Shown: piece after piece, positions 1-64,000 of the stretch
Layout: the number at the start of each line of letters is the position of its first letter
Position numbering within the stretch: the first letter of the stretch is position 1
Source of the DNA: Desulfosporosinus nitroreducens
Lineage (GTDB): Bacteria; Bacillota; Desulfitobacteriia; Desulfitobacteriales; Desulfitobacteriaceae
Assembly: GCF_023897015.1 (NCBI RefSeq)
Contig: NZ_JAMHFY010000012.1
Location: 62,001 to 126,000, forward strand
Reading direction: 5' to 3'
DNA: 64,000 nucleotides
Program-made: the position numbers and the translations under genes
The notes under the pieces: model-generated
Database searches by the model: none
The model's input: the letters and a program-made list of their open reading frames with translations, nothing else
What the model was told of the DNA's origin: nothing

Positions 1-1
1 A

Positions 2-334
2 ACTTCTTACTACGGATACCGTCACTCCGAGTACCATACAGGAATTGATATTGCTGGTGATCAAGGCGATCCATATACAGCTGCAAGTGCTGGTAAAGTT
101 GTAAGTGCTGGATACAGTGGTAATTATGGATATACCATTACCATTGATCATGGCAATGGAGTTATGACACGCTATGCCCATTCTACTAAACTTTTAGTTT
201 CCGCAGGGCAGAGCGTATCTAAAGGGCAGACGATTGGTTTAGTGGGATCAACTGGGCGTTCAACTGGCTCACATCTCCATTTTGAAGTAATTGTAAATGG
301 AGATACAGTGAATCCACTTAATTCTTTGCGTTAG
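2..334 (+). CDS. M23 family metallopeptidase, 3' part only
   Basis: This is the last 110 codons of a gene that begins before the window. The fragment carries the zinc-site motif HTGID (fragment residues 12-16), a YAH at 58-60 and the HLH motif at 91-93, which together are the signature of LytM/M23 endopeptidases that cut peptide cross-links in peptidoglycan. The enzyme normally acts outside the membrane. Any signal peptide or LysM domain would lie upstream and cannot be seen. The reading frame ends at TAG and is followed 21 bases later by a strong terminator, so it is the last gene of its transcript. Confidence 0.9.
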
Positions 335-355
335 CATTTTAACAAGAAATATAAG

Positions 356-394
356 AGTCTTAGGCACATTTTAAAAAGTGCCTAAGACTTTTTT
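356..394 (+). terminator. Rho-independent terminator of the M23 peptidase gene
   Basis: A 12-bp perfect stem (AGTCTTAGGCAC with GTGCCTAAGACT, 356-367 and 378-389) with a 10-base loop is followed by six T residues. Confidence 0.92.
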
Positions 395-496
395 GCGTTA
401 TGCCCAACTTGAAATCATGTCGCCCTCTATTCTTAGCAAGCACTAATCTTGAATGTCCTGTTCGAGTCATGGACATTACATTGTGGAAGTTTAACC

Positions 497-526
497 TTGA
501 CACTCCGACAACTTATCTGTTATCAT
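497..526 (+). promoter_or_regulatory. Probable sigma-A promoter of the ehu transcript
   Basis: A consensus TTGACA at 497-502 is followed after 18 bases by TATCAT (521-526). Start of transcription is expected near 533, just before the structured leader at 555-669, so promoter and leader are consistent with each other. Confidence 0.55.
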
Positions 527-554
527 TGAGTTGTCAGTAAACTATTGTTTGCCT

Positions 555-669
555 TTAAGGCTTAATTTCCCAAAAGGAAAACGAGGGAACCGCTTTTAGG
601 GTTAGGCGCCCAAAAGTTGGGTATTTAATGCTTATACCCCTGAGCTAATCAACTTCGTAAGCGGTTTGT
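555..669 (+). promoter_or_regulatory. Probable c-di-AMP riboswitch (ydaO/yuaA class) aptamer
   Basis: The leader of the ehu operon starts with AAGGCTTAATTT and ends with GAGCTAATCAACTTCGTAAG. GCTTA and TAAGC form the closing stem. The 3' block closely matches the conserved CAGCTAACCTCGTAAGC end of ydaO-class riboswitches, and GAGGGAACC (584-592) sits where that class has GGGGGAACC. This class binds cyclic di-AMP and usually turns genes off, including osmolyte and amino acid transporters and cell wall hydrolases. The match to an ectoine-type osmolyte transporter supports the call. It rests on remembered consensus blocks, not on a covariance model. Confidence 0.7.
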
Positions 670-690
670 AACATCTTAATGCGTTTTTTT

Positions 691-718
691 CTTTTGGGAA
701 CCGAAAAGGGTTCTCTTT
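691..718 (+). terminator. Expression-platform terminator of the ehu leader
   Basis: GGGAACC (696-702) can pair with GGTTCTC (709-715), followed by a weak T-rich stretch. The left arm overlaps CTTTTGGGA (691-699), which is perfectly complementary over 9 bases to TCCCAAAAG (568-576) inside the aptamer. The two pairings exclude each other, which is the arrangement expected of a transcriptional riboswitch: antiterminator when unbound, terminator when bound. The mechanism is inferred. Confidence 0.5.
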
Positions 719-807
719 AATTTTGCCTTTGCTTGCTACACTTCATTTATAGCAAAGAGCAGGGAATCTGAAACTTTAATTTAGTATAACTTGGAAGGAG
801 ATTAAAA

Positions 808-1692
808 ATGAAACGATTTAAACCACTTCTCGCAGTTACGTTAGCTTTGTCCCTTTTTGGATTAGCAGGTTGCGGAGCATCGGGGACTGAGAGTAATGCT
901 AAATCTGCCTTAGAAACCGCAAAGGAAAGAGGATATGTGGTTGTTGGATTTGCTAATGAAAAGCCTTATGCATATCAAACACCAGACGGAAAGCTTACTG
1001 GAGAAGCAGTAGAAGTTGCAAGGACAGCTCTCAAAAATATGGGTATTAATGAAATGAGAGGAGAATTAACTGAATTTGCTTCTCTGATCCCCGGACTTAA
1101 TGCCAAGCGCTTTGACATGATTACTGCTGGTATGTTCATTAATCCGGAAAGGGCAAAAGAAGTAGATTTTGCTAATCCTGAGTACAGTATTGGAGAGGGG
1201 ATTGCCGTTAAAAAAGGAAATCCGCTTAATATTCACAGTTACGAAGATATTGCAGCTAATCCCAAAGCAAAAATTGCCGTTCCTGGAGGAGCGATTGAGT
1301 ATGATTATCTCTTGAAATCTGGAGTTCCACTGAAGCAAATTATGACTGTTCCTGATATGCCAGCTGCCTTATCCGCTCTCCAATCTGGACGTGCTGATGC
1401 CCTTACTGCCACTGGCCCATCTGTCCAAGCAACTCTTGAAACTGCAAACAATCCAGATTTAGAAAGAGTCATGGACTTTATGCAACCGATTATTGACGGC
1501 AAAGAAGTCCTTGGTTATGGTGCTACAGCCTTCCGCAAAGAAGATAAGGATTTCCGTGAGGCTTTTAACAGTGAACTTGAAAAGCTTAAAAACTCCGGTG
1601 AGTTGCTGAAGATCATTTCTCCCTTCGGATTTACCGAACAAGAGTTGCCTGGTGATAAAACGGCTGAAGAGTTAAGCAAAGCTGCAAGCTAG
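808..1692 (+). CDS. ehuB: ABC transporter substrate-binding lipoprotein, ectoine/hydroxyectoine type (EhuB-like)
   Basis: A 294-residue family 3 periplasmic-binding protein. It starts with a lipoprotein signal peptide whose lipobox LAGC puts the lipidated cysteine at residue 22, so it should be anchored outside the membrane. The mature part opens with VVVGFANEKPYAY, contains GEAVEVA, and has NPERAKEVDFANPEY, all typical of EhuB proteins that capture ectoine or 5-hydroxyectoine. The order B-C-D-A of the genes is that of ehu operons. It has a good ribosome site, GGAAGGAG. Another polar amino acid as ligand cannot be excluded from sequence alone. Confidence 0.82.
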   Translation: MKRFKPLLAVTLALSLFGLAGCGASGTESNAKSALETAKERGYVVVGFANEKPYAYQTPDGKLTGEAVEVARTALKNMGINEMRGELTEFASLIPGLNAKRFDMITAGMFINPERAKEVDFANPEYSIGEGIAVKKGNPLNIHSYEDIAANPKAKIAVPGGAIEYDYLLKSGVPLKQIMTVPDMPAALSALQSGRADALTATGPSVQATLETANNPDLERVMDFMQPIIDGKEVLGYGATAFRKEDKDFREAFNSELEKLKNSGELLKIISPFGFTEQELPGDKTAEELSKAAS

Positions 1693-1784
1693 TTAATTTC
1701 TACTCAATTGTGCCAGTGAATAAACTTCTAAGAATACTGAAAAGCGCTTTCTAAAACCTTTCCGAAAGGGGTCGGTGTAAACCT

Positions 1785-2426
1785 ATGTGGTTTGATATTC
1801 TCCCTTCTTTCTGGGAGGGAACAAAAATAACAATTGAACTAACCCTATTCTCCGCTGTCATCGCCTTTTTTCTCGCTTTTGCGGCAGGATTTGGCCGGCT
1901 TTCAAAATTTAGAGCAGTCCGCTTGCTATCTGCAACCTATGTCGAGATTTTTAGAGGAACATCCTTGTTTGTTCAACTCTTCTGGATATACTTTGCTTTG
2001 CCATTGTTCGGAATTATGTTGCCAAAAATGGTCGCCGGTGTATTGGCGCTCTCTCTTAATGCAGGCGCCTATGGGTCTGAGATTGTGCGAAGTACTATTA
2101 TTTCCGTGCCTAAAGGACAAACGGAAGCAGCTATTGCCCTTAATATGACCCCTTGGCAAAGAACCCGGTTGGTTATATTGCCACAAGCTTTAGTAATGAT
2201 GCTTCCACCCTTCGGTAATCTAATAATCGAATTGCTTAAAGGCACTGCACTTGTGTCACTGATAACCCTTTCAGACTTAACATTTGTGGCGACAGTTCTC
2301 AATTCCTCAATAATGCGTCCAACCGAAATATTTTCAGTCTTGTTGATCATCTATTTTGTCATCTCCCTGCCCTTTACTCGAGGGATTCGGTGGATTGAAC
2401 ACAGGTTATCTGCGGGGAGGTATTAA
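1785..2426 (+). CDS. ehuC: ABC transporter permease, ectoine type (EhuC-like)
   Basis: A 213-residue inner membrane permease of the HisM/GlnP family with several hydrophobic helices. The cytoplasmic EAA loop (residues about 112-130, GQTEAAIALNMTPWQ) contacts the ATPase. It forms the translocation channel together with the permease encoded next, whose ATG lies two bases after this gene's stop. The start follows an AAGGGG ribosome site. Substrate is inferred from the neighbouring EhuB-like protein. Confidence 0.8.
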   Translation: MWFDILPSFWEGTKITIELTLFSAVIAFFLAFAAGFGRLSKFRAVRLLSATYVEIFRGTSLFVQLFWIYFALPLFGIMLPKMVAGVLALSLNAGAYGSEIVRSTIISVPKGQTEAAIALNMTPWQRTRLVILPQALVMMLPPFGNLIIELLKGTALVSLITLSDLTFVATVLNSSIMRPTEIFSVLLIIYFVISLPFTRGIRWIEHRLSAGRY

Positions 2427-2428
2427 GT

Positions 2429-3079
2429 ATGTGGAACTGGGAATATGCTATCATGATCTTACCTGAGATTTTAAAGGCATTGAAAATAACTGTTTCTGCC
2501 ACTTTTGTCGCTTTTGTTGTTGCTTTGGTTGTGGGTTTGATGCTGACTCTTGCCCGCAGATCTAATTTTAAACCGCTCTCCTTATTTGCGGGTGGGTTTG
2601 TGGGGTTTGTCAGAAGTACTCCTCTTTTAGTGCAACTATATTTTATCTTTTATGTCCTGCCTGAGTATGGACTGTCCCTTACTCCATTTGTTGCTGGGGT
2701 TATTGGTTTAGGACTTCACTACAGCACCTACCTTGCCGAGGTATATAGAGGTGGAATTGAGTCAATTCCGCCTGGACAATGGGAAGCGGCTAAAGCACTT
2801 AATTTTTCCACCCTCAATACATGGAAGAAAATTATTTTGCCCCAATCCATTCCACCTGTAATACCGGTAATGGGGAACTATCTAATAACTATGTTTAAAG
2901 AAACTCCCATACTCTCAGCGATCACACTAGTTGAGATAATGCAAACAGCTAAGATGCTTGGTTCTCACTCATTCCGCTATCTGGAAGCTTTTACAATAGT
3001 GGGAGTGCTGTTCCTCGTATTGAGTTATTCATCCTCGCTTATGGTGAGGCGCTTGGAAGTTCGACTAAATCTCAGATAG
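2429..3079 (+). CDS. ehuD: ABC transporter permease, ectoine type (EhuD-like)
   Basis: A 216-residue second permease of the same importer, with the family signature FRSTPLLVQLYF-like segment near residue 62 and an EAA loop GQWEAAKALNFSTLN near residue 115. It is the likely partner of the preceding permease in a heterodimeric channel. Tight spacing to both neighbours indicates translational coupling in one operon under the same leader. Confidence 0.8.
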   Translation: MWNWEYAIMILPEILKALKITVSATFVAFVVALVVGLMLTLARRSNFKPLSLFAGGFVGFVRSTPLLVQLYFIFYVLPEYGLSLTPFVAGVIGLGLHYSTYLAEVYRGGIESIPPGQWEAAKALNFSTLNTWKKIILPQSIPPVIPVMGNYLITMFKETPILSAITLVEIMQTAKMLGSHSFRYLEAFTIVGVLFLVLSYSSSLMVRRLEVRLNLR

Positions 3080-3115
3080 ACCTAAGTGAGAAAATTTTCG
3101 AAGGAGGTTGATCGT

Positions 3116-3961
3116 ATGAGTGTACCATTGAAATTAATCTATAATGAGGACCCAACCAAAAATACTGGAAGCGAAGCTCGTAAAAATATAGTGGGTCCGA
3201 TTGTCATTTATAACAATATCAGTAAGTCATATGGTGATCTTCAAGTTCTAAAGAATATCGACCTTGAGATTGCACCAGGTGAAAAGGTAGCTTTAATTGG
3301 ACCCAGTGGATCGGGTAAAACGACTTTAGCCCGCCTGCTCATGACCTTGGAAGAACCAACTTCCGGTACGATTGAAGTTGAAGGGGAAATGCTCTGGCAT
3401 CAGAGAGTGAACGATAAACTGATTAAAGCCAACGAAAAACATCTTCATCAAGTACGGGGTAACATCGGTATGGTCTTTCAGCACTTTAACCTTTTCCCAC
3501 ATATGACAATTTTACGAAACGTCATGGAAGCCCCCCGAAATGTGCTCGGACTAAGTAAGGAAGAAGCTAAAGAACGGGCTGTGAAGATGCTTGCACAAGT
3601 TGGGCTCTCGAGCAAAATTGATGCATACCCTGCACAGCTTTCAGGAGGACAGAAACAACGTGTAGCAATTGCTCGTGCTCTAGTTATGCGCCCGAAAGTG
3701 ATGCTTTTTGATGAGCCCACTTCGGCACTCGATCCGGAGTTAGTCGGTGAAGTCTTGGAAGTGATAAAAGCGATCGCTTTAGAAGGAGAAATGGCTATGC
3801 TTTTGATCACCCATGAAATGGATTTTGCAAAGGACGTAGCAGATCGAATTTTGTTCTTTGATCAAGGGAGGATTATTGAACAAGGTCCGCCGAAGAAGAT
3901 ATTTAATAATCCTGAAAGCGAACGATTACAAACATTTTTAAGTCGATTTAATCGGCATTAA
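3116..3961 (+). CDS. ehuA: ABC transporter ATP-binding protein, ectoine type (EhuA-like)
   Basis: A 281-residue ATPase with Walker A GPSGSGKTT, a Q-loop GMVFQHFNLFPH, the signature LSGGQKQR, and Walker [13 protein letters not shown], followed by the switch histidine in LLITHEMDF. It powers the two preceding permeases. The ATG at 3116 is chosen because AAGGAGG lies at 3101-3107; an in-frame GTG at 3086 has no comparable site. An N-terminal extension of about 30 residues precedes the ABC domain, longer than in most family members. It is the last gene of the operon. Confidence 0.88.
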   Translation: MSVPLKLIYNEDPTKNTGSEARKNIVGPIVIYNNISKSYGDLQVLKNIDLEIAPGEKVALIGPSGSGKTTLARLLMTLEEPTSGTIEVEGEMLWHQRVNDKLIKANEKHLHQVRGNIGMVFQHFNLFPHMTILRNVMEAPRNVLGLSKEEAKERAVKMLAQVGLSSKIDAYPAQLSGGQKQRVAIARALVMRPKVMLFDEPTSALDPELVGEVLEVIKAIALEGEMAMLLITHEMDFAKDVADRILFFDQGRIIEQGPPKKIFNNPESERLQTFLSRFNRH

Positions 3962-4111
3962 AGTGAACTCGTTCAGCTAAAGCTGAACATCGAGACTACG
4001 GTGACGTAAGTCTCCAGTACGATAGTCTCCGGTGGAGATTATCGTACTGGAGGCTTTCGTCGCCGAAGTAGAATATGGAACACCTACTTGAAGAGGTGTC
4101 TCAAAATTGAT
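3962..4111 (+). repeat. Interspersed hairpin-rich repeat, copy A (expanded)
   Basis: It begins AGTGAACTCGTTCAGC, then a hairpin (GTTCAGC/GCTGAAC), a CGAGACT...AGTCTC hairpin, and ends with a CACCTACTTG...AGGTGTCTC hairpin. Copies at 7105-7216, 31580-31671 (inverted) and 40183-40213 (inverted, partial) share the same order. This copy has an extra long hairpin at 4012-4052 (CTCCAGTACGATA arms) that the others lack. It lies directly after ehuA. Confidence 0.8.
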
Positions 4112-4128
4112 AAAAATGAAATAGCTTA

Positions 4129-4160
4129 CAAAAGCGGGCCGTTCGGCTCGCTTTTGTAAT
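4129..4160 (+). terminator. Terminator after the ehu operon
   Basis: AAAAGCGGGCC and GGCTCGCTTTT form a stem with a GTTC loop, followed by GTAATTTT. It lies downstream of repeat copy A and is the last terminator before the next operon. Confidence 0.75.
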
Positions 4161-4213
4161 TTTCCAAACTGTGTTCAAATAAAACCCCTCATAGGTATGT
4201 TAAAAATTCCTAT

Positions 4214-4242
4214 TGTCAATTGCCCCGATTTATGATAAATAT
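4214..4242 (+). promoter_or_regulatory. Possible promoter of the Fe-S/cytochrome b pair
   Basis: TTGTCA (4214-4219) and TAAATA (4237-4242) are 17 bases apart, 31 bases upstream of the ATG at 4273. A second TATAAT at 4243 also lies in this AT-rich stretch. Confidence 0.4.
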
Positions 4243-4272
4243 ATAATATAATACGTACGGGGGGTATAGGGG

Positions 4273-5349
4273 ATGGAGAAGGATAATACTATTTCTCGCA
4301 GAACATTTTTCAAGAGAACTACTGCGGCCGGTTTACTTGGAGCATTAGCAGCAACGGGTCTTAACAAGCCTGTTCAGGCCGCAGGTTTAAGTAATGGAAA
4401 GTTGGGTACTCTAATTGATCTATCAAAGTGTGACGGGTGTAAAAATTATGGCACACCACTTTGTGTCGAAGCATGTGGTAAGCATAATCAGAAACGATTC
4501 CCAGAACCGCAAAAGCCTTTGAAAAAATACTGGCCACAAGATAAAGTTGAAGACTGGTCTAATAAGCGAGATCTCAAAAGCCGTTTGACTCCTTATAATT
4601 GGACGTTTGTCGATCATGTTAAAGTTAAGCATAACGGGGCCGAGCAAGAAATTTATGTTCCAAGACGATGTATGCATTGTGATAATCCGACCTGCTCAAA
4701 GTTGTGTCCTTTTAGCGCGATCACTAAAGATGTCACCGGGGCTGTATCCATTGATGATGAAATATGCTTTGGAGGGGCAAAATGTCGTGACGTATGTCCA
4801 TGGGGCATTCCGCAACGTCAAGCCGGAGTTGGAATTTACTTGGATATTGCACCGGACTTAGCTGGTGGTGGAGTCATGTATAAGTGTGATATGTGCGTTG
4901 ATCTTTTGGCAGAAGGCAAAAAACCCGCTTGCGTAAGTGCCTGCCCCACAGGTGCCATCTCGATTGGTCCCAGAGATGACATAAGAAACCTTGCTTACGA
5001 AAAGGCTAAAGAAATTGATGGTTATGTCTATGGGGATAAAGAAAATAGGGGAACAGCAACTCTTTATGTTTCTGTAGTTCCGTTTGAGATGATTGATGCG
5101 GCGATTAAAGCGGACAAAGCGACCAAAAAGGATACTGCTCCAGGTCGCCCTGGTATGCCTGTTAATGTTGAAAATTACCTTTCTACAGGAAAAGGAATGT
5201 TTATCAGTGCGGTAATGGCTCCATTCGCAGGGGCGGCAGTTGCAGGTCTAACAGCTTATCGAACCATAAAAGGGGATAATGCAAAACGAAAACAGCAGAA
5301 CACGAACAATCAAGGAGGGGAGAATAACGATGGCGAAGAAAATATCTAA
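4273..5349 (+). CDS. Tat-exported ferredoxin-like subunit (FdnH/HybA-like), 4Fe-4S dicluster protein
   Basis: A 358-residue iron-sulfur electron-transfer subunit. It starts with a twin-arginine signal (SRRTFFKR at 9-16), so the folded protein should be exported. Cysteine clusters CDGC, CMHCDNPTCSKLC, CRDVC and CDMC...CVSACPTG fit four 4Fe-4S clusters as in the beta subunits of formate dehydrogenase-N and hydrogenase-2. A hydrophobic segment near residues 305-330 probably anchors it. The cytochrome b gene overlaps its 3' end by 20 bases. No molybdopterin or hydrogenase catalytic subunit is encoded next to it, so its electron donor is not known. Confidence 0.85.
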   Translation: MEKDNTISRRTFFKRTTAAGLLGALAATGLNKPVQAAGLSNGKLGTLIDLSKCDGCKNYGTPLCVEACGKHNQKRFPEPQKPLKKYWPQDKVEDWSNKRDLKSRLTPYNWTFVDHVKVKHNGAEQEIYVPRRCMHCDNPTCSKLCPFSAITKDVTGAVSIDDEICFGGAKCRDVCPWGIPQRQAGVGIYLDIAPDLAGGGVMYKCDMCVDLLAEGKKPACVSACPTGAISIGPRDDIRNLAYEKAKEIDGYVYGDKENRGTATLYVSVVPFEMIDAAIKADKATKKDTAPGRPGMPVNVENYLSTGKGMFISAVMAPFAGAAVAGLTAYRTIKGDNAKRKQQNTNNQGGENNDGEENI

Positions 5350-6097
5350 CACAAAGCAAAGTAAAATATTACGACAAAGCCTTGCCAATCGGTTTGTCCA
5401 CTGGACAACTGCTCTCTCAGTCCTGTTGCTTATTATCACGGGCTTAGGGCAACTTCCCCTGTATACTCGGTACAATGTCACTAAGTTGCCGGGAGCGGAA
5501 TGGCTTGGAGATTATTTTATAACCATTAACCTGCATTATCTGGGTGCGCTTGGTCTATTGTTTGCGGTATTTTTCCATGTTGTATATGCATTTGCCCGCC
5601 GAGAGTTTGATATCTTCCCACGTAAGGGTGATATGAAAGAATCTTATCAGATTATCAAAGCAATGCTGACCAAAGGGAAAGAGCCCGCTTCGGATAAATA
5701 CCTAGCCGAACAACGTGTAGCTTATTTGTTTATCGGGGTAAGTCTTTTCCTATTGATTGTTACGGGTTTGATTAAGACTTTTAAGAATGTTCCAGGTATT
5801 GAACTCTCACATTCTTTCTTGTATTGGAACACTGCATTGCATAACCTGGGTACGGGCTTAATTATCTTTGGCATAATTGGGCACTTAGCAGCATTTTTGC
5901 TTAAAGAAAACCGCCCGCTTCTTCCGGGGATGTTCACGGGCTCAATTAATCGGGAGTATGTCAAACATCGTCATAGTCTTTGGTATGCAAGACTCCTTCG
6001 CGATGGAGAAATCAATGAATCTAATATCGATGTATCAGAAACTCATCTTCGCGCGGTCGATTCGAGACACGACAATTACAAGAATCAGTCCCTGTAG
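5330..6097 (+). CDS. Cytochrome b561-type membrane subunit (FdnI-like)
   Basis: A 255-residue integral membrane protein with about four hydrophobic helices. Histidines in NRFVHWTTA, NLHYLGA, FFHVVYA and ALHNLGTG are placed like heme b ligands of formate dehydrogenase gamma subunits. It should pass electrons from the preceding Fe-S protein to quinone. The start at 5330 is chosen because of the AAGGAGGGG site just before it; an upstream in-frame ATG at 5279 lies inside the preceding gene with no ribosome site. Confidence 0.85.
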   Translation: MAKKISNTKQSKILRQSLANRFVHWTTALSVLLLIITGLGQLPLYTRYNVTKLPGAEWLGDYFITINLHYLGALGLLFAVFFHVVYAFARREFDIFPRKGDMKESYQIIKAMLTKGKEPASDKYLAEQRVAYLFIGVSLFLLIVTGLIKTFKNVPGIELSHSFLYWNTALHNLGTGLIIFGIIGHLAAFLLKENRPLLPGMFTGSINREYVKHRHSLWYARLLRDGEINESNIDVSETHLRAVDSRHDNYKNQSL

Positions 6098-6105
6098 CCG
6101 GATTA

Positions 6106-6157
6106 CCACAAAGGAAGAACTCCTCACAAATAGTCGTGAGGAGTTCTTCCTTTGTGG
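6106..6157. terminator. Long perfect hairpin between convergent genes
   Basis: A 22-bp uninterrupted stem (6106-6127 with 6136-6157) with an 8-base loop lies between the cytochrome b gene and the convergent enoyl-CoA hydratase gene. It lacks a clear T-run but is placed to stop transcription from both sides. Confidence 0.6.
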
Positions 6158-6171
6158 AGATGTTTCAGAGA

Positions 6172-6954
6172 TTATCTACCCGTGAAGACAGGTTTTCTTT
6201 TTTCAAGAAAGGCTGTAACCGCTTCGCGTAAATCTTCCGTACCGCAACAAAATGTAGATTGAGACTGTTCGAAGAGCAATCCAGTCTGGACGCTGCTTTC
6301 ATTAGCTAAATTGATCCCTTTCTTTGCAAAACGAATCCCTGCTGGAGGGAAGTCCGCCATTTTATGGGCAAGCTTCATCGCTCGTTCATTAAGTGCTTCA
6401 TTTTTTACTAAAATTTCAACCAAGCCAATTCGCAATGCTTCTTCTGCATCAATTTCTTCACAGCCCATAATCAGTCGCTTTGCCTGTCCTATACCCACCA
6501 GATGGGTTAAGCGGGTAGTTCCTCCCATATCGGGAGATAAACCAAATCGTACTTCAGGAAGAGAAAACTTAGCATTCTCAGCGGCTATTCTAATATCGCA
6601 ACCGAGAATTAGTTCAGTAGCAGAACCATAGCACAGGCCATTTATCGCAGCAATAACCGGGATAGGAAGCTCCTGCCAAAAAGAGTACAAATTTTGCAGC
6701 CATACAAGGTTATCCATTATAAACTGCGAACTGACACTCTGTAAGAATTTAAGGTCAATTCCAGCAGAGAAGTTTTCACCATTAGCGTTTATTATGATTC
6801 CTGCCAGGTTATGGTCATTTAGGATTTCCTTTTGGATTTCCTCTAATTCATAAAGAAAATCTGAACCAACTAAATTGAATCCTTTGGCATTATCAAGAGT
6901 TATTATTCCGATTCTGCCATCCCTATCAAAGGCTAGATGGTTTCCATAGCTCAT
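6172..6954 (-). CDS. Enoyl-CoA hydratase/isomerase family protein
   Basis: A 260-residue crotonase-fold protein. The oxyanion-hole segment GENFSAGIDL (near 60-69) and the helix ATELILGCDIR followed by SLPEVRFGLSPDMGGTTRL are both present. The two glutamates at the positions used for water addition in enoyl-CoA hydratases (in TELIL and LPEVR) are conserved, so hydratase activity is plausible. It acts on acyl-CoA in the cytoplasm. It stands alone on the minus strand with no other fatty acid or CoA gene beside it, so the substrate cannot be named. Confidence 0.85.
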   Translation of the reverse strand: MSYGNHLAFDRDGRIGIITLDNAKGFNLVGSDFLYELEEIQKEILNDHNLAGIIINANGENFSAGIDLKFLQSVSSQFIMDNLVWLQNLYSFWQELPIPVIAAINGLCYGSATELILGCDIRIAAENAKFSLPEVRFGLSPDMGGTTRLTHLVGIGQAKRLIMGCEEIDAEEALRIGLVEILVKNEALNERAMKLAHKMADFPPAGIRFAKKGINLANESSVQTGLLFEQSQSTFCCGTEDLREAVTAFLEKRKPVFTGR

Positions 6955-7045
6955 TTTTTTATTCCCCCATTTCTATTGCATTCTTGTCTACTTGTACTGT
7001 AATATATTTTAACTGGAAAATCTATGCTATTTGGACTGATTAAGC

Positions 7046-7073
7046 AAATAAATGAATTTAAATTCATTTATTT
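7046..7073. promoter_or_regulatory. 28-bp perfect palindrome upstream of the hydratase gene
   Basis: AAATAAATGAATT and its complement form a perfect 28-bp palindrome about 90 bases upstream of the minus-strand enoyl-CoA hydratase start. It has no loop or T-run, so it is more likely a protein-binding site than a terminator. The regulator is unknown. Confidence 0.4.
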
Positions 7074-7104
7074 CCGAAGTGTACTTAAGCCAAATAGTAC
7101 AAGC

Positions 7105-7216
7105 AGTGAACTCGTTCAGCTAAAGCTGAACATCGAGACTTCGGTGACGAAAGTCTCCATCACCGAAGTAGAATAAGGAACACCCACTTGAGGAAGTAGG
7201 TGTCTCGGAATTGATT
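7105..7216 (+). repeat. Interspersed hairpin-rich repeat, copy B
   Basis: Same order as copy A: GTTCAGC-TAAA-GCTGAAC hairpin, CGAGACTTCGGTGACG then AAGTCTC, CACCGAAGTAGAATAAGG, and CACCCACTT...AAGTAGGTGTCTCGG. The first 35 bases are identical to copy A. It lies in a gene-free stretch (6955-7368). Confidence 0.8.
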
Positions 7217-7368
7217 GAGTAAAACTAGGTATATTTGCTTAGTAAAGAGTAGAGTCTAGTTAAAATGGGATTGAAAAATGAAGTGATTAGTATTTAGTTG
7301 GCTCGAGCTAAGATGAGTTGCGAGAAGTAAAATGATAAGAAAATGGTTATAGAAAGAATGGGTGGAAT

Positions 7369-7710
7369 ATGAGAGTCATTATTGTTGAAGGGAAAACAGA
7401 TAAACAACGTTTGCTCCAGATGTTGGATGAACCAGTCGAGATAGTTTGCACTTATGGAACTTTGGGTTTGGATAAATTGGAAGAGTTGATAGCGAATTAC
7501 AGTGATGATGAAGTTTGCGTGCTCCTGGATGCAGATGATGCAGGTGATAAAGCCAGGCGGTTATTTAAACAAGAATTTCCTAACGTTCGGCACTTATACA
7601 CCCACCGTATGTATCGAGAGGTGGCGACCACTCCGCTTAGTGTCTTGGCCAGGATTCTCGAGGGCGCTTATTTCGCTGTGAAGATACCAGACGCTGAAGA
7701 ACTATTTTGA
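7369..7710 (+). CDS. Small stand-alone Toprim domain protein
   Basis: A 113-residue protein that is little more than one Toprim domain: the glutamate in VIIVEGKTDKQRL (residues 3-15) and the acidic pair in VLLDADDAGDKA (48-59) are the metal-binding residues of the fold used by RNase M5, DnaG and topoisomerases. It lacks the C-terminal half of RNase M5, so it should not be called rnmV. It stands alone between a repeat and the next gene. Its substrate is unknown; a nuclease or nucleotidyl-transfer role is inferred from the fold. Confidence 0.75.
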   Translation: MRVIIVEGKTDKQRLLQMLDEPVEIVCTYGTLGLDKLEELIANYSDDEVCVLLDADDAGDKARRLFKQEFPNVRHLYTHRMYREVATTPLSVLARILEGAYFAVKIPDAEELF

Positions 7711-7821
7711 CAAACATGAAATAAACTCCACCTCTAAAGAATATTATTATTCAGAATAGTAGGAATCTGGTCGTTAATGTAGAATAACTAGATTATAATT
7801 ACTTAAGAGGGTGGAGATTTA

Positions 7822-8286
7822 ATGAATGACTTAGCTTTGGAAGCTCGTTCGCGTGCAGGTAATAAATTCAGAAATGGACTAAATTGTTCTGAGTCAATCG
7901 TGCATACTTTTAATGAGATGCTCAACAATCCAGTGAGCTCAGAGGCTTTAAAAATGGCTACTGGTTTTGGAGGAGGATTAGGGCAGGCCGGTTGTATGTG
8001 TGGTGCCTTAACAGGCTCCGTCATGGTATTAGGTCTTTTTAAGGGTCGCTTTGAACCCGAAGAAGCTAGAGAGCCAGCTTATAACCTAGCTCACGACTTT
8101 CACGATCGATTCCTTAAAGAATACGGAGCTACTTGTTGCAGGGCCTTAAATCTCCATGAGTTTGACTCACAAGAGCATTTGCGCGGTTGTTTAAAACTTA
8201 CTGGAGGAACGGCTAAGTTGCTGATGGAGTTCATTCGAGAAAAGGGATTAGTTGATGCTGATTTTTCTTGGCCTACTATAGCTTAA
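7822..8286 (+). CDS. C_GCAxxG_C_C family probable redox protein
   Basis: A 154-residue protein with the family's cysteine pattern: NCSES (near 20), then GFGGGLGQAGCMCGALTGSVMVLG (about 50-73, written here only as landmarks G-C-M-C-G), YGATCC and a final GCLKLTGG. Members are thought to be redox-active and are common in anaerobes; some carry metal clusters. It has its own ribosome site (GGGTGGAG) and a strong terminator, so it is monocistronic. Its partner is unknown. Confidence 0.85.
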   Translation: MNDLALEARSRAGNKFRNGLNCSESIVHTFNEMLNNPVSSEALKMATGFGGGLGQAGCMCGALTGSVMVLGLFKGRFEPEEAREPAYNLAHDFHDRFLKEYGATCCRALNLHEFDSQEHLRGCLKLTGGTAKLLMEFIREKGLVDADFSWPTIA

Positions 8287-8317
8287 GATCATACGTTGTA
8301 ACAGTACCAGCAATAAT

Positions 8318-8362
8318 AAGAGCAAGCAATTACCTTTATTAAAAGATAAATTGCTTGCTCTT
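8318..8362. terminator. Bidirectional terminator
   Basis: AAGAGCAAGCAATT (8318-8331) pairs perfectly with AATTGCTTGCTCTT (8349-8362). It lies between a plus-strand and a minus-strand gene and is A/T-flanked on both sides. Confidence 0.85.
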
Positions 8363-8379
8363 AGTATGTAGTCATTTCT

Positions 8380-8766
8380 CTAGTTTTCTTGAAGCTGTGA
8401 TTCAGGTTCTGCAGAAACGACCTCCACGTTAGGTGGGAGCAGGTCATCGCTTTGACTGACTATGATGTCAGCTTTTTTAGTCTTTAGAGATTCTTGAATA
8501 AAGGATTGAAGATCATCTGCTAACCTTTTTCCTTTTGTCGCGAGATCGGTTCCCTGATGTTTTAAGGTGCCAGCATGATGAAGAGTGATGTCCCCGACGC
8601 GTTCTAAAACAGTATCGGTTTTTTCTTGAATACCTTGACGTAATGCTCTGCCGCTTTTAGGGGCAAACATGAGGCCGACAACGGAGCCTACTAAGCCTCC
8701 AACAAGGGCGGCAACCGCGATCGTGCTGAGAGAAGGGCTCTGATCAGTTCTTAGAATCTTTTTCAT
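8380..8766 (-). CDS. YtxH domain-containing protein
   Basis: A 128-residue protein with one membrane segment near residues 15-35 (AALVGGLVGSVVGLMFAPKS), the glycine-rich YtxH-type anchor ending in FAPKSGRALR, then a hydrophilic tail with helix-forming heptads. Members are small stress-associated membrane proteins of unknown biochemical role. The gene has a clear ribosome site (AGGAGAGG) and is followed on its strand by the bidirectional terminator. Confidence 0.8.
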   Translation of the reverse strand: MKKILRTDQSPSLSTIAVAALVGGLVGSVVGLMFAPKSGRALRQGIQEKTDTVLERVGDITLHHAGTLKHQGTDLATKGKRLADDLQSFIQESLKTKKADIIVSQSDDLLPPNVEVVSAEPESQLQEN

Positions 8767-8924
8767 ATTCTCATCCTCTCCTTACGTTAATTACATATTA
8801 TGGTACATGTATATTTATTATTATATCATGAAGTTAATTCAGATCGTTACTTTTTTAACTAATTAACGTTTAATAATCAGCATAGAAAGTTTAGAGAATC
8901 TATTTCAGTTTGATGCTTTGTCAT

Positions 8925-9398
8925 CTAAATTTGCCGGACAACAACACGTGTACCTTCAACAGCTATTACTTTGACCCTTGATCCAGTGGTTACAAATACT
9001 CCCTCTGTAACAACGTCAAGTCGTTCACCACTAAAATCAGCTGTCCCTGCTGGGCGTAATTGACAGAGTGCAATTCCGTGTTTGCCCAAGAAGATTTCGT
9101 AGCTTCGCAGGGGCGCTGTGTAGCCTTCTTCTTGGGTTTGGCACGTTTTCAGAGAAAATCTATCCCAAATAAAACGAGTTTGAGGCAGGCGGAAACTCAA
9201 GGCGAATAGTCCTGCGAAAGAAAGCAGTAATAAAAATATAAGAAAGAGGCCTAGAGCAAAAGAATCAACCGATTGCATAATCGCTATGCTCAGAGTAATG
9301 ATACCAATTAGACCGAGAATGCCTCCGGGAACAAAAATCTCCAAGATGAGGAGTACGATACCGATTACAAATAAAGTAGCAACTAATCCAGTCCCCAA
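8925..9398 (-). CDS. NfeD family membrane protein
   Basis: A 157-residue protein with about four hydrophobic helices (FVIGIVLLILEIFVPGG opens the NfeD signature) and a C-terminal OB-fold-like NfeD domain with GKHGIALCQLRPAG...DVVTEGVFV. Short NfeD proteins pair with SPFH/flotillin-type proteins in membrane microdomains, but no such gene is adjacent here. A TTG start at 9398 is chosen because AGAGGTGG precedes it and because a promoter (9435-9465) overlaps the longer ATG start at 9446, which would then lie upstream of the transcription start. Confidence 0.78.
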   Translation of the reverse strand: MGTGLVATLFVIGIVLLILEIFVPGGILGLIGIITLSIAIMQSVDSFALGLFLIFLLLLSFAGLFALSFRLPQTRFIWDRFSLKTCQTQEEGYTAPLRSYEIFLGKHGIALCQLRPAGTADFSGERLDVVTEGVFVTTGSRVKVIAVEGTRVVVRQI

Positions 9399-9434
9399 CG
9401 TTTCCACCTCTTTCCTTATAGAAACCTTTACTAG

Positions 9435-9465
9435 ATTATATAACATGTTCCTGCTTAATTGGCAA
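9435..9465 (-). promoter_or_regulatory. Probable promoter of the NfeD gene
   Basis: On the minus strand TTGCCA (9465-9460) is followed by TATATAAT ending at 9435, giving a 17-19 base spacer depending on register. The expected start near 9428 supports the TTG start codon at 9398. Confidence 0.5.
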
Positions 9466-9595
9466 TTCTAGTCACGTCTCCCAAGATCCTTGTGTATATT
9501 CTAAAATTCTCTTTTAATTAATAGGTTAAGGGTGGAAAGTAATGAGACAGGCTTGCATATAAAAAATAGTAAGCTTTATTTGGGAGGAATCTACT

Positions 9596-10318
9596 TTGGA
9601 ATTAATGTATACTTTCCCAGCGGTTATTGGCTTAGGGGCCCTTCATTCTTTAGAACCGGGGCATGGAAAAGGAGTGATTACTGCTTATTTAATTTCTTCC
9701 GGTGCTAAAATGAAAGAAGCAATTATGATTGGGCTAATTTCAGCATTGGCCCATACACTCTCAATTGTCCTTTTAGCTGTTTCGGCTTCGACGGCGGTAA
9801 AAGTATTTGTGCCGGAAAATTTAATCCATTGGCTCCAACTTATTTCAGGAATTGTCGTTATTTATATAGGACTTAATATAATTACGCAAAGACTCTTTAG
9901 TAATTATGAAAAAAAGCAAAAATATCACAACACCGTACACAGCCATCATTGCGATAGTCAATGTAATCATAATCATGTTAAGTTGAAGACTAATCCTTCC
10001 AGCCGATTCGATTTATTTCTGACTGGTTTTTTTACTGGAATTGTTCCCTGTCCAAGTGCCCTGGCGATTCTTCTTGCGGCAGTTTCAGCGGATAAAATTC
10101 CTTTAGGCTTAGGATTGGTTGGAGCTTTCTCAATCGGAGGTGCTATTACGATGGTAGCTATTGCACTATTTGTTGTTCGAGCCAGTCATACAATGAAGAA
10201 ACTGGAAAAATGGCAGGTGGTTAATCGTTTAGCATTGGTTTCCTCTTGTTTGATCATATTTCTAGGTGGGGCAGTAATTTTCCAATCCATTAATCATATA
10301 GGGGTATCTGCATTCTAG
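9596..10318 (+). CDS. Nickel/cobalt transporter, NicO/RcnA-like
   Basis: A 240-residue membrane protein with about six helices. The first holds LGALHSLEPGHGKG, the HxxxPGHG motif of the NicO family, and a cytoplasmic loop near residues 110-128 is rich in histidine and cysteine (HSHHCDSQCNHNH), the metal-binding loop expected of RcnA-type exporters. FTGIVPCPSALAILLAA is the second family block. It probably moves Ni or Co; direction cannot be told from sequence. The TTG start is supported by GGGAGG eight bases upstream. Confidence 0.82.
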   Translation: MELMYTFPAVIGLGALHSLEPGHGKGVITAYLISSGAKMKEAIMIGLISALAHTLSIVLLAVSASTAVKVFVPENLIHWLQLISGIVVIYIGLNIITQRLFSNYEKKQKYHNTVHSHHCDSQCNHNHVKLKTNPSSRFDLFLTGFFTGIVPCPSALAILLAAVSADKIPLGLGLVGAFSIGGAITMVAIALFVVRASHTMKKLEKWQVVNRLALVSSCLIIFLGGAVIFQSINHIGVSAF

Positions 10319-10319
10319 A

Positions 10320-10808
10320 TTAATTACGCTGGGGTTTAGCGCCCTTTAGGTCAGGGGTCAGGTAAATATCTAGTGCATGTGAAGCGTCTCGATGACACTC
10401 TAAACAAGATTGCGATTTCTTTATAGTTTCGTAGTGGTTTACCTTAGCTGTATTTTTTAAGCGTAACGTATCTGGATAGGTCTCGCTGTCCCCTAAATGA
10501 CATATGAGACAATTTTGGTCAGAGACAACAGCACGAGTAGGAACTGTAAAGTCACCGCTATAGTGTTGAAATACATAGTTTAGCCCTCGGGCCTTTGCGT
10601 GGAATTTCCCCAATTCACCTCTAGGTTGATGACATTCTAAACAGTTAAGGTTGTTATGAGGGGATTGCTGCTAGGATGTAACGTATTCTTTAACCTCATG
10701 GCACTTGGCACAAAAAGAAGGCCCGGATGTCGCAACATAAGCTATTTGAAATAGAACATATGAACCTATGATTGCTATAAGACTGCCCAAAATAACCTTT
10801 TTCCACAT
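10320..10808 (-). pseudogene. NapC/NirT tetraheme cytochrome c (NrfH-like), interrupted by one in-frame TAG
   Basis: Reading from ATG at 10808 (ribosome site AAAGGAGG) gives 162 codons with one membrane anchor (residues 5-24) and four heme motifs: CAKCH (33-37), CLECH, CLICH and CLECH. This matches quinol-oxidising NrfH/NapC proteins in length and layout. Codon 46 is TAG (10671-10673), between VTS and QQSPHNN, a place where relatives usually have an aromatic residue. One base change from TGG explains it. The frame is otherwise intact on both sides. Options are a recent loss of function, a sequencing error or amber readthrough. No NrfA gene is adjacent. Confidence 0.75.
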
Positions 10809-10995
10809 AAGAATTCCTCCTTTGATACATGAAAAATAGTATGTACAAATATATTTTTTTTATCATCAATTTACATGTCAAAGATACAAGGAAAGAATCT
10901 TAAAAAAATTGGAAAGGATGATTAGGAAACTACTCCTTATTATGGTAAAATGGAAATATATTGTTTTATGACTAGAAATAGTAAGGAGAGATTTT

Positions 10996-11754
10996 GTGAG
11001 AAAACCATTAACCCTTCTTAGTTGCTTTTTGTTTATGCTAGCTCTTATACTTAACGGCTGTGGCGGTGAGATCTCACCTACAGCCGTGGAACAACCTGCA
11101 GAGGTGGAGAGCACTGCCGCTAAGGAAGTACTGGCGGCTGCGCCAGTCTACAAACGAACAGAAATTATTTCGTCGCCAAATGAAGCAAAACAACTTCTGC
11201 TTGATGGAAATGAGCGCTTTACTGAAGGTAAGCCTTTAAGTAAGGATCTAAGTTTTGCAAGACGAAGTGAATTGATGAAGAACGGTCAGCATCCATTTGC
11301 GGTTATTTTAAGTTGTTCAGATTCGAGGGTTCCTCCCGAACTTCTTTTTGACCAAGCCTTGGGTGATTTATTCGTTATCCGAATCGCTGGAAATGTGGTT
11401 ACCCCAGTTGAATTAGGAAGTGTAGAGTATGCTGTTGAGCATCTGAATACTCCTTTAGTCGTAGTTCTCGGTCACGAAGAATGTGGTGCGGTAACTGCTG
11501 CTGTGCAGAATGGGGAGACACATGGCAGTATCACAGCCATTCTAGATAAAATAAAGCCTGCAGTGGACAGAGCTACGGCTATGGGCGCCAGTGAGAGCGA
11601 TCTGATTGAAAAGAGCGCAGAGTTAAACGTTCAGAATGCTAAAATGGATATCTTAAAGAGTCCGATTATTGAAGAACGTTTAAAAGCAAACCAAGTAAGT
11701 GTTTTAGGGATTATGTATGATCTTGATGAAGGTGTACTGAAGTTGATTGATTAG
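10996..11754 (+). CDS. Beta-carbonic anhydrase, predicted lipoprotein
   Basis: A 252-residue protein with all beta-carbonic anhydrase zinc and catalytic residues: CSDSR (C107, D109, R111) and GHEECGA (H160, C163). It interconverts CO2 and bicarbonate. Unlike the usual cytoplasmic enzyme it begins with a lipoprotein signal peptide, lipobox LNGC with Cys22, and a linker of about 30 residues, so it should sit on the outer face of the membrane. The GTG start has AAGGAGAG before it. The gene is monocistronic with its own terminator. Confidence 0.88.
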   Translation: MRKPLTLLSCFLFMLALILNGCGGEISPTAVEQPAEVESTAAKEVLAAAPVYKRTEIISSPNEAKQLLLDGNERFTEGKPLSKDLSFARRSELMKNGQHPFAVILSCSDSRVPPELLFDQALGDLFVIRIAGNVVTPVELGSVEYAVEHLNTPLVVVLGHEECGAVTAAVQNGETHGSITAILDKIKPAVDRATAMGASESDLIEKSAELNVQNAKMDILKSPIIEERLKANQVSVLGIMYDLDEGVLKLID

Positions 11755-11888
11755 TAAGTAAGCAAGCAAGCAATTAAGTAAGTAGTCAGTCTTTTATGTT
11801 AGTTAGGTCAAACAACTAATATTAAGCCCTGAGAGAAATCTAAAATATTAAAACATAATAAAATAATCTGAAGAGGTCTAAATGTATC

Positions 11889-11926
11889 AAAAGGCTCCCC
11901 GATAACTAATGCCAGGGGAGCCTTTT
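11889..11926 (+). terminator. Terminator of the carbonic anhydrase gene
   Basis: AAAAGGCTCCCC and GGGGAGCCTTTT form a 12-bp perfect stem around a 14-base loop, ending in T residues. The stretch between gene and terminator has short AAGTAAGCAAGC-type repetition and nothing else recognisable. Confidence 0.9.
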
Positions 11927-12055
11927 GCAGGTTGTAACCTAAGTCAAACAGGGTGTGGAAAAATAAGGTATATACTTAATGAAGGACTTTAATAGAGTTC
12001 TGTCGAATAACAAATAGTTGTGACTATCTAAAAATAGGATTTTAAAGGAGCTTTT

Positions 12056-12694
12056 ATGGAATTTATAGCCTTACTAATTGATTTTATTCTCCATATCGAT
12101 AAACACTTAGTTGAAATAATTCAGAACTACGGGACTTGGACTTATTTAATTCTTTTCCTTATTATTTTCAGTGAGACCGGATTTGTGGTTACACCCTTCC
12201 TTCCAGGAGACTCATTACTTTTTGCGATTGGGGCTTTAGGGGCAAAAGGTGCGTTAGACTTTAAGTCAGCAATTGTGCTTCTCATCCTTGCTGCGGTTGG
12301 TGGTAACACATTAAATTACTTTATTGGTAAAACAATTGGACATAAAATACTAGCCATGAGAAACTCTCGCATTATTAAGAAGGAGTATCTTAATAAGACT
12401 CATGCCTTTTATCAGAAACATGGTGGCAAAGCCATAATACTGTCTCGATTTGTACCGATAATCCGTACTTTTGCTCCCTTTGTTGCAGGATTAGGGAAAA
12501 TGAGCTTTACAAGATATAGTGTATATAACGTTATCGGCGGTGTTTCTTGGGTCTGTCTGTTTATGTTTGCCGGGTATTTCATTGGCAACATAGAGGAGGT
12601 TAAGAACAATTTTACCTATGTAATTTTTGCGATAATCTTTGTTTCTTTGTTGCCAACAATTGTTCCGTATCTTCAAAGTAAAAGACGAAGATAG
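12056..12694 (+). CDS. DedA family membrane protein
   Basis: A 212-residue polytopic protein with the DedA signature: FSETGFVVTPFLPGDSLLF in the N-terminal half and HGGKAIILSRFVPIIRTFAPFVAG in the second (key residues F/E-T-G, P-G-D, and R-F-x-P-x-x-R). DedA/SNARE-associated proteins are lipid scramblase or transporter-like proteins; some move undecaprenyl phosphate or phosphatidylethanolamine across the membrane. The gene has an AAAGGAG site and a terminator after it. Confidence 0.88.
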   Translation: MEFIALLIDFILHIDKHLVEIIQNYGTWTYLILFLIIFSETGFVVTPFLPGDSLLFAIGALGAKGALDFKSAIVLLILAAVGGNTLNYFIGKTIGHKILAMRNSRIIKKEYLNKTHAFYQKHGGKAIILSRFVPIIRTFAPFVAGLGKMSFTRYSVYNVIGGVSWVCLFMFAGYFIGNIEEVKNNFTYVIFAIIFVSLLPTIVPYLQSKRRR

Positions 12695-12737
12695 GCGTAA
12701 TATAAATATTAGCTCTTTAAAAGAATCTGTTTTTCTT

Positions 12738-12780
12738 AAAGCCCAGCATATTCACAATTTGTGATTAAGTTGGGCTTTTT
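12738..12780 (+). terminator. Terminator of the DedA gene
   Basis: AAAGCCCA (12738-12745) pairs with TGGGCTTT (12771-12778), followed by T residues. The loop is long (25 bases) and contains a smaller CACAATTTGTG hairpin. Confidence 0.75.
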
Positions 12781-12856
12781 GCTTTAACCAATATGGGTAA
12801 TTATTTTAATTATTTTTTCTTCTCCCCTAGATTTGGATTTCAAAACAGGCAGAAAT

Positions 12857-12872
12857 AGTGTAAAATTACACT
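12857..12872. promoter_or_regulatory. 16-bp palindromic operator before the XRE-led gene cluster
   Basis: AGTGTAAAATTACACT is a perfect 16-bp palindrome 18 bases before the ATG of the XRE regulator. It contains TAAAAT, which can serve as a -10 box. A half-site GTGTA recurs at 12879. Its size and place fit autoregulation by the downstream regulator; this is inferred. Confidence 0.55.
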
Positions 12873-12889
12873 GAAAGGGTGTATTTTCA

Positions 12890-13348
12890 ATGACAAGAAT
12901 AGAATTTATTAATAAAGTCTCACTGAAACTAAAGTTAATCCGCCTTGAAAGGGATTATACCCAGGATAAGATGGCCGATATAATAGGTATATCCAAAAAG
13001 ACCTTAGTTCAGATTGAGAAAGGTAGGTCCCTCCTGGGTTGGTCTGGTGCAGTGGCCTTATGTACAATTTTTAGAGACAGTGAAGTCCTAGAGATGACCT
13101 TTGGAGGGGATCCTCAAGATATTATCCTTTCTTTAGCCTTTACTGATTATGAAAGTAACGAAAAAACCATGGGCGGGAAAATATGGTGGACTGATATAGA
13201 GGGGGAGGATCAATTTAGAATCCAACAGAATATTATCTCCAGGCATTACAGGATTCTTGATGGTCAAGACCGAAGGATTTGCTCTTCCTTTGATGATGCC
13301 TATATTCGAAAAAGATTTCGAGAGCTCTTGAAGAAAGCGGAGGTTTAA
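12890..13348 (+). CDS. XRE-family transcriptional regulator
   Basis: A 152-residue protein with an N-terminal helix-turn-helix of XRE type (residues about 11-65, IRLERDYTQDKMADIIGISKKTLVQIEKG region) and a C-terminal part with no recognised domain. It lies first in a cluster of ten co-directional genes and seven bases before the prenyltransferase start, so it probably controls that cluster, perhaps through the palindrome at 12857. Confidence 0.82.
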   Translation: MTRIEFINKVSLKLKLIRLERDYTQDKMADIIGISKKTLVQIEKGRSLLGWSGAVALCTIFRDSEVLEMTFGGDPQDIILSLAFTDYESNEKTMGGKIWWTDIEGEDQFRIQQNIISRHYRILDGQDRRICSSFDDAYIRKRFRELLKKAEV

Positions 13349-13354
13349 TAAAAA

Positions 13355-14335
13355 GTGTTAAATTTTATTAGGGCTTATATTAAATCAATGAGGCTTTACT
13401 ACGCATTTGTAACAGGGATTGCAGGTTGGATAGGAATGGCCTTTTATGAGTACATCGCCAAGTCTCCATTTCAGACCGTAGAGATAGTTCCAGTGACTGA
13501 AAAGAAAGCCCTTGTGCTGGTCGTGCTTTTTCTCAGCTGGGGCATAAACCAGATTATTAACGACTACTTAGGTTTGAAAGAGGATCGCGTGAATGCACCG
13601 CATCGCCCCATGGTTAATGGTGAACTCAATCCGCAAAAAGCGCTGACCTTAACAGGAATACTGCTGATTATCTCTTTACTGACTACATATATCTATTTGG
13701 AACCAATTGCCCTTTTTCCCGCAATCTTAGGAATTTTATTAAATATTGTCTACGAATACGCTAAAGCCCATGGGATTTTAGGGAACATTGTCTTTGGTCT
13801 GATGATTTCTACCTGCACCGCCTATGGGTTCCTGGCAGCCGGTCCGACAAACTCTCCTTATTTTACATATAGTCGTGTTTCAGTACTAATTCTAGTGGCT
13901 GTCATGAATGGATTAATGACCTTTTATACTTATTTTAAAGACTATGAAGGGGATAAGGCTGCAGGCAAACGGACAATAATCGTGCGCTTAGGAGTTGACA
14001 AGTCCAGATATCTGGCTGCTATTTCCGCTCTGCTTCCTGCAGGAATCTTTTTAGTGCTCTATATGAATAATTTTATCGAAGCTAGGGTTAACAATATGTT
14101 TCTGATTCTAGCTGGATTAACATTTTTTCTGGAATTGTGGACGGGATATCTATATTTTAAGAATCCTCAAGGAGAGAGAACCTACTACTCACTGGTGGCT
14201 AATTTCCGCGCTTGCATCTGCGGTCAGGCAACTCTTATTGCGTTATTCAATACCGAACTGGCTATGCTCCTATTTTTAGTATCCTATATGTTTGTAGGCT
14301 TCTTATTTGACCTGCACACAGATCCTAAATCCTAG
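13355..14335 (+). CDS. UbiA family prenyltransferase
   Basis: A 326-residue membrane protein with eight or nine helices. The first Asp-rich motif NDYLGLKEDRVNAPHRP (near 69-85) and the second YFKDYEGDKAAGKRT (near 190-204) are the metal-diphosphate sites of the UbiA superfamily, which attaches prenyl chains to an acceptor. The acceptor cannot be read from sequence; the lipid-like neighbours suggest a lipid or quinone-like product. GTG start with GCGGAGG upstream. Confidence 0.85.
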   Translation: MLNFIRAYIKSMRLYYAFVTGIAGWIGMAFYEYIAKSPFQTVEIVPVTEKKALVLVVLFLSWGINQIINDYLGLKEDRVNAPHRPMVNGELNPQKALTLTGILLIISLLTTYIYLEPIALFPAILGILLNIVYEYAKAHGILGNIVFGLMISTCTAYGFLAAGPTNSPYFTYSRVSVLILVAVMNGLMTFYTYFKDYEGDKAAGKRTIIVRLGVDKSRYLAAISALLPAGIFLVLYMNNFIEARVNNMFLILAGLTFFLELWTGYLYFKNPQGERTYYSLVANFRACICGQATLIALFNTELAMLLFLVSYMFVGFLFDLHTDPKS

Positions 14336-14493
14336 GATGCTCAAGCATAAGTTTCGCCGAAGCCTTCTCCTTTAAGAGTGTTTCGAAGCGAAGAGAACTT
14401 ATACTCCCACTGAAGCAGCAACCCATAGAATGCAACTCGTTGATGCAACAAGCCTGAAATGATAAAAGGTTGCGAAGCAAATGGAGGTTTTAA

Positions 14494-15699
14494 ATGAAAC
14501 TGTTTGAACCAGCGAGAATTGGGCCCTGTAGTTTAAAAAACAGGATCATACGGTCGGCAACTTTTGAGGGAATGTGTGATTCCCAAGGCCATCCCTTACA
14601 AGCATATGAACATCTATATAAACAGTTGGCTTCAGGCGGCGTGGGCGGGATCATTACAGGGTTTGCCTATATTTCTCCTGAAGGAAAAGCAATGCAACCA
14701 GGCCAGGCCGGAATTGACTGTGAGGGAATGATTAAGTTTTTTTTGCCTGTTACAGAGGGAGTTCACGAATACGGTTGTAAGATTTTTATGCAACTGGCTC
14801 ACACCGGCAGGCAGACCAGGAAAAAAGAAACTAGTCAAGATGTCTGGGGGGTATCCAATAAAAGGTCTTTATATTTTGGAGGAACTCCTCGGGAATTAAG
14901 CACAGAACAAGTATATTCACTGGTTAAGCAATTTGGAAAAGCAGCTGGATACGCCAAAGCTGCTGGATTCGACGGAGTACAAATCCACGCGGCCCATGGC
15001 TACCTGATCCACCAGTTTATATTGCCCTCGATTAATAATAGAAATGATGAGTTTGGAATTTGTAATAATAGTAAGATAGGCACAAGATTCCTAGGGCTGG
15101 TTCTTGAAGAAATCAGAAATAAGTGCGGTAAAGATTTTGCTCTATTGATTAAGGTAAGTGGTAGCGATGATTATTTTAATAAGTTTGCGACCGAGCAGTT
15201 TGCCAGCCTCATAGGCTTTCTAGATGAACAAAAAGTGGATGGTATAGAGATTAGTTATGGGACAATGGATAATGCGTTAAATATCTTTCGTGGAGATATC
15301 CCTCTTAAAGTGATCCTAAAGCACAACCCTGTCTTTAAAAGCAGTGACAATATTAATAGTATCCTTAGATTACTTTATAATGGCCTTATTTACTGCCTGA
15401 TGAGGGTAAAACTTAAGCCCTTTACGTCGGCTTATAATCTTGACTATGCTAAAATTGCCAAAGCATTGACAGACATTCCTATTCTGAGTGTTGGCGGTTT
15501 CCGAAAGGGAGCAGATATGCGGAACTGCCTGGAAAATGGCTTTGCAGATTTCATCAGTTTGTGCAGGCCGTTAATTTGTGAACCGGATTTGGTTGATAAA
15601 CTCCTGCGAGATGAGAGTTATACTTCCAAATGCGTCAATTGCAATATTTGTGCTGTTATGTGTGATTCAGACCAGCCGACAAGGTGTTATAAGAGATAA
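14494..15699 (+). CDS. Old yellow enzyme-like flavin oxidoreductase with C-terminal cysteine motif
   Basis: A 401-residue FMN TIM-barrel oxidoreductase: [13 protein letters not shown] at the start, [10 protein letters not shown], and [15 protein letters not shown] with the active-site histidine pair. After the barrel there is a cysteine-rich tail [11 protein letters not shown], reminiscent of the Fe-S binding segment of 2,4-dienoyl-CoA reductase-like proteins, but the FAD/NAD domain is absent. It would reduce an activated C=C bond. It belongs to the lipid-like cluster; a 158-base gap precedes it. Confidence 0.82.
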
Positions 15700-15763
15700 T
15701 TTTATACTGTAACTATCAAATTTAGGTTTTAGTTTAGAGAAGGAAGGGAGATTTGAGATAAAA

Positions 15764-16012
15764 ATGGAAGACAGGATTATTATGACTATCCAAAGCGTTT
15801 TAGATAAACGTCCCGTAATCACCTTAGACAGTCATTTGCTAGAAGATCTAAGGGTAGATTCTTTAGACAAGCTAATGATTCTTTCGGCTTTGGAGGATGA
15901 ATTTGCCATAACTATTGCCGAAGACGATTTTGCTGATGTGGTTACCATAAACGATATTGTAATGAAACTCAAAGCTAGAGGGTTTTTCGAGGGTACCCAC
16001 TCCCATTTGTAA
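15764..16012 (+). CDS. Acyl carrier protein
   Basis: An 82-residue acidic protein with the carrier signature LRVDSLDKLMIL; the serine of DSL is the expected site of the 4'-phosphopantetheine arm. It carries acyl or ketoacyl chains. Its position right before an alpha-oxoamine synthase and three genes before a ketoacyl-ACP synthase suggests it is a dedicated carrier for this pathway and not the housekeeping ACP. Confidence 0.9.
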   Translation: MEDRIIMTIQSVLDKRPVITLDSHLLEDLRVDSLDKLMILSALEDEFAITIAEDDFADVVTINDIVMKLKARGFFEGTHSHL

Positions 16013-16060
16013 GTGGACTTTCACGATTTGGATCAAAGAATTCATTCACTAGGAGGAAAC

Positions 16061-17236
16061 ATGGATCTGAGAGATTTTTACAGCAGGTTAAGTGTGGATG
16101 AGAGCCTTGCCGAAGTCATGGGGTATAACCCTTATTACCAGAAGATAGACTCGGGTCTGAATGCTAGAATTTTGGTAAACGGACATGAAATGATTGACCT
16201 GGCTTCGAATAACTACTTGGGCCTGGCTGCTGACAACAGGGTAAAGCAGGCTGCGATGGAAGCCATTAAAAAATATGGAGTTTCCCTTTGCGGTACTCCA
16301 ATCGCGACTGGATATATCGATTTATTCCAACGACTGGAGAAAAAGTTGTCGCACTTTGTTGGGCTGGAAGAGACCATTATTTTACCCTCGTGTTACCAAG
16401 CTAATAATGGGCTATTTAACTGTATTGCCGGTCCCAAAGACCTGATTGTAGTCGATCGGTTAGTTCATTCGTCTTTGATTGAAGGAATTAAATCGACAGG
16501 AAGTAAAATCAGACCCTTTCTGCATAATAATTTAGAGCACTTAGAAGGGATCTTGCAGCGATCAATTGGTTATAGGCAGGTCTTCGTTGTGACAGAGTCT
16601 GTTTTTTCCACAGAGGGCAGTATTGCCCCCTTTAAAGAGATCGTCCAGCTGTGTGAAAAATACGAGGCCATGCCAATAATCGATGATTCACATGGTATAG
16701 GGGTGTTGGGAAAATCAGGCCGAGGTATACTCGAAGAGCAGAGGATAGCAGGGTACAGAGGAATTTATACCGCCTCCTTAGGAAAAGCAATTGCAAATTC
16801 CGGTGGAATGATCAGTGGGGAAAAAAAGCTGATAAACTATCTCAAATACTATTGCTCCCACCTGGTTTACTCTACAGCCCTTACCCCGGCAGTCCTGGCA
16901 GGTATTAGTTCAGTTCTGGATATTATTCATTCTGAGTTTAGCGGAATCAAGGAAAAGCTGATTAACAAGCAACGACAAATTTATGAAGCTCTTCTTGAAG
17001 GCGAATTTAAGGTAATATATAGTAAGGCACCCATCAATTCTATTCAAACTGGCAGTAAAGAAGCGACATTTATTCTTAACCAAAAGCTGTATGAAAAGGG
17101 GATTCTCTCTACACCCTTCATTGAACCTGCTGTTCCTATCAATGAAGGACGAGTTAGGTTGATTGCCAGTGCAAGCCTATCCCAAGATACTGTAGATGAA
17201 GCCGTCGCGATTATCAAAAGGATAGGCCTTTCATGA
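16061..17236 (+). CDS. Alpha-oxoamine synthase (serine palmitoyltransferase/BioF/KBL-like)
   Basis: A 391-residue PLP enzyme of fold type I. Landmarks: MIDLASNNYLGL, the PLP-stacking histidine in RLVHSSLIEG (H136), IIDDSHGIGVLG (D218, H221) and the lysine in YTASLGKA (K242). The family condenses an amino acid with an acyl-thioester to give an aminoketone. With an ACP gene directly upstream, an acyl-ACP donor is likely. The amino acid is not known. The ATG at 16061 has AGGAGG four bases before it; the earlier GTG at 16013 lacks a site. Its stop overlaps the next start (ATGA). Confidence 0.85.
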   Translation: MDLRDFYSRLSVDESLAEVMGYNPYYQKIDSGLNARILVNGHEMIDLASNNYLGLAADNRVKQAAMEAIKKYGVSLCGTPIATGYIDLFQRLEKKLSHFVGLEETIILPSCYQANNGLFNCIAGPKDLIVVDRLVHSSLIEGIKSTGSKIRPFLHNNLEHLEGILQRSIGYRQVFVVTESVFSTEGSIAPFKEIVQLCEKYEAMPIIDDSHGIGVLGKSGRGILEEQRIAGYRGIYTASLGKAIANSGGMISGEKKLINYLKYYCSHLVYSTALTPAVLAGISSVLDIIHSEFSGIKEKLINKQRQIYEALLEGEFKVIYSKAPINSIQTGSKEATFILNQKLYEKGILSTPFIEPAVPINEGRVRLIASASLSQDTVDEAVAIIKRIGLS

Positions 17237-18198
17237 GATATTTGTTCATATTAAACCCGGGTTCCAAGGGTGGGAAAAGTAAAGCAAAGTTTGAAGAGAT
17301 TTTTGCTTTTCTACATAATAAGCAGGTGAAGTTTGACTATAAGTTGACCAAGACCCTTGAAGATGCATACACCTTTTCTAAAGAAGGAAATAAAAATGGC
17401 TATGATGTCATTGTCGCTGTGGGAGGAGACGGAACGATTAACAGGATAATCAATGGGTTTTATGATTCTATGGGCAAAAGAATTTCTAATTCTAGGCTGG
17501 CAGTTATTCATACTGGCACCAGTCCGGATTTTTGCAAGAGTTACGATTTGCCGCTGGAAATCGATCAAGCTCTGAACGCAGTTCTTAAGGGGAAGTATAT
17601 TGAGATACCGATAGGTAAGATTTCTTATATTGGTGAGTATGACAAGAGGTTGGATGATCGTCCGCTTGGCATGACTCATGAAAATCTGCAAACCAGTTAT
17701 TTTGCCTGCTGTGCTAATATCGGAATCGGAGCTTCGGTGGCTAGGGGAGCAAACAGTGGGATCAGAGACTCTATCGGGGATTTTGCAGGGACGTTGGTAT
17801 CCTTGATCAAGACTTTGTTTAGTTATCGGCCTGTCAACTATGCGCTCTGTATTGACGGGAAAAACCAAGTCTATAAGAAGGTTTACAATATATTTGTGGG
17901 AAAAACCACCTATATAGCTTCGGGGATTAAGGTGAAAAACAAGCTTACTTTAAGAGAGCATCGATTTTATGCCCTAACCATTAAAAACATTGGTTATGCT
18001 AATTTGCTCAGCGTATTGAGAAAGTTATACTGTGCAAAGGAGTTTGCAAATAACAACACAATGTCCTTGCAATATGCTCGGAAAATCGAAGTGTACGGAA
18101 GCAACAGAAATAATGAATTGGAGTTTGACGGTGATCCAAGAGGATTTTTGCCTTGCGTGATTGAGCCAGCTCAGGACCCTTTAGACGTAATAAGATAA
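17233..18198 (+). CDS. Lipid kinase, diacylglycerol kinase catalytic domain
   Basis: A 321-residue protein with NPGSKGGK at the N terminus and the nucleotide-binding VAVGGDGTINRIING (near 59-73), the hallmark of the DAGK/sphingosine kinase/ceramide kinase fold. It phosphorylates a hydroxyl group on a lipid. It overlaps the upstream alpha-oxoamine synthase gene by four bases, so the two are translated together, and the lipid substrate is plausibly the pathway product. It is longer than DgkB and shows no membrane segments. Confidence 0.85.
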   Translation: MRYLFILNPGSKGGKSKAKFEEIFAFLHNKQVKFDYKLTKTLEDAYTFSKEGNKNGYDVIVAVGGDGTINRIINGFYDSMGKRISNSRLAVIHTGTSPDFCKSYDLPLEIDQALNAVLKGKYIEIPIGKISYIGEYDKRLDDRPLGMTHENLQTSYFACCANIGIGASVARGANSGIRDSIGDFAGTLVSLIKTLFSYRPVNYALCIDGKNQVYKKVYNIFVGKTTYIASGIKVKNKLTLREHRFYALTIKNIGYANLLSVLRKLYCAKEFANNNTMSLQYARKIEVYGSNRNNELEFDGDPRGFLPCVIEPAQDPLDVIR

Positions 18199-18218
18199 AA
18201 TATGTAAGAAGGTTGATG

Positions 18219-19250
18219 ATGAATAGAGAACAAGAAATAATCGAAGTAATTAATAGACATATGCCCAGGAGTACCAGCCAAGTTAATAATCTCTTTGAAT
18301 CAGACTCGGAAATCGTTGCTTTTCACGGTAAGAGTCTTCTTTATAATATCGACGAATTTTCTGAAGAAGACTTGTTGAGAGAAGATGACCCTTATATGCT
18401 GGGTTGGAATATGGCAACAGGCAGTATTAGTGACATTCTGGCTTCAGGGGGCAGCCCAAAGTTCTATGCCCATAGCATGGTTATCCGAGACTCTTGGACG
18501 AAGGACTATGTTGAAAAACTATCTCTTGGAGTTGCCCAGGTCCTGAAGAAAGTGGGGGCAACCTTTATCGGTGGAGATTTTGGAATCTCTAAGACCTGGA
18601 GATATACCGGTTCGGTCATAGGGGATCTAGAGGGACAGGCCATGTTAAGGAGTGGGGCCAAGGTTGGGGACGGGATTTTTCTTACCGGGCCAATTGGCAG
18701 AGGGAATGTGGAAGCTACGCTCAAACTGTATGAGCAAAACTTATTAGTCAAACATCTAGCGGGGCGATGGAAAAATTCCTTCCAGTTGAGAAGCAAAGAG
18801 GCCGAGGTCATTAAGCGATACAGCCGTTGCTGCATTGATACTAGCGATGGGGTTTTTAATGCTTTAGGCTCAATTTCTGAGATGAGTGGGACAGGTTTTG
18901 TCATTGGGAGCCTGCCCTATGTAAAGAGCGGATTATTATTGGCAAAAACTCTTAACCTTCCTAAAGAAATGCTCTTTTTGGGAGAATGCGGAGAGTATGA
19001 ATTACTCTTTACCCTTGGTAAAGAAGCTGAAGACGATTTTTTAGAAGAAGCACTGAAGAAGAAGCTGACATTTTATAAAATCGGAGAAGTAAAAGACCCG
19101 GGTATTAAATCACTCTGGGAAAAAGCACGAGAGATCGATTTAAGAACTTACACTTTACGTGCCAGGGACTGGAAAGATCCGAGAGACTATTTGCGGAATG
19201 TCGCGAACTTTCTTACTAGACCCAATGAAGCAGAGCGGAATAAAAGTTGA
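18219..19250 (+). CDS. ThiL-like ATP-binding kinase (AIR synthase/thiamine-monophosphate kinase superfamily)
   Basis: A 343-residue protein of the PurM/ThiL/HypE/SelD superfamily: GWNMATGSISDILASGG resembles the ThiL motif around the Mg-binding aspartate, then FIGGDFG, FLTGPIGRG and CCIDTSDGVFNALGSI. ThiL proper makes thiamine diphosphate, but this gene lies in a lipid-like cluster and its C-terminal part is divergent, so another phosphate transfer is possible. ATG at 18219 is six bases after AAGAAGG; ATG 18216 and TTG 18213 are alternatives. Confidence 0.7.
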   Translation: MNREQEIIEVINRHMPRSTSQVNNLFESDSEIVAFHGKSLLYNIDEFSEEDLLREDDPYMLGWNMATGSISDILASGGSPKFYAHSMVIRDSWTKDYVEKLSLGVAQVLKKVGATFIGGDFGISKTWRYTGSVIGDLEGQAMLRSGAKVGDGIFLTGPIGRGNVEATLKLYEQNLLVKHLAGRWKNSFQLRSKEAEVIKRYSRCCIDTSDGVFNALGSISEMSGTGFVIGSLPYVKSGLLLAKTLNLPKEMLFLGECGEYELLFTLGKEAEDDFLEEALKKKLTFYKIGEVKDPGIKSLWEKAREIDLRTYTLRARDWKDPRDYLRNVANFLTRPNEAERNKS

Positions 19251-19308
19251 TAAAAGTCGGTTCTAATAGCTTTGATGCTCGAACCTCGATTAATAGGAGA
19301 TGGCTTGT

Positions 19309-20649
19309 GTGAAACGAAGAGTTGTTATTACAGGGATAGGTCCGGCCACGGCCATAGGGATTGGAAAAAAGGATTTCTCCGCAGGCATTTTCGGTCTGAA
19401 AACATGCCTGGCAAAGATCCCCAAAAGCTATGAACAAAACTATATGTTTAAATCTCGTTACTTCGTACCTAAACCAAAATTCTCTCTCACCGATTTAGGA
19501 TTCCATAAATCGGTGGAAGGGATGATGGAAGAGGTCTCCAGAATTTCTGTTTTATGTACTATGCTTGCTTTGCAGGATGCTGGGTTTAAGATAAGCAACG
19601 GAGATAAATATATGCAAGTTGAGGGTCTGCAAAACTGTGGCACCATTATCGGGATTGGAATGAGCAGCCTGCAGACAGCCTTCGATTCTTATACTGCTCA
19701 TATCGCCGATTCGAGGGTGTCGGCATCTGAGCCTCGCTCAACTTTAGAATCTAGTCCTAACTCTGACCCTGACCAAAGTCTGAATACGAACTCAAACCCG
19801 AATAAACCCAGATTCAATAGAATGGTTATTCCCATGCTGATGACAAATTCCCCTGCAGCCTGGATATCCATCCTCTTCGGACTTAAAGGGTTCAGTTATA
19901 CTCTCAATGCTTCCTGCGCTTCAGGAAGTTATGCTCTTGGTGAGGCATACAGAACAATTTCTGATGGCAGATGTGATATGAGTCTAACGGGCGGTGTTGA
20001 GGCCTTGGCTGAAAAGAACGGGGCAATAATGAGGGGCTTTGATATGCTCTCCACGCTCACGAGGGCAGAGGATGGGAGGCCCCAACCTTTCTCTCACCAA
20101 AGAAGTGGATTTTTATTTAACGAAGGGGCAGGCTGTGTTCTCGTCTTAGAGGAGCTAGAACGAGCTCGAAGCAGGGGGGCGGAAATTTATGCTGAGGTTG
20201 TTAGGTATGAAGCGGGTAGTGACAATTACAGCATTGTCCAAATGGATCCAAGTGGGGATAATATAGCTAGTCTTTTTGGAAAGATTTGCCGAGGGATAAA
20301 AGTTGACTATCTGAATGCTCATGGAACAGCGACTCCAACAAATGACGACATAGAAAGCAGAGTGATTCAAAGAATCTTTGGGGATAAAAGCACCCAGCCA
20401 TTTATAAATTCTACCAAAGGAATCTTAGGGCACAGCATCGGGGCCAGTGGAGCTTTGGAGGCGGCGGTAACAGCTCTATCTATTAAAGAATCCAGAATCC
20501 ATGGTAATTTGACCTCTGAACCTATGGGAAATTTAAATCTTCCCATGGAGACACTTAAGACTCCCATTGAATATGCACTGTCCGCTTCCTACGGCTTTGG
20601 AGGACATAATGCCTTAATTCTCTTCAAGAGGTACCTGGAAGATGAATAA
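19309..20649 (+). CDS. Beta-ketoacyl-ACP synthase (KAS II-like) with an inserted Ser/Pro/Asn-rich segment
   Basis: A 446-residue thiolase-fold condensing enzyme with the full Cys-His-His triad: C203 in NASCASGS, H338 in NAHGTATPTND and H375 in GILGHSIGASGA. It elongates acyl chains on ACP. Between residues about 140 and 170 it has a low-complexity stretch rich in S, P, N and D that normal FabF proteins lack. GTG at 19309 is chosen because AGGAG lies nine bases upstream; the ATG at 19300 is too close to that site. It overlaps the next gene by eight bases. Confidence 0.85.
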   Translation: MKRRVVITGIGPATAIGIGKKDFSAGIFGLKTCLAKIPKSYEQNYMFKSRYFVPKPKFSLTDLGFHKSVEGMMEEVSRISVLCTMLALQDAGFKISNGDKYMQVEGLQNCGTIIGIGMSSLQTAFDSYTAHIADSRVSASEPRSTLESSPNSDPDQSLNTNSNPNKPRFNRMVIPMLMTNSPAAWISILFGLKGFSYTLNASCASGSYALGEAYRTISDGRCDMSLTGGVEALAEKNGAIMRGFDMLSTLTRAEDGRPQPFSHQRSGFLFNEGAGCVLVLEELERARSRGAEIYAEVVRYEAGSDNYSIVQMDPSGDNIASLFGKICRGIKVDYLNAHGTATPTNDDIESRVIQRIFGDKSTQPFINSTKGILGHSIGASGALEAAVTALSIKESRIHGNLTSEPMGNLNLPMETLKTPIEYALSASYGFGGHNALILFKRYLEDE

Positions 20650-21679
20650 GAATGGAGTCATGATCACAGGAGCGACAGGATTTATTGGCAGTCACCTTAC
20701 TAGGGAGTTTTGTAATAATCAGGTCAGAGTTGGTTGTCTGATCAGAAATGACAGCAACCTGACTAGCCTTGAGGGGCTGTCCGTAGAGTTGAAGACTGGG
20801 GATATCAGGAATGTTGAGGAATTGACACGAGCTTTCAGCGGCTATGATTGGATTATTCATAATGCAGCAAAAGTAGCTGACTGGGGGGATTATGAGGAAT
20901 TTTATCAGACAAATTCAGTAGGTACAGTCAATGTCTTAACCGCCTGTGTTCGCGCTGGGATAAAAAACGTCCTCATGACAGGGTCCAATTCCGTTTATGG
21001 AGAAGAAAACTGCTTTATCGTCAAGGATGAACAATCTCCATATAATGCCCATTACCAGTACTTTGGAGACAGTCTTTTTCCTTGCAAGTTAAATTACTAT
21101 CGTGATACCAAAACCCTGGCTAAAAAAGAGGCCTTAGCCTTTGCCGCAACTCATGATCTGAACCTAACCATTTTAGAGCCTGTTTGGGTTTATGGAGAGA
21201 GGGAATTCAACACAGGTTTTTACGAATACCTAAAAACAGCCAAGGAAGGAATACCCTTTGTCCCAGGAGCAAAGCAGAACAAATTTCATGTCATCTATGC
21301 CGGAGACTTAGCTAGAGCTTATTACTTGGCTTATACAAAAGAGCTGACTGGCATACACTGTATTCTAGTCGGCAATGAGCATCCTGAAAACATGGACAAG
21401 ATTTATGAGTTGTTCTGTTCCGAGGCGGGGCTGAAAAAGCCTAGAAATCTTCCCAAGGGGTTGATCTACCCTCTTGCTTTCCTTATGGAACTTCTATTCA
21501 GTCTATTCAAATCTTCGAGTCCTCCGCTCTTAACCAGAGGAAGAGTGAATATGTTCTACGACAATATTGAGTTTTCCGTGAAAAAGGCCAGACAAATCCT
21601 AGGTTTTAGAAACTCTATAAGTCTAGAGGAAGGGGTCAAAAGAACGGTTTTATGGTACAAACAGCAAGGGCTGATTTAA
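20642..21679 (+). CDS. NAD-dependent epimerase/dehydratase (extended SDR)
   Basis: A 345-residue extended short-chain dehydrogenase. The nucleotide site GATGFIGSHL (near 9-18), the NAAKVADWG segment, TNSVGTVNVL, TGSNSVYG and the catalytic YRDTK (Y and K) are all seen. Relatives include 3-beta-hydroxysteroid dehydrogenases and the CerR-type reductases of bacterial ceramide synthesis. In this setting it would reduce a keto group on the pathway lipid. Start codon overlaps the upstream gene. Confidence 0.82.
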   Translation: MNKNGVMITGATGFIGSHLTREFCNNQVRVGCLIRNDSNLTSLEGLSVELKTGDIRNVEELTRAFSGYDWIIHNAAKVADWGDYEEFYQTNSVGTVNVLTACVRAGIKNVLMTGSNSVYGEENCFIVKDEQSPYNAHYQYFGDSLFPCKLNYYRDTKTLAKKEALAFAATHDLNLTILEPVWVYGEREFNTGFYEYLKTAKEGIPFVPGAKQNKFHVIYAGDLARAYYLAYTKELTGIHCILVGNEHPENMDKIYELFCSEAGLKKPRNLPKGLIYPLAFLMELLFSLFKSSSPPLLTRGRVNMFYDNIEFSVKKARQILGFRNSISLEEGVKRTVLWYKQQGLI

Positions 21680-21709
21680 TAAGTCAGTCTTGAGATGGGG
21701 GGATAACCT

Positions 21710-23002
21710 GTGATAAAAGTCAGCAATGTTACAGGTCTGGGAAAAATAGTATTTAATCTGAAATTAAAAATGAGCATTTTTTTTTACTTTCTCCCAGCGC
21801 TCTGGAAAGGGGAACTTTCCCTTAAAAGGTTTATTGCTCTAATGAAAAGGCTTCTGCTTTTTGTATCTAGGATGAGACATAATAAATTTGTAAAAATAGG
21901 GGATAAGACTCGCTTAGGCTTGTATATCCCCGGTTTTCCATCTCCAGCTTTTTACACTGCCTGCCAGAAATTTAGTCAATTTAAAGAAAGAATGCCCTGT
22001 ACCACGGTCTTATTATCGATTACATCCGCATGTCCTTATCATTGCAAGCACTGTTATCAGAAGCTTGACAGGGGCAAAGATGTTGATATCGAAACTCTGA
22101 TAGGGATCGTCAGGAGGTTGCAGGAGATGGGGATTGCCTTCTTCAATATCGAGGGCGGAGAACCCTTCTTTGCTTATGGACGGCTAAAGAGGATTTGCTC
22201 AGCTATTGATTCCAGATCGGAAATCTGGATAAATTCTACGGGAGCCGGTATGACAGACGAGAGGCTTGCGGAACTTAAGGAGCTAAATGTGACCGCAGTC
22301 ATGTTTTCTCTGCACAGCCCCCATGCAGACTCTTTTAATGGCTTTTTGGGCAAAGAATCTGCTTGGTATACTATGGAGGCAGGGGTTAAGATGTGTCAGG
22401 GTGCGGATTTGGCGGTCGCCTTTAACACATGCCTGATGCGAGACGATTTTTACAATGGTACTTTTGAACAAATCATGGAGGTAGCCAAGGACTTTAAGGC
22501 TTGTCTGATCCAAATTATAAAGCCCAAACCTGCGGGAGGGTGGCTAGAGAAAGAAGACCTCGAATTTACTCCGCAGGACATTGAATATATCAAAGCAAAG
22601 GTAAACCGATACAATTTACAAGAAGAGTTTGCAGAATATCCAGCCATATCGGCTCAGATAATAGAAGAAGATGAGTCTGTTTTTGGCTGTACTGCCGGAG
22701 GAACAGACAGATTTTATATCAATGCCAAGGGAGACCTGCAACCCTGTGAATTTCTAAATATTTCCTTTGGCAATATCATGATGGATAGATTTGAAGATAT
22801 CTATCAAAAAATGCGTAATTGTTTCGCTTGGGGTGGGGAATGTTATCTATGCGAAAATTGCTCGCAAGAGATTCATAGGCTTTATCATGAGAATAGCTTG
22901 AATTCCCTTCCACTGACCCCGGAGCTTTCGGAGCAGATCTATAGTTCTTGGGAGCGGGGGAGGCGAACGGATTTATATGATAGGTTGGAGAGCTTGAAGT
23001 AA
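21710..23002 (+). CDS. Radical SAM protein with SPASM-like C-terminal cysteines
   Basis: A 430-residue protein with the radical SAM cluster CPYHCKHC (C108, C112, C115), GGEPFF (glycine-rich SAM motif) and a C-terminal set of cysteines (FGCTAGG, LQPCEF, GECYLCENC) that could bind auxiliary Fe-S clusters as SPASM domains do. The first 55 residues contain a hydrophobic stretch that may associate with the membrane. It is the last gene of the cluster; no peptide substrate gene is seen, so it likely modifies a small molecule or lipid. Confidence 0.82.
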   Translation: MIKVSNVTGLGKIVFNLKLKMSIFFYFLPALWKGELSLKRFIALMKRLLLFVSRMRHNKFVKIGDKTRLGLYIPGFPSPAFYTACQKFSQFKERMPCTTVLLSITSACPYHCKHCYQKLDRGKDVDIETLIGIVRRLQEMGIAFFNIEGGEPFFAYGRLKRICSAIDSRSEIWINSTGAGMTDERLAELKELNVTAVMFSLHSPHADSFNGFLGKESAWYTMEAGVKMCQGADLAVAFNTCLMRDDFYNGTFEQIMEVAKDFKACLIQIIKPKPAGGWLEKEDLEFTPQDIEYIKAKVNRYNLQEEFAEYPAISAQIIEEDESVFGCTAGGTDRFYINAKGDLQPCEFLNISFGNIMMDRFEDIYQKMRNCFAWGGECYLCENCSQEIHRLYHENSLNSLPLTPELSEQIYSSWERGRRTDLYDRLESLK

Positions 23003-23129
23003 TCCGCACCTAACGATTTGGTCATATGCATATTCCCCAGAACTGGGGAAGGCAGGAAAGAAAAGGGTTGGAAATATAGGTGAAAATGAGTTTTATGGAT
23101 GGACTTGAGGTTTGACGATATCTTGTTTT

Positions 23130-23667
23130 TTAAGCAATATTTAAATCTAATTTTCTAACACCGAGAGCGTGATTTTCCCAAAGTAAGTCCATTACAATCT
23201 CTGCCTGTGTTTCTTTACACTCAATGATTAGCACAACCTCCGTAGCCTTTAATTTCTATTGAGTCTATGTTAAATACTCTGATTTCAGCATCTTCTCTGG
23301 TTGCTAAGATATATTGATGATTGAGATCGACTGCAGATCGATAGGAATCCCAAATGGAGAAAATAAGAGTCGGTAAATATAGCAGTACCCAATTTATATT
23401 GAGAACGTCCTTAGCCATTTGGAATTCGCCGATAAAGGAATATAGAATTGCAAGGTTAATATGAGCATTAAAGTTTACATACAGTTCCCAAACAAACAAA
23501 AGATATCCCCTTAGGTATTTGTCTAACATGAAATGGCCTATGCCTGGGAAAGCAAGAGACGCAAAAGCGACCATGAAAGGATTTCTTAAATATAGTTGCG
23601 TTGTACCAAGTGTACCGACATATGCCTTGTAACGTCTGACCGGTGAATTTAATTCGGGTCTATCCAT
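23130..23667 (-). pseudogene. TM2-like membrane protein, probable frameshift near 23235
   Basis: The first frame (ATG at 23667, GGAGG site) encodes 148 residues with two or three hydrophobic segments and FPGIGHFMLDKYLRGYLLF, like TM2-type proteins, then stops at 23221. A different frame continues without a break from around 23238 to 23130, reading VVLIIECKETQAEIVMDLLW and further, which looks like a natural C-terminal domain following IKGYGG. A two-base deletion would explain this. The function is unknown. It could also be a natural short protein followed by a chance open frame. Confidence 0.5.
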
Positions 23668-23681
23668 TCTACCTCCAAAAA

Positions 23682-23702
23682 GACATACAATATTAGTATG
23701 TC
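23682..23702. promoter_or_regulatory. Inverted repeat next to the ribosome site of the minus-strand gene
   Basis: GACATAC (23682-23688) and GTATGTC (23696-23702) flank a 7-base AT spacer, just upstream of the GGAGG site of the minus-strand membrane gene. This could be an operator or an mRNA hairpin. Confidence 0.4.
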
Positions 23703-24125
23703 CTGATTTTTAATGGATGACTCAGTCAGCGAAGGGTTAACTGATCCATTCTGTTTAAGCAGACTTCCCAAGAGGATGTTCAGAGCATAAACAAGGATTT
23801 TAACCTACGTTCACAAAGAATTCTTCCACCTCGTTAGGAGGGGGTGAATTTCTGATCTCCTGTTGTTATTTGCAGTACCTATAGAGCAGGAAGCACCCAC
23901 CTCTTAGGTGGTGTGTGTTCATAATGAACTGGCCAAACTGAATAGAATTCTCAGAGAGACTGACCTGAAAATTGAGCCTCTGGTAGAGGTTGTGTTTTTG
24001 TGTTTAAGACAGGTGTTGGAGTTAGAGAGATATTAGTATAATATTATGGGTGTCAAAGAGTCGTTAGAAGTTCTAGTTTACTGAGTAAGATGAAACCGTC
24101 AGGTCGGAGAAAGGATGGTGGGGCA
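23703..24125. other. Gene-free stretch upstream of amj
   Basis: About 420 bases without a convincing gene. It contains the hairpin-forming CACCCACCTC...GGTGTGTG near 23893-23915, which resembles the end of the interspersed hairpin repeat, but the rest of that repeat is absent. No clear promoter was identified. Confidence 0.4.
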
Positions 24126-24917
24126 GTGGAAAGAACGTTGGTTATATTGATTATACTAACATCTATTATTCACCTTGTTGATACCCTGGCCTATTCGGTA
24201 AGGTTGAACTCTGTTAAGAGTGGGCAAGTTGCGTTATCCTTTTCTCTATTTAATCTCATCGCACTTGTGTCGCGTACTGCAAATACCTTTCTAGCCCCAT
24301 TAATTGCGGGTATCATTGTTTTGAGTATTACACGAGGATTAGATCCGATAATGGATATGCGTAAAGTAATTCTTGCTGCAACATTCGGAACTCTTGCGGG
24401 GGTAATTTTAATTCCATCATTCCTAAGGATTTTTGAGAAAGCTGTAAACCGCTTAGAAGTAACGGGGTCTGTCCCTTCCCTTGTTGTTGAAGCCTTACAG
24501 ATAAACAATATTAAACGGATAGTAAAAAATGTCACTAAACCCTCCAAGACAATGTTAGAAAGATTAAGGTATCGAGAAATTCCCAAGCGATTGATTATTT
24601 TAAATACATTAGTCACAGGAATATATACAATCGGCGTTCTTTCAGCAAGTTATGCGGCAACATTGGTTTCGGGGGATGTTAGACTTGAGGTTATTGCGTC
24701 ATCTGGGATGATTAATGGGATTGCAGCAATTTTACTAACGCTTCTTATTGATCCAAAAGCAGCTATGATTACTGATCAAGCCTTAAGAGGCAAGAGACCT
24801 TATGGAGATGTCAAGGCCCTAGTGGTGCTGCTTATTTCTTCAAAGGTTGTTGGTACTTTGCTAGGCCAGGTGCTATTTTTGCCCGCAGCGCGTGTAATTG
24901 CTTATTTTTACAGCTGA
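24126..24917 (+). CDS. amj: Lipid II flippase Amj family protein
   Basis: A 263-residue membrane protein with about six helices. The N-terminal HLVDTLAYSVRL and FNLIALVSRTANTF blocks are characteristic of Amj (formerly YdaH), the alternative lipid II flippase of Bacillus that can replace MurJ during cell wall synthesis. The late segment LLIDPKAAMITDQAL is also typical. GTG at 24126 gives the usual N terminus for the family; an ATG at 24090 would add 12 polar residues. It is monocistronic. Confidence 0.85.
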   Translation: MERTLVILIILTSIIHLVDTLAYSVRLNSVKSGQVALSFSLFNLIALVSRTANTFLAPLIAGIIVLSITRGLDPIMDMRKVILAATFGTLAGVILIPSFLRIFEKAVNRLEVTGSVPSLVVEALQINNIKRIVKNVTKPSKTMLERLRYREIPKRLIILNTLVTGIYTIGVLSASYAATLVSGDVRLEVIASSGMINGIAAILLTLLIDPKAAMITDQALRGKRPYGDVKALVVLLISSKVVGTLLGQVLFLPAARVIAYFYS

Positions 24918-25032
24918 TTTACCTAATATTAGGGGCTGTCAAGATAACTAATTTCCAAGTAGGTCGTACTAAGAATACCCAAAAAAGTGTTATAAAGTGT
25001 TATATTATCAGAAAAAGTGAAGAAGGTGCTCT

Positions 25033-25716
25033 ATGGATATTGAACGCAGTGATGTAAAAGTAAAATTTGATGAAAACTCCGGCCAGTATGATGGACAAAG
25101 GAAAAAACTCATCCCTTGCTTTGATGATTTCTATTCAATAGCAATTTCTCTTGCCGAAGCTAATAATAATAACCCTAATGTATTAGACGTTGGTGCAGGA
25201 ACGGGTTTGTTATCTTTTCTAATCTTAAAGAAGTTCCCAAACGCTAATCTAACCTTGATAGATATATCTGAGAAAATGTTAGAAGTAGCCAAAGTAAGGT
25301 TTAAAGGTAACCTTAATGTTACTTACATAAATGATGATTATACCAACTATAAATTTAATGAAAAATATGATGTTATAATTTCCTCACTTTCAATTCACCA
25401 TCTAACAGGGGACGAGAAGAAACAGTTATATCGTAATATTTATGCGTGCTTAAATGAAAATGGTGTCTTTATAAATGCAGACCAAGTTTTAGGTGAAACT
25501 CCCTTTATTGAATCCTTGTACAAAAGAGATTGGAAATATAAAGTCGAGAACAGCGGATTATCAAAAGAAGAAATTCTTTCGGCTTATGAGCGAGTAAAAT
25601 TAGATAAAATGTCTACATTAGATGACCAGATAAACTGGTTGAAGGGTATTGGTTTCACAGATGTGGATTGTGTTTACAAATATTTTAATTTCGTAGTTAT
25701 ATATGGAAGGAAATAA
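25033..25716 (+). CDS. Class I SAM-dependent methyltransferase
   Basis: A 227-residue protein with the Rossmann SAM site VLDVGAGTGLLSFL (near 50-63), an acidic residue at the end of strand 2 (LTLIDISEKML) and the post-motif IISSLSIHHL. It transfers a methyl group to an unknown small-molecule acceptor. It has an AGAAGG site and stands alone between amj and a reductase gene. Nothing in the sequence identifies the substrate. Confidence 0.85.
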   Translation: MDIERSDVKVKFDENSGQYDGQRKKLIPCFDDFYSIAISLAEANNNNPNVLDVGAGTGLLSFLILKKFPNANLTLIDISEKMLEVAKVRFKGNLNVTYINDDYTNYKFNEKYDVIISSLSIHHLTGDEKKQLYRNIYACLNENGVFINADQVLGETPFIESLYKRDWKYKVENSGLSKEEILSAYERVKLDKMSTLDDQINWLKGIGFTDVDCVYKYFNFVVIYGRK

Positions 25717-25813
25717 TCTTTATTTAGATCAGAGGGGCACATGGTTGTTTTAGAGACTTGAGTAGAACAAATAATTTTCTTGAAGAGATTTTTATAGAGG
25801 GAGGTAGCAGAGT

Positions 25814-26467
25814 ATGAAAGTGATCGCTTTTAACGGGAGCCCAAGAAAAGGTTGGAATACAGAGATTTTATTAAGTAAGGCCCTTGAAGGTGCAGCGACT
25901 CAGGGAGCTGAGACTGAACTCATTCATCTTTATACCCTTAATTACAAAGGCTGCATCAGTTGTTTTTCCTGTAAGAGGAAAGACAGTAAAAGTTATGGTA
26001 AGTGCGCTATGAAGGACGATCTGATGCCAATACTAAAGAAAGTAGAAGAAGCTGATGCGATCATCTTGGGTTCCCCTATATATTTGGGAACGACTACAGG
26101 TGAGATGAGATCATTCCTGGAAAGGTTGATATTTCCGTACCTGGTGTATGATGAGAGTCATTCCACTCTTTTCAAAAGGAAGATTCCAACGGGTTTCATT
26201 TACACAATGGGTTTAAATATGGACGGATTGAAAGAACGGGGATATGATCAGCATTTTAAGCTTACAGACATGTTTCTGGAGAGGATTTTTGGAATGTCAG
26301 AATACTTGTCTGTGACCGATACTTATCAGTTTGATGATTATTCCAAATATGTTGCCACAGCGTTTGATCCCCAAGCAAAAGCAAAGAGAAGAGAAGAAGA
26401 GTTTCCAAATGATTGTAAGAAAGCCTTTGATATGGGCGTTAGATTAACACAACAAACTATAAAATAA
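25814..26467 (+). CDS. Flavodoxin-family NADPH-dependent FMN reductase
   Basis: A 217-residue flavoprotein with the N-terminal phosphate loop AFNGSPRKGWNT, a CISCFSC cysteine motif (residues about 49-55) and ADAIILGSPIYLGTTTGEM, typical of iron-sulfur flavoprotein-like NAD(P)H oxidoreductases of anaerobes. It may reduce quinones, nitro compounds or metals. It has a GGGAGG site and is followed by the minus-strand structured region. Confidence 0.85.
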   Translation: MKVIAFNGSPRKGWNTEILLSKALEGAATQGAETELIHLYTLNYKGCISCFSCKRKDSKSYGKCAMKDDLMPILKKVEEADAIILGSPIYLGTTTGEMRSFLERLIFPYLVYDESHSTLFKRKIPTGFIYTMGLNMDGLKERGYDQHFKLTDMFLERIFGMSEYLSVTDTYQFDDYSKYVATAFDPQAKAKRREEEFPNDCKKAFDMGVRLTQQTIK

Positions 26468-26579
26468 AATATTACACACAAATTTAATTAACCCAATAAA
26501 TAGAGACAAAATAGTGAACTCAAACACAAAATTAATGTGTTCCTGAAGGGCGTCCTCCAAGTGCACTGGTGCGCCGAGA

Positions 26580-26615
26580 AGGCCCGTTTGCAAGGAAAAG
26601 TATCTAAACGGGCCT
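26580..26615. other. Hairpin AGGCCCGTTT/AAACGGGCCT
   Basis: A 10-bp perfect stem (26580-26589 and 26606-26615) with a 16-base loop. No T-run follows on either strand. It lies between the FMN reductase gene and the minus-strand terminator and may end the former transcript. Confidence 0.5.
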
Positions 26616-26625
26616 AAAGACATAC

Positions 26626-26649
26626 AAAAAAGCCACTGTGAAGTGGCTT
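26626..26649 (-). terminator. Terminator of the candidate ncRNA
   Basis: On the minus strand AAGCCACT-TCAC-AGTGGCTT is followed directly by TTTT. The hairpin has an 8-bp perfect stem and a four-base loop. No protein gene lies upstream on this strand, so the terminated transcript must be something else. Confidence 0.85.
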
Positions 26650-27090
26650 AACATTTATAGTATAAGAGCACGTAATGATCTACCTAACACCAATATAGAT
26701 CGCTGATTACCTAACTAGGATCTTCCGACCATAATCAAGCAAGTTACCACCCATAATAATGATTCGTTCGACCTTACAAGATATCTACCCAGCTATATAC
26801 AACCTCACGGCTGCATATAACCGAAATTCTTACACATGCATATATCATGCGACATATGGTTGCGTAAGAAACTCAACACCCGGCAAAATCTTAGCTCGAC
26901 CCTTTAGGATAAGTTAGAACCCTAAAACAATCTAAGAGACTGCCCTAAAGCTTCTCCCCACCACTAAAAGATCTTCCCTCCGACTATATACAAGCGTTTT
27001 ATCACCTGAAGATAATCTTTGGCCGACCCATATACACCCGGTAAAGAGCATATATAAATCTTGGCTCAACCATTACGTACCCTTATGAAC
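26626..27090 (-). ncRNA. Candidate large structured non-coding RNA
   Basis: No credible reading frame spans this area. On the minus strand it forms a series of helices ending in a terminator. Plus-strand coordinates of the arms: 26672-26682 with 26696-26710 (11 bp with one internal bulge), 26733-26737 with 26760-26764, 26794-26804 with 26809-26819 (GTGA-type loop), 26827-26836 with 26861-26870 enclosing 26838-26841/26847-26850, and 26889-26894 with 26932-26937 enclosing 26903-26908/26921-26926. More pairing is possible up to about 27262, so the RNA may be 450 to 640 bases long. Its class was not recognised; it is not tmRNA, RNase P, 6S or SRP RNA by any conserved block visible. Confidence 0.65.
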
Positions 27091-27403
27091 ATATTATGGC
27101 TTTTGGAGTCTTATTTTATTCTTGGCAATTTTAACCAATCTAACCGTGCTAACTGCAGTAAGGTGGATTCTAAATTGATATATATCACAGACTGCGGATT
27201 ACAGAATCTAATCAGGCACAGACGTCTAAGACCTAGCCAAAATGGTGTGTATTCGTGTATAGTAGTAATGGTAGGAGGGATGCCATTGATATAAGTATTG
27301 TGTTAAAATTGCACTTATTTATTGAAGGTTACAGAAACATAATTTTTAAAAAAAGTGGGTTCTTTAAAGACTATATGTATTAGTGAAGGGAAGGATAGTA
27401 AAG

Positions 27404-28231
27404 ATGAAAAGAAGATGGTTAACACTATTTGTGGCTATCTGTACAGTTGCTCTTTTAGTAGCAGGCTGCGGTCAGAAGTCTACAGACAAGAACCAAACAG
27501 GTGATCAATCCTGGAATAAAATTAAGGAAAAAGGGGAATTCGTCGTTGGTCTGGATGACAATTACCCGCCAGCAGGCTTCCGTGATAAAGCGGGAGAGTT
27601 GGTTGGCGTTGATATTGATTTAGCTAAAGAAGCAGCCAAGCGTTTAGGTGTTAAAGCTGTATTCAAACCAGTACAATGGGATGGAGTTCTCTTGAATCTA
27701 AAAAGTGGGGAAATAGATCTCATCTGGAACGCTCTAGGCATCACTCCTGAAAGACAGCTGGAAATCGGGTTTACGGAAAGTTATATGGAGGATCGGAATA
27801 TTATCGTTGTAAAGTCCGGTTCACCAATTAAGTCCAAGGCGAATTTAGATGGAAAAACTATTGGACTTCAATTAGGCAGCACTGCGGAAGAAGCTGTTGC
27901 TAAAGATCCGATTTCTTCTAAACTTAAGGAAATCAGAAAGTTTGAAAGTCCGACTGTTGCCTTAATGGATTTAGAGGCTGGTCGCATTGACGCTGTAGTA
28001 ACGAATGAAATGAACGCCCGTTACCTGATTACTACAGAAAAAACTGCAGACAAATATTATATTCTCACAGCAGAAGAAGGCGATTTTGACAAAGAGCCTT
28101 ATGGTGTAGGTGTACGCATGGAAGATAAAGCCTTCCTTGCTGAACTAAATCGAGTTCTCAACGAAATGAAGGCTGACGGGACTGCTGCCAAAATCAGTAA
28201 TCAATGGTTTGGATCAAATATCATTAAGTAA
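27404..28231 (+). CDS. Amino acid ABC transporter substrate-binding lipoprotein
   Basis: A 275-residue family 3 solute-binding protein with lipobox VAGC (Cys22). The mature part has FVVGLDDNYPPAGFRD, VDIDLAKEAAKRLGV and IWNALGITPERQ, typical of polar amino acid (glutamine, cystine or arginine) binders. The exact ligand is not clear. ATG 27404 is nine bases after AAGGGAAGG; an earlier ATG at 27383 lacks a site. It leads the operon with two permeases and an ATPase. Confidence 0.85.
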   Translation: MKRRWLTLFVAICTVALLVAGCGQKSTDKNQTGDQSWNKIKEKGEFVVGLDDNYPPAGFRDKAGELVGVDIDLAKEAAKRLGVKAVFKPVQWDGVLLNLKSGEIDLIWNALGITPERQLEIGFTESYMEDRNIIVVKSGSPIKSKANLDGKTIGLQLGSTAEEAVAKDPISSKLKEIRKFESPTVALMDLEAGRIDAVVTNEMNARYLITTEKTADKYYILTAEEGDFDKEPYGVGVRMEDKAFLAELNRVLNEMKADGTAAKISNQWFGSNIIK

Positions 28232-28296
28232 GATTGAACACCTTCAATCGAATAAACTTACATCGAAACTCGGTGAGGGAGTCTGAGATGGATTAA

Positions 28297-28333
28297 AAGG
28301 AATAGGAAGTTAACGATCTCTTCCTATTCCTTG
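28297..28333 (+). terminator. Intra-operon hairpin after the binding-protein gene
   Basis: AAGGAATAGGAAG and CTTCCTATTCCTT form a perfect 13-bp stem. It probably lets part of the transcription end here, giving more binding protein than permease, as is common in such operons. Confidence 0.7.
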
Positions 28334-28437
28334 TTTCCACAGAATGCTTAGCACTGGACAAGTTTTTTAACAGAGTATTTTCCTAAGCCTTCGTTTAAGG
28401 GGTATTAAAGACATTCATAAGGGGATTAGAGAAAACG

Positions 28438-29079
28438 ATGGATTATGTTCTAACAATATTACCCGTTCTTTTAAAGGGTTTAAAGCTATCCCTAACGATT
28501 TATGGAATTGTAATTATTTTGATCTTTCCTCTAGCTATTTTGGCTGCGATCGGTAAAGTATCAGGCCCCCCAATCCTTAAAAAGATCTTATACTTATATA
28601 CCTGGATATGGCGAGGCACCCCCTTGTTGCTCCAATTATTTTTTATTTACTTTGGCTTACCTTACTTTGGTATTAATTTACCGCCATTTGTTGCAGTAAT
28701 CATTGCGTTTGTTTTAAATGTAGCCGCTTATGAAACAGAAATTATCCGGGCAGGTATTGAATCCATTGACAAAGGGCAGTATGAAGCAGCTAAGGCTTTA
28801 GGACTGACTTATTTTCAGACGATGCGGCGGATTATTATTCCCCAGACGATTAGACGAGTGTTGCCTGCTACCTGTAATGAGGCAATCCTTACCTTTAAAG
28901 ATACTGCGCTCGTTGCCGCGATTGGTATGGGCGATTTATTGCGCTCAGCCAAAGAAGTGGTGACATCCGATTTTAAAATTACTGCTTTTTTTGTTGCTTT
29001 TGTTTTTTACCTGATTATCTCTTCCATTTTGCTTCAAGTCTTTAGCAGATTAGAGAAGAAATATTCTATTTACGAATAA
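28438..29079 (+). CDS. Amino acid ABC transporter permease (first copy)
   Basis: A 213-residue HisM/GlnP-type membrane permease with [18 protein letters not shown] and the EAA loop [19 protein letters not shown]. It ends KKYSIYE, exactly like the second permease, and the two share long stretches of near identity, so they arose by tandem duplication. The pair probably forms a heterodimeric channel for the importer. Confidence 0.88.
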   Translation: MDYVLTILPVLLKGLKLSLTIYGIVIILIFPLAILAAIGKVSGPPILKKILYLYTWIWRGTPLLLQLFFIYFGLPYFGINLPPFVAVIIAFVLNVAAYETEIIRAGIESIDKGQYEAAKALGLTYFQTMRRIIIPQTIRRVLPATCNEAILTFKDTALVAAIGMGDLLRSAKEVVTSDFKITAFFVAFVFYLIISSILLQVFSRLEKKYSIYE

Positions 29080-29158
29080 TAAGCCATTGCTGTATGGGGC
29101 TATAATATAAATTATTAAACGGTCGAATTTAAGGCAAACGAAGGGATAAGAGACGATA

Positions 29159-29809
29159 ATGGATCATATGGAATATGTTCTAAGTATACTTCCGTTTATT
29201 GCATCAGGATTGAAGTTAACTGCTAAGATTTATATAGCTACCTTAATATTTGCATTGCCTGTAGGACTTTTAGCAGCTATTGGCAAAGTGAAAGGTCCGA
29301 AGATAATCACTAAGATTTTATATTTATATACATGGATCTGGAGAGGCACGCCTTTGCTTTTGCAATTATTCTTCATGTTTTATGGATTACCCATCATCGG
29401 TATTAGACTGTCACCTTTTGCTGCGGCAACTATTACCTATACCCTGAATTCTGGGGCTTATCTAACGGAAATTTTCAGAGGAGGTATAGAATCCATAGAC
29501 AAAGGTCAATATGAAGCAGCTAAGGCTTTAGGAATGACTTATTCCCAAACGATGCGCCGGATCATTATTCCCCAAACTGTGAGAAGAGTTTTACCCCCTA
29601 CCTGCAGTGAGGCTGTTAATTTGGTAAAGGAAACGGCACTGCTTGCAGTTATAGGAATGCCTGATCTTTTACGGATAGCTACCCAGATCTTCACCAGGGA
29701 TTTTAATATCACGCCATTTATCGTGGCTTTTGTTCTGTACCTAATTATCTCTTCTGTTCTTGTTAGATTATTTAGCACATTAGAGAAGAAATATTCGATT
29801 TATGAATAG
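29159..29809 (+). CDS. Amino acid ABC transporter permease (second copy)
   Basis: A 216-residue paralogue of the preceding permease with [18 protein letters not shown] and [19 protein letters not shown]. The 80-base gap to the first copy contains no terminator. It differs mainly in the first and last membrane helices. The ATPase gene begins 13 bases after its stop; the ribosome site of that gene overlaps its last codons. Confidence 0.88.
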
Positions 29810-29822
29810 GAGAGTTGAGAGA

Positions 29823-30581
29823 ATGACGATGATACGGATGAGTAATATTCATAAATATTTTGGTAAACTGCATGTTCTTAAAGGCGTGTCCTTAGAAGTC
29901 AATAAAGGGGAAATTATTTCAATTATTGGCCCCAGTGGCTCAGGAAAAAGCACCTTGCTCCGATGTATGAATCAATTAGAAAAGATAGACCAGGGTATTG
30001 TCGAGATAGAAGGCATTGTAGTTGAGGCTGCAGGAGATAAAGAAGGAAAGGTTGTTGCTACTCCTCAGGAAGTTAGGACTGCCTACCGGAAAATGGGTAT
30101 GGTGTTTCAAAGCTTTAACCTTTTCCCGCATATGACAGCACTGGGTAATGTGATAGAAGCGCCTATGCTTGTCAACAAGGCAGCTAAAGATGATGCTTTA
30201 AAAATTGCTGAGAAGCAATTGGCAAAGGTGGGTTTACTGGAAAAAAAAGATGCCTTTCCCTCTAAGTTATCCGGGGGACAAAAACAGCGGGTAGCAATCG
30301 CACGAGCATTAGCTATGAACCCTGACATTATGCTGTTTGATGAACCGACATCAGCTTTAGACCCTGAGCTAATAGGAGAAGTCCTAAGTGTTATTAAAAA
30401 TTTGGCCCAGGAGCATATGACCATGTTGATCGTTACTCATGAAATGGGATTTGCCAAAGAAATCTCCGACCGAGTGATTTTTATGGATGATGGTAAAATT
30501 CTGGAGGATAGTAACCCAATTGACTTTTTTGATAGTCCTCGTCATCCCAGAATTAAAACCTTTTTGGAAAAGATGCTGTAA
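29823..30581 (+). CDS. Amino acid ABC transporter ATP-binding protein
   Basis: A 252-residue ATPase with Walker [11 protein letters not shown]-loop [12 protein letters not shown], signature LSGGQKQR, Walker [13 protein letters not shown] and switch histidine VTHEMGF. It energises the two permeases encoded just upstream. ATG 29823 is eight bases after AGGAGAG; the ATG at 29802 lies in the preceding gene. It is the last gene of the operon. Confidence 0.9.
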
Positions 30582-30696
30582 AAGATTGGATCAATATCAG
30601 GCGAAACTAAACAATAGAAATAATATTCTTTTATTAAACGAGTAAAAAAAACCTCGCCTTTTAGAATTAGAAGCAGAATTTTATAAATAATTAGCA

Positions 30697-30723
30697 GCGA
30701 TTGGTTTAACCAATCGCCTTTTT
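30697..30723 (+). terminator. Terminator of the amino acid transporter operon
   Basis: GCGATTGGTTTAACCAATCGC is a perfect inverted repeat followed by CTTTTT. The rest of the interval to 30985 holds no further recognisable signal except a very short GTG-started frame (24 codons) judged to be chance. Confidence 0.85.
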
Positions 30724-30985
30724 ATCTTTGACTTTATAAACCTACCCCCGGTGGACTTCTGGAATAGATTAAATCTCACTGACTTCTAGAACCAAACTGT
30801 AATGAATACATCTTCATATGATTAATTAATTATTAAGATAACGATATACTATAGACCCCTCGCGTAATAGGATGATAATCTTGACTTAAGTAATCAAATC
30901 ATAAAGGCGGTGAATATATTACTAGTGAAAAGAAGTACAAATCATAATCAACTGGCTAGATGCCCTTTAAAAAAGGAGGTAAGCC

Positions 30986-31408
30986 ATGAAAAAGTGTGAC
31001 GAGTATATTCAAAGATTTACCTTAACGGGTCAGGATAGTGGTATAAAGAAACTCAGTGAAACAGAAGTTGAGGAGTATAAATTAATCTATGATACACTTA
31101 TCACCAAACTCATAGATACTGGTGGAGAAGTTCCCGGGAGTTCTGATATTCAAGTAATAAATAAGTTATATACCTGTAACGACGAGTGTGTAACCCCGTT
31201 AGGTCTTGTTAATGTCAGTCTGGAATACTTGGCAAAGCTGCTGACCTTTTGTAAGAAGGAAGGAATCCATTGGTTAGTGGACATTAAGGAGTGCACAGAT
31301 ACCCACTTTAGAGAGTTATCTTACTTTAAGATCATAGTCGATTGCTCAAAAGATAAATTTATGACGATAGCAAAAGAAGGAGGCTTTAGGTATAAAGCGA
31401 TTAAATAA
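30986..31408 (+). CDS. Hypothetical protein, 140 residues
   Basis: A soluble acidic protein with four cysteines (ECT, ECV, DCS, CKK) and no membrane segment or recognised domain. It has a strong AAAGGAGG site six bases before the ATG and its own terminator, so it is very likely a real gene, transcribed alone. No function can be suggested. Confidence 0.7.
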   Translation: MKKCDEYIQRFTLTGQDSGIKKLSETEVEEYKLIYDTLITKLIDTGGEVPGSSDIQVINKLYTCNDECVTPLGLVNVSLEYLAKLLTFCKKEGIHWLVDIKECTDTHFRELSYFKIIVDCSKDKFMTIAKEGGFRYKAIK

Positions 31409-31472
31409 CGCTTCGATTCATACCAGACAAAATTATAAATACAGCTGGTAGTTCAACCAGTGAATACTAAAT

Positions 31473-31503
31473 GAGAGTTACAGAGATATACTCTCTTTTT
31501 TTT
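31473..31503 (+). terminator. Terminator of the 140-residue hypothetical gene
   Basis: GAGAGT (31473-31478) and ACTCTC (31490-31495) form a stem followed by eight T residues. Confidence 0.8.
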
Positions 31504-31579
31504 GCGTTTAAGAAGCTCAAAAAAGCTAATTTCGATATTTATCCAAAATAACGAAAATATGTTAAGATGATATAATATT

Positions 31580-31671
31580 AATCAATTCCGAGACACCCAC
31601 TTCAAGTGGGTGTCCTTATTCTACTATCCCACCGAAGTCTCGATGTTCAGCTTTTGCTGAACGAGTTCACT
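31580..31671 (-). repeat. Interspersed hairpin-rich repeat, copy C (inverted)
   Basis: Read on the minus strand it has the same order as copy B: AGTGAACTCGTTCAGC, GCTGAACATCGAGACTTCGG, AGTAGAATAAGG, then CACCCACTTGAAGTGGGTG and TCTCGGAATTGAT. It lacks the AAGTCTC arm present in copy B. It lies upstream of plsY. Confidence 0.82.
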
Positions 31672-31722
31672 AAAATCGTACAGTTGCATAAATGTATAAA
31701 CGTATAAAGAAACGAGAGGTGC

Positions 31723-32301
31723 TTGCTGATTGATATTCTGATTATCGTCATAGGTTACCTTCTTGGCGGAATCTCAACTGGGTACTACCTTGTTCTGTTG
31801 CTTTGCCGTCATGATGTTAGAAATTATGGCTCTGGTGCTACCGGTGCTACTAATGTTGGCAGGATTTTAGGCACAAAAGGTTTTTTGTTAACGTTTCTTG
31901 GAGATGTTTTCAAAGGCTTTCTAATTCCTGCTATAGCTATTTACCTAAAACTCTCAGACTTAACTGTTGTCCTGACCGTGATTGCTGTTGTAGCAGGGCA
32001 CATATGGCCGCTGCAACTTGGTTTTAGAGGAGGAAAGGGAGTAGCTGCTGCCTTTGGGGGAATAGTTGTGATTAATCCCTCACTAGCCCTGGTATTGTTT
32101 GCAATCACAATGGGGCTATTTGCACTGACCAGGAAATTTACCTTAAGCGGTCTTTTAAGTATTCTGGCATCGCCAATCATAGCATTCTTAATGTCACCGT
32201 CGGCAAATCAGGTTATCGGGATTTTGATCCTAGCAATTATATTACTTATTGCTCATAGAGGAAATATTGCGATGATACTGGAAGAGATTTCAAGGAGGTA
32301 A
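31723..32301 (+). CDS. plsY: Glycerol-3-phosphate acyltransferase PlsY-like
   Basis: A 192-residue membrane protein with the three PlsY motifs: GSGATGATNVGR (near 37-48), GHIWPLQLGFRGGKGVA (near 89-105) and the final glycine-rich helix. PlsY moves an acyl group from acyl-phosphate to glycerol-3-phosphate, the first step of phospholipid synthesis. The TTG start follows GAGAGGTG. The next gene begins four bases after its stop, so the two are co-translated; this copy may serve a special lipid if another plsY exists in the genome. Confidence 0.85.
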   Translation: MLIDILIIVIGYLLGGISTGYYLVLLLCRHDVRNYGSGATGATNVGRILGTKGFLLTFLGDVFKGFLIPAIAIYLKLSDLTVVLTVIAVVAGHIWPLQLGFRGGKGVAAAFGGIVVINPSLALVLFAITMGLFALTRKFTLSGLLSILASPIIAFLMSPSANQVIGILILAIILLIAHRGNIAMILEEISRR

Positions 32302-32305
32302 TAGC

Positions 32306-33925
32306 ATGAGTCGTGGTTTATCCTTTAAAATTGCTACTGAGGACTGGGAGTTTGAGCAAATTCACGCTCTTAACTACAAAACATTTGTGCAAGAAATCCC
32401 CCAGCATGGTGTCAATAAAGAGAAAAAGTTAGTAGATAAGTTTCATGAGGAAAATTCATATTGCATTTGCCTTCGCGATAGGAAGCTCTTAGGAATGCTG
32501 GCGTGTCGAAGTAAACGTCCGTTTTCACTAGACTTAAAACTGGCCGATTTAGCTACATACTTACCTCCACACAACGCATTGTGCGAGATTCGTCTCCTTT
32601 CAGTAGAAAAAGAGGTTAGGGGCGGTCGAATCCTTGTTGGATTGATGAACATGCTTATGGAATATTGTAACGAGCAGGGATACGACTTAGCTGTAATATC
32701 GGGAACGGTAAGACAGTTGAAGTTGTATCAGCATCTTGGCTTCGTACCTTTCGGGCCACTTGTCGGCAAACCCGAAGCTATGTTCCAACCCATGTACCTT
32801 GCACGAGAAACTATCGTCCAGAATCTGAATAGTTTTCTAGAACAGCAACCTAGGTTAAAGCCTGCTGTGAAAGATAGTGTCAACTTCCTTCCCGGACCTG
32901 TAAGGATTTGTGAAGCCGTTAAGGAGGCTTTTATTAAAACTCCGGTTTCTCATCGCTCCGATATATTTCTGAAAGATATTGCCCAAATCCAACATAAGCT
33001 CTCTCAGTTGGTTAATTCGAAAAGCGTTCAGATCTTACTAGGGTCAGGCACCCTCGCTAACGATGTCGTAGCTGCCAATCTTTCGAATAAAGGGAAGGGC
33101 ATAGTTGTCAGTAATGGCGAATTTGGCGAACGGTTAGTTGACCATGCCCAAAGGGCTAGGCTTGATTTTAAAGAGTTTAAGAATACTTGGGGGAAGGCTA
33201 TTTACTATGACCAGCTAGAAATTATTCTGGATCAAGAACCCTCCATTAAATGGGTATGGGCAGTACATCTAGAGACTTCAACAGGGGTTCTTAATGATTT
33301 GTCAAAATTGAAAAACATCTGTAAGAAGCGAAATATTATACTCTGCCTAGATTGTGTCAGCTCTATCGGGGCCTTGCCCATTGATCTAAAAGGAGTTTTT
33401 CTCGCGTCGGGCGTAAGTGGCAAAGCTCTATGTTCATATCCGGGGTTAAGTTTTGTTTTCTATAATCATGCTTTAAGTGGACAAGGTCTGCCCCGTTATA
33501 TGGATCTAGAATTATATAGTAAGTCAGAAGGAGTACCCTTTACCCATTCATCAAATTTTATTTATGCTTTGCAAAATGCGTTAGATTTAACGTTATCTAG
33601 GGACTTTTCTATTAATGCAAAGTTCGCCGAGGGATTAAGAAGACAGTTAAGAGCACTTGGGATAAAAGTTGTAGCGGCGGAGGAATACGCGTCCCCCAAT
33701 GTTATAAGCTTTGAACTTCCCAGGGATCTCAGTTCAGAAACGATAGGGGCGAGGCTGGAAAATGGGGGCTATTTTCTTAGCTATCGAAGCTCCTATTTAC
33801 TTAAGCGAAATTGGCTTCAAGTTTGCTTAATGGGAGAGTATGATCAGCGGGATATAGAAGCTTTTCCTTCGATCTTAGCTTCCTGCTTGGATATGGAAGA
33901 GGATGGGATTTTAAAGGCAAAATAA
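32306..33925 (+). CDS. Fusion of a GNAT-like acyltransferase and a class V aminotransferase
   Basis: A 539-residue two-domain protein. The first 175 residues resemble GNAT/autoinducer-synthase-like acyltransferases (FVQEIPQH, LCEIRLLSVEKEVRGG). From about residue 190 a fold type I PLP domain follows, like alanine-glyoxylate or serine aminotransferases: NFLPGPVRI, HRSDIFL, LLGSGTLANDVV, CLDCVSSIGALPIDL and the PLP lysine in SGVSGKAL (K373). Fusion and tight coupling to plsY suggest a pathway making an amino-acid- or amine-containing lipid. The reaction is inferred and not known. Confidence 0.8.
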   Translation: MSRGLSFKIATEDWEFEQIHALNYKTFVQEIPQHGVNKEKKLVDKFHEENSYCICLRDRKLLGMLACRSKRPFSLDLKLADLATYLPPHNALCEIRLLSVEKEVRGGRILVGLMNMLMEYCNEQGYDLAVISGTVRQLKLYQHLGFVPFGPLVGKPEAMFQPMYLARETIVQNLNSFLEQQPRLKPAVKDSVNFLPGPVRICEAVKEAFIKTPVSHRSDIFLKDIAQIQHKLSQLVNSKSVQILLGSGTLANDVVAANLSNKGKGIVVSNGEFGERLVDHAQRARLDFKEFKNTWGKAIYYDQLEIILDQEPSIKWVWAVHLETSTGVLNDLSKLKNICKKRNIILCLDCVSSIGALPIDLKGVFLASGVSGKALCSYPGLSFVFYNHALSGQGLPRYMDLELYSKSEGVPFTHSSNFIYALQNALDLTLSRDFSINAKFAEGLRRQLRALGIKVVAAEEYASPNVISFELPRDLSSETIGARLENGGYFLSYRSSYLLKRNWLQVCLMGEYDQRDIEAFPSILASCLDMEEDGILKAK

Positions 33926-33940
33926 AAAGGAGTCTGTTTT

Positions 33941-34066
33941 ATGAGCAAACCAAAGGCTTACGAAGTTAGGATGCACTCAATAGCGAGCATAGGCGGAAAT
34001 ATATGGAGTTTGATGGTATTGCGAAGTGCAGTCTATACCTTAAACAGCAAACGTCAAAAATGGTAG
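33941..34066 (+). CDS. Possible small protein, 41 residues
   Basis: ATG at 33941 follows AAAAGGAGT at a good distance, just after the fusion gene, and reads MSKPKAYEVRMHS onward to TAG. The product is basic with no recognised domain. It may be a real small gene at the end of the plsY operon or a remnant. Confidence 0.3.
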   Translation: MSKPKAYEVRMHSIASIGGNIWSLMVLRSAVYTLNSKRQKW

Positions 34067-34163
34067 TCTAAATCACTATTCTTTCATAGCTGCTCTTTAA
34101 TTTCGATCAAAATCATGGTATTATGCAAACTAAGAGAATTCTGCGTCTACTATTTTGCGCGAC

Positions 34164-34200
34164 AAGGCCATAGACAAAGTGCTATGGCCTTAAACATATT
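34164..34200 (+). terminator. Hairpin upstream of purL
   Basis: AAGGCCATAG (34164-34173) and CTATGGCCTT (34182-34191) form a perfect 10-bp stem followed by AAACATATTTT. It may end the upstream transcript or act as an attenuator for purL; no purine, PRPP or ZTP riboswitch consensus was found. Confidence 0.55.
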
Positions 34201-34264
34201 TTAAGGATCATAGATAAGGGCTAATTTACTTAATGTATCTAAAAACTAACTAATGGAGGATGAT

Positions 34265-37200
34265 ATGGGATCACAAGCTGTAAAACGTATTTACGTGGAA
34301 AAAAGGCCTGGCTATGATATTGAAGCCCAGGGTCTGTACAATGATCTTCTGGAAAATTTAGGGATGCTAGGTTTGCAAGGGTTAAGAGTAATTAACCGTT
34401 ATGATATTTCTGGAATTACGGACGAGGAGTATGCAAAGTCCCGTCCGATTATCTTTGCTGAGCCTCCATTGGATTTGGTGTACGACGAAAATATTGAAAT
34501 TTCCCCACAGGACCAAGTTTTTGCTATGGAATATCTGCCCGGTCAGTATGACCAGCGAGCGGATTCTGCTGCTCAATGTGTACAGATTCTGACCCAAAAA
34601 GAGCGGCCAACGATTGCTTCAGCTAAGGTTATAGTATTAAAGGGTCAACTGTCCGCGATGGATTTTCACAAAATTAAAGATTACTGCATTAATCCAGTCG
34701 AATCTCGGGAAGCTGCTTTAGAGAAGCCCGAAAGCTTAGAATTTGAAGCTGTGACCCCTCCAAATGTCGTAATACTTGATCGCTTTATTGAGAAGTCGTC
34801 TGAAGAACTGAAAGCGTTCTTTAATGAAACGGGCTTAGCAATGAGCTATGAAGATTTAGCATTTTGTCAAGCATACTTCCGAGATACAGAAAAACGAAAT
34901 CCAACGATTACTGAGATTCGAGTTATCGACACTTACTGGTCGGATCATTGTCGGCATACGACCTTTAATACAAAGATCGAAGAGGTTGCTTTTCCAGAAG
35001 GAGATTTTGCTCACCCATTAACCAAAGCCTATCATGAGTATCTCATGTCAAGGTATTATGTTTATGGAAAAAATCCTACTGATCGAGATGTTTGTCTCAT
35101 GGACATCGCTGTTTTGGGTATGAAAGAGTTGAAGAAAAAAGGGCTCTTACCTGATCTTGACCTATCAGATGAGATCAATGCCTGCAGTATAGTGGTAAAT
35201 GTCGATGTCAACGGTCAAAATGAAGAGTGGCTGGTTATGTTTAAAAACGAGACCCATAACCATCCGACAGAAATCGAACCCTTCGGCGGGGCAGCTACCT
35301 GTCTGGGAGGGGCCATTCGAGATCCCCTGTCTGGCCGTACCTATGTGTATCAAGCCATGCGCGTGACAGGAAGCGGAGATCCAAGGGCAAAGCTTGAAGA
35401 TACTCTCCCCGGCAAACTGCCCCAGAGGAAGATCACCAGAGGTGCGGCTGCCGGTTATAGTTCCTATGGAAATCAAATCGGACTGGCGACAGGTCAAGTA
35501 ACGGAAGTCTATGATGAAGGTTTTGTGGCCAAACGGATGGAAATTGGGGCAGTCATTGCGGCCGCTCCCCGGGAAAATGTAGTACGTGAAGCCCCTGAAG
35601 CTGGGGATGTTGTCGTACTTGTCGGCGGAAGAACGGGCAGGGACGGATGTGGCGGTGCAACTGGATCTTCTAAAGAGCACACCACGGAGTCTCTACTGAC
35701 TTGTGGGGCGGAAGTACAAAAAGGTAATCCTCCCACAGAACGAAAAATTCAGAGACTTTTCCGTAATGCTAACGTCAGTAAGCTAATCAAACGGTGCAAC
35801 GATTTTGGAGCAGGCGGGGTATCGGTTGCTATCGGTGAATTAACGGATGGCTTAGAGATTAACTTAGATGCAGTTCCGAAAAAATATGAAGGTCTTGATG
35901 GGACAGAACTTGCGATTTCTGAATCCCAAGAACGAATGGCAGTCGTTATTCGCGTTCAAGATTTTGAGGCTTTTGCCAAGTATGCTCATGAGGAAAACCT
36001 AGAAGCAACCTTAGTTGCTAAGGTTAGTACTGACCCTAGACTTATAATGGTTTGGCGCGGGCAGGCGATTGTCGATCTCAGTCGAGAATTTCTCAATACA
36101 AATGGAGTTAAGCAAACGACGAAGGTTAAGGTCACTCTTCCGGAAGGGAATCACAACTATTTTAGCAAGTTGCCAGAAGCTGTCGAACAAAAGCTAGCTT
36201 CTCATAATGTTCCGAACTCAGGCGCAATCTTAAAAGAGGCCTGGCTTGCTAATTTGAGTGATTTAAACGTCTGCAGCCAAAAGGGGTTGGTGGAGAGGTT
36301 TGACAGTACTATCGGAATGTCGTCCGTCTTGATGCCTTTAGGTGGTAAGTATCAGGCTACTCCGGCTGAAGGTATGGTGGCTAAGATTCCCGTCTTAGCG
36401 GGGGAAACAAATACGGCTACCATAATGACCTATGGCTATAATCCGCAATTGGCAAAGTGGAGTCCTTTTCACGGTGCCTTATATGCCGTGGTAGATGCGG
36501 TAACTAAGACTGTGGCCCTGGGCGGGGATTATCACAAGGTTCGACTTACCCTGCAGGAGTATTTCGAACGATTAGGAACAGATCCCGAAAAATGGGGAAA
36601 ACCTTTCAGCGCTTTGTTAGGAGCTTTTTATGCTCAGAAAAAACTTGGAATTCCGGCGATCGGTGGAAAAGACAGCATGTCTGGAACCTTCATGGATTTG
36701 CACGTTCCTCCCACATTGGTTGCTTTTGCAGTCAATGTGGTCGAGGCTGATAAGGTTGTCTCCCAAGAGTTCAAAAAGCCTGGCAGTATGGTTGTTTTAG
36801 TGAAAGCCACTCGGGATGAGCATGAAGTCCCTGATTTTGAACAACTAAGCAAAAACTACTTGAAAATTAACGAGTTGATCCATTCCGGAAGCGTCTTGGC
36901 ATCTCATACTGTCAGGATGGGAGGACTGGCGGCGGCACTTAGCAAAATGTCCTTCGGTAATCGAGTTGGGATGACCTTAGACAGTTCAATAGATATTAAT
37001 AGTCTGTTTACTGCTGATTATGGTTCAATAATCTTAGAAATAGAAGAAACGGTTGATCTGGCAAAAGCCTTCAGCGGGGTAGACTTCCAATTGCTCGGTG
37101 TAACTCAGGAAAACCCGATCATTACGATTAATGACGTGAATATTGAGCTGGAAACCGCTTTGCAGGCCTGGGAAAAGCCACTGGAAAAAATCTTTCCAAC

Positions 37201-38080
37201 TCAAACGGAAAAAGTCGCCGAGCCACAAAAAGTGAGCTTCAACCTGAGAAATAATCAAACTCCATCAACTAAAGTGGCTAAACCAAGAATCTTTATTCCA
37301 GTTTTCCCGGGGACCAATTGTGAGTACGATTCAGCCAAAGCTTTTGAGAAAGCCGGAGGGATCGTTGAAACCTTGGTGATTAGAAATTTGACGGCAACTG
37401 ATGTGGAGCAATCTATCCAAGAGATGGTTAAAAAGATACAGAAGGCTCAAATCGTCATGCTCCCAGGGGGCTTTAGTGCGGGAGACGAACCAGACGGTTC
37501 GGGTAAATTCATTGCTACTATGTTCAGAAACCCTTGGATTAGTGAGGCGATTGAGGAACTTATGGATCAAAGGGATGGTTTGATGCTTGGTATTTGTAAT
37601 GGGTTTCAAGCATTGATCAAACTGGGTCTTGTTCCCTATGGAGAAATAATCGATTTGATGGAAGAATCGCCTACCCTCACGTATAACAAAATTGGGCGTC
37701 ACGTTTCCAGCATGGTCCAAACCAAAGTTGTTTCCGTTTTATCCCCATGGTTTAGCGGGGTGAATTTGGGAGACATTCATTCCGTGCCTATCTCCCATGG
37801 AGAAGGTCGGTTTGTCGCAGATCACGAAATAATTCAAACGTTAGTAGATAATGGACAGGTTGCGACTCAATATGTGGATCTTGACGGGAACCCGAGCAAT
37901 GATGTTATCTATACTCCCAATGGTTCTTTTGAAGCGATTGAAGGAATCACCAGCCCAGATGGACGTATTCTGGGTAAGATGGCCCATTCCGAAAGGACTG
38001 GTCTGGAAATAGCGAAGAATGTTCCGGGTAATAAATATCAACCGATTTTTGCCGGCGGCGTTAACTATTTTAGGGGATAG
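34265..38080 (+). CDS. purL: Phosphoribosylformylglycinamidine synthase, fused synthase and glutaminase
   Basis: A 1271-residue enzyme of purine synthesis that turns FGAR, glutamine and ATP into FGAM. The middle part has the PurL hallmarks YWSDHCRHTTF, FKNETHNHPTEIEPFGGAATC and GGKDSMSGTF. The last 260 residues are a class I glutaminase like PurQ: FPGTNCEYD, LPGGFSAGDE, the nucleophile in GICNGFQ and the SHGEGRF histidine/glutamate. Fusion in one chain replaces separate PurL, PurQ and PurS and is common in clostridia. ATG 34265 follows GGAGG; ATG 34253 overlaps that site. No other pur gene is adjacent. Confidence 0.93.
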   Translation: MGSQAVKRIYVEKRPGYDIEAQGLYNDLLENLGMLGLQGLRVINRYDISGITDEEYAKSRPIIFAEPPLDLVYDENIEISPQDQVFAMEYLPGQYDQRADSAAQCVQILTQKERPTIASAKVIVLKGQLSAMDFHKIKDYCINPVESREAALEKPESLEFEAVTPPNVVILDRFIEKSSEELKAFFNETGLAMSYEDLAFCQAYFRDTEKRNPTITEIRVIDTYWSDHCRHTTFNTKIEEVAFPEGDFAHPLTKAYHEYLMSRYYVYGKNPTDRDVCLMDIAVLGMKELKKKGLLPDLDLSDEINACSIVVNVDVNGQNEEWLVMFKNETHNHPTEIEPFGGAATCLGGAIRDPLSGRTYVYQAMRVTGSGDPRAKLEDTLPGKLPQRKITRGAAAGYSSYGNQIGLATGQVTEVYDEGFVAKRMEIGAVIAAAPRENVVREAPEAGDVVVLVGGRTGRDGCGGATGSSKEHTTESLLTCGAEVQKGNPPTERKIQRLFRNANVSKLIKRCNDFGAGGVSVAIGELTDGLEINLDAVPKKYEGLDGTELAISESQERMAVVIRVQDFEAFAKYAHEENLEATLVAKVSTDPRLIMVWRGQAIVDLSREFLNTNGVKQTTKVKVTLPEGNHNYFSKLPEAVEQKLASHNVPNSGAILKEAWLANLSDLNVCSQKGLVERFDSTIGMSSVLMPLGGKYQATPAEGMVAKIPVLAGETNTATIMTYGYNPQLAKWSPFHGALYAVVDAVTKTVALGGDYHKVRLTLQEYFERLGTDPEKWGKPFSALLGAFYAQKKLGIPAIGGKDSMSGTFMDLHVPPTLVAFAVNVVEADKVVSQEFKKPGSMVVLVKATRDEHEVPDFEQLSKNYLKINELIHSGSVLASHTVRMGGLAAALSKMSFGNRVGMTLDSSIDINSLFTADYGSIILEIEETVDLAKAFSGVDFQLLGVTQENPIITINDVNIELETALQAWEKPLEKIFPTQTEKVAEPQKVSFNLRNNQTPSTKVAKPRIFIPVFPGTNCEYDSAKAFEKAGGIVETLVIRNLTATDVEQSIQEMVKKIQKAQIVMLPGGFSAGDEPDGSGKFIATMFRNPWISEAIEELMDQRDGLMLGICNGFQALIKLGLVPYGEIIDLMEESPTLTYNKIGRHVSSMVQTKVVSVLSPWFSGVNLGDIHSVPISHGEGRFVADHEIIQTLVDNGQVATQYVDLDGNPSNDVIYTPNGSFEAIEGITSPDGRILGKMAHSERTGLEIAKNVPGNKYQPIFAGGVNYFRG

Positions 38081-38194
38081 ACCTTAAACGCATGTCACTT
38101 ACCACCAGAGGTCAACTTAAGTTGCAGGGTTTTTAATATGTTTGTCGAATTCACTAATTACAGTTAATCATTACAACAATAGGAGATGAAATTT

Positions 38195-38506
38195 TTGAAC
38201 ACTCAATTTGAAAGTGCTATTGTGACAGAACAAGGTAAAACCATTGCCGTTGTTTCTGTCCAACCGACTGTATTCCAAAATTCGTTTAACGCATCGATGG
38301 TAATCAAAGGGTTGCTCCCTGTTTTTAAAGGGATGCCTATTGTCCTTATGACTTTAGATCCCCAAGGGAATCCTGCCTATTTTGGCAGATCAGACCTTAT
38401 TCTTCTTCTGGAAAATGTAAACATTAAAGAAGCACCTTGGAAAGAAGTATCTGCAGAAATTGACTTAACAAATTCTTGTCCGATGAAAGAAGCAGAAGAA
38501 TCATAA
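38195..38506 (+). CDS. Hypothetical protein upstream of dinB
   Basis: A small protein of about 103 residues without membrane segments. It reads like a soluble domain with AIVTEQGKTIAVVSVQP and GMPIVLMTLDPQGNPAYFGR. TTG at 38195 is ten bases after AGGAG; ATG at 38186 is almost on that site. It ends 18 bases before dinB, so the two genes are probably co-transcribed, and a role with the polymerase is possible but unproven. Confidence 0.65.
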   Translation: MNTQFESAIVTEQGKTIAVVSVQPTVFQNSFNASMVIKGLLPVFKGMPIVLMTLDPQGNPAYFGRSDLILLLENVNIKEAPWKEVSAEIDLTNSCPMKEAEES

Positions 38507-38524
38507 GATTTTATTGAGGAAAAC

Positions 38525-39691
38525 ATGGACGTTTGGGCGAACTATCGAAAAATATTACATGTAGATATGGATGCTTTCTACGCCTCTGTCGAGCAACGCG
38601 ACGATCCGTCCTTAATGGGCAAACCGGTAGTGGTTGGAGGCAGACCCAATAGCAGGGGTGTAGTTTCTGCGGCGTCTTATGAAGCGCGTAAATATGGAAT
38701 ACGCTCGGCGATGCCTGTTGCAGAAGCTGCTCGGCGCTGTCCTTCCGCTGTTTTCTTGCCGGTAAATGGACAGAAATACCGTGAAGTATCCTGGCAAATA
38801 AGACAAATATTTTTGACTTATACTCCTATGGTAGAGCCACTATCTTTGGATGAGGCCTTTTTAGATGTTACAGGTTCTACGAGTTTATTTGGGCCTGCAG
38901 ATTTAATAGCTTTAACAATAAAACAGCGCATCCAGCAGGAATTAAACTTAACGGCGTCTGTTGGCTTAGCGTGCAATAAGTTTTTAGCAAAGCTTGCCTC
39001 AGATCTAAAAAAACCTGATGGATTCGTGGTTGTGCATCCCAATAGTATTCAAGAGTTCCTTGACCCATTGACTGTGGAAAGGATTTGGGGAGTAGGAGAA
39101 AAAACAGCGGAACAATTGCACAATCATAATGTTAAAACAGTTAGGGACTTACGCAGCCTGGAATTAAAATTCTTGACTAAGCTCTTTGGATCTTTGGGCA
39201 GCCAGCTTTATCAGTTGGCGCAAGGAATTGACGATCGACCCGTTGAAAGCGACCGGGTGGTTAAATCCATCGGTCGCGAGACTACGTTTGAAACTGATAT
39301 TTCTGATACTGATGTTCTAGAGACAACTTTACTAAAGCTTGCCGTTCATGTGGGTCGGAGTCTGCGCAAAGAAGCACTCAGAGGTAAAACGGTGACCTTG
39401 AAAGTCAGGTACGCTGATTTCCGTACCCTAACCCGTTCTCGAACACTATTGCGGGCTACGGATCTTGACGACGTGATTTATCAAGAAGCCTGCAGCTTAT
39501 TAAGAGAGTTATCACTTAAACAACCACTTCGATTAATTGGAGTTACCCTATCTAATCTGACCGATCAGATTCAAAATCAGCTGTCTTTGTTCGAAGAACC
39601 CCAGGTGGAAAAAGAGAATCTCACAAAGGTTCTTGATTCTGTAAAAGAGAAATATGGTGAGAAAAGCATTACAAGGGCTAGACTTTTGTAA
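38525..39691 (+). CDS. dinB: DNA polymerase IV
   Basis: A 388-residue Y-family translesion polymerase. Catalytic acidic motifs HVDMDAFYASVEQ (near 13-25) and SLDEAFLDVTG (near 105-115) are intact, followed by the helix-hairpin-helix VERIWGVGEKTAEQL and the little-finger domain. A beta-clamp binding motif QLSLF lies near the C terminus. It copies damaged templates with low fidelity. No LexA box was recognised upstream. Confidence 0.93.
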   Translation: MDVWANYRKILHVDMDAFYASVEQRDDPSLMGKPVVVGGRPNSRGVVSAASYEARKYGIRSAMPVAEAARRCPSAVFLPVNGQKYREVSWQIRQIFLTYTPMVEPLSLDEAFLDVTGSTSLFGPADLIALTIKQRIQQELNLTASVGLACNKFLAKLASDLKKPDGFVVVHPNSIQEFLDPLTVERIWGVGEKTAEQLHNHNVKTVRDLRSLELKFLTKLFGSLGSQLYQLAQGIDDRPVESDRVVKSIGRETTFETDISDTDVLETTLLKLAVHVGRSLRKEALRGKTVTLKVRYADFRTLTRSRTLLRATDLDDVIYQEACSLLRELSLKQPLRLIGVTLSNLTDQIQNQLSLFEEPQVEKENLTKVLDSVKEKYGEKSITRARLL

Positions 39692-40182
39692 TTATAACGG
39701 TATGGGTCATTTGCCTTTTTCCTAAGCAGATGGCCTATTTCCTTATACCAGTCAACCAAAACCTTTGTTCCTAGGCAGAAAGTATAACTTATCGTTATAT
39801 ACTTTCTGTAAGGTCTCATGTCGACATTCTTGGTTACAGCGACAGTTGGCCATCCATGGTCAGCGGTCCATTCTCGCCATCAGCGCATCTGGCCATCAAA
39901 TAGATGCTTAAATCTCAGCCTTCCATGTTCGTGTGAGACTACTGGGGTCAGTGGTTTAGAGCTAGACAAGTATTTTGAATAGAGATTAATTTATTGGTGA
40001 GTTACCTGGATGTCTGCGTAATTTATTAGATAATGTCGAAAATTTCTTTGTCAGAAACACGGCTAAACTACGTCTATAACTAATAGGTAACAGACTTGAA
40101 AGCGCAGCAATTGGGTCTAAGTGCTAGGAAACAAAAATAATCGCAGTTGAAGGAGGGAAACTGAGAGAGAGAACATCAGTCA
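39692..40182. other. Gene-poor stretch after dinB with an inverted repeat
   Basis: About 490 bases without a convincing gene. CAGAAAGTATA and TATACTTTCTG (39776-39786 and 39798-39808) form a strong hairpin. Further on, minus-strand frames near 39830-39910 read DGQMR then, after a stop, WREWTADHGWPTVAV, which looks like a decayed coding remnant, not an active gene. Confidence 0.4.
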
Positions 40183-40213
40183 CGATGTTCAGCCTTGGCT
40201 GAACGAGTTCACT
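40183..40213 (-). repeat. Interspersed hairpin-rich repeat, copy D (partial, inverted)
   Basis: On the minus strand AGTGAACTCGTTCAGC-CAAG-GCTGAACATCG matches the first hairpin of copies A-C; the rest of the element is missing. It lies 70 bases upstream of the surface-protein gene. Confidence 0.75.
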
Positions 40214-40282
40214 CCTATTTAAAAAAATGAGTTCGAACTACGAATATCGAACCCCGAGTAAGAAAGGAAGGTAGATAATACA

Positions 40283-42514
40283 ATGAAGAATAATTGGCGT
40301 TCTTTCCTGAGCGTGATTGTAGTTGCCATATTACTAGTTCCAACGATTTTTGCTCCTTTAGCTTTAGCAGGAGAAAGCAGTGTATCATCTCCAACTGTTG
40401 AGTCTCTGGCTATGCCCGAAGTGAGCCTAGAAAAAGCTATTCAAATTGTAAAAACCAACTTTGACGTCCCAACTCAATATACGGATTTCAGTTCTTCTTA
40501 CAACACGTATGATGGACGTCAAGTATGGGCTTTGCGTTGGAATGGTACAGCAGAACGACCAGGAGAGTTCGCTGCAGAGGTTAATGCCATAAACGGAGAT
40601 ATTGTAAGTATGAACTATTGGAAGAATGAAGATCAATTGGCCAATAGTCCGTCAGTCCCTACCATTACTAAGGCCGAAGCTCAAGAAATCAGCAACAAGT
40701 TACTAAGCCGTTTATTGGGCAAGCGAACCGAGGAATTAAGCTTAATTCCAAGTGAATTAGAGATAGTACCCCTAAACTACGGTCCTTTCAATTTTTCTCT
40801 CCAATATCAACGACTAATTAACGGTATACCTTTTCTTAGCAATGGAGCCAATGTGCAAGTATCAAGTACAGATGGGCACATCACTTCTTATAATCTCAAC
40901 TGGAACGATGTAAAAGCGCCTGAAGTAAAAGGTGTGATCAGTGTTGATCAAGCGCAACAGGCGTTTGTTGCGGCACCATTCTTTAAACTCCAGTACTGGA
41001 TTCCGGCGTCCTATAGACCTATGCTTGCAGGGCAAAAGCAGGAAGCTAAACTTGTGTATCAATTAAGAGGGGAAAACAATGGAGGCGCAATTGATGCTTT
41101 AACGGGCTTGCCACTTCAATTAAAACAAGGAGAGTGGCTGGCAACAGATCAGGGCGGTGTTGGGGGAATGGGAAGCGCTAAGTCGGAAAGAGCCAATTCA
41201 GTTTCAGATGGTGCTCAAGTTCTGACCCCTCAGGAACAACAAGAAGTGGAACGTACTGCAAAGCTTCTCAAACAAGATGAGGCGATTGCTGCTGTGAAGC
41301 GCTGGGTTGAGATTCCAGATAACCTGACGTTACGCAGTGCAAATTTAAGTAAAGACTGGCGCAACGATGACAAACGTATCTGGAGCTTCGAGTGGAGCAT
41401 TATCGAGACCGATACAAAGGAAGGAAACTCAAAATATATTAACGCGAGGGTTAGCGCCACAACTGGCGAGTTGCTTGGTTTTGCTATCTCTACTCAACAA
41501 AACGACAAGACTGAAGTTAAACTAGACCGGGCAGCAGCCCAAAAACTGGCTGAAGAATTCCTGAAAAAGGTTCAGCCTGAGCGATTTAGTCAAGTTGTGT
41601 TAGACCCTGAAACGGATCTAATATCTAAAATGAGTCCAGAACCATGGAATAATCAAGCTTTCTCATATCGAAGAGTGGTCAATGGGGTTGATTTTCCTGA
41701 AAATGGAATGATTATCAATGTCGATCCTGTGGCCGGCATAGTTACGAATTTTGAACTTAACTGGTCTGAATATGATTTGCCTGGTCTCTCAGGAATTCTC
41801 AGCAAAGATAAAGCTGTGGAATCTTTTCTAAAGGCACGACCTTTAACCCTCACCTATGTTCGTATCTATTCCAATGGAATACCGGGGGATTTACGCTTAG
41901 TTTATCTTCCGATTGCCAAAGACCGCAGTATTCCAATCTCTAACATCTTGGATGCAAAAAGTGGAGAATTGCTTGATTACCAGGGTCAGCCAGTAGAAAA
42001 GGGGCCAAAGCCATACAGTTTTACCGATCTAGCCGAAGTTACAGGAGCAGCAGAGATAACAGTACTTGGTCAAGCAGGGTTATTTGGCGATTATGGAAAT
42101 AGCTTTAAACCTCATGAGAAGATGAGTGTTGCCTCACTGTTGCGTGCGATGTACCTTAGCCGATTTGGGTTATGGGGAAATATGGGCCTTACAGAGAAAG
42201 AAGTTATCAATAAAGCGAAAGAGCTAGGATGGTTAACGGAAGATCTTAAGCCTAGTGATCCAGTGAATCGTGAACTTCTTGCCAAAGTTTTAATGCGCTA
42301 CATTCAGCTGAATAAACTGGCAGAACTCAAGGATATTTATCAAGTTAGTTTCCAAGATTCTGATCAAATCAGCTCAGATGCTCTAGGCTATGTCGCCATA
42401 GCCAGCAGTACTGGGATTATCAAAGTAGAGGGTCAAGTGTTGGCCCCACGTGAAACGGTAAGCCGTGCCGAAGCTGCCACTGCTCTCTTCAGGGCTTTAG
42501 GTTGGCATAATTAG
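40283..42514 (+). CDS. Exported YcdB/YcdC-domain protein with C-terminal S-layer homology region
   Basis: A 743-residue secreted protein with a signal peptide (cleavage near LALAGES, residues 27-33). It has repeated YcdB/YcdC-like (PepSY-related) modules: MPEVSLEKAIQIVKTNF, ISVDQAQQAF, LLKQDEAIAAVKRWV and LDRAAAQKLAEEFL each begin a unit. The last 170 residues contain SLH-type repeats (FTDLAEV, VNRELLAKVLMRYI, VSRAEAATALFRALG) that bind secondary cell wall polymers. It is therefore a wall-attached surface protein; the function of the modules is unknown. Good GGAAGG site; strong terminator after it. Confidence 0.85.
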   Translation: MKNNWRSFLSVIVVAILLVPTIFAPLALAGESSVSSPTVESLAMPEVSLEKAIQIVKTNFDVPTQYTDFSSSYNTYDGRQVWALRWNGTAERPGEFAAEVNAINGDIVSMNYWKNEDQLANSPSVPTITKAEAQEISNKLLSRLLGKRTEELSLIPSELEIVPLNYGPFNFSLQYQRLINGIPFLSNGANVQVSSTDGHITSYNLNWNDVKAPEVKGVISVDQAQQAFVAAPFFKLQYWIPASYRPMLAGQKQEAKLVYQLRGENNGGAIDALTGLPLQLKQGEWLATDQGGVGGMGSAKSERANSVSDGAQVLTPQEQQEVERTAKLLKQDEAIAAVKRWVEIPDNLTLRSANLSKDWRNDDKRIWSFEWSIIETDTKEGNSKYINARVSATTGELLGFAISTQQNDKTEVKLDRAAAQKLAEEFLKKVQPERFSQVVLDPETDLISKMSPEPWNNQAFSYRRVVNGVDFPENGMIINVDPVAGIVTNFELNWSEYDLPGLSGILSKDKAVESFLKARPLTLTYVRIYSNGIPGDLRLVYLPIAKDRSIPISNILDAKSGELLDYQGQPVEKGPKPYSFTDLAEVTGAAEITVLGQAGLFGDYGNSFKPHEKMSVASLLRAMYLSRFGLWGNMGLTEKEVINKAKELGWLTEDLKPSDPVNRELLAKVLMRYIQLNKLAELKDIYQVSFQDSDQISSDALGYVAIASSTGIIKVEGQVLAPRETVSRAEAATALFRALGWHN

Positions 42515-42603
42515 TATTTGGCAATTGCAACTGTGAAATGCGAATAGCGAATAATTCACTTGTATAGTGCATCTGATCACTAATATATAAATAACCGTTA
42601 AGA

Positions 42604-42655
42604 AATAGTCTAGCCCCCGCGTTCAATTTGAAACAAGGGGGCTAGACTATTTGTA
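42604..42655 (+). terminator. Terminator of the surface-protein gene
   Basis: AATAGTCTAGCCCCC and GGGGGCTAGACTATT form a 15-bp perfect stem with an 18-base loop, followed by TTG. Confidence 0.88.
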
Positions 42656-42857
42656 TATGTGATAATAAATAAAGATATCTTAGAAAAATAAACCCAAGTC
42701 AAAACCCAGAAGTCTTTGGATAACTTATCGATGTTTTGGGTCTCATTGAGTAAAATTATTAGAACCTCATAATTCTGACATGAGGCAATTGGTAACATCG
42801 TAAAGTGAACGCCTATTATTAATAAGCTATGGTTCTCTTTAAACTTGCCTAAATGAA

Positions 42858-43340
42858 TTGAAGAAACATTATAAGGATAATCATGTTATTGTTTACAGCT
42901 CAGGAAGGGAATGCAAAATATATGTAGAAATCATAATATATCAGCTCCGCGAGAGAAGGGGGCGAGCTAAAGTCTACCTTATTCTTGTTCCAGAAGTTAA
43001 TTCTCGCCCTTTCATTACAGTGACCCAGCAAAGGACAGAAGTGTGCTTGATACTTGCAAATATACTTGCTTTACAGTTCTTGTCCAAAATCAAATTTTGG
43101 CCCTTGAAGAATGCTAAAAGCTTGTTGAGAAAGAAGGGGTTAATGTAATAACATTGTGTCCAGGATTTTCAGATAAGGATATAGCCCAAATATCTGATTT
43201 GGTTGGAGAGAATGTTGGAATATGCGTTACCCGTGGTGATAGCAACACCAACAAGATTATTGCGAGCCTAATGAACAGGGGTAATTATACAATTAAGAAG
43301 CATTATTCCTATATTGCGTACTTAAATGATACGGATGCTC
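42858..43340 (+). pseudogene. Decayed gene of a small soluble domain, frameshifted
   Basis: The first frame gives KVYLILVPEVN and ends NAKSLLRKKGLM; one base earlier in register the sequence runs on as VEKEGVNVITLCPGF and then GENVGICVTRGD. AKSL-VEKEGVNVITLCPGFSDK would be a natural continuation, so a frameshift lies near 43115. The segment resembles small DUF6506-like domains, an uncertain assignment. The intervening part does not align well either, and the end runs into a palindromic spacer. It is judged inactive. Confidence 0.5.
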
Positions 43341-43370
43341 AGGGGGCCGCCGTAATGGCGGCCTCTGAAC
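43341..43370 (+). repeat. Palindromic spacer type A, copy 1
   Basis: AGGGGGCCGCC-GTAAT-GGCGGCCTCTGAA: a 7-bp perfect stem, with the same outer bases (AGGG...CTCTGAA) as copies at 48153 and 51732. Confidence 0.6.
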
Positions 43371-43452
43371 TCTGATGCTTCTACCGTATCACCAAAAACA
43401 CAGTGATCTCTTCTGTTCCGTAGGGAGGATTACTACCAGGTGGCCGCTGGAT

Positions 43453-44349
43453 TTAACTCCTCTCGGAATGGGTCGTATTAATCGACATATTTGTCCTGAT
43501 AACGGGGGGCCATACTTTCAGCATCTTCGCCATGTTTTCAACAATCTCACTCGCCGTCTCCCTGTATTTTTCCTTGATCTCTGGATCCGTTCTGTTTAAT
43601 GCTGTGAGCATTTTCAGCAGCTCATTGTAGGCATTAAGCATGTTATCGCGGTGAATGTTGAATAGTGCGTCGGCCGTCATGACGGAGGATTTGGTTTCCG
43701 AGATTTTGAGCTTATTTTCCAGTTCTGCAATTTTCCTGGCGGATGGGATCTCTTCTTTGGCCGCCTCCAGCTCCCTTTGCTTTAACGTGACTTTTTCTTG
43801 CTCGGCCGAGTATTTCGACTTGTATTCCTTCACCTGTATCTCCAGGTCTTTGGCCTGAGTGGTTAATTGGGTGATTTCGCTGCTTTTCAAGTCCAGGTCT
43901 TTATGGAGGTCTTTTTTCTCTTGAATGGCCTGGTCTCTGTCCTTGACAGCTTGCTGCAATTCCAATTTGGTCATGTTCTCGACATCATGCTCCGCGATAA
44001 ACTCGTCCCGCTCCTCTTCCGGGATCCCAAGAAGGATGAGCGCCTGGGTGTAGGTCAAATTCGTCACTAGTGACGAATTTGGGTTGCCGTCACTGTCGGA
44101 GGAGGCAAGCAGTTTCGTCCCATACTCTTCGAAGATCTGCATCAGTCTTTCGGCCGTTCGCTGGGAGTAACTGACCGATTCCTTCAACCACTTGCCCCAT
44201 TCCCCATGCTTGAGGAGATCCTTGGCTTCCTTCAGTCGCCGGCCGATCTCGACGGCATTGGTAAGCAAGATTTTACAAGTCTGTTGTTTAATTGTATTGA
44301 TTTCAGCCGCGATATCGAGCGGCGTGCGTTCAGTGATCAGAGTACTCAT
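43453..44349 (-). CDS. DUF3102 family protein with long coiled coil
   Basis: A 298-residue protein. The first 100 residues are a DUF3102 domain (EINTIKQQTCKILLTNAVEIGRRLKEAKD is the start, with HGEWGKWLKES and YSQRTAERLMQI after it). Residues about 130-225 form a charged coiled coil rich in E, K and Q. Such proteins are frequent on plasmids and integrative elements of Firmicutes and their job is not known. It is the only minus-strand gene in the accessory island, and its G/C-rich codon use looks different from its neighbours, pointing to separate acquisition. Confidence 0.8.
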   Translation of the reverse strand: MSTLITERTPLDIAAEINTIKQQTCKILLTNAVEIGRRLKEAKDLLKHGEWGKWLKESVSYSQRTAERLMQIFEEYGTKLLASSDSDGNPNSSLVTNLTYTQALILLGIPEEERDEFIAEHDVENMTKLELQQAVKDRDQAIQEKKDLHKDLDLKSSEITQLTTQAKDLEIQVKEYKSKYSAEQEKVTLKQRELEAAKEEIPSARKIAELENKLKISETKSSVMTADALFNIHRDNMLNAYNELLKMLTALNRTDPEIKEKYRETASEIVENMAKMLKVWPPVIRTNMSINTTHSERS

Positions 44350-44740
44350 GCTGGTTACCCGTCCTTTTTTGTAGCTTTATTTACACAATATGTGGCCGGG
44401 CTTACGAAGGTGAAGGCTCGTTCTCAAAAAATTATCCGTGGCCTGACGGCCTCACTAGGGCTCTGCTCTGTCCCTGAGGTTTACCGATTTTGTTTGTGTG
44501 TTGTGAAACAATCAAACAAGAGCACATTCAGTGGCATCGCACTCCTTGCCAAATCTCACAAACCGTCAGATCGAACTTCAGCTTTGCCCTATTCCGCCTG
44601 TGAGTAAAAGCAAATTGAAGCGTAGCCCTGATACTTAAAATCTGTGAGTGTCAAATCTGTGCGACGAACTGTCCAACAACAGCAGCTCAGGGTGTTAAAC
44701 GCTACTGACATATTCACTTGCCGCAGTTTCATATAAATAA
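44350..44740. other. Gene-poor stretch with an Fe-S-type coding remnant
   Basis: The upstream region of the DUF3102 gene. Plus strand 44643-44708 reads CECQICATNCP...KRY and stops, a ferredoxin-like cysteine spacing without a start or any domain before it, so it is a 3' remnant of a lost gene. A GGCCGTCAGGCC hairpin lies near 44441. Nothing else was recognised. Confidence 0.4.
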
Positions 44741-44756
44741 CTACTTTCCAAATTCT

Positions 44757-44779
44757 GAGAGAATATGAAAGTAGTAACC
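44757..44779 (+). repeat. 23-bp direct repeat, copy 1
   Basis: The 23 bases from GAGAGAATATG to AGTAGTAACC occur again without change at 54318-54340. Here CTACTTTC (44741-44748) also pairs with GAAAGTAG (44767-44774). It is followed by CCCGAGAATACGCGGGACGTTAGACG, which resembles half of the type B spacer. Confidence 0.75.
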
Positions 44780-44960
44780 AGACCCCGAGAATACGCGGGA
44801 CGTTAGACGACAGTCCTGAGCAGTCTTATTTGAGAGGAATGCAGTCATAAATATTGTAGTCAGTGGTTTGCGTATTATGAAGAGTATTAGAATGTAAAAG
44901 GGGCTCTTTTTTTGGAGGGGGTATCTGGTAGCTAGATGTTGATTAACAAAGGAGGTAACT

Positions 44961-46073
44961 ATGAGTATTTTGCTTGATCCTTTCACAATAAGAAACCTAG
45001 AGATAAGAAATCGGTTTGTTAGGTCAGCTACATACGACGGTTTTGCTAATGAAAATGGTCATGTTTCCGATGCCCAAATAAAGCTTTTCTCAGATTTAGC
45101 TGATGGTGGTGCGGGTCTAATCATAGCAGGTATAGCTTACGTTCATTATACCGGCCAGATATCGCCACATCAGAACTCCATTGCGGGGGATCAATTTATC
45201 TCAGGATTTGAAAAAGTCACAAAAGCAGTTCATGAGCGTGGCGCTAAAATTGCTATACAACTTTTTCATGGCGGAAAAGAAGCTAAGTATCTGAAGACGA
45301 AAAATATTCTTCCTTTAGCCCCATCAATTGTTGACAATGCCCCTTATTACTCAGGTGAATATCGAGAAATTACAGATAGCGAAATTTGGGAGGTGATTAA
45401 TGCATTTGGAGATGGAGCAATAAGAGCAAAAGAGGCAGGGTTTGATGCTGTACAGGTTCACGGTGCCCATGCTTACCTTTTAAGTCAATTTCTTTCACCT
45501 TTTACAAACCGAAGACAGGATCAATGGGGCGGAAGTCTTCAAAATCGCCTTCGTCTGCATTATGAAATATACAAAAACATTAGGAAAAAAGTTGGTGAGG
45601 ATTACCCAGTATTTATTAAGATTGGGGTTCAAGATGGTTTTATTGGTGGTCTTCAGTTAGATGAGGGAAAAGAGTCCGCCAAATTACTTGCAAAATTAGG
45701 ATTTGACTCTTTAGAAATTAGCCAGGGTTTAAGAGGTAAACGATATGAAGAGACTGAATACAAAGCCCATATTGATAGCCTTAACAAAGAGGCATATTAT
45801 CGTGAGTGGTGTCGAGAAATTAAGAGCCAATTAGATGTACCGATCATGATAGTCGGTGGTTTAAGAACCCTGTCTCTTATGGAAGAGATTGTTCAAAATA
45901 AAGAGGCAGATTGTGTATCATTGTGCCGTCCTTTCATATGTGAACCAGGTCTTGTAAACGATTGGGAAACAAATGAACACAAGAAACCAAAATGTATTTC
46001 ATGTAATAAGTGCGTTGACGCAATATACAAGGGAAAGCCTATAAATTGCATCCTAACTACACCACAAGTATAA
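44961..46073 (+). CDS. Old yellow enzyme-like NADH:flavin oxidoreductase
   Basis: A 370-residue FMN TIM barrel with RNRFVRSATYDGF, IQLFHGGKEA, AVQVHGAHAYLLSQFLSP and NRRQDQWGGSLQNR, and a cysteine-rich tail CISCNKCVD. It is related to the flavoenzyme of the lipid-like cluster (14494-15699) and to the N-terminal part of dienoyl-CoA reductases. It reduces an activated double bond; the substrate is unknown. AAGGAGG site seven bases before ATG. First gene of the plus-strand series in the accessory island. Confidence 0.87.
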   Translation: MSILLDPFTIRNLEIRNRFVRSATYDGFANENGHVSDAQIKLFSDLADGGAGLIIAGIAYVHYTGQISPHQNSIAGDQFISGFEKVTKAVHERGAKIAIQLFHGGKEAKYLKTKNILPLAPSIVDNAPYYSGEYREITDSEIWEVINAFGDGAIRAKEAGFDAVQVHGAHAYLLSQFLSPFTNRRQDQWGGSLQNRLRLHYEIYKNIRKKVGEDYPVFIKIGVQDGFIGGLQLDEGKESAKLLAKLGFDSLEISQGLRGKRYEETEYKAHIDSLNKEAYYREWCREIKSQLDVPIMIVGGLRTLSLMEEIVQNKEADCVSLCRPFICEPGLVNDWETNEHKKPKCISCNKCVDAIYKGKPINCILTTPQV

Positions 46074-46123
46074 CTGTGGATAGCATAATAGTTACAATTT
46101 ATGCTTTGTTTTACCGGGCCGTC

Positions 46124-46190
46124 GTCTAACTGAGTATTCCGGAACTTGGAAAAGATAGATGAATGTGGTTGGGGCGCGTCGGGAATTCTC
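46124..46190 (+). repeat. Palindromic spacer type B, copy 1
   Basis: GTCTAAC (46124-46130) is followed by GAGTATTCCGGA (46132-46143), which pairs with TCGGGAATTCTC (46179-46190) across a 35-base loop. The ATTCC..GA/TC.GGAAT core is shared with 48854-48903 and 50634-50687. Confidence 0.6.
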
Positions 46191-46272
46191 GGACTTTATC
46201 CGAAACCGCTAGGTCTTTATTTGGAAAACCAGAGGCTTTTCGGGTTAAAATGAAACTGAAGGAGGTAATAAT

Positions 46273-46608
46273 TTGAAGACTGGTAGTATAGAAGACCATG
46301 CCAATATCTTTTGTATTAAGTTATACGGCGTTGCTCTTCCCAAAGAAGGTCGGCTTGCTACGCTGGAAGAAGAGCGTAATATTCATAAATGGATCAGGAG
46401 CGTTAAGCTTGTAGATGAGGTAGAGGATGGTTCTTATGGGGAAGGGAAAATTGTTGTTGAGGTGATCCAAGGGAAACAGCCTGTTGAGATCAAAGCTATC
46501 GGGAGAGAAAAGATTGAAATGATAGATAATGTAGGTTTTCGGCGAGTATTGGAACATGTAGAAATGAAGGGATTACTCGATAAATTGAGTGGTTTTCAGT
46601 CGTCTTAG
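46273..46608 (+). CDS. Hypothetical protein, 111 residues
   Basis: A small acidic soluble protein with EEERNIHKWIRSVKLVDEVEDG and a later KPVEIKAIG-like segment; no recognised domain. TTG start eight bases after GAAGGAGG. The HEAT-repeat gene begins 25 bases downstream, so the two may be co-expressed. Confidence 0.65.
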   Translation: MKTGSIEDHANIFCIKLYGVALPKEGRLATLEEERNIHKWIRSVKLVDEVEDGSYGEGKIVVEVIQGKQPVEIKAIGREKIEMIDNVGFRRVLEHVEMKGLLDKLSGFQSS

Positions 46609-46633
46609 GTTGAAGTGAGGTGTTATAGACTTT

Positions 46634-47392
46634 ATGAAAATTGATTTATACAGGCAGGTTCTTAAAGAGATAAAAGATTGGGACCAATACCTTTTAAACG
46701 AGTCTTGCCTTCCTGGACCTAGAGCGAACCTTGAATTGATAGAGGCAGTTGCAGAAGAAGGAACTGAGGAAAGATTTATGCGGTACTTATCTTTCGATGC
46801 AGAGAAAGCTCCATTTGGTTCAGCAACTGAATTTTTGCCTATTTGTGGTGTTGTTGGTTTAGGAAGTCTGATATCTCAAGGAAACATGAAACATTGTGGT
46901 CTCTTGCGTGCGTCTGCTTCAGATATTAGATGGAGGATCAGAGAAGGGGTAGCGTTAGCCTTGCAAAGGTTTGGCGAATCGAATATGGATGGGCTGTTAG
47001 ATGAGATGCTAGAGTGGGCTAAAGGAACTCTGTTGGAAAAGAGGGCAGTAGTTGCGGCTTTGTGCGAACCAAAACTACTTAAGCAACCTAAAGAAATTCT
47101 AAGTGTATTACAAATTCTTGATAAAATTACGCAAGACATGTTAAACACCGAAAATAGAAAAGATAAGGACTTTAAAGTACTACGAAAAACATTAGGGTAT
47201 GGTTGGAGTGTTGCAGTGGTATCTGATCCTGAGAATGGAAAAAAGCTAATGGAAAAATGGTTTGTAAATGAGGATAAAGATATTAGGTGGATGATGAAGG
47301 AAAACTTGAGAAAAAAACGGTTAGTCAGAATGGATACAGATTGGACAAGAACTTGGAAATTAAATCTGGGTGTGGAAGAGACTTGTATATAA
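46634..47392 (+). CDS. HEAT-like repeat protein
   Basis: A 252-residue all-helical protein. The central part, SASDIRWRIREGVALALQRFG, is a typical HEAT repeat, and the whole resembles DNA-alkylation-repeat or HEAT proteins used as protein- or DNA-binding scaffolds. KDIRWMMKENLRKKRL near the end is another repeat. The catalytic residues of AlkD glycosylases could not be recognised, so only the fold is proposed. Confidence 0.7.
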   Translation: MKIDLYRQVLKEIKDWDQYLLNESCLPGPRANLELIEAVAEEGTEERFMRYLSFDAEKAPFGSATEFLPICGVVGLGSLISQGNMKHCGLLRASASDIRWRIREGVALALQRFGESNMDGLLDEMLEWAKGTLLEKRAVVAALCEPKLLKQPKEILSVLQILDKITQDMLNTENRKDKDFKVLRKTLGYGWSVAVVSDPENGKKLMEKWFVNEDKDIRWMMKENLRKKRLVRMDTDWTRTWKLNLGVEETCI

Positions 47393-47439
47393 TTTTTATA
47401 AAATAAATCGCGACTTGAACAACCCAAAATAGACCTTGA

Positions 47440-47676
47440 AACAAAGATCTTTTTATTCAAGGGATAGATAGAGACTCAATCATTATATTCAGGTCTTGCG
47501 AAACTGAAAAAGATCCTGTACTAAAAGAAAAACACCAGAAATCTACTGAAATTATGGATCAGAAAAGATTTCTGCTTGATCAAGTAGAAAAGATTTTAAG
47601 TAATGGAACATTTGAAGATAATAAAAGTATAGATATATGTTTTGATAGGGTTGGTATTTTGAAATTGGTACGGTAG
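47440..47676 (+). pseudogene. Open frame without start: 3' remnant of an unknown gene
   Basis: An open frame of 78 codons runs from after a TGA at 47437 to TAG at 47674-47676, reading DRDSIIIFRSCETEKDP and later FLLDQVEKILSNGTFEDNKS. Codon use looks normal and the text looks like a real protein end, but there is no start codon with a ribosome site. It is probably the tail of a gene lost by deletion. Confidence 0.45.
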
Positions 47677-47739
47677 TAAAGCACCCAATTATTTTAAATC
47701 AAATTTACCAGGACTTATACATAATTAGGAGGTTTCGGT

Positions 47740-48111
47740 TTGAGGTTCATTTATTATCTAAAAAAATTGAGAGATGGCTATGTAATTAATCAAGTGAAGC
47801 ATATTGAGTTACCTTTATTTAAACCATCGTCAACTGTTAGAAAAAGGTTGATATTTTCTGGAAGAGTGCAGAAGGTAGGGTTTAGATTAGAAGTATATGA
47901 ATTAGCGAAACGGCTGAACTTAACTGGCTGGGTTAAAAATAGAAATGATAAAAATGTTGAGAGTGAAGTACAGGGAGAAAATGAGAAAATTAATTTCCTA
48001 ATAAAATATTTAAAAACATTAAAAAGAGCATCTGTTCGTGATGTGGCAATAAACGAAATGCCGATTGTAGATGATGAGACAGATTTTGCGGTGATAAAGG
48101 AATGGTTTTAA
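47740..48111 (+). CDS. Acylphosphatase with N-terminal extension
   Basis: A 123-residue protein whose last 90 residues are an acylphosphatase: FSGRVQKVGFRLEVYELAKRLNLTGWVKNRNDKNVE contains the catalytic arginine (in VGFR) and the asparagine (in VKNRND) of the family. The usual GRVQGVGFR has K in place of G here. It hydrolyses acyl phosphates. The first 30 residues are an extra basic segment. TTG start after AGGAGG. Confidence 0.82.
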   Translation: MRFIYYLKKLRDGYVINQVKHIELPLFKPSSTVRKRLIFSGRVQKVGFRLEVYELAKRLNLTGWVKNRNDKNVESEVQGENEKINFLIKYLKTLKRASVRDVAINEMPIVDDETDFAVIKEWF

Positions 48112-48152
48112 TTCGCAATTTACTTATATAGAGTACATAATTACGTAGCTCA

Positions 48153-48183
48153 AGGGTCCGGCGTCCATGGCGGTCTCTGAATC
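48153..48183 (+). repeat. Palindromic spacer type A, copy 2
   Basis: AGGGTCCGGCGTCCATGG then CGGTCTCTGAAT. It differs from copy 3 at only two of 30 positions. Confidence 0.7.
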
Positions 48184-48339
48184 TGGAGGCGTATTCTTTA
48201 TTTAATCAAAGTTGACGAATCTGCCAAAGTGCTTTAAATATCCTATAACGGCAAAGTCGTAGGTCAAAAGGCAGAAGAAGAGGACATGCTAATAATTCAT
48301 TCGGGAATGTATATAGTTTTCTGTAGGAGGTGGGGTTTT

Positions 48340-48605
48340 GTGAAAAGATTAAGATTTATTGCAAAAATCATATTCGTGATTTCTATTCCTTTTATTCTAA
48401 AAGCATTAGATCTTTACAATAGATTTTATCACGAGGTATGGGATGGAGATGGGATAGGCCTGTACTTTTTTGGTATTGAAATCAATGATAAGCTTCCTTA
48501 TGGACAAATACATTCTATCTCTGGAGTTTCTTAGCAATTGGGATATTATTAATCATATTTTCTGTTATTTTATTTATTAGAACGAAAAGACCTAAAGAGT
48601 ATTGA
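48340..48605 (+). pseudogene. Small two-helix membrane protein, frameshifted near 48525
   Basis: GTG at 48340 after TAGGAGG starts a frame with one membrane helix (FIAKIIFVISIPFILKAL) and GIGLYFFGIEINDKLPYG, which stops at 48534. The next frame continues at once with SFLAIGILLIIFSVILFIR and ends KRPKEY at 48605, a plausible second helix and tail. One base inserted or lost near 48525 would join them. Unknown function; could be a sequencing error. Confidence 0.5.
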
Positions 48606-49032
48606 TGTTTTCTAAGACCACATTAGAACATCAAAAGTAAGTTTTTTCGCTATTGAGTGAAGAGGATTTGGGGTGCGACGTCCTGCGGCCTCTAAATTAG
48701 AGCATGGCGAACTCTGGAAAATATGCTATATTGGATCGCTTCGGGTATTCGGTTCGATGAACATACAGGGCGGAAGGAAGAAAAGGAATTTCTGTTTAAT
48801 TGTAGAAGTAACTAAATATCTGGGTGGCTCAAAGAGACCACTTATTATAACGGGGGATTCCTGACCTTAGCCAAAATGGATGTAATATGGCGTCGGGAAT
48901 CCCTAAAACGTTATCTGTAATGGCTGAAGAAATATTCTTTGATACTGTGAACGAATGAGGAAAATCTTTGTAATCAATACGAGATTTGCTTTTGGCAAAT
49001 GAATATTAGTTTGGCAGTAGGGGTGTGGCGAA
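48606..49032. other. Spacer region with degenerate repeats
   Basis: About 430 bases. It holds a GGTGCGACGTCCTGCGGCCTCT segment resembling spacer type A and a full type B palindrome (48854-48903). A 63-codon frame at 48673 was judged to be chance. Confidence 0.5.
48854..48903 (+). repeat. Palindromic spacer type B, copy 2
   Basis: GGGATTCCTGAC (48854-48865) pairs with GTCGGGAATCCC (48892-48903) at 11 of 12 positions around a 26-base loop. AACG before and ACGTT after extend the symmetry loosely. Confidence 0.65.
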
Positions 49033-49476
49033 GTGAAAATAAAGAGAATTTACCTAGTGATTTTAATAGGATTTATCATCATGACCCAAGGAGCCTGCGG
49101 AAAACTAGCTAAAACAGAAGCTCGAAAATACATTGAAATCAATGAAGTTGTTAAAGAAGTATTCTTAACTGACAAAGGATTCAGCGATGAACTTGCTAAA
49201 CATGTGACTAAGGAAGTCTTTAATAAAACCAACATCTACAATGCCTATCCGGTTAATTCTACTGAATATAAAAAACCTTTTAGCGTTGACTTTAGTTTGG
49301 CCGAAATTTCACAGAAAAAAGCCAATGACATCCTCAAGGTAGAAATGATCTATTCAGTAGTTATAGCTGACTATAATAGAAAAATTGTTGGTGGTTCTAG
49401 GGATGTAACGATTACATTCACAGTTCAAATGGTCGACGACGGTTGGATAATTATCGACAAGGAAGAACGGCCATAG
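49033..49476 (+). CDS. Predicted lipoprotein of unknown function
   Basis: A 147-residue protein with a lipoprotein signal peptide ending in lipobox TQGAC (Cys23), then a small alpha-beta domain with VTITFTVQMVDDGWIIIDKEER, like the NTF2/DUF4878-type domains on exported lipoproteins. It should be anchored outside the membrane. GTG start. No neighbour suggests a role. Confidence 0.7.
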   Translation: MKIKRIYLVILIGFIIMTQGACGKLAKTEARKYIEINEVVKEVFLTDKGFSDELAKHVTKEVFNKTNIYNAYPVNSTEYKKPFSVDFSLAEISQKKANDILKVEMIYSVVIADYNRKIVGGSRDVTITFTVQMVDDGWIIIDKEERP

Positions 49477-49660
49477 TGTATTCACAGTCGTGTTAGAAGG
49501 GATAAAGAAACTGCCAGATTACGTCGCATTTGGGTGCGCCATCCATCATATGAAAGAGGGTTTGCAACATCGGAGAAGACATTTTGGGTAATAACCAGAC
49601 GTCCCAAACACTCGGACCGTTTGACGCCATGCCTAAGATATGAAAGAGGAAGGGGAGCAA

Positions 49661-50563
49661 GTGAGAATACTAAAGATTTATCAGGTTGATTCATTTACTA
49701 CTGAAAAATTTAAGGGAAATCCTGCTGGTGTAGTTTTGAACGCAGATGGACTTACTGATCAGGAAATGTTAAACATTGCTCGGGAAATGAACAATTCGGA
49801 AACGGCATTTATATTCAAGCCGGATGGAGCTGATCATGAGGTTAAGATCAGATATTTTACTCCGAAAACTGAAGTGCCAGTTTGTGGACATGCCACAATT
49901 GCTGCGCACTATGTTCGGGCACTAGAACATAAACTTAGCGCTTCAACAGTAATGCATAAGATTGGAATTGGAATTTTACCAGTTGAAATAATTAAAGAGA
50001 GCAGTGATTATTCCATATTAATGACTCAGGGTGAAATTGAATTTTATCCACCACTTGCTATGCAAGAAAGGGATAAAATCGTTAATGCCCTGGGACTAAA
50101 AGAGGACGATTTAGATCAACGATGCCCAATTCAAATTGTTTCTACAGGACATTCGAAGGTTATGATTGGAATTAAAACTAGATGTAGATTGAACGACTTG
50201 TTCCCAGATATGCAAGCATTAGCCCAAATAAGTAAAACGATTAACTGCAACGGCTATTTTGTTTTTACAATGGATTCGGAACAAAAGGATATCTTGACTC
50301 ATGGAAGAATGTTTGCGCCTTACATTGGAATTAACGAAGATCCGGTAACAGGAAACGCTAATGGTCCCCTTGGGGCATATTTAGTAAAACACGGATTGGT
50401 TGAACATGATAAGTCTAACTTTTCTTTTAAGAGCGAACAAGGGCATGCAATTGGGCGAAGTGGTCTAGTAAACGTGATTGTTCATTTAGATGATGGAGAG
50501 CCTAAACAAGTCAAAATTGGGGGAAGAGCGGTTATTGTGTTTAAGACCGAGATTGAGATTTAA
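49661..50563 (+). CDS. PhzF family isomerase-like protein
   Basis: A 300-residue protein of the diaminopimelate epimerase fold. MRILKIYQVDSFT, GNPAGVVLN, NNSETAF with the catalytic glutamate (E47), TPKTEVPVCGHATIAAHY and EDPVTGNANGPLGAYLV are the landmarks. PhzF itself isomerises a phenazine precursor, but stand-alone members have unknown substrates and no phenazine gene is present. GTG at 49661 follows GGAAGGGG; ATG 49640 is inside a repeated ATATGAAAGAGG motif. Confidence 0.85.
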   Translation: MRILKIYQVDSFTTEKFKGNPAGVVLNADGLTDQEMLNIAREMNNSETAFIFKPDGADHEVKIRYFTPKTEVPVCGHATIAAHYVRALEHKLSASTVMHKIGIGILPVEIIKESSDYSILMTQGEIEFYPPLAMQERDKIVNALGLKEDDLDQRCPIQIVSTGHSKVMIGIKTRCRLNDLFPDMQALAQISKTINCNGYFVFTMDSEQKDILTHGRMFAPYIGINEDPVTGNANGPLGAYLVKHGLVEHDKSNFSFKSEQGHAIGRSGLVNVIVHLDDGEPKQVKIGGRAVIVFKTEIEI

Positions 50564-50624
50564 AAAGAGTTTAAGACAGAAGAGATGACTTTAATTTATA
50601 AGGGACAAGCTGAGCTGGCACAGA

Positions 50625-50687
50625 GTCTAACACGGTATTCTCGACACTTAGTAAAGATGAAAGTGGTTAGGCGCGTTCGGGAATACC
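50625..50687 (+). repeat. Palindromic spacer type B, copy 3
   Basis: GTCTAAC (50625-50631), then GGTATTCTCGAC (50634-50645) pairing with TTCGGGAATACC (50676-50687). GTTAGGC (50666-50672) lies in the loop. This is the best-preserved copy. Confidence 0.7.
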
Positions 50688-50738
50688 TAAACGATATAGG
50701 CCATCTGGATGGTTCTAGATAAACGTGGGAGGAACATC

Positions 50739-51113
50739 ATGGCAATTAGCGAGAGTTACCAAGAATATGTAGTAGACCAACTTAGAGTGTTAGGTCGCGT
50801 TACTGTTAAAAAGATGTTTGGCGGTGCAGGTGTTTACTATGACAGTTTAATTTTTGGATTACTTGCGGATGACGTCCTATACTTCAAAGTGGATGACTCC
50901 AATAGGTCGGACTATGAACGAGCGGGAATGGAACCTTTTCAACCATTTGCTGAAAAGCCCATGGTAATGCCATATTATGAAGTTCCAGTTGATATCTTGG
51001 AAAATATAGAACTGTTAGCTGAGTGGGCTAAGAAAGCTTTAATAGCATCTAGAAATAAATACACAAAGCCTAAAAAACAAAGAATTGGAAAGAGTGGTCA
51101 ATGTTTTAAGTAA
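50739..51113 (+). CDS. TfoX/Sxy N-terminal domain protein
   Basis: A 124-residue protein made of the TfoX N-terminal domain: VVDQLRVLGRVTVKKMFGGAGVYYDSLIFGLLADDVLYFK and MPYYEVPVDILEN region. In gammaproteobacteria TfoX controls competence, but isolated domains in Firmicutes have no known role. ATG 50739 follows GGGAGG; an upstream ATG at 50709 has no site. Confidence 0.85.
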   Translation: MAISESYQEYVVDQLRVLGRVTVKKMFGGAGVYYDSLIFGLLADDVLYFKVDDSNRSDYERAGMEPFQPFAEKPMVMPYYEVPVDILENIELLAEWAKKALIASRNKYTKPKKQRIGKSGQCFK

Positions 51114-51248
51114 ATACAAATAATCACATGTTCTGGGAAGATACTTTGCATTTTACAGACTCAGATATAACTTATTTTCAGTGTTGTTGTCATTGTTGAT
51201 ACTCTACTGATAATTTTAGGTAAACAATTGTTGATAAAGGAGCAAAAA

Positions 51249-51704
51249 ATGTTAAATATACGTCGTGCTAAACCATATGAACATCAAATATTAACCGATA
51301 TTGCAATTAAATCCGAGGCTTATTGGGGAAATAATTCTGATTATATGGATGAATTTAAGTCAGTATACAAGGTAACTGAAGAGTTTATATGCTATAATCC
51401 AACTTTTGTTATAGAAGATGATAATATTGTGGGATTTTACGGTATTTTGATAGATGACAAGGAAGTTTTCTTAGAATACCTCTTTATTGAACCCAAAAGT
51501 ATAGGTAGAGGGTATGGAAAATTATTATGGATTCATTTGGTGAATACATGCAAATCTTTAAGAATTAAAGAATTTGTTATAGTTACAAGCCCGCAAGCTA
51601 AAGAATTTTATCTAAAAATGGGGGCAATACCCTTTGGAGAAGTAGAATCTCTTCTGAAAAAAGGACGTATAATTCCACGATTAATTTATAGTGGACTTGT
51701 GTAA
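51249..51704 (+). CDS. GNAT family N-acetyltransferase
   Basis: A 151-residue acetyltransferase: LNIRRAKPYEHQIL at the start, the acetyl-CoA site IEPKSIGRGYGKLLW (near 84-98) and SPQAKEFYLKMGAIPFG at the end of the fold. It transfers an acetyl group from acetyl-CoA to an unknown amine. ATG 51249 follows AAGGAG; TTG 51228 is a weaker alternative. Confidence 0.85.
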   Translation: MLNIRRAKPYEHQILTDIAIKSEAYWGNNSDYMDEFKSVYKVTEEFICYNPTFVIEDDNIVGFYGILIDDKEVFLEYLFIEPKSIGRGYGKLLWIHLVNTCKSLRIKEFVIVTSPQAKEFYLKMGAIPFGEVESLLKKGRIIPRLIYSGLV

Positions 51705-51731
51705 ATAGTGGCTTTAGTGAAAGGATGTTTG

Positions 51732-51762
51732 AGGGTCCGTCGTCCATGGCGGACTCTGAATA
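51732..51762 (+). repeat. Palindromic spacer type A, copy 3
   Basis: AGGGTCCGTCGTCCATGG then CGGACTCTGAAT. GGGTCCG can pair with CGGACTC (one G-T), so the stem is better here than in copy 2. Confidence 0.7.
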
Positions 51763-51822
51763 AGGGGTCGGTGTAAAATGGCTGGCAAGAGGGTTTAATG
51801 AGTCTTTTAAGGAGAGCAAAAA

Positions 51823-52248
51823 ATGATTATTAGGAAATTCGAGCATTTCGATACTGAAGAATTAGTAGAGCTCTGGTACAACGCAAGTGTAATCGCTCAC
51901 TCCTTTATTCCCAAGGAAATGTGGGAATCTCACAAAGGGGAGTTAAGGAATAAGTATCTACCAATTGCAGAGACTTGGGTTGCCGAGGAAAGTGGTTTAT
52001 TAATCGGGTTTATTTCTATACTAGAAAATTACATAGGCGGTTTATTTGTTACGCCTACAAAGCAGGGATTAGGTGTCGGCACAAAACTAATCGAGCAGGC
52101 AAAACTAGAAAATATGCAGTTAAAAGTTGGTGTATATAGTAAGAATATTGATGCCAGAAGATTCTATACTAAAAACGGGTTTACATATTGGAGCGAGGAA
52201 GTTCAACCTGAAACAGGTGAAATCGTAATAAATATGGCATTAGACTAA
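51823..52248 (+). CDS. GNAT family N-acetyltransferase
   Basis: A 141-residue acetyltransferase: MIIRKFEHFDTEELVELW, the helper segment IGGLFVTPTKQGLGVGTKLIEQAK with the acetyl-CoA loop QGLGVGT, and YSKNIDARRFYTKNGFTYW. It resembles YjaB/PhnO-like members that acetylate small amines. AAGGAG site 9 bases before ATG. Confidence 0.87.
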   Translation: MIIRKFEHFDTEELVELWYNASVIAHSFIPKEMWESHKGELRNKYLPIAETWVAEESGLLIGFISILENYIGGLFVTPTKQGLGVGTKLIEQAKLENMQLKVGVYSKNIDARRFYTKNGFTYWSEEVQPETGEIVINMALD

Positions 52249-52348
52249 GAACAAAGCACTTCAGTTAATAGGGATTCCAGACATTCAGAGTAATAGTTTA
52301 GATACTTTTAATACAGGATGTGCGAAAGCCCAACTAGATCGTTAAGAA

Positions 52349-52549
52349 ATGAAGCCGACTTTTCAGCTGACCCAGTATGGTGTGATATTTGTAACTGTAA
52401 TCTGTATTTATCTACTCCAATATCAGTTGAACTTAAGGAAGCGCTTGAATCTGATCTATAAAGTCGTGAACAAACTCGTTAATCAATATAATATTAAATT
52501 CCCTTCGGAGAAACCTATTTACAAAGAAGATTCTAATAGCAGAATTTGA
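52349..52549 (+). CDS. Small single-helix membrane protein, 66 residues
   Basis: One hydrophobic helix (YGVIFVTVICIYLLQYQL, residues 10-27) followed by a basic cytoplasmic-type tail. The ribosome site is weak (TTAAGAA). No family was recognised. It lies between a GNAT gene and a degenerate spacer carrying CGTCTAACAGTGTATCCTG. Confidence 0.45.
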   Translation: MKPTFQLTQYGVIFVTVICIYLLQYQLNLRKRLNLIYKVVNKLVNQYNIKFPSEKPIYKEDSNSRI

Positions 52550-52808
52550 TGATCAGTAGACTTAGACTTATTTACAGGAGGACCAGATTTACCGTGAGAA
52601 ATTTATGCTTGTCTTTATGCGAAGCTGTACTTCGTCTAACAGTGTATCCTGAAATCTGAGAAAATATGGATGTGAATAGCAGGCTCTGGGAGGCCTCGGC
52701 ACAGGATTTTCTATGAAAGATGAGGAAGAATCACATGTCCATGCTGGGGATTAGAAAAAAATATTGTTCTAAGAGAACGTTTACCTGGTGCTGGGAGGAG
52801 GAATAAAT

Positions 52809-53165
52809 GTGGCGGGTAAAGTTAGGGTTCGACCAAGCAAATCTCAATCTTTAACAGGAATGATTGGGGGAGCAGTTTTTGTTTTTATCGGTTTTAGTCT
52901 AATAGAGCTCATTGGTACGTTTTCATTAATGTTTACTATTATGGGATTGGTCATCGGCGGCCTACACGCGTATAATTTCTTTAGCAATAGAGGTATGACA
53001 TCTTGGGAAATAGAAGAAGATCCGATTCATGCTACCGCATATAGAGAAAGAGATTTCGAAACAAGTCTACGTAAGCTAAATAAACTTAAAGAAGATGGGC
53101 TAATTAGTGAAAATGAATTTGAGAAGAAACGTATAGAGATAATGAAATCAGAATGGTACGGGTAA
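52809..53165 (+). CDS. Membrane protein with C-terminal SHOCT domain
   Basis: A 118-residue protein with two membrane helices (about 18-62) and a C-terminal SHOCT motif, LRKLNKLKEDGLISENEFEKKRIEI (written as landmarks L-K-L-K-E-D-G-L-I-S-E-x-E-F-E-x-K). SHOCT is a short oligomerisation domain found at the ends of many bacterial proteins. GTG 52809 follows GGGAGG. Confidence 0.75.
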   Translation: MAGKVRVRPSKSQSLTGMIGGAVFVFIGFSLIELIGTFSLMFTIMGLVIGGLHAYNFFSNRGMTSWEIEEDPIHATAYRERDFETSLRKLNKLKEDGLISENEFEKKRIEIMKSEWYG

Positions 53166-53370
53166 ACGAGCAAATTGGATGGCGTTCTAGAAGTCGACCC
53201 TATAGGAGAATCAAGAATACTGACGGTGAAAACGAGCCGATCAAGGTTTCATTAGGCGGTTGGCTTTCTGCATGTTGAGGATTTCAAAGCTTTTCACAAG
53301 GTAATTATTGATTAATGTGATTGTAGGATATTGCGAAATAAGGTAATAACCTCTACGAGGAGTCGGATAA

Positions 53371-54165
53371 ATGATTTTTATATATGAATATGTAGAACAG
53401 GTAGAAGAACTTTTCAAAAAGCTACCTGTATCGAAAAATAACAAGAAAGTAAAAGAAGCTATCCTTGCAGAAATAGTAAATGATTATTATGAGTTAAAAA
53501 AAGAAAATATGGATGAAGAGCATATTAAAATATTTAAGGAAAAGCATGAATGGATTGAGAATCTGAATTTTAATGATGCAATGATGTTTGGAGTGTCAAT
53601 TGATGGAATGACCTTATCAGAGGGAGTTGAATTTGATACAAGCGGTCAAGGGTGTAAATCTGATAGGAATTATCAGCTCTTGGAGGAACTTTGTGATATT
53701 TCATTATGCTATGAAAGGAGAAAAGAGGATTTTGAATTTAATTGTTCAGTAAAGTTTGTTATTTTTGCTTTAGATAAATGTAGGGATTATTTTGGTTCAA
53801 TAGAAGGTTATTGTAATATAGAAGAATTAGATGTACCAATTGGATATGTTCGGAGAGATGGATACTATGGTAGAATTGCTAATAACTTCAAAGATTTCTT
53901 GGAATTAGCAGTGTTTTATCCATATTGGAATAAAGTTATCAAATTAGAGCGTATGAGAATTGAATATTCATTAGATAAATTAGAGCAAGAATGGATAATA
54001 AACATACCAGATTTTTATAAAAAACAAAAAGAGCTTTCAGATGTTTTAAAGTTAAATAGAAATGAGAAGTCTATAGCAACTTTATTTGATAATTTAAGAA
54101 TGGAGTCTGATTTTTTTGTTTGTGATATAAATGATGATTACAACAATTATAGGAAGCTTTTATAG
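53371..54165 (+). CDS. Hypothetical protein, 264 residues
   Basis: A soluble acidic protein with a helical N-terminal part (VEQVEELFKKLP, VKEAILAEIVNDYYELKKE) and an alpha-beta centre with several aromatic residues; no domain was recognised. AT-rich codon use is stronger than in its neighbours, suggesting separate acquisition. An immunity-type or housekeeping role cannot be decided. Ribosome site AGGAG eight bases upstream. Confidence 0.6.
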   Translation: MIFIYEYVEQVEELFKKLPVSKNNKKVKEAILAEIVNDYYELKKENMDEEHIKIFKEKHEWIENLNFNDAMMFGVSIDGMTLSEGVEFDTSGQGCKSDRNYQLLEELCDISLCYERRKEDFEFNCSVKFVIFALDKCRDYFGSIEGYCNIEELDVPIGYVRRDGYYGRIANNFKDFLELAVFYPYWNKVIKLERMRIEYSLDKLEQEWIINIPDFYKKQKELSDVLKLNRNEKSIATLFDNLRMESDFFVCDINDDYNNYRKLL

Positions 54166-54317
54166 TATGGGTAATGAGTATAATCCTAGGTTATTTCGTA
54201 TTCTTCTAATTTTGTTGATTGCGCGGTTCGAAGAGGAAGGTTTAAGGGAATCCTGTCATAGTCGTCTGCTAAATTAAAGGGCATGGCCCGCCGCCTAACA
54301 TAGGGTTTTAAATATCG

Positions 54318-54340
54318 GAGAGAATATGAAAGTAGTAACC
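54318..54340 (+). repeat. 23-bp direct repeat, copy 2
   Basis: Exact copy of 44757-44779. GCCTAAC lies 26 bases before it (CCGCCGCCTAACATAGGG), and it is followed by CCGGCGTCGC. Confidence 0.75.
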
Positions 54341-54428
54341 CCGGCGTCGCAAACAGCAAAACCTCAGTACGTTTAAAGAAACCGTCGAGGTATTGTTAAA
54401 AATAATAAGAAATTATTGGAGAAAAATC

Positions 54429-54806
54429 ATGAAAATTAAAATTTTGAAGGAAAACAAACTAGAAGTTGCTTTGGTAACAAGTGACGTGATCTTGTTAAAA
54501 GACGTTCAGTCAGCGCTAGACCTAATAGCAACAATTGGGTATGAAACAGGGTGTGACTTCATGATTTTGAATAAGACGGCAATATGTGAAGACTTTTTTG
54601 ACCTAAGCACTAAGATGGCCGGAGACATTTTGCAAAAGTTTGTTAACTACCATATGAAGATTGCAATCTTAGGTGATTTTTCTTCCTATAAGAGCAAGAG
54701 TCTAAAAGATTTCATCGATGAATGTAACAAGGGAAAGCATATCTTCTTTTTAAATAATGAAAAGGAAGCGATTGAACGATTTGCCATGATTAACGCCGCC
54801 AACTAA
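54429..54806 (+). CDS. DUF4180 family protein
   Basis: A 125-residue protein matching DUF4180: VALVTSDVILLKDVQSALDL, CDFMILNKTAICEDFFDLST, AGDILQKFVNYHMKIAILGDFS and FFLNNEKEAIERF. The fold is probably an STAS-like alpha-beta sandwich; function unknown. ATG 54429 has only a GGAG site ten bases upstream; the start at 54393 is less likely. Confidence 0.8.
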   Translation: MKIKILKENKLEVALVTSDVILLKDVQSALDLIATIGYETGCDFMILNKTAICEDFFDLSTKMAGDILQKFVNYHMKIAILGDFSSYKSKSLKDFIDECNKGKHIFFLNNEKEAIERFAMINAAN

Positions 54807-55038
54807 TGGAGATGTTCTGCTCCTGTTTATAAGAATTTATCGGAAGGGTGATAATATGCCTTCCAAAGATTTGCCATTTGATGGGCCTTAAAATGTCAAA
54901 TAAAGATGCCTGAAAGCAGGTTTTTTCAGGTTAATTGGTGAAAGTTACAAGGAGGTCAATATAACTGATGAGGAGAAGCCTAGGTTAATCTAATCATACT
55001 TTGTGTAGTTATTCACAGAAAGGAGTGGAAGGCTTGCA

Positions 55039-55143
55039 ATGAATACAAATGGAGGTTTTACAATGATTACACCAGTTAATGTGCTTAAAGCTTTAATTGC
55101 TGTGGCGGTTAATGACGTATCCCCAGCAGGAGGATTGATATGA
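55039..55143 (+). CDS. Small protein overlapping the next gene's start, 34 residues
   Basis: ATG 55039 follows AAAGGAGTGG and reads MNTNGGFT then MITPVNVLKALIAVAVNDV to TGA at 55141-55143, overlapping the ATG of the next gene (ATGA). A second ATG at 55063 also has GGAGG before it. Overlap and double ribosome sites suggest a translated leader coupled to the next gene. Confidence 0.4.
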   Translation: MNTNGGFTMITPVNVLKALIAVAVNDVSPAGGLI

Positions 55144-55610
55144 AAAAAAGTTTGGTTTTAGGTGTAATAGGTTGTCTGCTAGTTTTAGTTTTCATTCTAT
55201 ACAAATCTGATGTTCCCTCTAAAATACCTAAAACTGTTGTGATGACTGGTAATCAAGATATCGAAACTGCCCTTGGATATTATAATTGGTTTGACAAGAA
55301 TAAAGGCGGTAATACCGCTTTTGGAGAAATACCAGAAAATCTCGTTAAAGAACTGCAAACAGGTATAGTGAAAAATGGTGAAAGAGTTTACTTTGAATTT
55401 AAGACCTCCAAACCACCTAAACGTAACAACGTTTACTTAATCGTTCCAAATGAAAAAGAACCTCTTGAATTTGGAATGATTGAACAACCATTGGACGGGA
55501 ATTCATTTATTGTTCATGGAGAAGGTGGGCAATACATTTATGTGCTGACGGGTTATTGGGATGATTCCCATCACATAGACTATGCTTTTAAAATCACTAT
55601 TAACAACTAA
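55140..55610 (+). CDS. Membrane-anchored hypothetical protein
   Basis: A 156-residue protein with one N-terminal helix (residues 3-21, KSLVLGVIGCLLVLVFILY) that acts as an uncleaved anchor or signal, followed by a soluble extracytoplasmic domain rich in beta strands. No family recognised. AGGAGG site, overlapping the small frame upstream. Confidence 0.65.
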   Translation: MKKSLVLGVIGCLLVLVFILYKSDVPSKIPKTVVMTGNQDIETALGYYNWFDKNKGGNTAFGEIPENLVKELQTGIVKNGERVYFEFKTSKPPKRNNVYLIVPNEKEPLEFGMIEQPLDGNSFIVHGEGGQYIYVLTGYWDDSHHIDYAFKITINN

Positions 55611-55680
55611 TAAGCATTCTTTCCTAATACCAAAGGCCAGTATTGCGAATCATTACCCAATTGGGAGAGGGGGTTAGAGT

Positions 55681-56748
55681 ATGCAGTATAGTTCAATGGT
55701 AATATATTTCATGAGCGGAACAGGAAACTCTTACCGAGCGTCTACATGGATGGAAGAAGCAGCTAACAAAAAAGGGGTAACCTCAAAACTAGATCAGATC
55801 TCAAAATCCTGTGAACAATTAGATTTGGAAGAAGTAGACTTGTTAGGAGTAGTTTTTCCTACGCATGGGTTTACAGCACCTTGGCAAGTGATTAGACATG
55901 CTTTGCGCCTGCCACATGGAAATAGAAAACATGCTTATGTCATAGCAACAAGAGCTGGGACTAGAATTGCGTCAATTCCGTTCCCAGGATTCGAAGGTAC
56001 CGCAGGTTATCTCATTGCACTCATACTTTTTTTAAAGGGTTACATTGTTCGTGGTGTCATGGGGCTTGATATGCCATCTAACTGGATGTCTCTGCATTGG
56101 GGTTTAAATCTCGAAAACTCGAGATTTATCATTCGTAGAGCAAGGGTAAAGACCAATCTTTTTATGAAAAGTATTTTAGAAGGAAAAAGAGTGTACAGGG
56201 GAATTATATGTTTATTTTTAGGATTGATACTGAGTCCTATTTCGATTGGTTATTTAGTCATAGGCCGATTTTTCCTATCAAAATTGTTTTTTGCTTCGGG
56301 AAATTGTACAGGTTGCGGTTTATGTGCTAATAGTTGCCCAGTTCAGGCAATCAGAATGGTAGGAAGTAATAAGCCGCGTCCTTATTGGACATTTGCTTGT
56401 GAAAGTTGTATGAGATGTATGGGCTATTGCCCTAACAAAGCGGTTGAAGCAAGCCATTCATTTGCAATCATTTTATATTTCGTTGCCACATTACCAGTAT
56501 CTTTTTATGTATTAAATGAATTAGGAAAAATTATACCGATAGAACATTATCTTTTCTTATATAACGTTGTGCTTAATTATATTTACATATTGATTTCTTT
56601 TTTTGTTGCGTACCTTATTCTTTCAGTACTTATTAGAAATCCCTTTCTTAATAAGCTATGTACCTACACAACCTTCACCCACTTATATCGCAGGTATCAC
56701 GAGCCTGACACTTCGCTGATAGATATTTCAGAAAGAAAAAAAGATTGA
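55681..56748 (+). CDS. EFR1 family ferredoxin with flavodoxin-like domain
   Basis: A 355-residue protein with an N-terminal flavodoxin-like part (IYFMSGTGNSYRAS, VVFPTHGFTAPW), two or three membrane helices and a 2x4Fe-4S ferredoxin segment: CTGCGLCANSCP and CESCMRCMGYCP. Such proteins pass electrons in anaerobes, probably at the membrane. Partner unknown. GGGAGAGGGGG site. Confidence 0.85.
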   Translation: MQYSSMVIYFMSGTGNSYRASTWMEEAANKKGVTSKLDQISKSCEQLDLEEVDLLGVVFPTHGFTAPWQVIRHALRLPHGNRKHAYVIATRAGTRIASIPFPGFEGTAGYLIALILFLKGYIVRGVMGLDMPSNWMSLHWGLNLENSRFIIRRARVKTNLFMKSILEGKRVYRGIICLFLGLILSPISIGYLVIGRFFLSKLFFASGNCTGCGLCANSCPVQAIRMVGSNKPRPYWTFACESCMRCMGYCPNKAVEASHSFAIILYFVATLPVSFYVLNELGKIIPIEHYLFLYNVVLNYIYILISFFVAYLILSVLIRNPFLNKLCTYTTFTHLYRRYHEPDTSLIDISERKKD

Positions 56749-56783
56749 CCAAGAGTGGTTGTAATTCAAAGAGGAGTGGGAAT

Positions 56784-57350
56784 TTGAAGAAAAAGATATT
56801 ATTAATCATTTCGATCATAATAACCATGTCAATTTGTAGTGGTTGTGGGCTGCTTACTCAAAAGGATAAAACTACGGATATTTCGGATTACAGTGAATAT
56901 CTTGGAACTGAAGGAAAGCATCCCAATGATATATTCCCCCAGAGCATCCCAATCTCGGCAGTAATTGAAGATTTTTGTTATTATTACTATAATTCATGGG
57001 ACCCAAATCATGTAGTCTATCTTGTATATTCCTGCAATGAGGAAGACTATGCTAAAGAAACAGAGAGACTGTCAAAATTGAATTCCTCCAGTGATTATCT
57101 TATATATGGCGGAACAGGATTTAATTATCCAATCTGCGCAATTTTGGCTGACAGTTATAATGGTTATATTTATGCTTTGGCTGACAAAGACAATAATAGA
57201 TTGATTTATGTAGAAATTACTTTTTGTGATTATTTCAGCGACATAAACTATGAAGAAATAATTGATAAAGAATATCTTCCTAAAGGTTTCGATGCAAAAC
57301 TGGGAAATTCTACCCGACGAGCTTTCGAGAAGGGCGAGTTAAATAAATAA
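56784..57350 (+). CDS. Predicted lipoprotein, 188 residues
   Basis: TTG start after AGAGGAG; signal peptide KKKILLIISIIITMSICSGC with the lipidated cysteine near residue 20. The mature part is acidic and tyrosine-rich without a recognised domain. The upstream flavodoxin-ferredoxin gene ends 35 bases before this start, so co-expression is likely. Confidence 0.65.
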   Translation: MKKKILLIISIIITMSICSGCGLLTQKDKTTDISDYSEYLGTEGKHPNDIFPQSIPISAVIEDFCYYYYNSWDPNHVVYLVYSCNEEDYAKETERLSKLNSSSDYLIYGGTGFNYPICAILADSYNGYIYALADKDNNRLIYVEITFCDYFSDINYEEIIDKEYLPKGFDAKLGNSTRRAFEKGELNK

Positions 57351-57492
57351 GTATTAGGGGGAATAACACAGCCATTCTAGCGCGCAAAGGCCACACTATC
57401 CTTGGCGCGGATGAGAAAAAATCGGGTATTACATCGCATTTGTAAGAAAGTGCGAATTAGATAACATATTTTATGAGTGAGGTGTACTGTTA

Positions 57493-58023
57493 ATGAATGT
57501 TACTATATCACCCATTGGGATAGGAATGGCAATGATTGTTGTAAGCAACTGCCTTATAAGTTTTGGTAAAAGTGATGTAAAGAAAAAATGCTATATCATA
57601 TTATCGTCAATTCTTTCAATTGTTGGAATGTTAGGGATTATAACAACAAGATCACAGTTTATTTTAGGCTTAGATAAAAGCGCGAATAGACAACATCTTG
57701 ACTCTGACTTTGTATTATGGGCTACTACGAAATTTGATTTTTTTGCGGTCATTTCTATTATAGCGACTTGTTCAACTATCATATTTTTATTGTATCTTTT
57801 ATTTGCGAATAAGAAGAACAAAAGCGGTTTCGTCTGGCGCAATTTTTCTGCTTTTGTTATCGTAATCATGGTAATTAATTTTTTTGCTGGAGCTTGGTAT
57901 GGCTTTAGAACTATAAATGTATTATTTGATATAGCTTTTTATATAGCAACACTATCTATTTCAGAAATTTTTGCGTTATATATTCCTTTAATAGCAAAAA
58001 GAATTGTCACACTAAAAGAGTGA
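57493..58023 (+). CDS. Hypothetical membrane protein, 176 residues
   Basis: About five hydrophobic helices spread over the whole length; no recognised family. The 140-base spacer before it contains AGCGCGCAAAGGCC...CTTGGCGCGG and TTACATCGCATTTGTAAG, degenerate symmetrical pieces. Ribosome site GTGAGGTG. Confidence 0.6.
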   Translation: MNVTISPIGIGMAMIVVSNCLISFGKSDVKKKCYIILSSILSIVGMLGIITTRSQFILGLDKSANRQHLDSDFVLWATTKFDFFAVISIIATCSTIIFLLYLLFANKKNKSGFVWRNFSAFVIVIMVINFFAGAWYGFRTINVLFDIAFYIATLSISEIFALYIPLIAKRIVTLKE

Positions 58024-58134
58024 GATTATGAGCATTATCCTTGGTATTGTCCGAAGGAATAGCTACTCAGGTAGTTTGACGCTCCGTGAATGACTAAAAC
58101 GTTAAATTACGAATGAAAGAATGGATTTGAGGAT

Positions 58135-58746
58135 GTGGATTTTGATTTTTTAATTAAGGGTATAATTATTGGGTTCTCAATTGCTGCACCGGTTGGACCG
58201 ATTGGAGTTCTTTGTATAAGGCGGACATTGACAGAGGGGAGATTATCTGGCTTTTTATCAGGATTAGGTGCTGCCACGGCTGATGCTACCTATGGAATGA
58301 TCGCTGGTTTTGGCCTAGCAAGCATATCAAACTTTTTGATAGGGCAACAAATTTGGCTGAGGATTATTGGAGGACTTTTTCTTTTATATTTAGGAATTAA
58401 GATGTTTATAACAAAACCTTCAGATGAGGCAGTATCTTCTAAACGACATGGACTAATAGGGAGTTATATTTCTACATTTTTTCTTACAATTGTAAACCCA
58501 ATGACGATCATTTCTTTTGCGGCTGTCTTTGCTGGATTGGGGATAGGCACAATTCAAACTGATTATTTTTCGTCGTTGATATTAGTGATGGGAGTATTTG
58601 TTGGATCAGGTTTATGGTGGTTGACTTTAAGTTCAACCGTTCATGTACTCGGAAAGAGATTTGACACTAAGAGGTTGCGATGGATAAATAAGGTCTCAGG
58701 AATAATAATATTGATATTTGGTTTTATAGCCCTGGCGAGCAGCTGA
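58135..58746 (+). CDS. LysE family translocator
   Basis: A 203-residue membrane protein with six helices. GFSIAAPVGPIGVLCIRRTLTEGR near the start and the FFLTIVNPMTIISF block are signatures of LysE/RhtB exporters of amino acids or related metabolites. The exported substrate is unknown. GTG start. Confidence 0.87.
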   Translation: MDFDFLIKGIIIGFSIAAPVGPIGVLCIRRTLTEGRLSGFLSGLGAATADATYGMIAGFGLASISNFLIGQQIWLRIIGGLFLLYLGIKMFITKPSDEAVSSKRHGLIGSYISTFFLTIVNPMTIISFAAVFAGLGIGTIQTDYFSSLILVMGVFVGSGLWWLTLSSTVHVLGKRFDTKRLRWINKVSGIIILIFGFIALASS

Positions 58747-58841
58747 GGGCGCAACCCTATATATCGAAGGGTTTGTGAAACTTTGCCAAGAAAAATTCAG
58801 GTTCTATTAAAGTCAAAATAAATAAACTGGAGGGGAAATCG

Positions 58842-59558
58842 ATGAAGACAATTGGATTAATCGGAGGGATGAGTTGGGAATCATCATCTGAATATTATCG
58901 AATTATTAATGAAGAAGTTAAGAACCGCCTTGGAGGTCTGCATTCGGCAAAATGCGTTCTATACAGCGTGGACTTCGAGGAAATAGAGATCTGTCAAAGG
59001 AATGGTGAATGGGGAAAAGCTGCGCAGATTCTAGCTAATGCTGCACGCAGCCTTGAGAAAGCAGGGGCAGACTTTATTGTTATTTGCACAAATACTATGC
59101 ACAAAGTTGCTGATGATATTCAGGCAGGTATTAGTATTCCATTACTTCACATTGCGGATATCACTGCAGAACAAGTTCTATTGAATGGAATAAAAACAGT
59201 CGGACTGCTTGGAACCAGATACACAATGGAACAGGATTTTTACAAATCACGCCTAGAGAATCAAAGTATAAAGGTTTTAATTCCTAAGGAAACAGATAGA
59301 GAGATAGTCAACACTGTAATTTATAGAGAACTATGCCTGGGACAAATCATTGACTCATCAAGAGTCAGTTATAAAAGAATTATTGAAGATTTGATAAAGC
59401 AAGGTGCAGAGGGAATCATCCTTGGATGTACGGAAATTGGCTTATTAGTTAAATCAGAAGATTCGACTGTGCCGTTATATGATACGACCTTGATTCATGC
59501 AATAGGTGCGGTAAACTTTTCGCTTATTAATCTGGGTATTCTTTCAGGCGCTAAGTAA
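58842..59558 (+). CDS. Aspartate/glutamate racemase family protein
   Basis: A 238-residue racemase with TIGLIGGMSWESS, the first catalytic cysteine in VICTNTMHK and the second in ILGCTEIGLL. It interconverts D and L forms of aspartate, glutamate or a related amino acid without cofactor. It follows a LysE exporter gene by 95 bases. GGAGGGG site. Confidence 0.87.
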   Translation: MKTIGLIGGMSWESSSEYYRIINEEVKNRLGGLHSAKCVLYSVDFEEIEICQRNGEWGKAAQILANAARSLEKAGADFIVICTNTMHKVADDIQAGISIPLLHIADITAEQVLLNGIKTVGLLGTRYTMEQDFYKSRLENQSIKVLIPKETDREIVNTVIYRELCLGQIIDSSRVSYKRIIEDLIKQGAEGIILGCTEIGLLVKSEDSTVPLYDTTLIHAIGAVNFSLINLGILSGAK

Positions 59559-59631
59559 ATAGATTTCTATTTGGAGTTCTAGATACTAAAAGGTAATTAT
59601 GATCAGGACTGCTTTGTTGGGAGGCGAGGAA

Positions 59632-59895
59632 ATGTCTGATTTCGTAGAAGGTTTAAAGAGAGGCGCAAAAGCTTTTAAAAGTGCTTTAGGTCCCAGTCGA
59701 TATGAAGCTGGGAATATCAAGGTCATCTGTCCCCATTGTCAAAATGATATTTTTGACGAGGGATCTGCTCAATTGAATACAGCAGGTGCTAGTTTATTGA
59801 ACCTAGATTGGCTAAATAAATCGGCAAAGATTCTAGAGTGTACTAAGTGTGGATTAATTCAATGGTTCGGAAAGTCTTTAGAGAAGATAAACTAG
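59632..59895 (+). CDS. Small zinc-ribbon protein, 87 residues
   Basis: CPHC and CTKC pairs, about 40 residues apart, form a zinc ribbon after a basic N-terminal helix. Function unknown; it may bind nucleic acid or protein. ATG 59632 follows GGAGGCGAGG; the ATG at 59599 has no such site. Confidence 0.7.
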   Translation: MSDFVEGLKRGAKAFKSALGPSRYEAGNIKVICPHCQNDIFDEGSAQLNTAGASLLNLDWLNKSAKILECTKCGLIQWFGKSLEKIN

Positions 59896-59975
59896 GGTGT
59901 TAGCCGATGTCCTATAATAAAGGGTTTGCGTACTTTGCAAAAATGAAAGCGGTTGTGTGTATGAAGGATAAAAAG

Positions 59976-60515
59976 ATGGAGATTAGAAAAGCATCACTTG
60001 ATGATGTTAAAAAAATCAGTTGTATTCATGCTTTAAGTTGGAAGTCTGCCTATAAGGGAATTATTCCACAAACGTACTTAGATGAGCTTAAAGAAGACTA
60101 TTGGGTATCAGCTTTTACAACTTGGATAAAAGATAATATTTTAACCGTCCAGCTTATTTCGGAAAACGGTAGTGCAGTTGGCTGTGTTGCTTATGGAAAG
60201 TCCAGAGATAACTGTCTGCCAGATTGGGGTGAAATTGTCTCCATTTATCTGTTGCCGGAATACTTTGGCAAAGGATATGGTAGTAAATTGTTAAACAGTG
60301 CATTATTAGATTTAAAACAATCTGGCTATCAAAACATTTACTTATGGGTGCTTAAAAATAATCAGCGAGCAAGACATTTTTACGAAAAGTATGGGTTGCA
60401 ATGCACCACAGATGAGTGTGTTTGCGAAATTATGAGAAAAGAACTTATTGATATACGTTATATTATTTCTTTAACAGATCCGCAAAATGAGCACTTGAAT
60501 ATTTTTGGATATTAA
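59976..60515 (+). CDS. GNAT family N-acetyltransferase
   Basis: A 179-residue acetyltransferase: MEIRKASLDDVKKISCIHALSW, the acetyl-CoA loop YFGKGYGSKLL and VLKNNQRARHFYEKYG. About 20 residues at the C terminus do not look like the family and may come from a frame run into a following remnant. ATG 59976 follows GAAGGA; upstream ATGs (59907, 59961) are possible. Confidence 0.82.
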   Translation: MEIRKASLDDVKKISCIHALSWKSAYKGIIPQTYLDELKEDYWVSAFTTWIKDNILTVQLISENGSAVGCVAYGKSRDNCLPDWGEIVSIYLLPEYFGKGYGSKLLNSALLDLKQSGYQNIYLWVLKNNQRARHFYEKYGLQCTTDECVCEIMRKELIDIRYIISLTDPQNEHLNIFGY

Positions 60516-60740
60516 TAGTTCAAGAGATCATTTATTTGAAGAGATAGTTAGGGTTGGGAAAATTGAAGATGAAAATGAAAAACAAAAGCAATTAGATATA
60601 CTTAAAAAAAATCAGAGAAGTTAATGAGCTTGCCTGAGGATGATATTTATCTCGTTGACTTAGATTTTCATTGGACGTATGTTGTTACGCATGAGAAAGA
60701 ACAGTGTGGTCCATATTTCTTTAGAAATAATCGTAGATAA
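60499..60740 (+). pseudogene. Remnant of a small gene, two frameshifts
   Basis: The text SSRDHLFEEIVRVGKIED (first frame), then KKIREVNELA (second) and PEDDIYLVDLDFHWTYVV with GPYFF (third) reads as one protein if two shifts are allowed, one at an eight-A run near 60600. It has no start codon and partly overlaps the end of the preceding GNAT gene. It is clearly non-functional as written; the family was not identified with confidence. Confidence 0.5.
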
Positions 60741-60807
60741 TTTCTAAGTTTAACGGATTCAAGAAGATATAAGAGAGAGGTCTATAAAAACAAAGGAGGA
60801 ATGACCG

Positions 60808-61254
60808 TTGGGAGATTTGCAGTCACTCCTTAAAGATAACAACGTACAATATGAATTGATCGAGCACGATATAGCAATCCGTACAGCCCAGGAAGGTGCA
60901 ACATATTTCGGAATTAACGTTGGTCAAACTGCGCCGACGCTAATACTAAAGACAGACAAAGGGTTCTTCTCGTTAATTGTGTCCGGGGATAGGGGCTATA
61001 TTGATTTCGAGAAAGTAGCAAATATTATTGGATGCAAAAAGGTAAAGCTTGCCGGGGCACAAGAGGTAGAGGAGGTAACTGGTTTTGTGGTAGGAAGTAT
61101 CCCCTTAGTGGGACTTGATTTACCTTGTGTTATTGATAAACGATTATTTAAATACTCCAATATATACGGAGGTTCTGGAAAGGCAACAAGTACTTTAATA
61201 GTTAACCCTAGTGCGCTAGAGAAGTTAAACAGAATTGTTGCAGTTATTGAGTAA
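60808..61254 (+). CDS. YbaK/EbsC-like aminoacyl-tRNA deacylase
   Basis: A 148-residue protein of the YbaK/ProX editing fold: VQYELIEHDIAIRTAQEGATYFG at the start, TAPTLILKTDKGFFSLIVSGDR and GSIPLVGL. This fold removes wrongly attached amino acids from tRNA, though stand-alone members differ in substrate. TTG start with AAGGAGGA upstream. Confidence 0.83.
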   Translation: MGDLQSLLKDNNVQYELIEHDIAIRTAQEGATYFGINVGQTAPTLILKTDKGFFSLIVSGDRGYIDFEKVANIIGCKKVKLAGAQEVEEVTGFVVGSIPLVGLDLPCVIDKRLFKYSNIYGGSGKATSTLIVNPSALEKLNRIVAVIE

Positions 61255-61370
61255 GCAAAGAGAACGAGCGACTTAGAGAAAGCAACGTTTGTTTGAAGGG
61301 AAAGCCTAATTAATCTAATTTCGCTTGTCTGTGGGGATGAGTACTATGTCCAAAAGGAGTGGGATAAATA

Positions 61371-61685
61371 ATGAAAATTAGAGATAAAGAGTTAGGAATT
61401 GGAACAATATCATTAGTATTATTCATAGTTGGTGTCTTGTTTGGGATTTCGTTTAGAAATATTTGTATTGGTGATTATCTATTAAATGGAATTGGGCTGA
61501 AGTCATGGTCTAATGGTGACTCAGGGATTCATTATACGGTTTTTTACTCGTTAGCATTTTTTGTTCCATCATTTTTAATCGGACTAAATTATAAAGATAA
61601 CTTCGGTTCAAAAGCAAGATATATGTCTGCTATAATTTCAGGCACAATTATATTTTGTTATTCGGGGCAGTTATTAAATTGCTAA
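61371..61685 (+). CDS. Hypothetical membrane protein, 104 residues
   Basis: Three hydrophobic helices (about 10-28, 57-72 and 84-100) and no recognised motif. ATG is preceded by AAAGGAG at a suitable distance. The spacer before it contains no obvious repeat. Confidence 0.6.
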   Translation: MKIRDKELGIGTISLVLFIVGVLFGISFRNICIGDYLLNGIGLKSWSNGDSGIHYTVFYSLAFFVPSFLIGLNYKDNFGSKARYMSAIISGTIIFCYSGQLLNC

Positions 61686-61781
61686 TATGAAATTGATTCG
61701 GGACAAAACTGAAAAAGAATATGGATGAAATCTGACAGTAATATTAGGTTATACTAAAGCACTTTAAGGAGTATGCAAGAA

Positions 61782-62417
61782 ATGGATAATAATAATTTTA
61801 AGGTTAAGCAGATTACACGGTTGTATGAAAGTTGTAATCAATGTGGTTTGCCAACTTTGACTTGCATATGTAATCTTGTTACTCCGATAAATACAAAAGC
61901 AAAGTTTTGGGTTTTAGCAAGTAAAAGTGAATTTTATAGACCTTCGAATACGGGAAGATTGCTTAAGTTAATAAACCCTAACTCCACCGAAGTATTTCTA
62001 TGGGAACGTACTGCACCTTCTTTAAAACTGTTAGAGAATATAACTGCCTATAATGGTAGAACGTTTTTACTATTTCCGTCTGAAGGTGAGGATTTGGTTA
62101 ATAAAACTGTAGACCATCTTCAAGATGGAGAGAACGCATTTATTTTAATTGATGGAACATGGAAGGAAGCCAGAAAGATAATTAGGAAGAGTTATTATTT
62201 GCAGAATCTCCCGCTGGTCTCAATAAAGCCAGAATATGAATCCAAATTTATTTTGCGTAAAGGTAGAGTAGAAGGGACTCTTTGTACTATTGAAGCTGCA
62301 ATGGAAATTCTAAGAATTACTGGTGAGGTAGGGCAACAGGAAATTATCGATAAATACTTCAATCTATTTCTTAAACATTATAAAGCAGGGGCTAGCTCAC
62401 ATCTGCCTAAAGAATAG
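61782..62417 (+). CDS. tapT: tRNA-uridine aminocarboxypropyltransferase (DTW domain)
   Basis: A 211-residue protein with the zinc-binding CNQCGLPTLTCIC near residue 15 and the DTW-type motif LIDGTWKEARKI (DGTW here), plus PLVSIKPE and TIEAAMEIL. DTW proteins add an aminocarboxypropyl group to uridine in tRNA (acp3U) using SAM. ATG 61782 is 11 bases after AAGGAG; ATG 61773 is two bases after it. Confidence 0.8.
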   Translation: MDNNNFKVKQITRLYESCNQCGLPTLTCICNLVTPINTKAKFWVLASKSEFYRPSNTGRLLKLINPNSTEVFLWERTAPSLKLLENITAYNGRTFLLFPSEGEDLVNKTVDHLQDGENAFILIDGTWKEARKIIRKSYYLQNLPLVSIKPEYESKFILRKGRVEGTLCTIEAAMEILRITGEVGQQEIIDKYFNLFLKHYKAGASSHLPKE

Positions 62418-62675
62418 CGATTCAATGTGTTCGTACTGGCGGTCGTATTGCCTACCCAAATGCACATTTAGCTCCTAACAATCATTATCTTGGTAAACTG
62501 TGTCTCAAGGAAAATTCGACAAAATGACCTTCCTATGAATGAAGGAAATGAATAATAGCGTTATCAAAGTAGTATCAAGCAAGCTCAGAAGTAACATTAA
62601 TGCTATAATTAAACGACAGATCAGACTTGAATTTTAACGAGGATTTAGCCAATTTAGGACATAGCACTTTATAAA

Positions 62676-63356
62676 CTAATCTATACTAACCTTTAATCCA
62701 GATAATCGCTCAGACGGTTGAACGAGAACCATTTGGTTAGTTTGATTAAACTGAAACTGATAGGATTCTCCAGAGGTTTGTCCAATCGCTGTTTTCCAGC
62801 TAAAGTTGTTCATGGACACACTTGGATCTCCGCCACCGTTTGGTCCGCTTGTCCATGCTACTACAGCATCAGGATCAACAACGCAGGGTGCTTCAAGCAT
62901 GAGCGGGTTACCATCGGTTATTACGGCAACTTGTTGGGGCAGGTTTGAGAAGTTGCTAAGGACAGTTGTTGCTAATCCTTTTTGAGATAATACTCCACTT
63001 CCGATAAAACGTATATCGTATTTGAGGTCTGTGGGAAAAGCTAGCAGATTTTCACTCTCAACCGATAAGCAATCCCCAGGCTCCAGTTCAAAAACTGAAA
63101 CATGATAGGCGTTTTTAGCTAAATAAATGATGCCTGAGCCTTCGACAGTCATTAGTTCAATATTTTCCCCGGTTAGTTTTCTTTTAGCTAGACCTAAGAG
63201 AGAGCCCATAACTCCTCCACCATTGTCTGGACCTAGCAACATCTTGTCAAACTTGAAGTTCCCTTTAAAGGCAACCATTGCTCCCTTCTTTGCAATAAAC
63301 TTACCAGTACCTTCTATTTTACAGCTTAGTTCTTCCTCTACATAAAACTTAAACAT
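62676..63356 (-). CDS. AIM24 family protein
   Basis: A 226-residue protein of the AIM24/TIGR00266 beta-sandwich family: GTGKFIAKKGAMVAFKGNF, GEGIE-type middle replaced by GENIELMTVEGSGIIYLAK, and GDCLSVESENLLAFP. The biochemical role is not known. AAGGAGG site before the ATG. It faces the molybdenum enzyme gene divergently, with a 185-base shared upstream region. Confidence 0.82.
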   Translation of the reverse strand: MFKFYVEEELSCKIEGTGKFIAKKGAMVAFKGNFKFDKMLLGPDNGGGVMGSLLGLAKRKLTGENIELMTVEGSGIIYLAKNAYHVSVFELEPGDCLSVESENLLAFPTDLKYDIRFIGSGVLSQKGLATTVLSNFSNLPQQVAVITDGNPLMLEAPCVVDPDAVVAWTSGPNGGGDPSVSMNNFSWKTAIGQTSGESYQFQFNQTNQMVLVQPSERLSGLKVSID

Positions 63357-63541
63357 GGTTATAAACCTCCTTGAATTGTTACTGCTTTTGTCTATTCAAT
63401 AGATAGGTTAAATATATAACAAAAGGACTGTCAGTACAACGAAATAGAACTCATTGATTATATATAGAAGCGATGTTTAATTAGTAATTAGAGGTAGTAA
63501 ATGGGTATTCATAAGTATCAATAATCTGAGGAGTGAGAGTA

Positions 63542-64000
63542 TTGGACAAGGATTTTAAGTACGTTGGACACACTTTTCCAATTCATGATGCATCGCAAAA
63601 AGTGAGAGGAAGTTTAGAATATTTAAGTGATATAAAACTGTCAGATATGTTATATGCGAAACTGCTTTTAAGTCCAATTGCCCATGCACTCATTACCAGA
63701 ATTGATACAAGCAAAGCAGAGGCTTTGCCAGGGGTTATGCGAGTTTTCACGCATTTGAATACTCCAAGCAAAACATACAGTCGCTATCGAATTATACCTA
63801 ACCAAGAATTTTGCCTAGAGGATGAGCGTTTATTAACAGACAAGGTGCGGTTCGCAGGAGATCGGGTTGCAGTAGTGGTGGCTACCAGCAAAGAAATTGC
63901 CAAGCAGGCCATTCAAATTATTCAAGTGGAATATAAGGCTTTGCCAGTACTAAGTACTCCTGAGAAAGCCTTGCAAGAACAGGTGACTCGAATTCATCCC
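63542..64000 (+). CDS. Xanthine dehydrogenase/aldehyde oxidase-type molybdenum subunit, 5' part
   Basis: The first 153 codons of a gene running past the window end. FPIHDASQKVRGSLEYLSDI, LSPIAHALITRIDTSKAEALPGV, and RFAGDRVAVVVATSKEIAKQA are the N-terminal block of molybdenum hydroxylase large subunits, which oxidise purines, aldehydes or aromatic heterocycles. Molybdenum-binding parts lie beyond the window. TTG start after GAGGAGTGAG. Confidence 0.88.
   Translation, partial: MDKDFKYVGHTFPIHDASQKVRGSLEYLSDIKLSDMLYAKLLLSPIAHALITRIDTSKAEALPGVMRVFTHLNTPSKTYSRYRIIPNQEFCLEDERLLTDKVRFAGDRVAVVVATSKEIAKQAIQIIQVEYKALPVLSTPEKALQEQVTRIHP

Follow-up and report, generated by a model that had tools for sequence, protein, structure and literature searches.

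The minus strand of the 64,000-nt stretch of Desulfosporosinus nitroreducens DNA analysed here (the window) carries the gene of a structured RNA of about 420 nt, with defined limits, a promoter of the forespore type, a wide spread in the phylum, no fixed neighbours and a near-confinement to genomes that encode sigma-G. We consider it highly probable that this is a stand-alone RNA gene transcribed in the forespore by way of sigma-G or sigma-F, expression in the forespore being inferred from the promoters. The RNA represents a new family, with no relative among those of Rfam 15, in the already known genre of large structured RNAs from bacteria. Its control resembles that of a forespore sRNA, and its form that of the large ornate RNAs.

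Work on endospore formation has centred on proteins, and few forespore RNAs are known. The presence of a ~420-nt RNA in about one third of the sampled genomes of a largely spore-forming phylum, with a near-restriction to those that encode sigma-G, suggests that sporulation has an old RNA component, overlooked in a lineage rich in environmental and industrial anaerobes. The analysis yields a covariance model that is ready for use, places the gene limits precisely and opens a route to a direct genetic test.

Limits and architecture of the RNA

The structured core, as defined by profile, is situated at 26662-27086 on the minus strand (425 nt, from P1 to P1'); it is matched over its full length by nhmmer and is conserved in genus, family and phylum. 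The intrinsic terminator described in the sequence-only reading, an 8-bp hairpin (AAGCCACT/AGTGGCTT) with a T-run, is present at 26626-26649 on the same strand, as read from the sequence. Terminator-like 3' ends were found by a simple scan in 85 of the 110 homologues, as compared with 28 of the 330 control places. Folding of the minus strand over 26620-27300 gives an energy of -222 kcal/mol and a z of -5.9 relative to dinucleotide shuffles, whereas the plus strand reaches a z of only -0.6, so that the proposal of a structured minus strand is borne out. The extent proposed at that stage, 26626-27262, is correct at the terminator end (~26626) and about 175 nt too long at the 5' end, because the stretch upstream of the promoter is alignable in the nearest relatives only and the promoter itself lies at 27092-27121. 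A base composition unlike that of the flanks, also proposed, is not observed: the core has a GC content of 0.405, and its two flanking genes have 0.390 and 0.415. Among the homologues, the GC content of whole copies ranges from 0.35 to 0.62.

The list of open reading frames contains only short chance ones within the RNA stretch, in agreement with the original statement that no plausible gene is present there. Stop codons occur in each of the six frames in 107 of the 110 copies, which rules out a protein gene at the RNA locus; a protein gene at homologous positions, which would have refuted the sequence-only reading, is not found. The RNA is transcribed against both of its flanking genes, as that reading had it, because both are located on the plus strand. 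By inspection, they encode a flavin reductase-like protein (25814-26467), which is not conserved as a neighbour, and the binding protein of an amino-acid ABC importer (27383-28231), which is a neighbour in a few close relatives only. The genes next to the RNA copies are likewise not conserved, belong to varied families and are found in both orientations, and the RNA is therefore regarded as a stand-alone gene. A cis-regulatory leader is excluded, since the downstream genes differ in family and orientation. With its own promoter and terminator and without a fixed downstream gene, the RNA has the organisation of a trans-acting gene; both its production in the forespore and its action in trans are inferred.

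The consensus structure reveals a six-way junction, in which P1 pairs both ends of the RNA and encloses P2-P6. All of the helices are on the minus strand. The closing helix P1 is formed by its 5' strand at 27068-27085 and its 3' strand at 26663-26680, and 11 of its 18 pairs covary significantly. It is followed by the hairpins P2 (27021-27067; 20 pairs, 8 significant) and P3 (26982-27017; 15 pairs, 11 significant), and by the long hairpin P4 with a symmetric internal loop (26893-26978; 33 pairs, 20 significant). The P5 domain (26770-26890) is composed of the P5 stem, a variable P5a hairpin and P5b (26789-26824), which carries a GNRA-type loop; it accounts for 16 + 16 pairs, of which 7 + 11 are significant. 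P6 (26684-26766; 32 pairs, 18 significant) is another long hairpin, with an internal loop and a GNRA-type loop.

An RNAalifold consensus of 44 relatives contains 132 pairs, 58 of which have changed on both sides. With 62 sequences, the covariation test was underpowered and yielded one significant pair, and the matter was settled with 110 diverse sequences. In this set, 37 column pairs are significant at E<0.05 under a tree-based null, in which the substitutions of each column are replayed on the tree (a Python implementation, not R-scape itself). The consensus structure contains 36 of them, and the remaining one is adjacent to a pair of that structure. When only the pairs of the structure are tested, 86 of 151 are significant, with every main helix represented. 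The helices, for which covariation in relatives had been named as a check, are thus supported by extensive compensatory change. Covariation beyond phylogeny and the absence of coding at homologous positions together identify the locus as a conserved structured RNA gene.

Sequence drifts in the helices, whereas the strands of the junction hardly change and are the most conserved parts of the RNA. These strands share a repeated motif, GUCG-R-N2-5-AAG-A-Y, which occurs 3.2 times per RNA as compared with 0.07 in shuffles. Whole modules can be absent: the P5a hairpin is missing in some genera (L055, L056, L060), one copy lacks the entire P5 (L307) and another has lost P3-P5 (L095, in G022:C8), and the latter two keep P1 and the ends. 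We also note that alignment columns 67 and 112, in the linkers around P3, covary and are always canonical, at an E of 0.13 and outside the consensus structure; this pair may be a tertiary contact or pseudoknot.

Promoter and distribution

The window carries GAATA-N18-CATAATA, an exact match to the sigma-G consensus, upstream of P1 on the minus strand. Its -35 element GAATA (GHATR) is located at 27117-27121 and its -10 element CATAATA (CATNHTA) at 27092-27098, and the positions of both are conserved across homologues. The consensus sequences used are those of B. subtilis, namely GHATR-N17/18-CATNHTA for sigma-G and G-N-W-T-N, N14-16, GGnnAnAnTR for sigma-F. An exact sigma-F/G promoter is situated directly 5' of P1 in 52 of 109 copies, where about 0.12 would be expected from flank windows. 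With one mismatch or none, it is found in 95 of the 109 upstream regions as against 2.7% of background windows, and its distance from P1 is fixed. The motif was first noticed in the genus, and the 53 loci fetched later form an independent test, in which 23 promoters are exact versus 0.05 expected. Judged by the presence of a promoter at the start of the RNA, in the full set as well as in the independent one, the RNA is a predicted member of the forespore sigma-F/G regulon. The recognition by sigma-F and that by sigma-G are reported to overlap in a Clostridium relative (PMC7438776). Matches to the sigma-E, K and H consensus are rare or absent upstream of the RNA copies.

The SASP genes are textbook targets of sigma-G, and gpr is another gene expected to be one. 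The SASP genes of the genus served as a control, and most of them show GAGTA-N17-CATAATA with fixed spacing (20 of 28 at one mismatch); their -10 element is identical to that of the window RNA, and their -35 box is one base off the consensus used. A sigma-G promoter is not clearly seen at the gpr genes of the genus. The positive control is therefore clear genus-wide for SASP and not for gpr, and within the window's own genome it is poor. An RNA copy is found immediately downstream of a SASP gene (L102, G015:C240:35204-35368 and 35486-35925).

Neither the forespore promoter nor the phylum-wide spread had been recognised in the sequence-only reading. Of 30 genomes of the genus, 29 have matches, mostly as 1-3 copies and at most 5 matches, some of them partial, and the stretch is matched in 37 of 46 genomes of the family. 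A second copy in the window's own genome (L038, G000:C33:243446-243885) has 81% identity and a less perfect promoter. While blastn matches only 20 of 398 genomes of the phylum, a covariance model built on the 5' 116 positions, the 5' third of the RNA, detects it in 146 of them at E<=0.01 (102 of 266 genera) and in 132 at E<=2e-10. Marginal matches of the model (E ~0.001) in two Bacilli genomes were dropped as they fell inside protein genes, and for this reason the phylum survey counts only E<=2e-10. Most carrying genomes across the phylum have one to few copies.

A pattern scan with one genome per species returned 65 matches, all of which are homologues by profile search and most of which are full length. 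The carriers are Desulfosporosinus, Desulforamulus, Caloramator, several Clostridium, Natronincola, Anaerovirgula, Caldicoprobacter and Candidatus Dichloromethanomonas, together with Tepidibacillus and a Bacillaceae MAG from the Bacilli. In a class-level sample around the Bacilli match, 8 of 200 genomes match and two of these are false, which leaves 6 of 200. Of the 341 genomes with sigma-G, as called by the E-value of the spore_sigG model, 131 carry the RNA, as against 1 of 57 without sigma-G (Fisher p 5e-10, uncorrected for the relatedness of the genomes); the lone carrier without sigma-G is a genome that is 61% complete. Since only ~38% of the sigma-G genomes carry a detectable copy, the RNA is not needed for sporulation everywhere.

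Relation to known RNAs and possible functions

A search of the whole window against Rfam 15 gave 0 hits at the gathering threshold, and no relevant match to the RNA region at E<=10. For 16 diverse homologous loci, the Rfam matches stay at the chance level (E 0.15-0.65, far below gathering). Weak matches to a miRNA, a Brucella sRNA and dfrA-dnaX were rejected as due to chance. The RNA is accordingly not a member of Rfam 15, which includes OLE, GOLLD, ROOL, raiA, 6S, RNase P and the group I/II introns. No description of it was found in the open-access literature, papers outside open access not being covered. The idea of a stand-alone large structured RNA, possibly new, is thereby supported, while the likening to OLE, GOLLD and ROOL is apt for size and ornateness only, as by Rfam the RNA is none of them.

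OLE RNA is about 600 nt in length. The window RNA resembles OLE (RF01071) as a large, ornate and stand-alone RNA of Gram-positive bacteria, and differs from it in its length of ~420 nt and in the lack of a conserved neighbour gene; the OLE covariance model gives no match even at E 10. GOLLD and ROOL are likewise large ornate RNAs, of bacteria and phages, in contrast to which the window RNA has no match in the collections of viruses, phages and plasmids that were searched, nor in Rfam. CsfG has a length of about 150 nt and is thus much shorter. The two share control by sigma-F/G in the forespore, which is inferred for the window RNA, and no Rfam match of any name was obtained in the region or its homologues, where the existence of a CsfG model in Rfam is unverified. 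CsfG is a Bacillus sRNA restricted to the forespore under sigma-F and sigma-G (PMC9147052). The clostridial raiA motif RNA is structured, and its loss is reported to affect sporulation, according to a title cited in PMC12286853. The raiA RNA differs from the window RNA in its size of ~205 nt (PMC12286853) and in its architecture, and the window RNA has no match to it in Rfam.

We propose that RNA polymerase with sigma-G or sigma-F would transcribe the RNA in the forespore of endospore-forming Bacillota, that the intrinsic terminator would end the transcript, and that P1 would join the RNA ends into the predicted six-way junction around P2-P6. A forespore protein may bind, in several copies, to the repeated junction modules, and the resulting ribonucleoprotein could help to build or protect the dormant spore. 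This scaffold mechanism for spore assembly or dormancy, the likeliest of those considered, is speculative and is put forward tentatively; the scaffold step rests on the repeated motif alone, because no protein partner has been identified. The broader reading, in which an ancient RNA family of spore-forming Bacillota is at the core of a particle in the developing spore, built of RNA and protein or of RNA only, and is an undescribed component of sporulation, is a serious possibility that falls short of being probable.

The closest parallel in control is Bvs196, a 294-nt forespore-specific sRNA of Bacillus velezensis from the hinT-ecsA intergenic region, which is controlled by sigma-F/G and affects spore resistance (PMC9147052). 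Both are stand-alone structured RNAs that have their own terminator and start a few nt downstream of a sigma-F/G promoter (PMC9147052). This same promoter class and organisation lend some weight to a forespore regulatory RNA that acts mainly by base-pairing with mRNAs through short single-stranded seeds in the junctions, as proposed for Bvs196 (PMC9147052), and the junction strands are indeed the most conserved parts of the window RNA. We nevertheless find such a function unlikely: nearly the entire RNA is engaged in covarying helices, which we infer to be beyond the usual need of an antisense sRNA, and the most conserved stretches resemble a folded junction core and not one exposed seed. The window RNA is also longer than Bvs196, is found mainly outside the Bacilli sampled and does not have hinT and ecsA as neighbours. 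An HMM of the window RNA found nothing at 30 HIT-family gene loci of Bacilli, and Bvs196 was rejected as a homologue for lack of similarity at hinT/HIT-family loci, the comparison being made through these loci and not with the Bvs196 sequence itself. One hinT intergenic region (L314, minus strand from ~2223, upstream of hinT) has an exact sigma-G promoter followed by ~330 nt of structured DNA, which is unrelated in sequence to the window RNA and lacks its junction motif; from gene order, it is probably the homologue of Bvs196.

Large ornate bacterial RNAs can assemble without protein (PMC12286853), and this precedent allows for an RNA-only machine in the forespore, either a ribozyme or a homo-oligomer similar to the OLE dimer or the GOLLD/ROOL cages. 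The quasi-repeated modules, the two GNRA-type loops and the near-invariant junctions fit the compact tertiary fold that it would require. On the other hand, no sequence relation exists to the ribozymes or large RNAs of Rfam, and the loss of whole modules is unusual for a catalytic core, though the copies concerned may be decaying, which makes such a machine improbable in our view.

An RNA with a housekeeping or stress role, transcribed through sigma-A during growth and carrying a forespore-like promoter incidentally, could draw on the weak sigma-A-like matches, which at three or fewer mismatches occur in 18 of the 109 upstream regions versus 6.5 expected, a two- to threefold excess. This excess is small beside that of the exact sigma-F/G matches and their fixed distance from P1, and the near-absence of the RNA from genomes without sigma-G speaks further against this origin, for which we see very little chance. 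The 1-5 copies per genome within the genus, some of them partial, might bring to mind a mobile or selfish element, an RNA from a phage or the relic of an intron. This is hardly credible for an RNA that has its own promoter and terminator, occurs as one to a few copies in most of the genomes that carry it in the phylum, has no recurrent transposase or reverse transcriptase among its clustered neighbour genes and is unmatched in viral contigs and in the phage and plasmid collections searched; on this last ground, a viral, phage or plasmid origin was rejected.

Upstream of the RNA gene, the plus-strand segment 27225-27300 lies 5' of the importer gene at 27383-28231 and has matches of 81-85% in six relatives (G007, G012, G004, G029, G021 and G023), all of them away from RNA copies. 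The ABC importer therefore seems to own a conserved leader or promoter.
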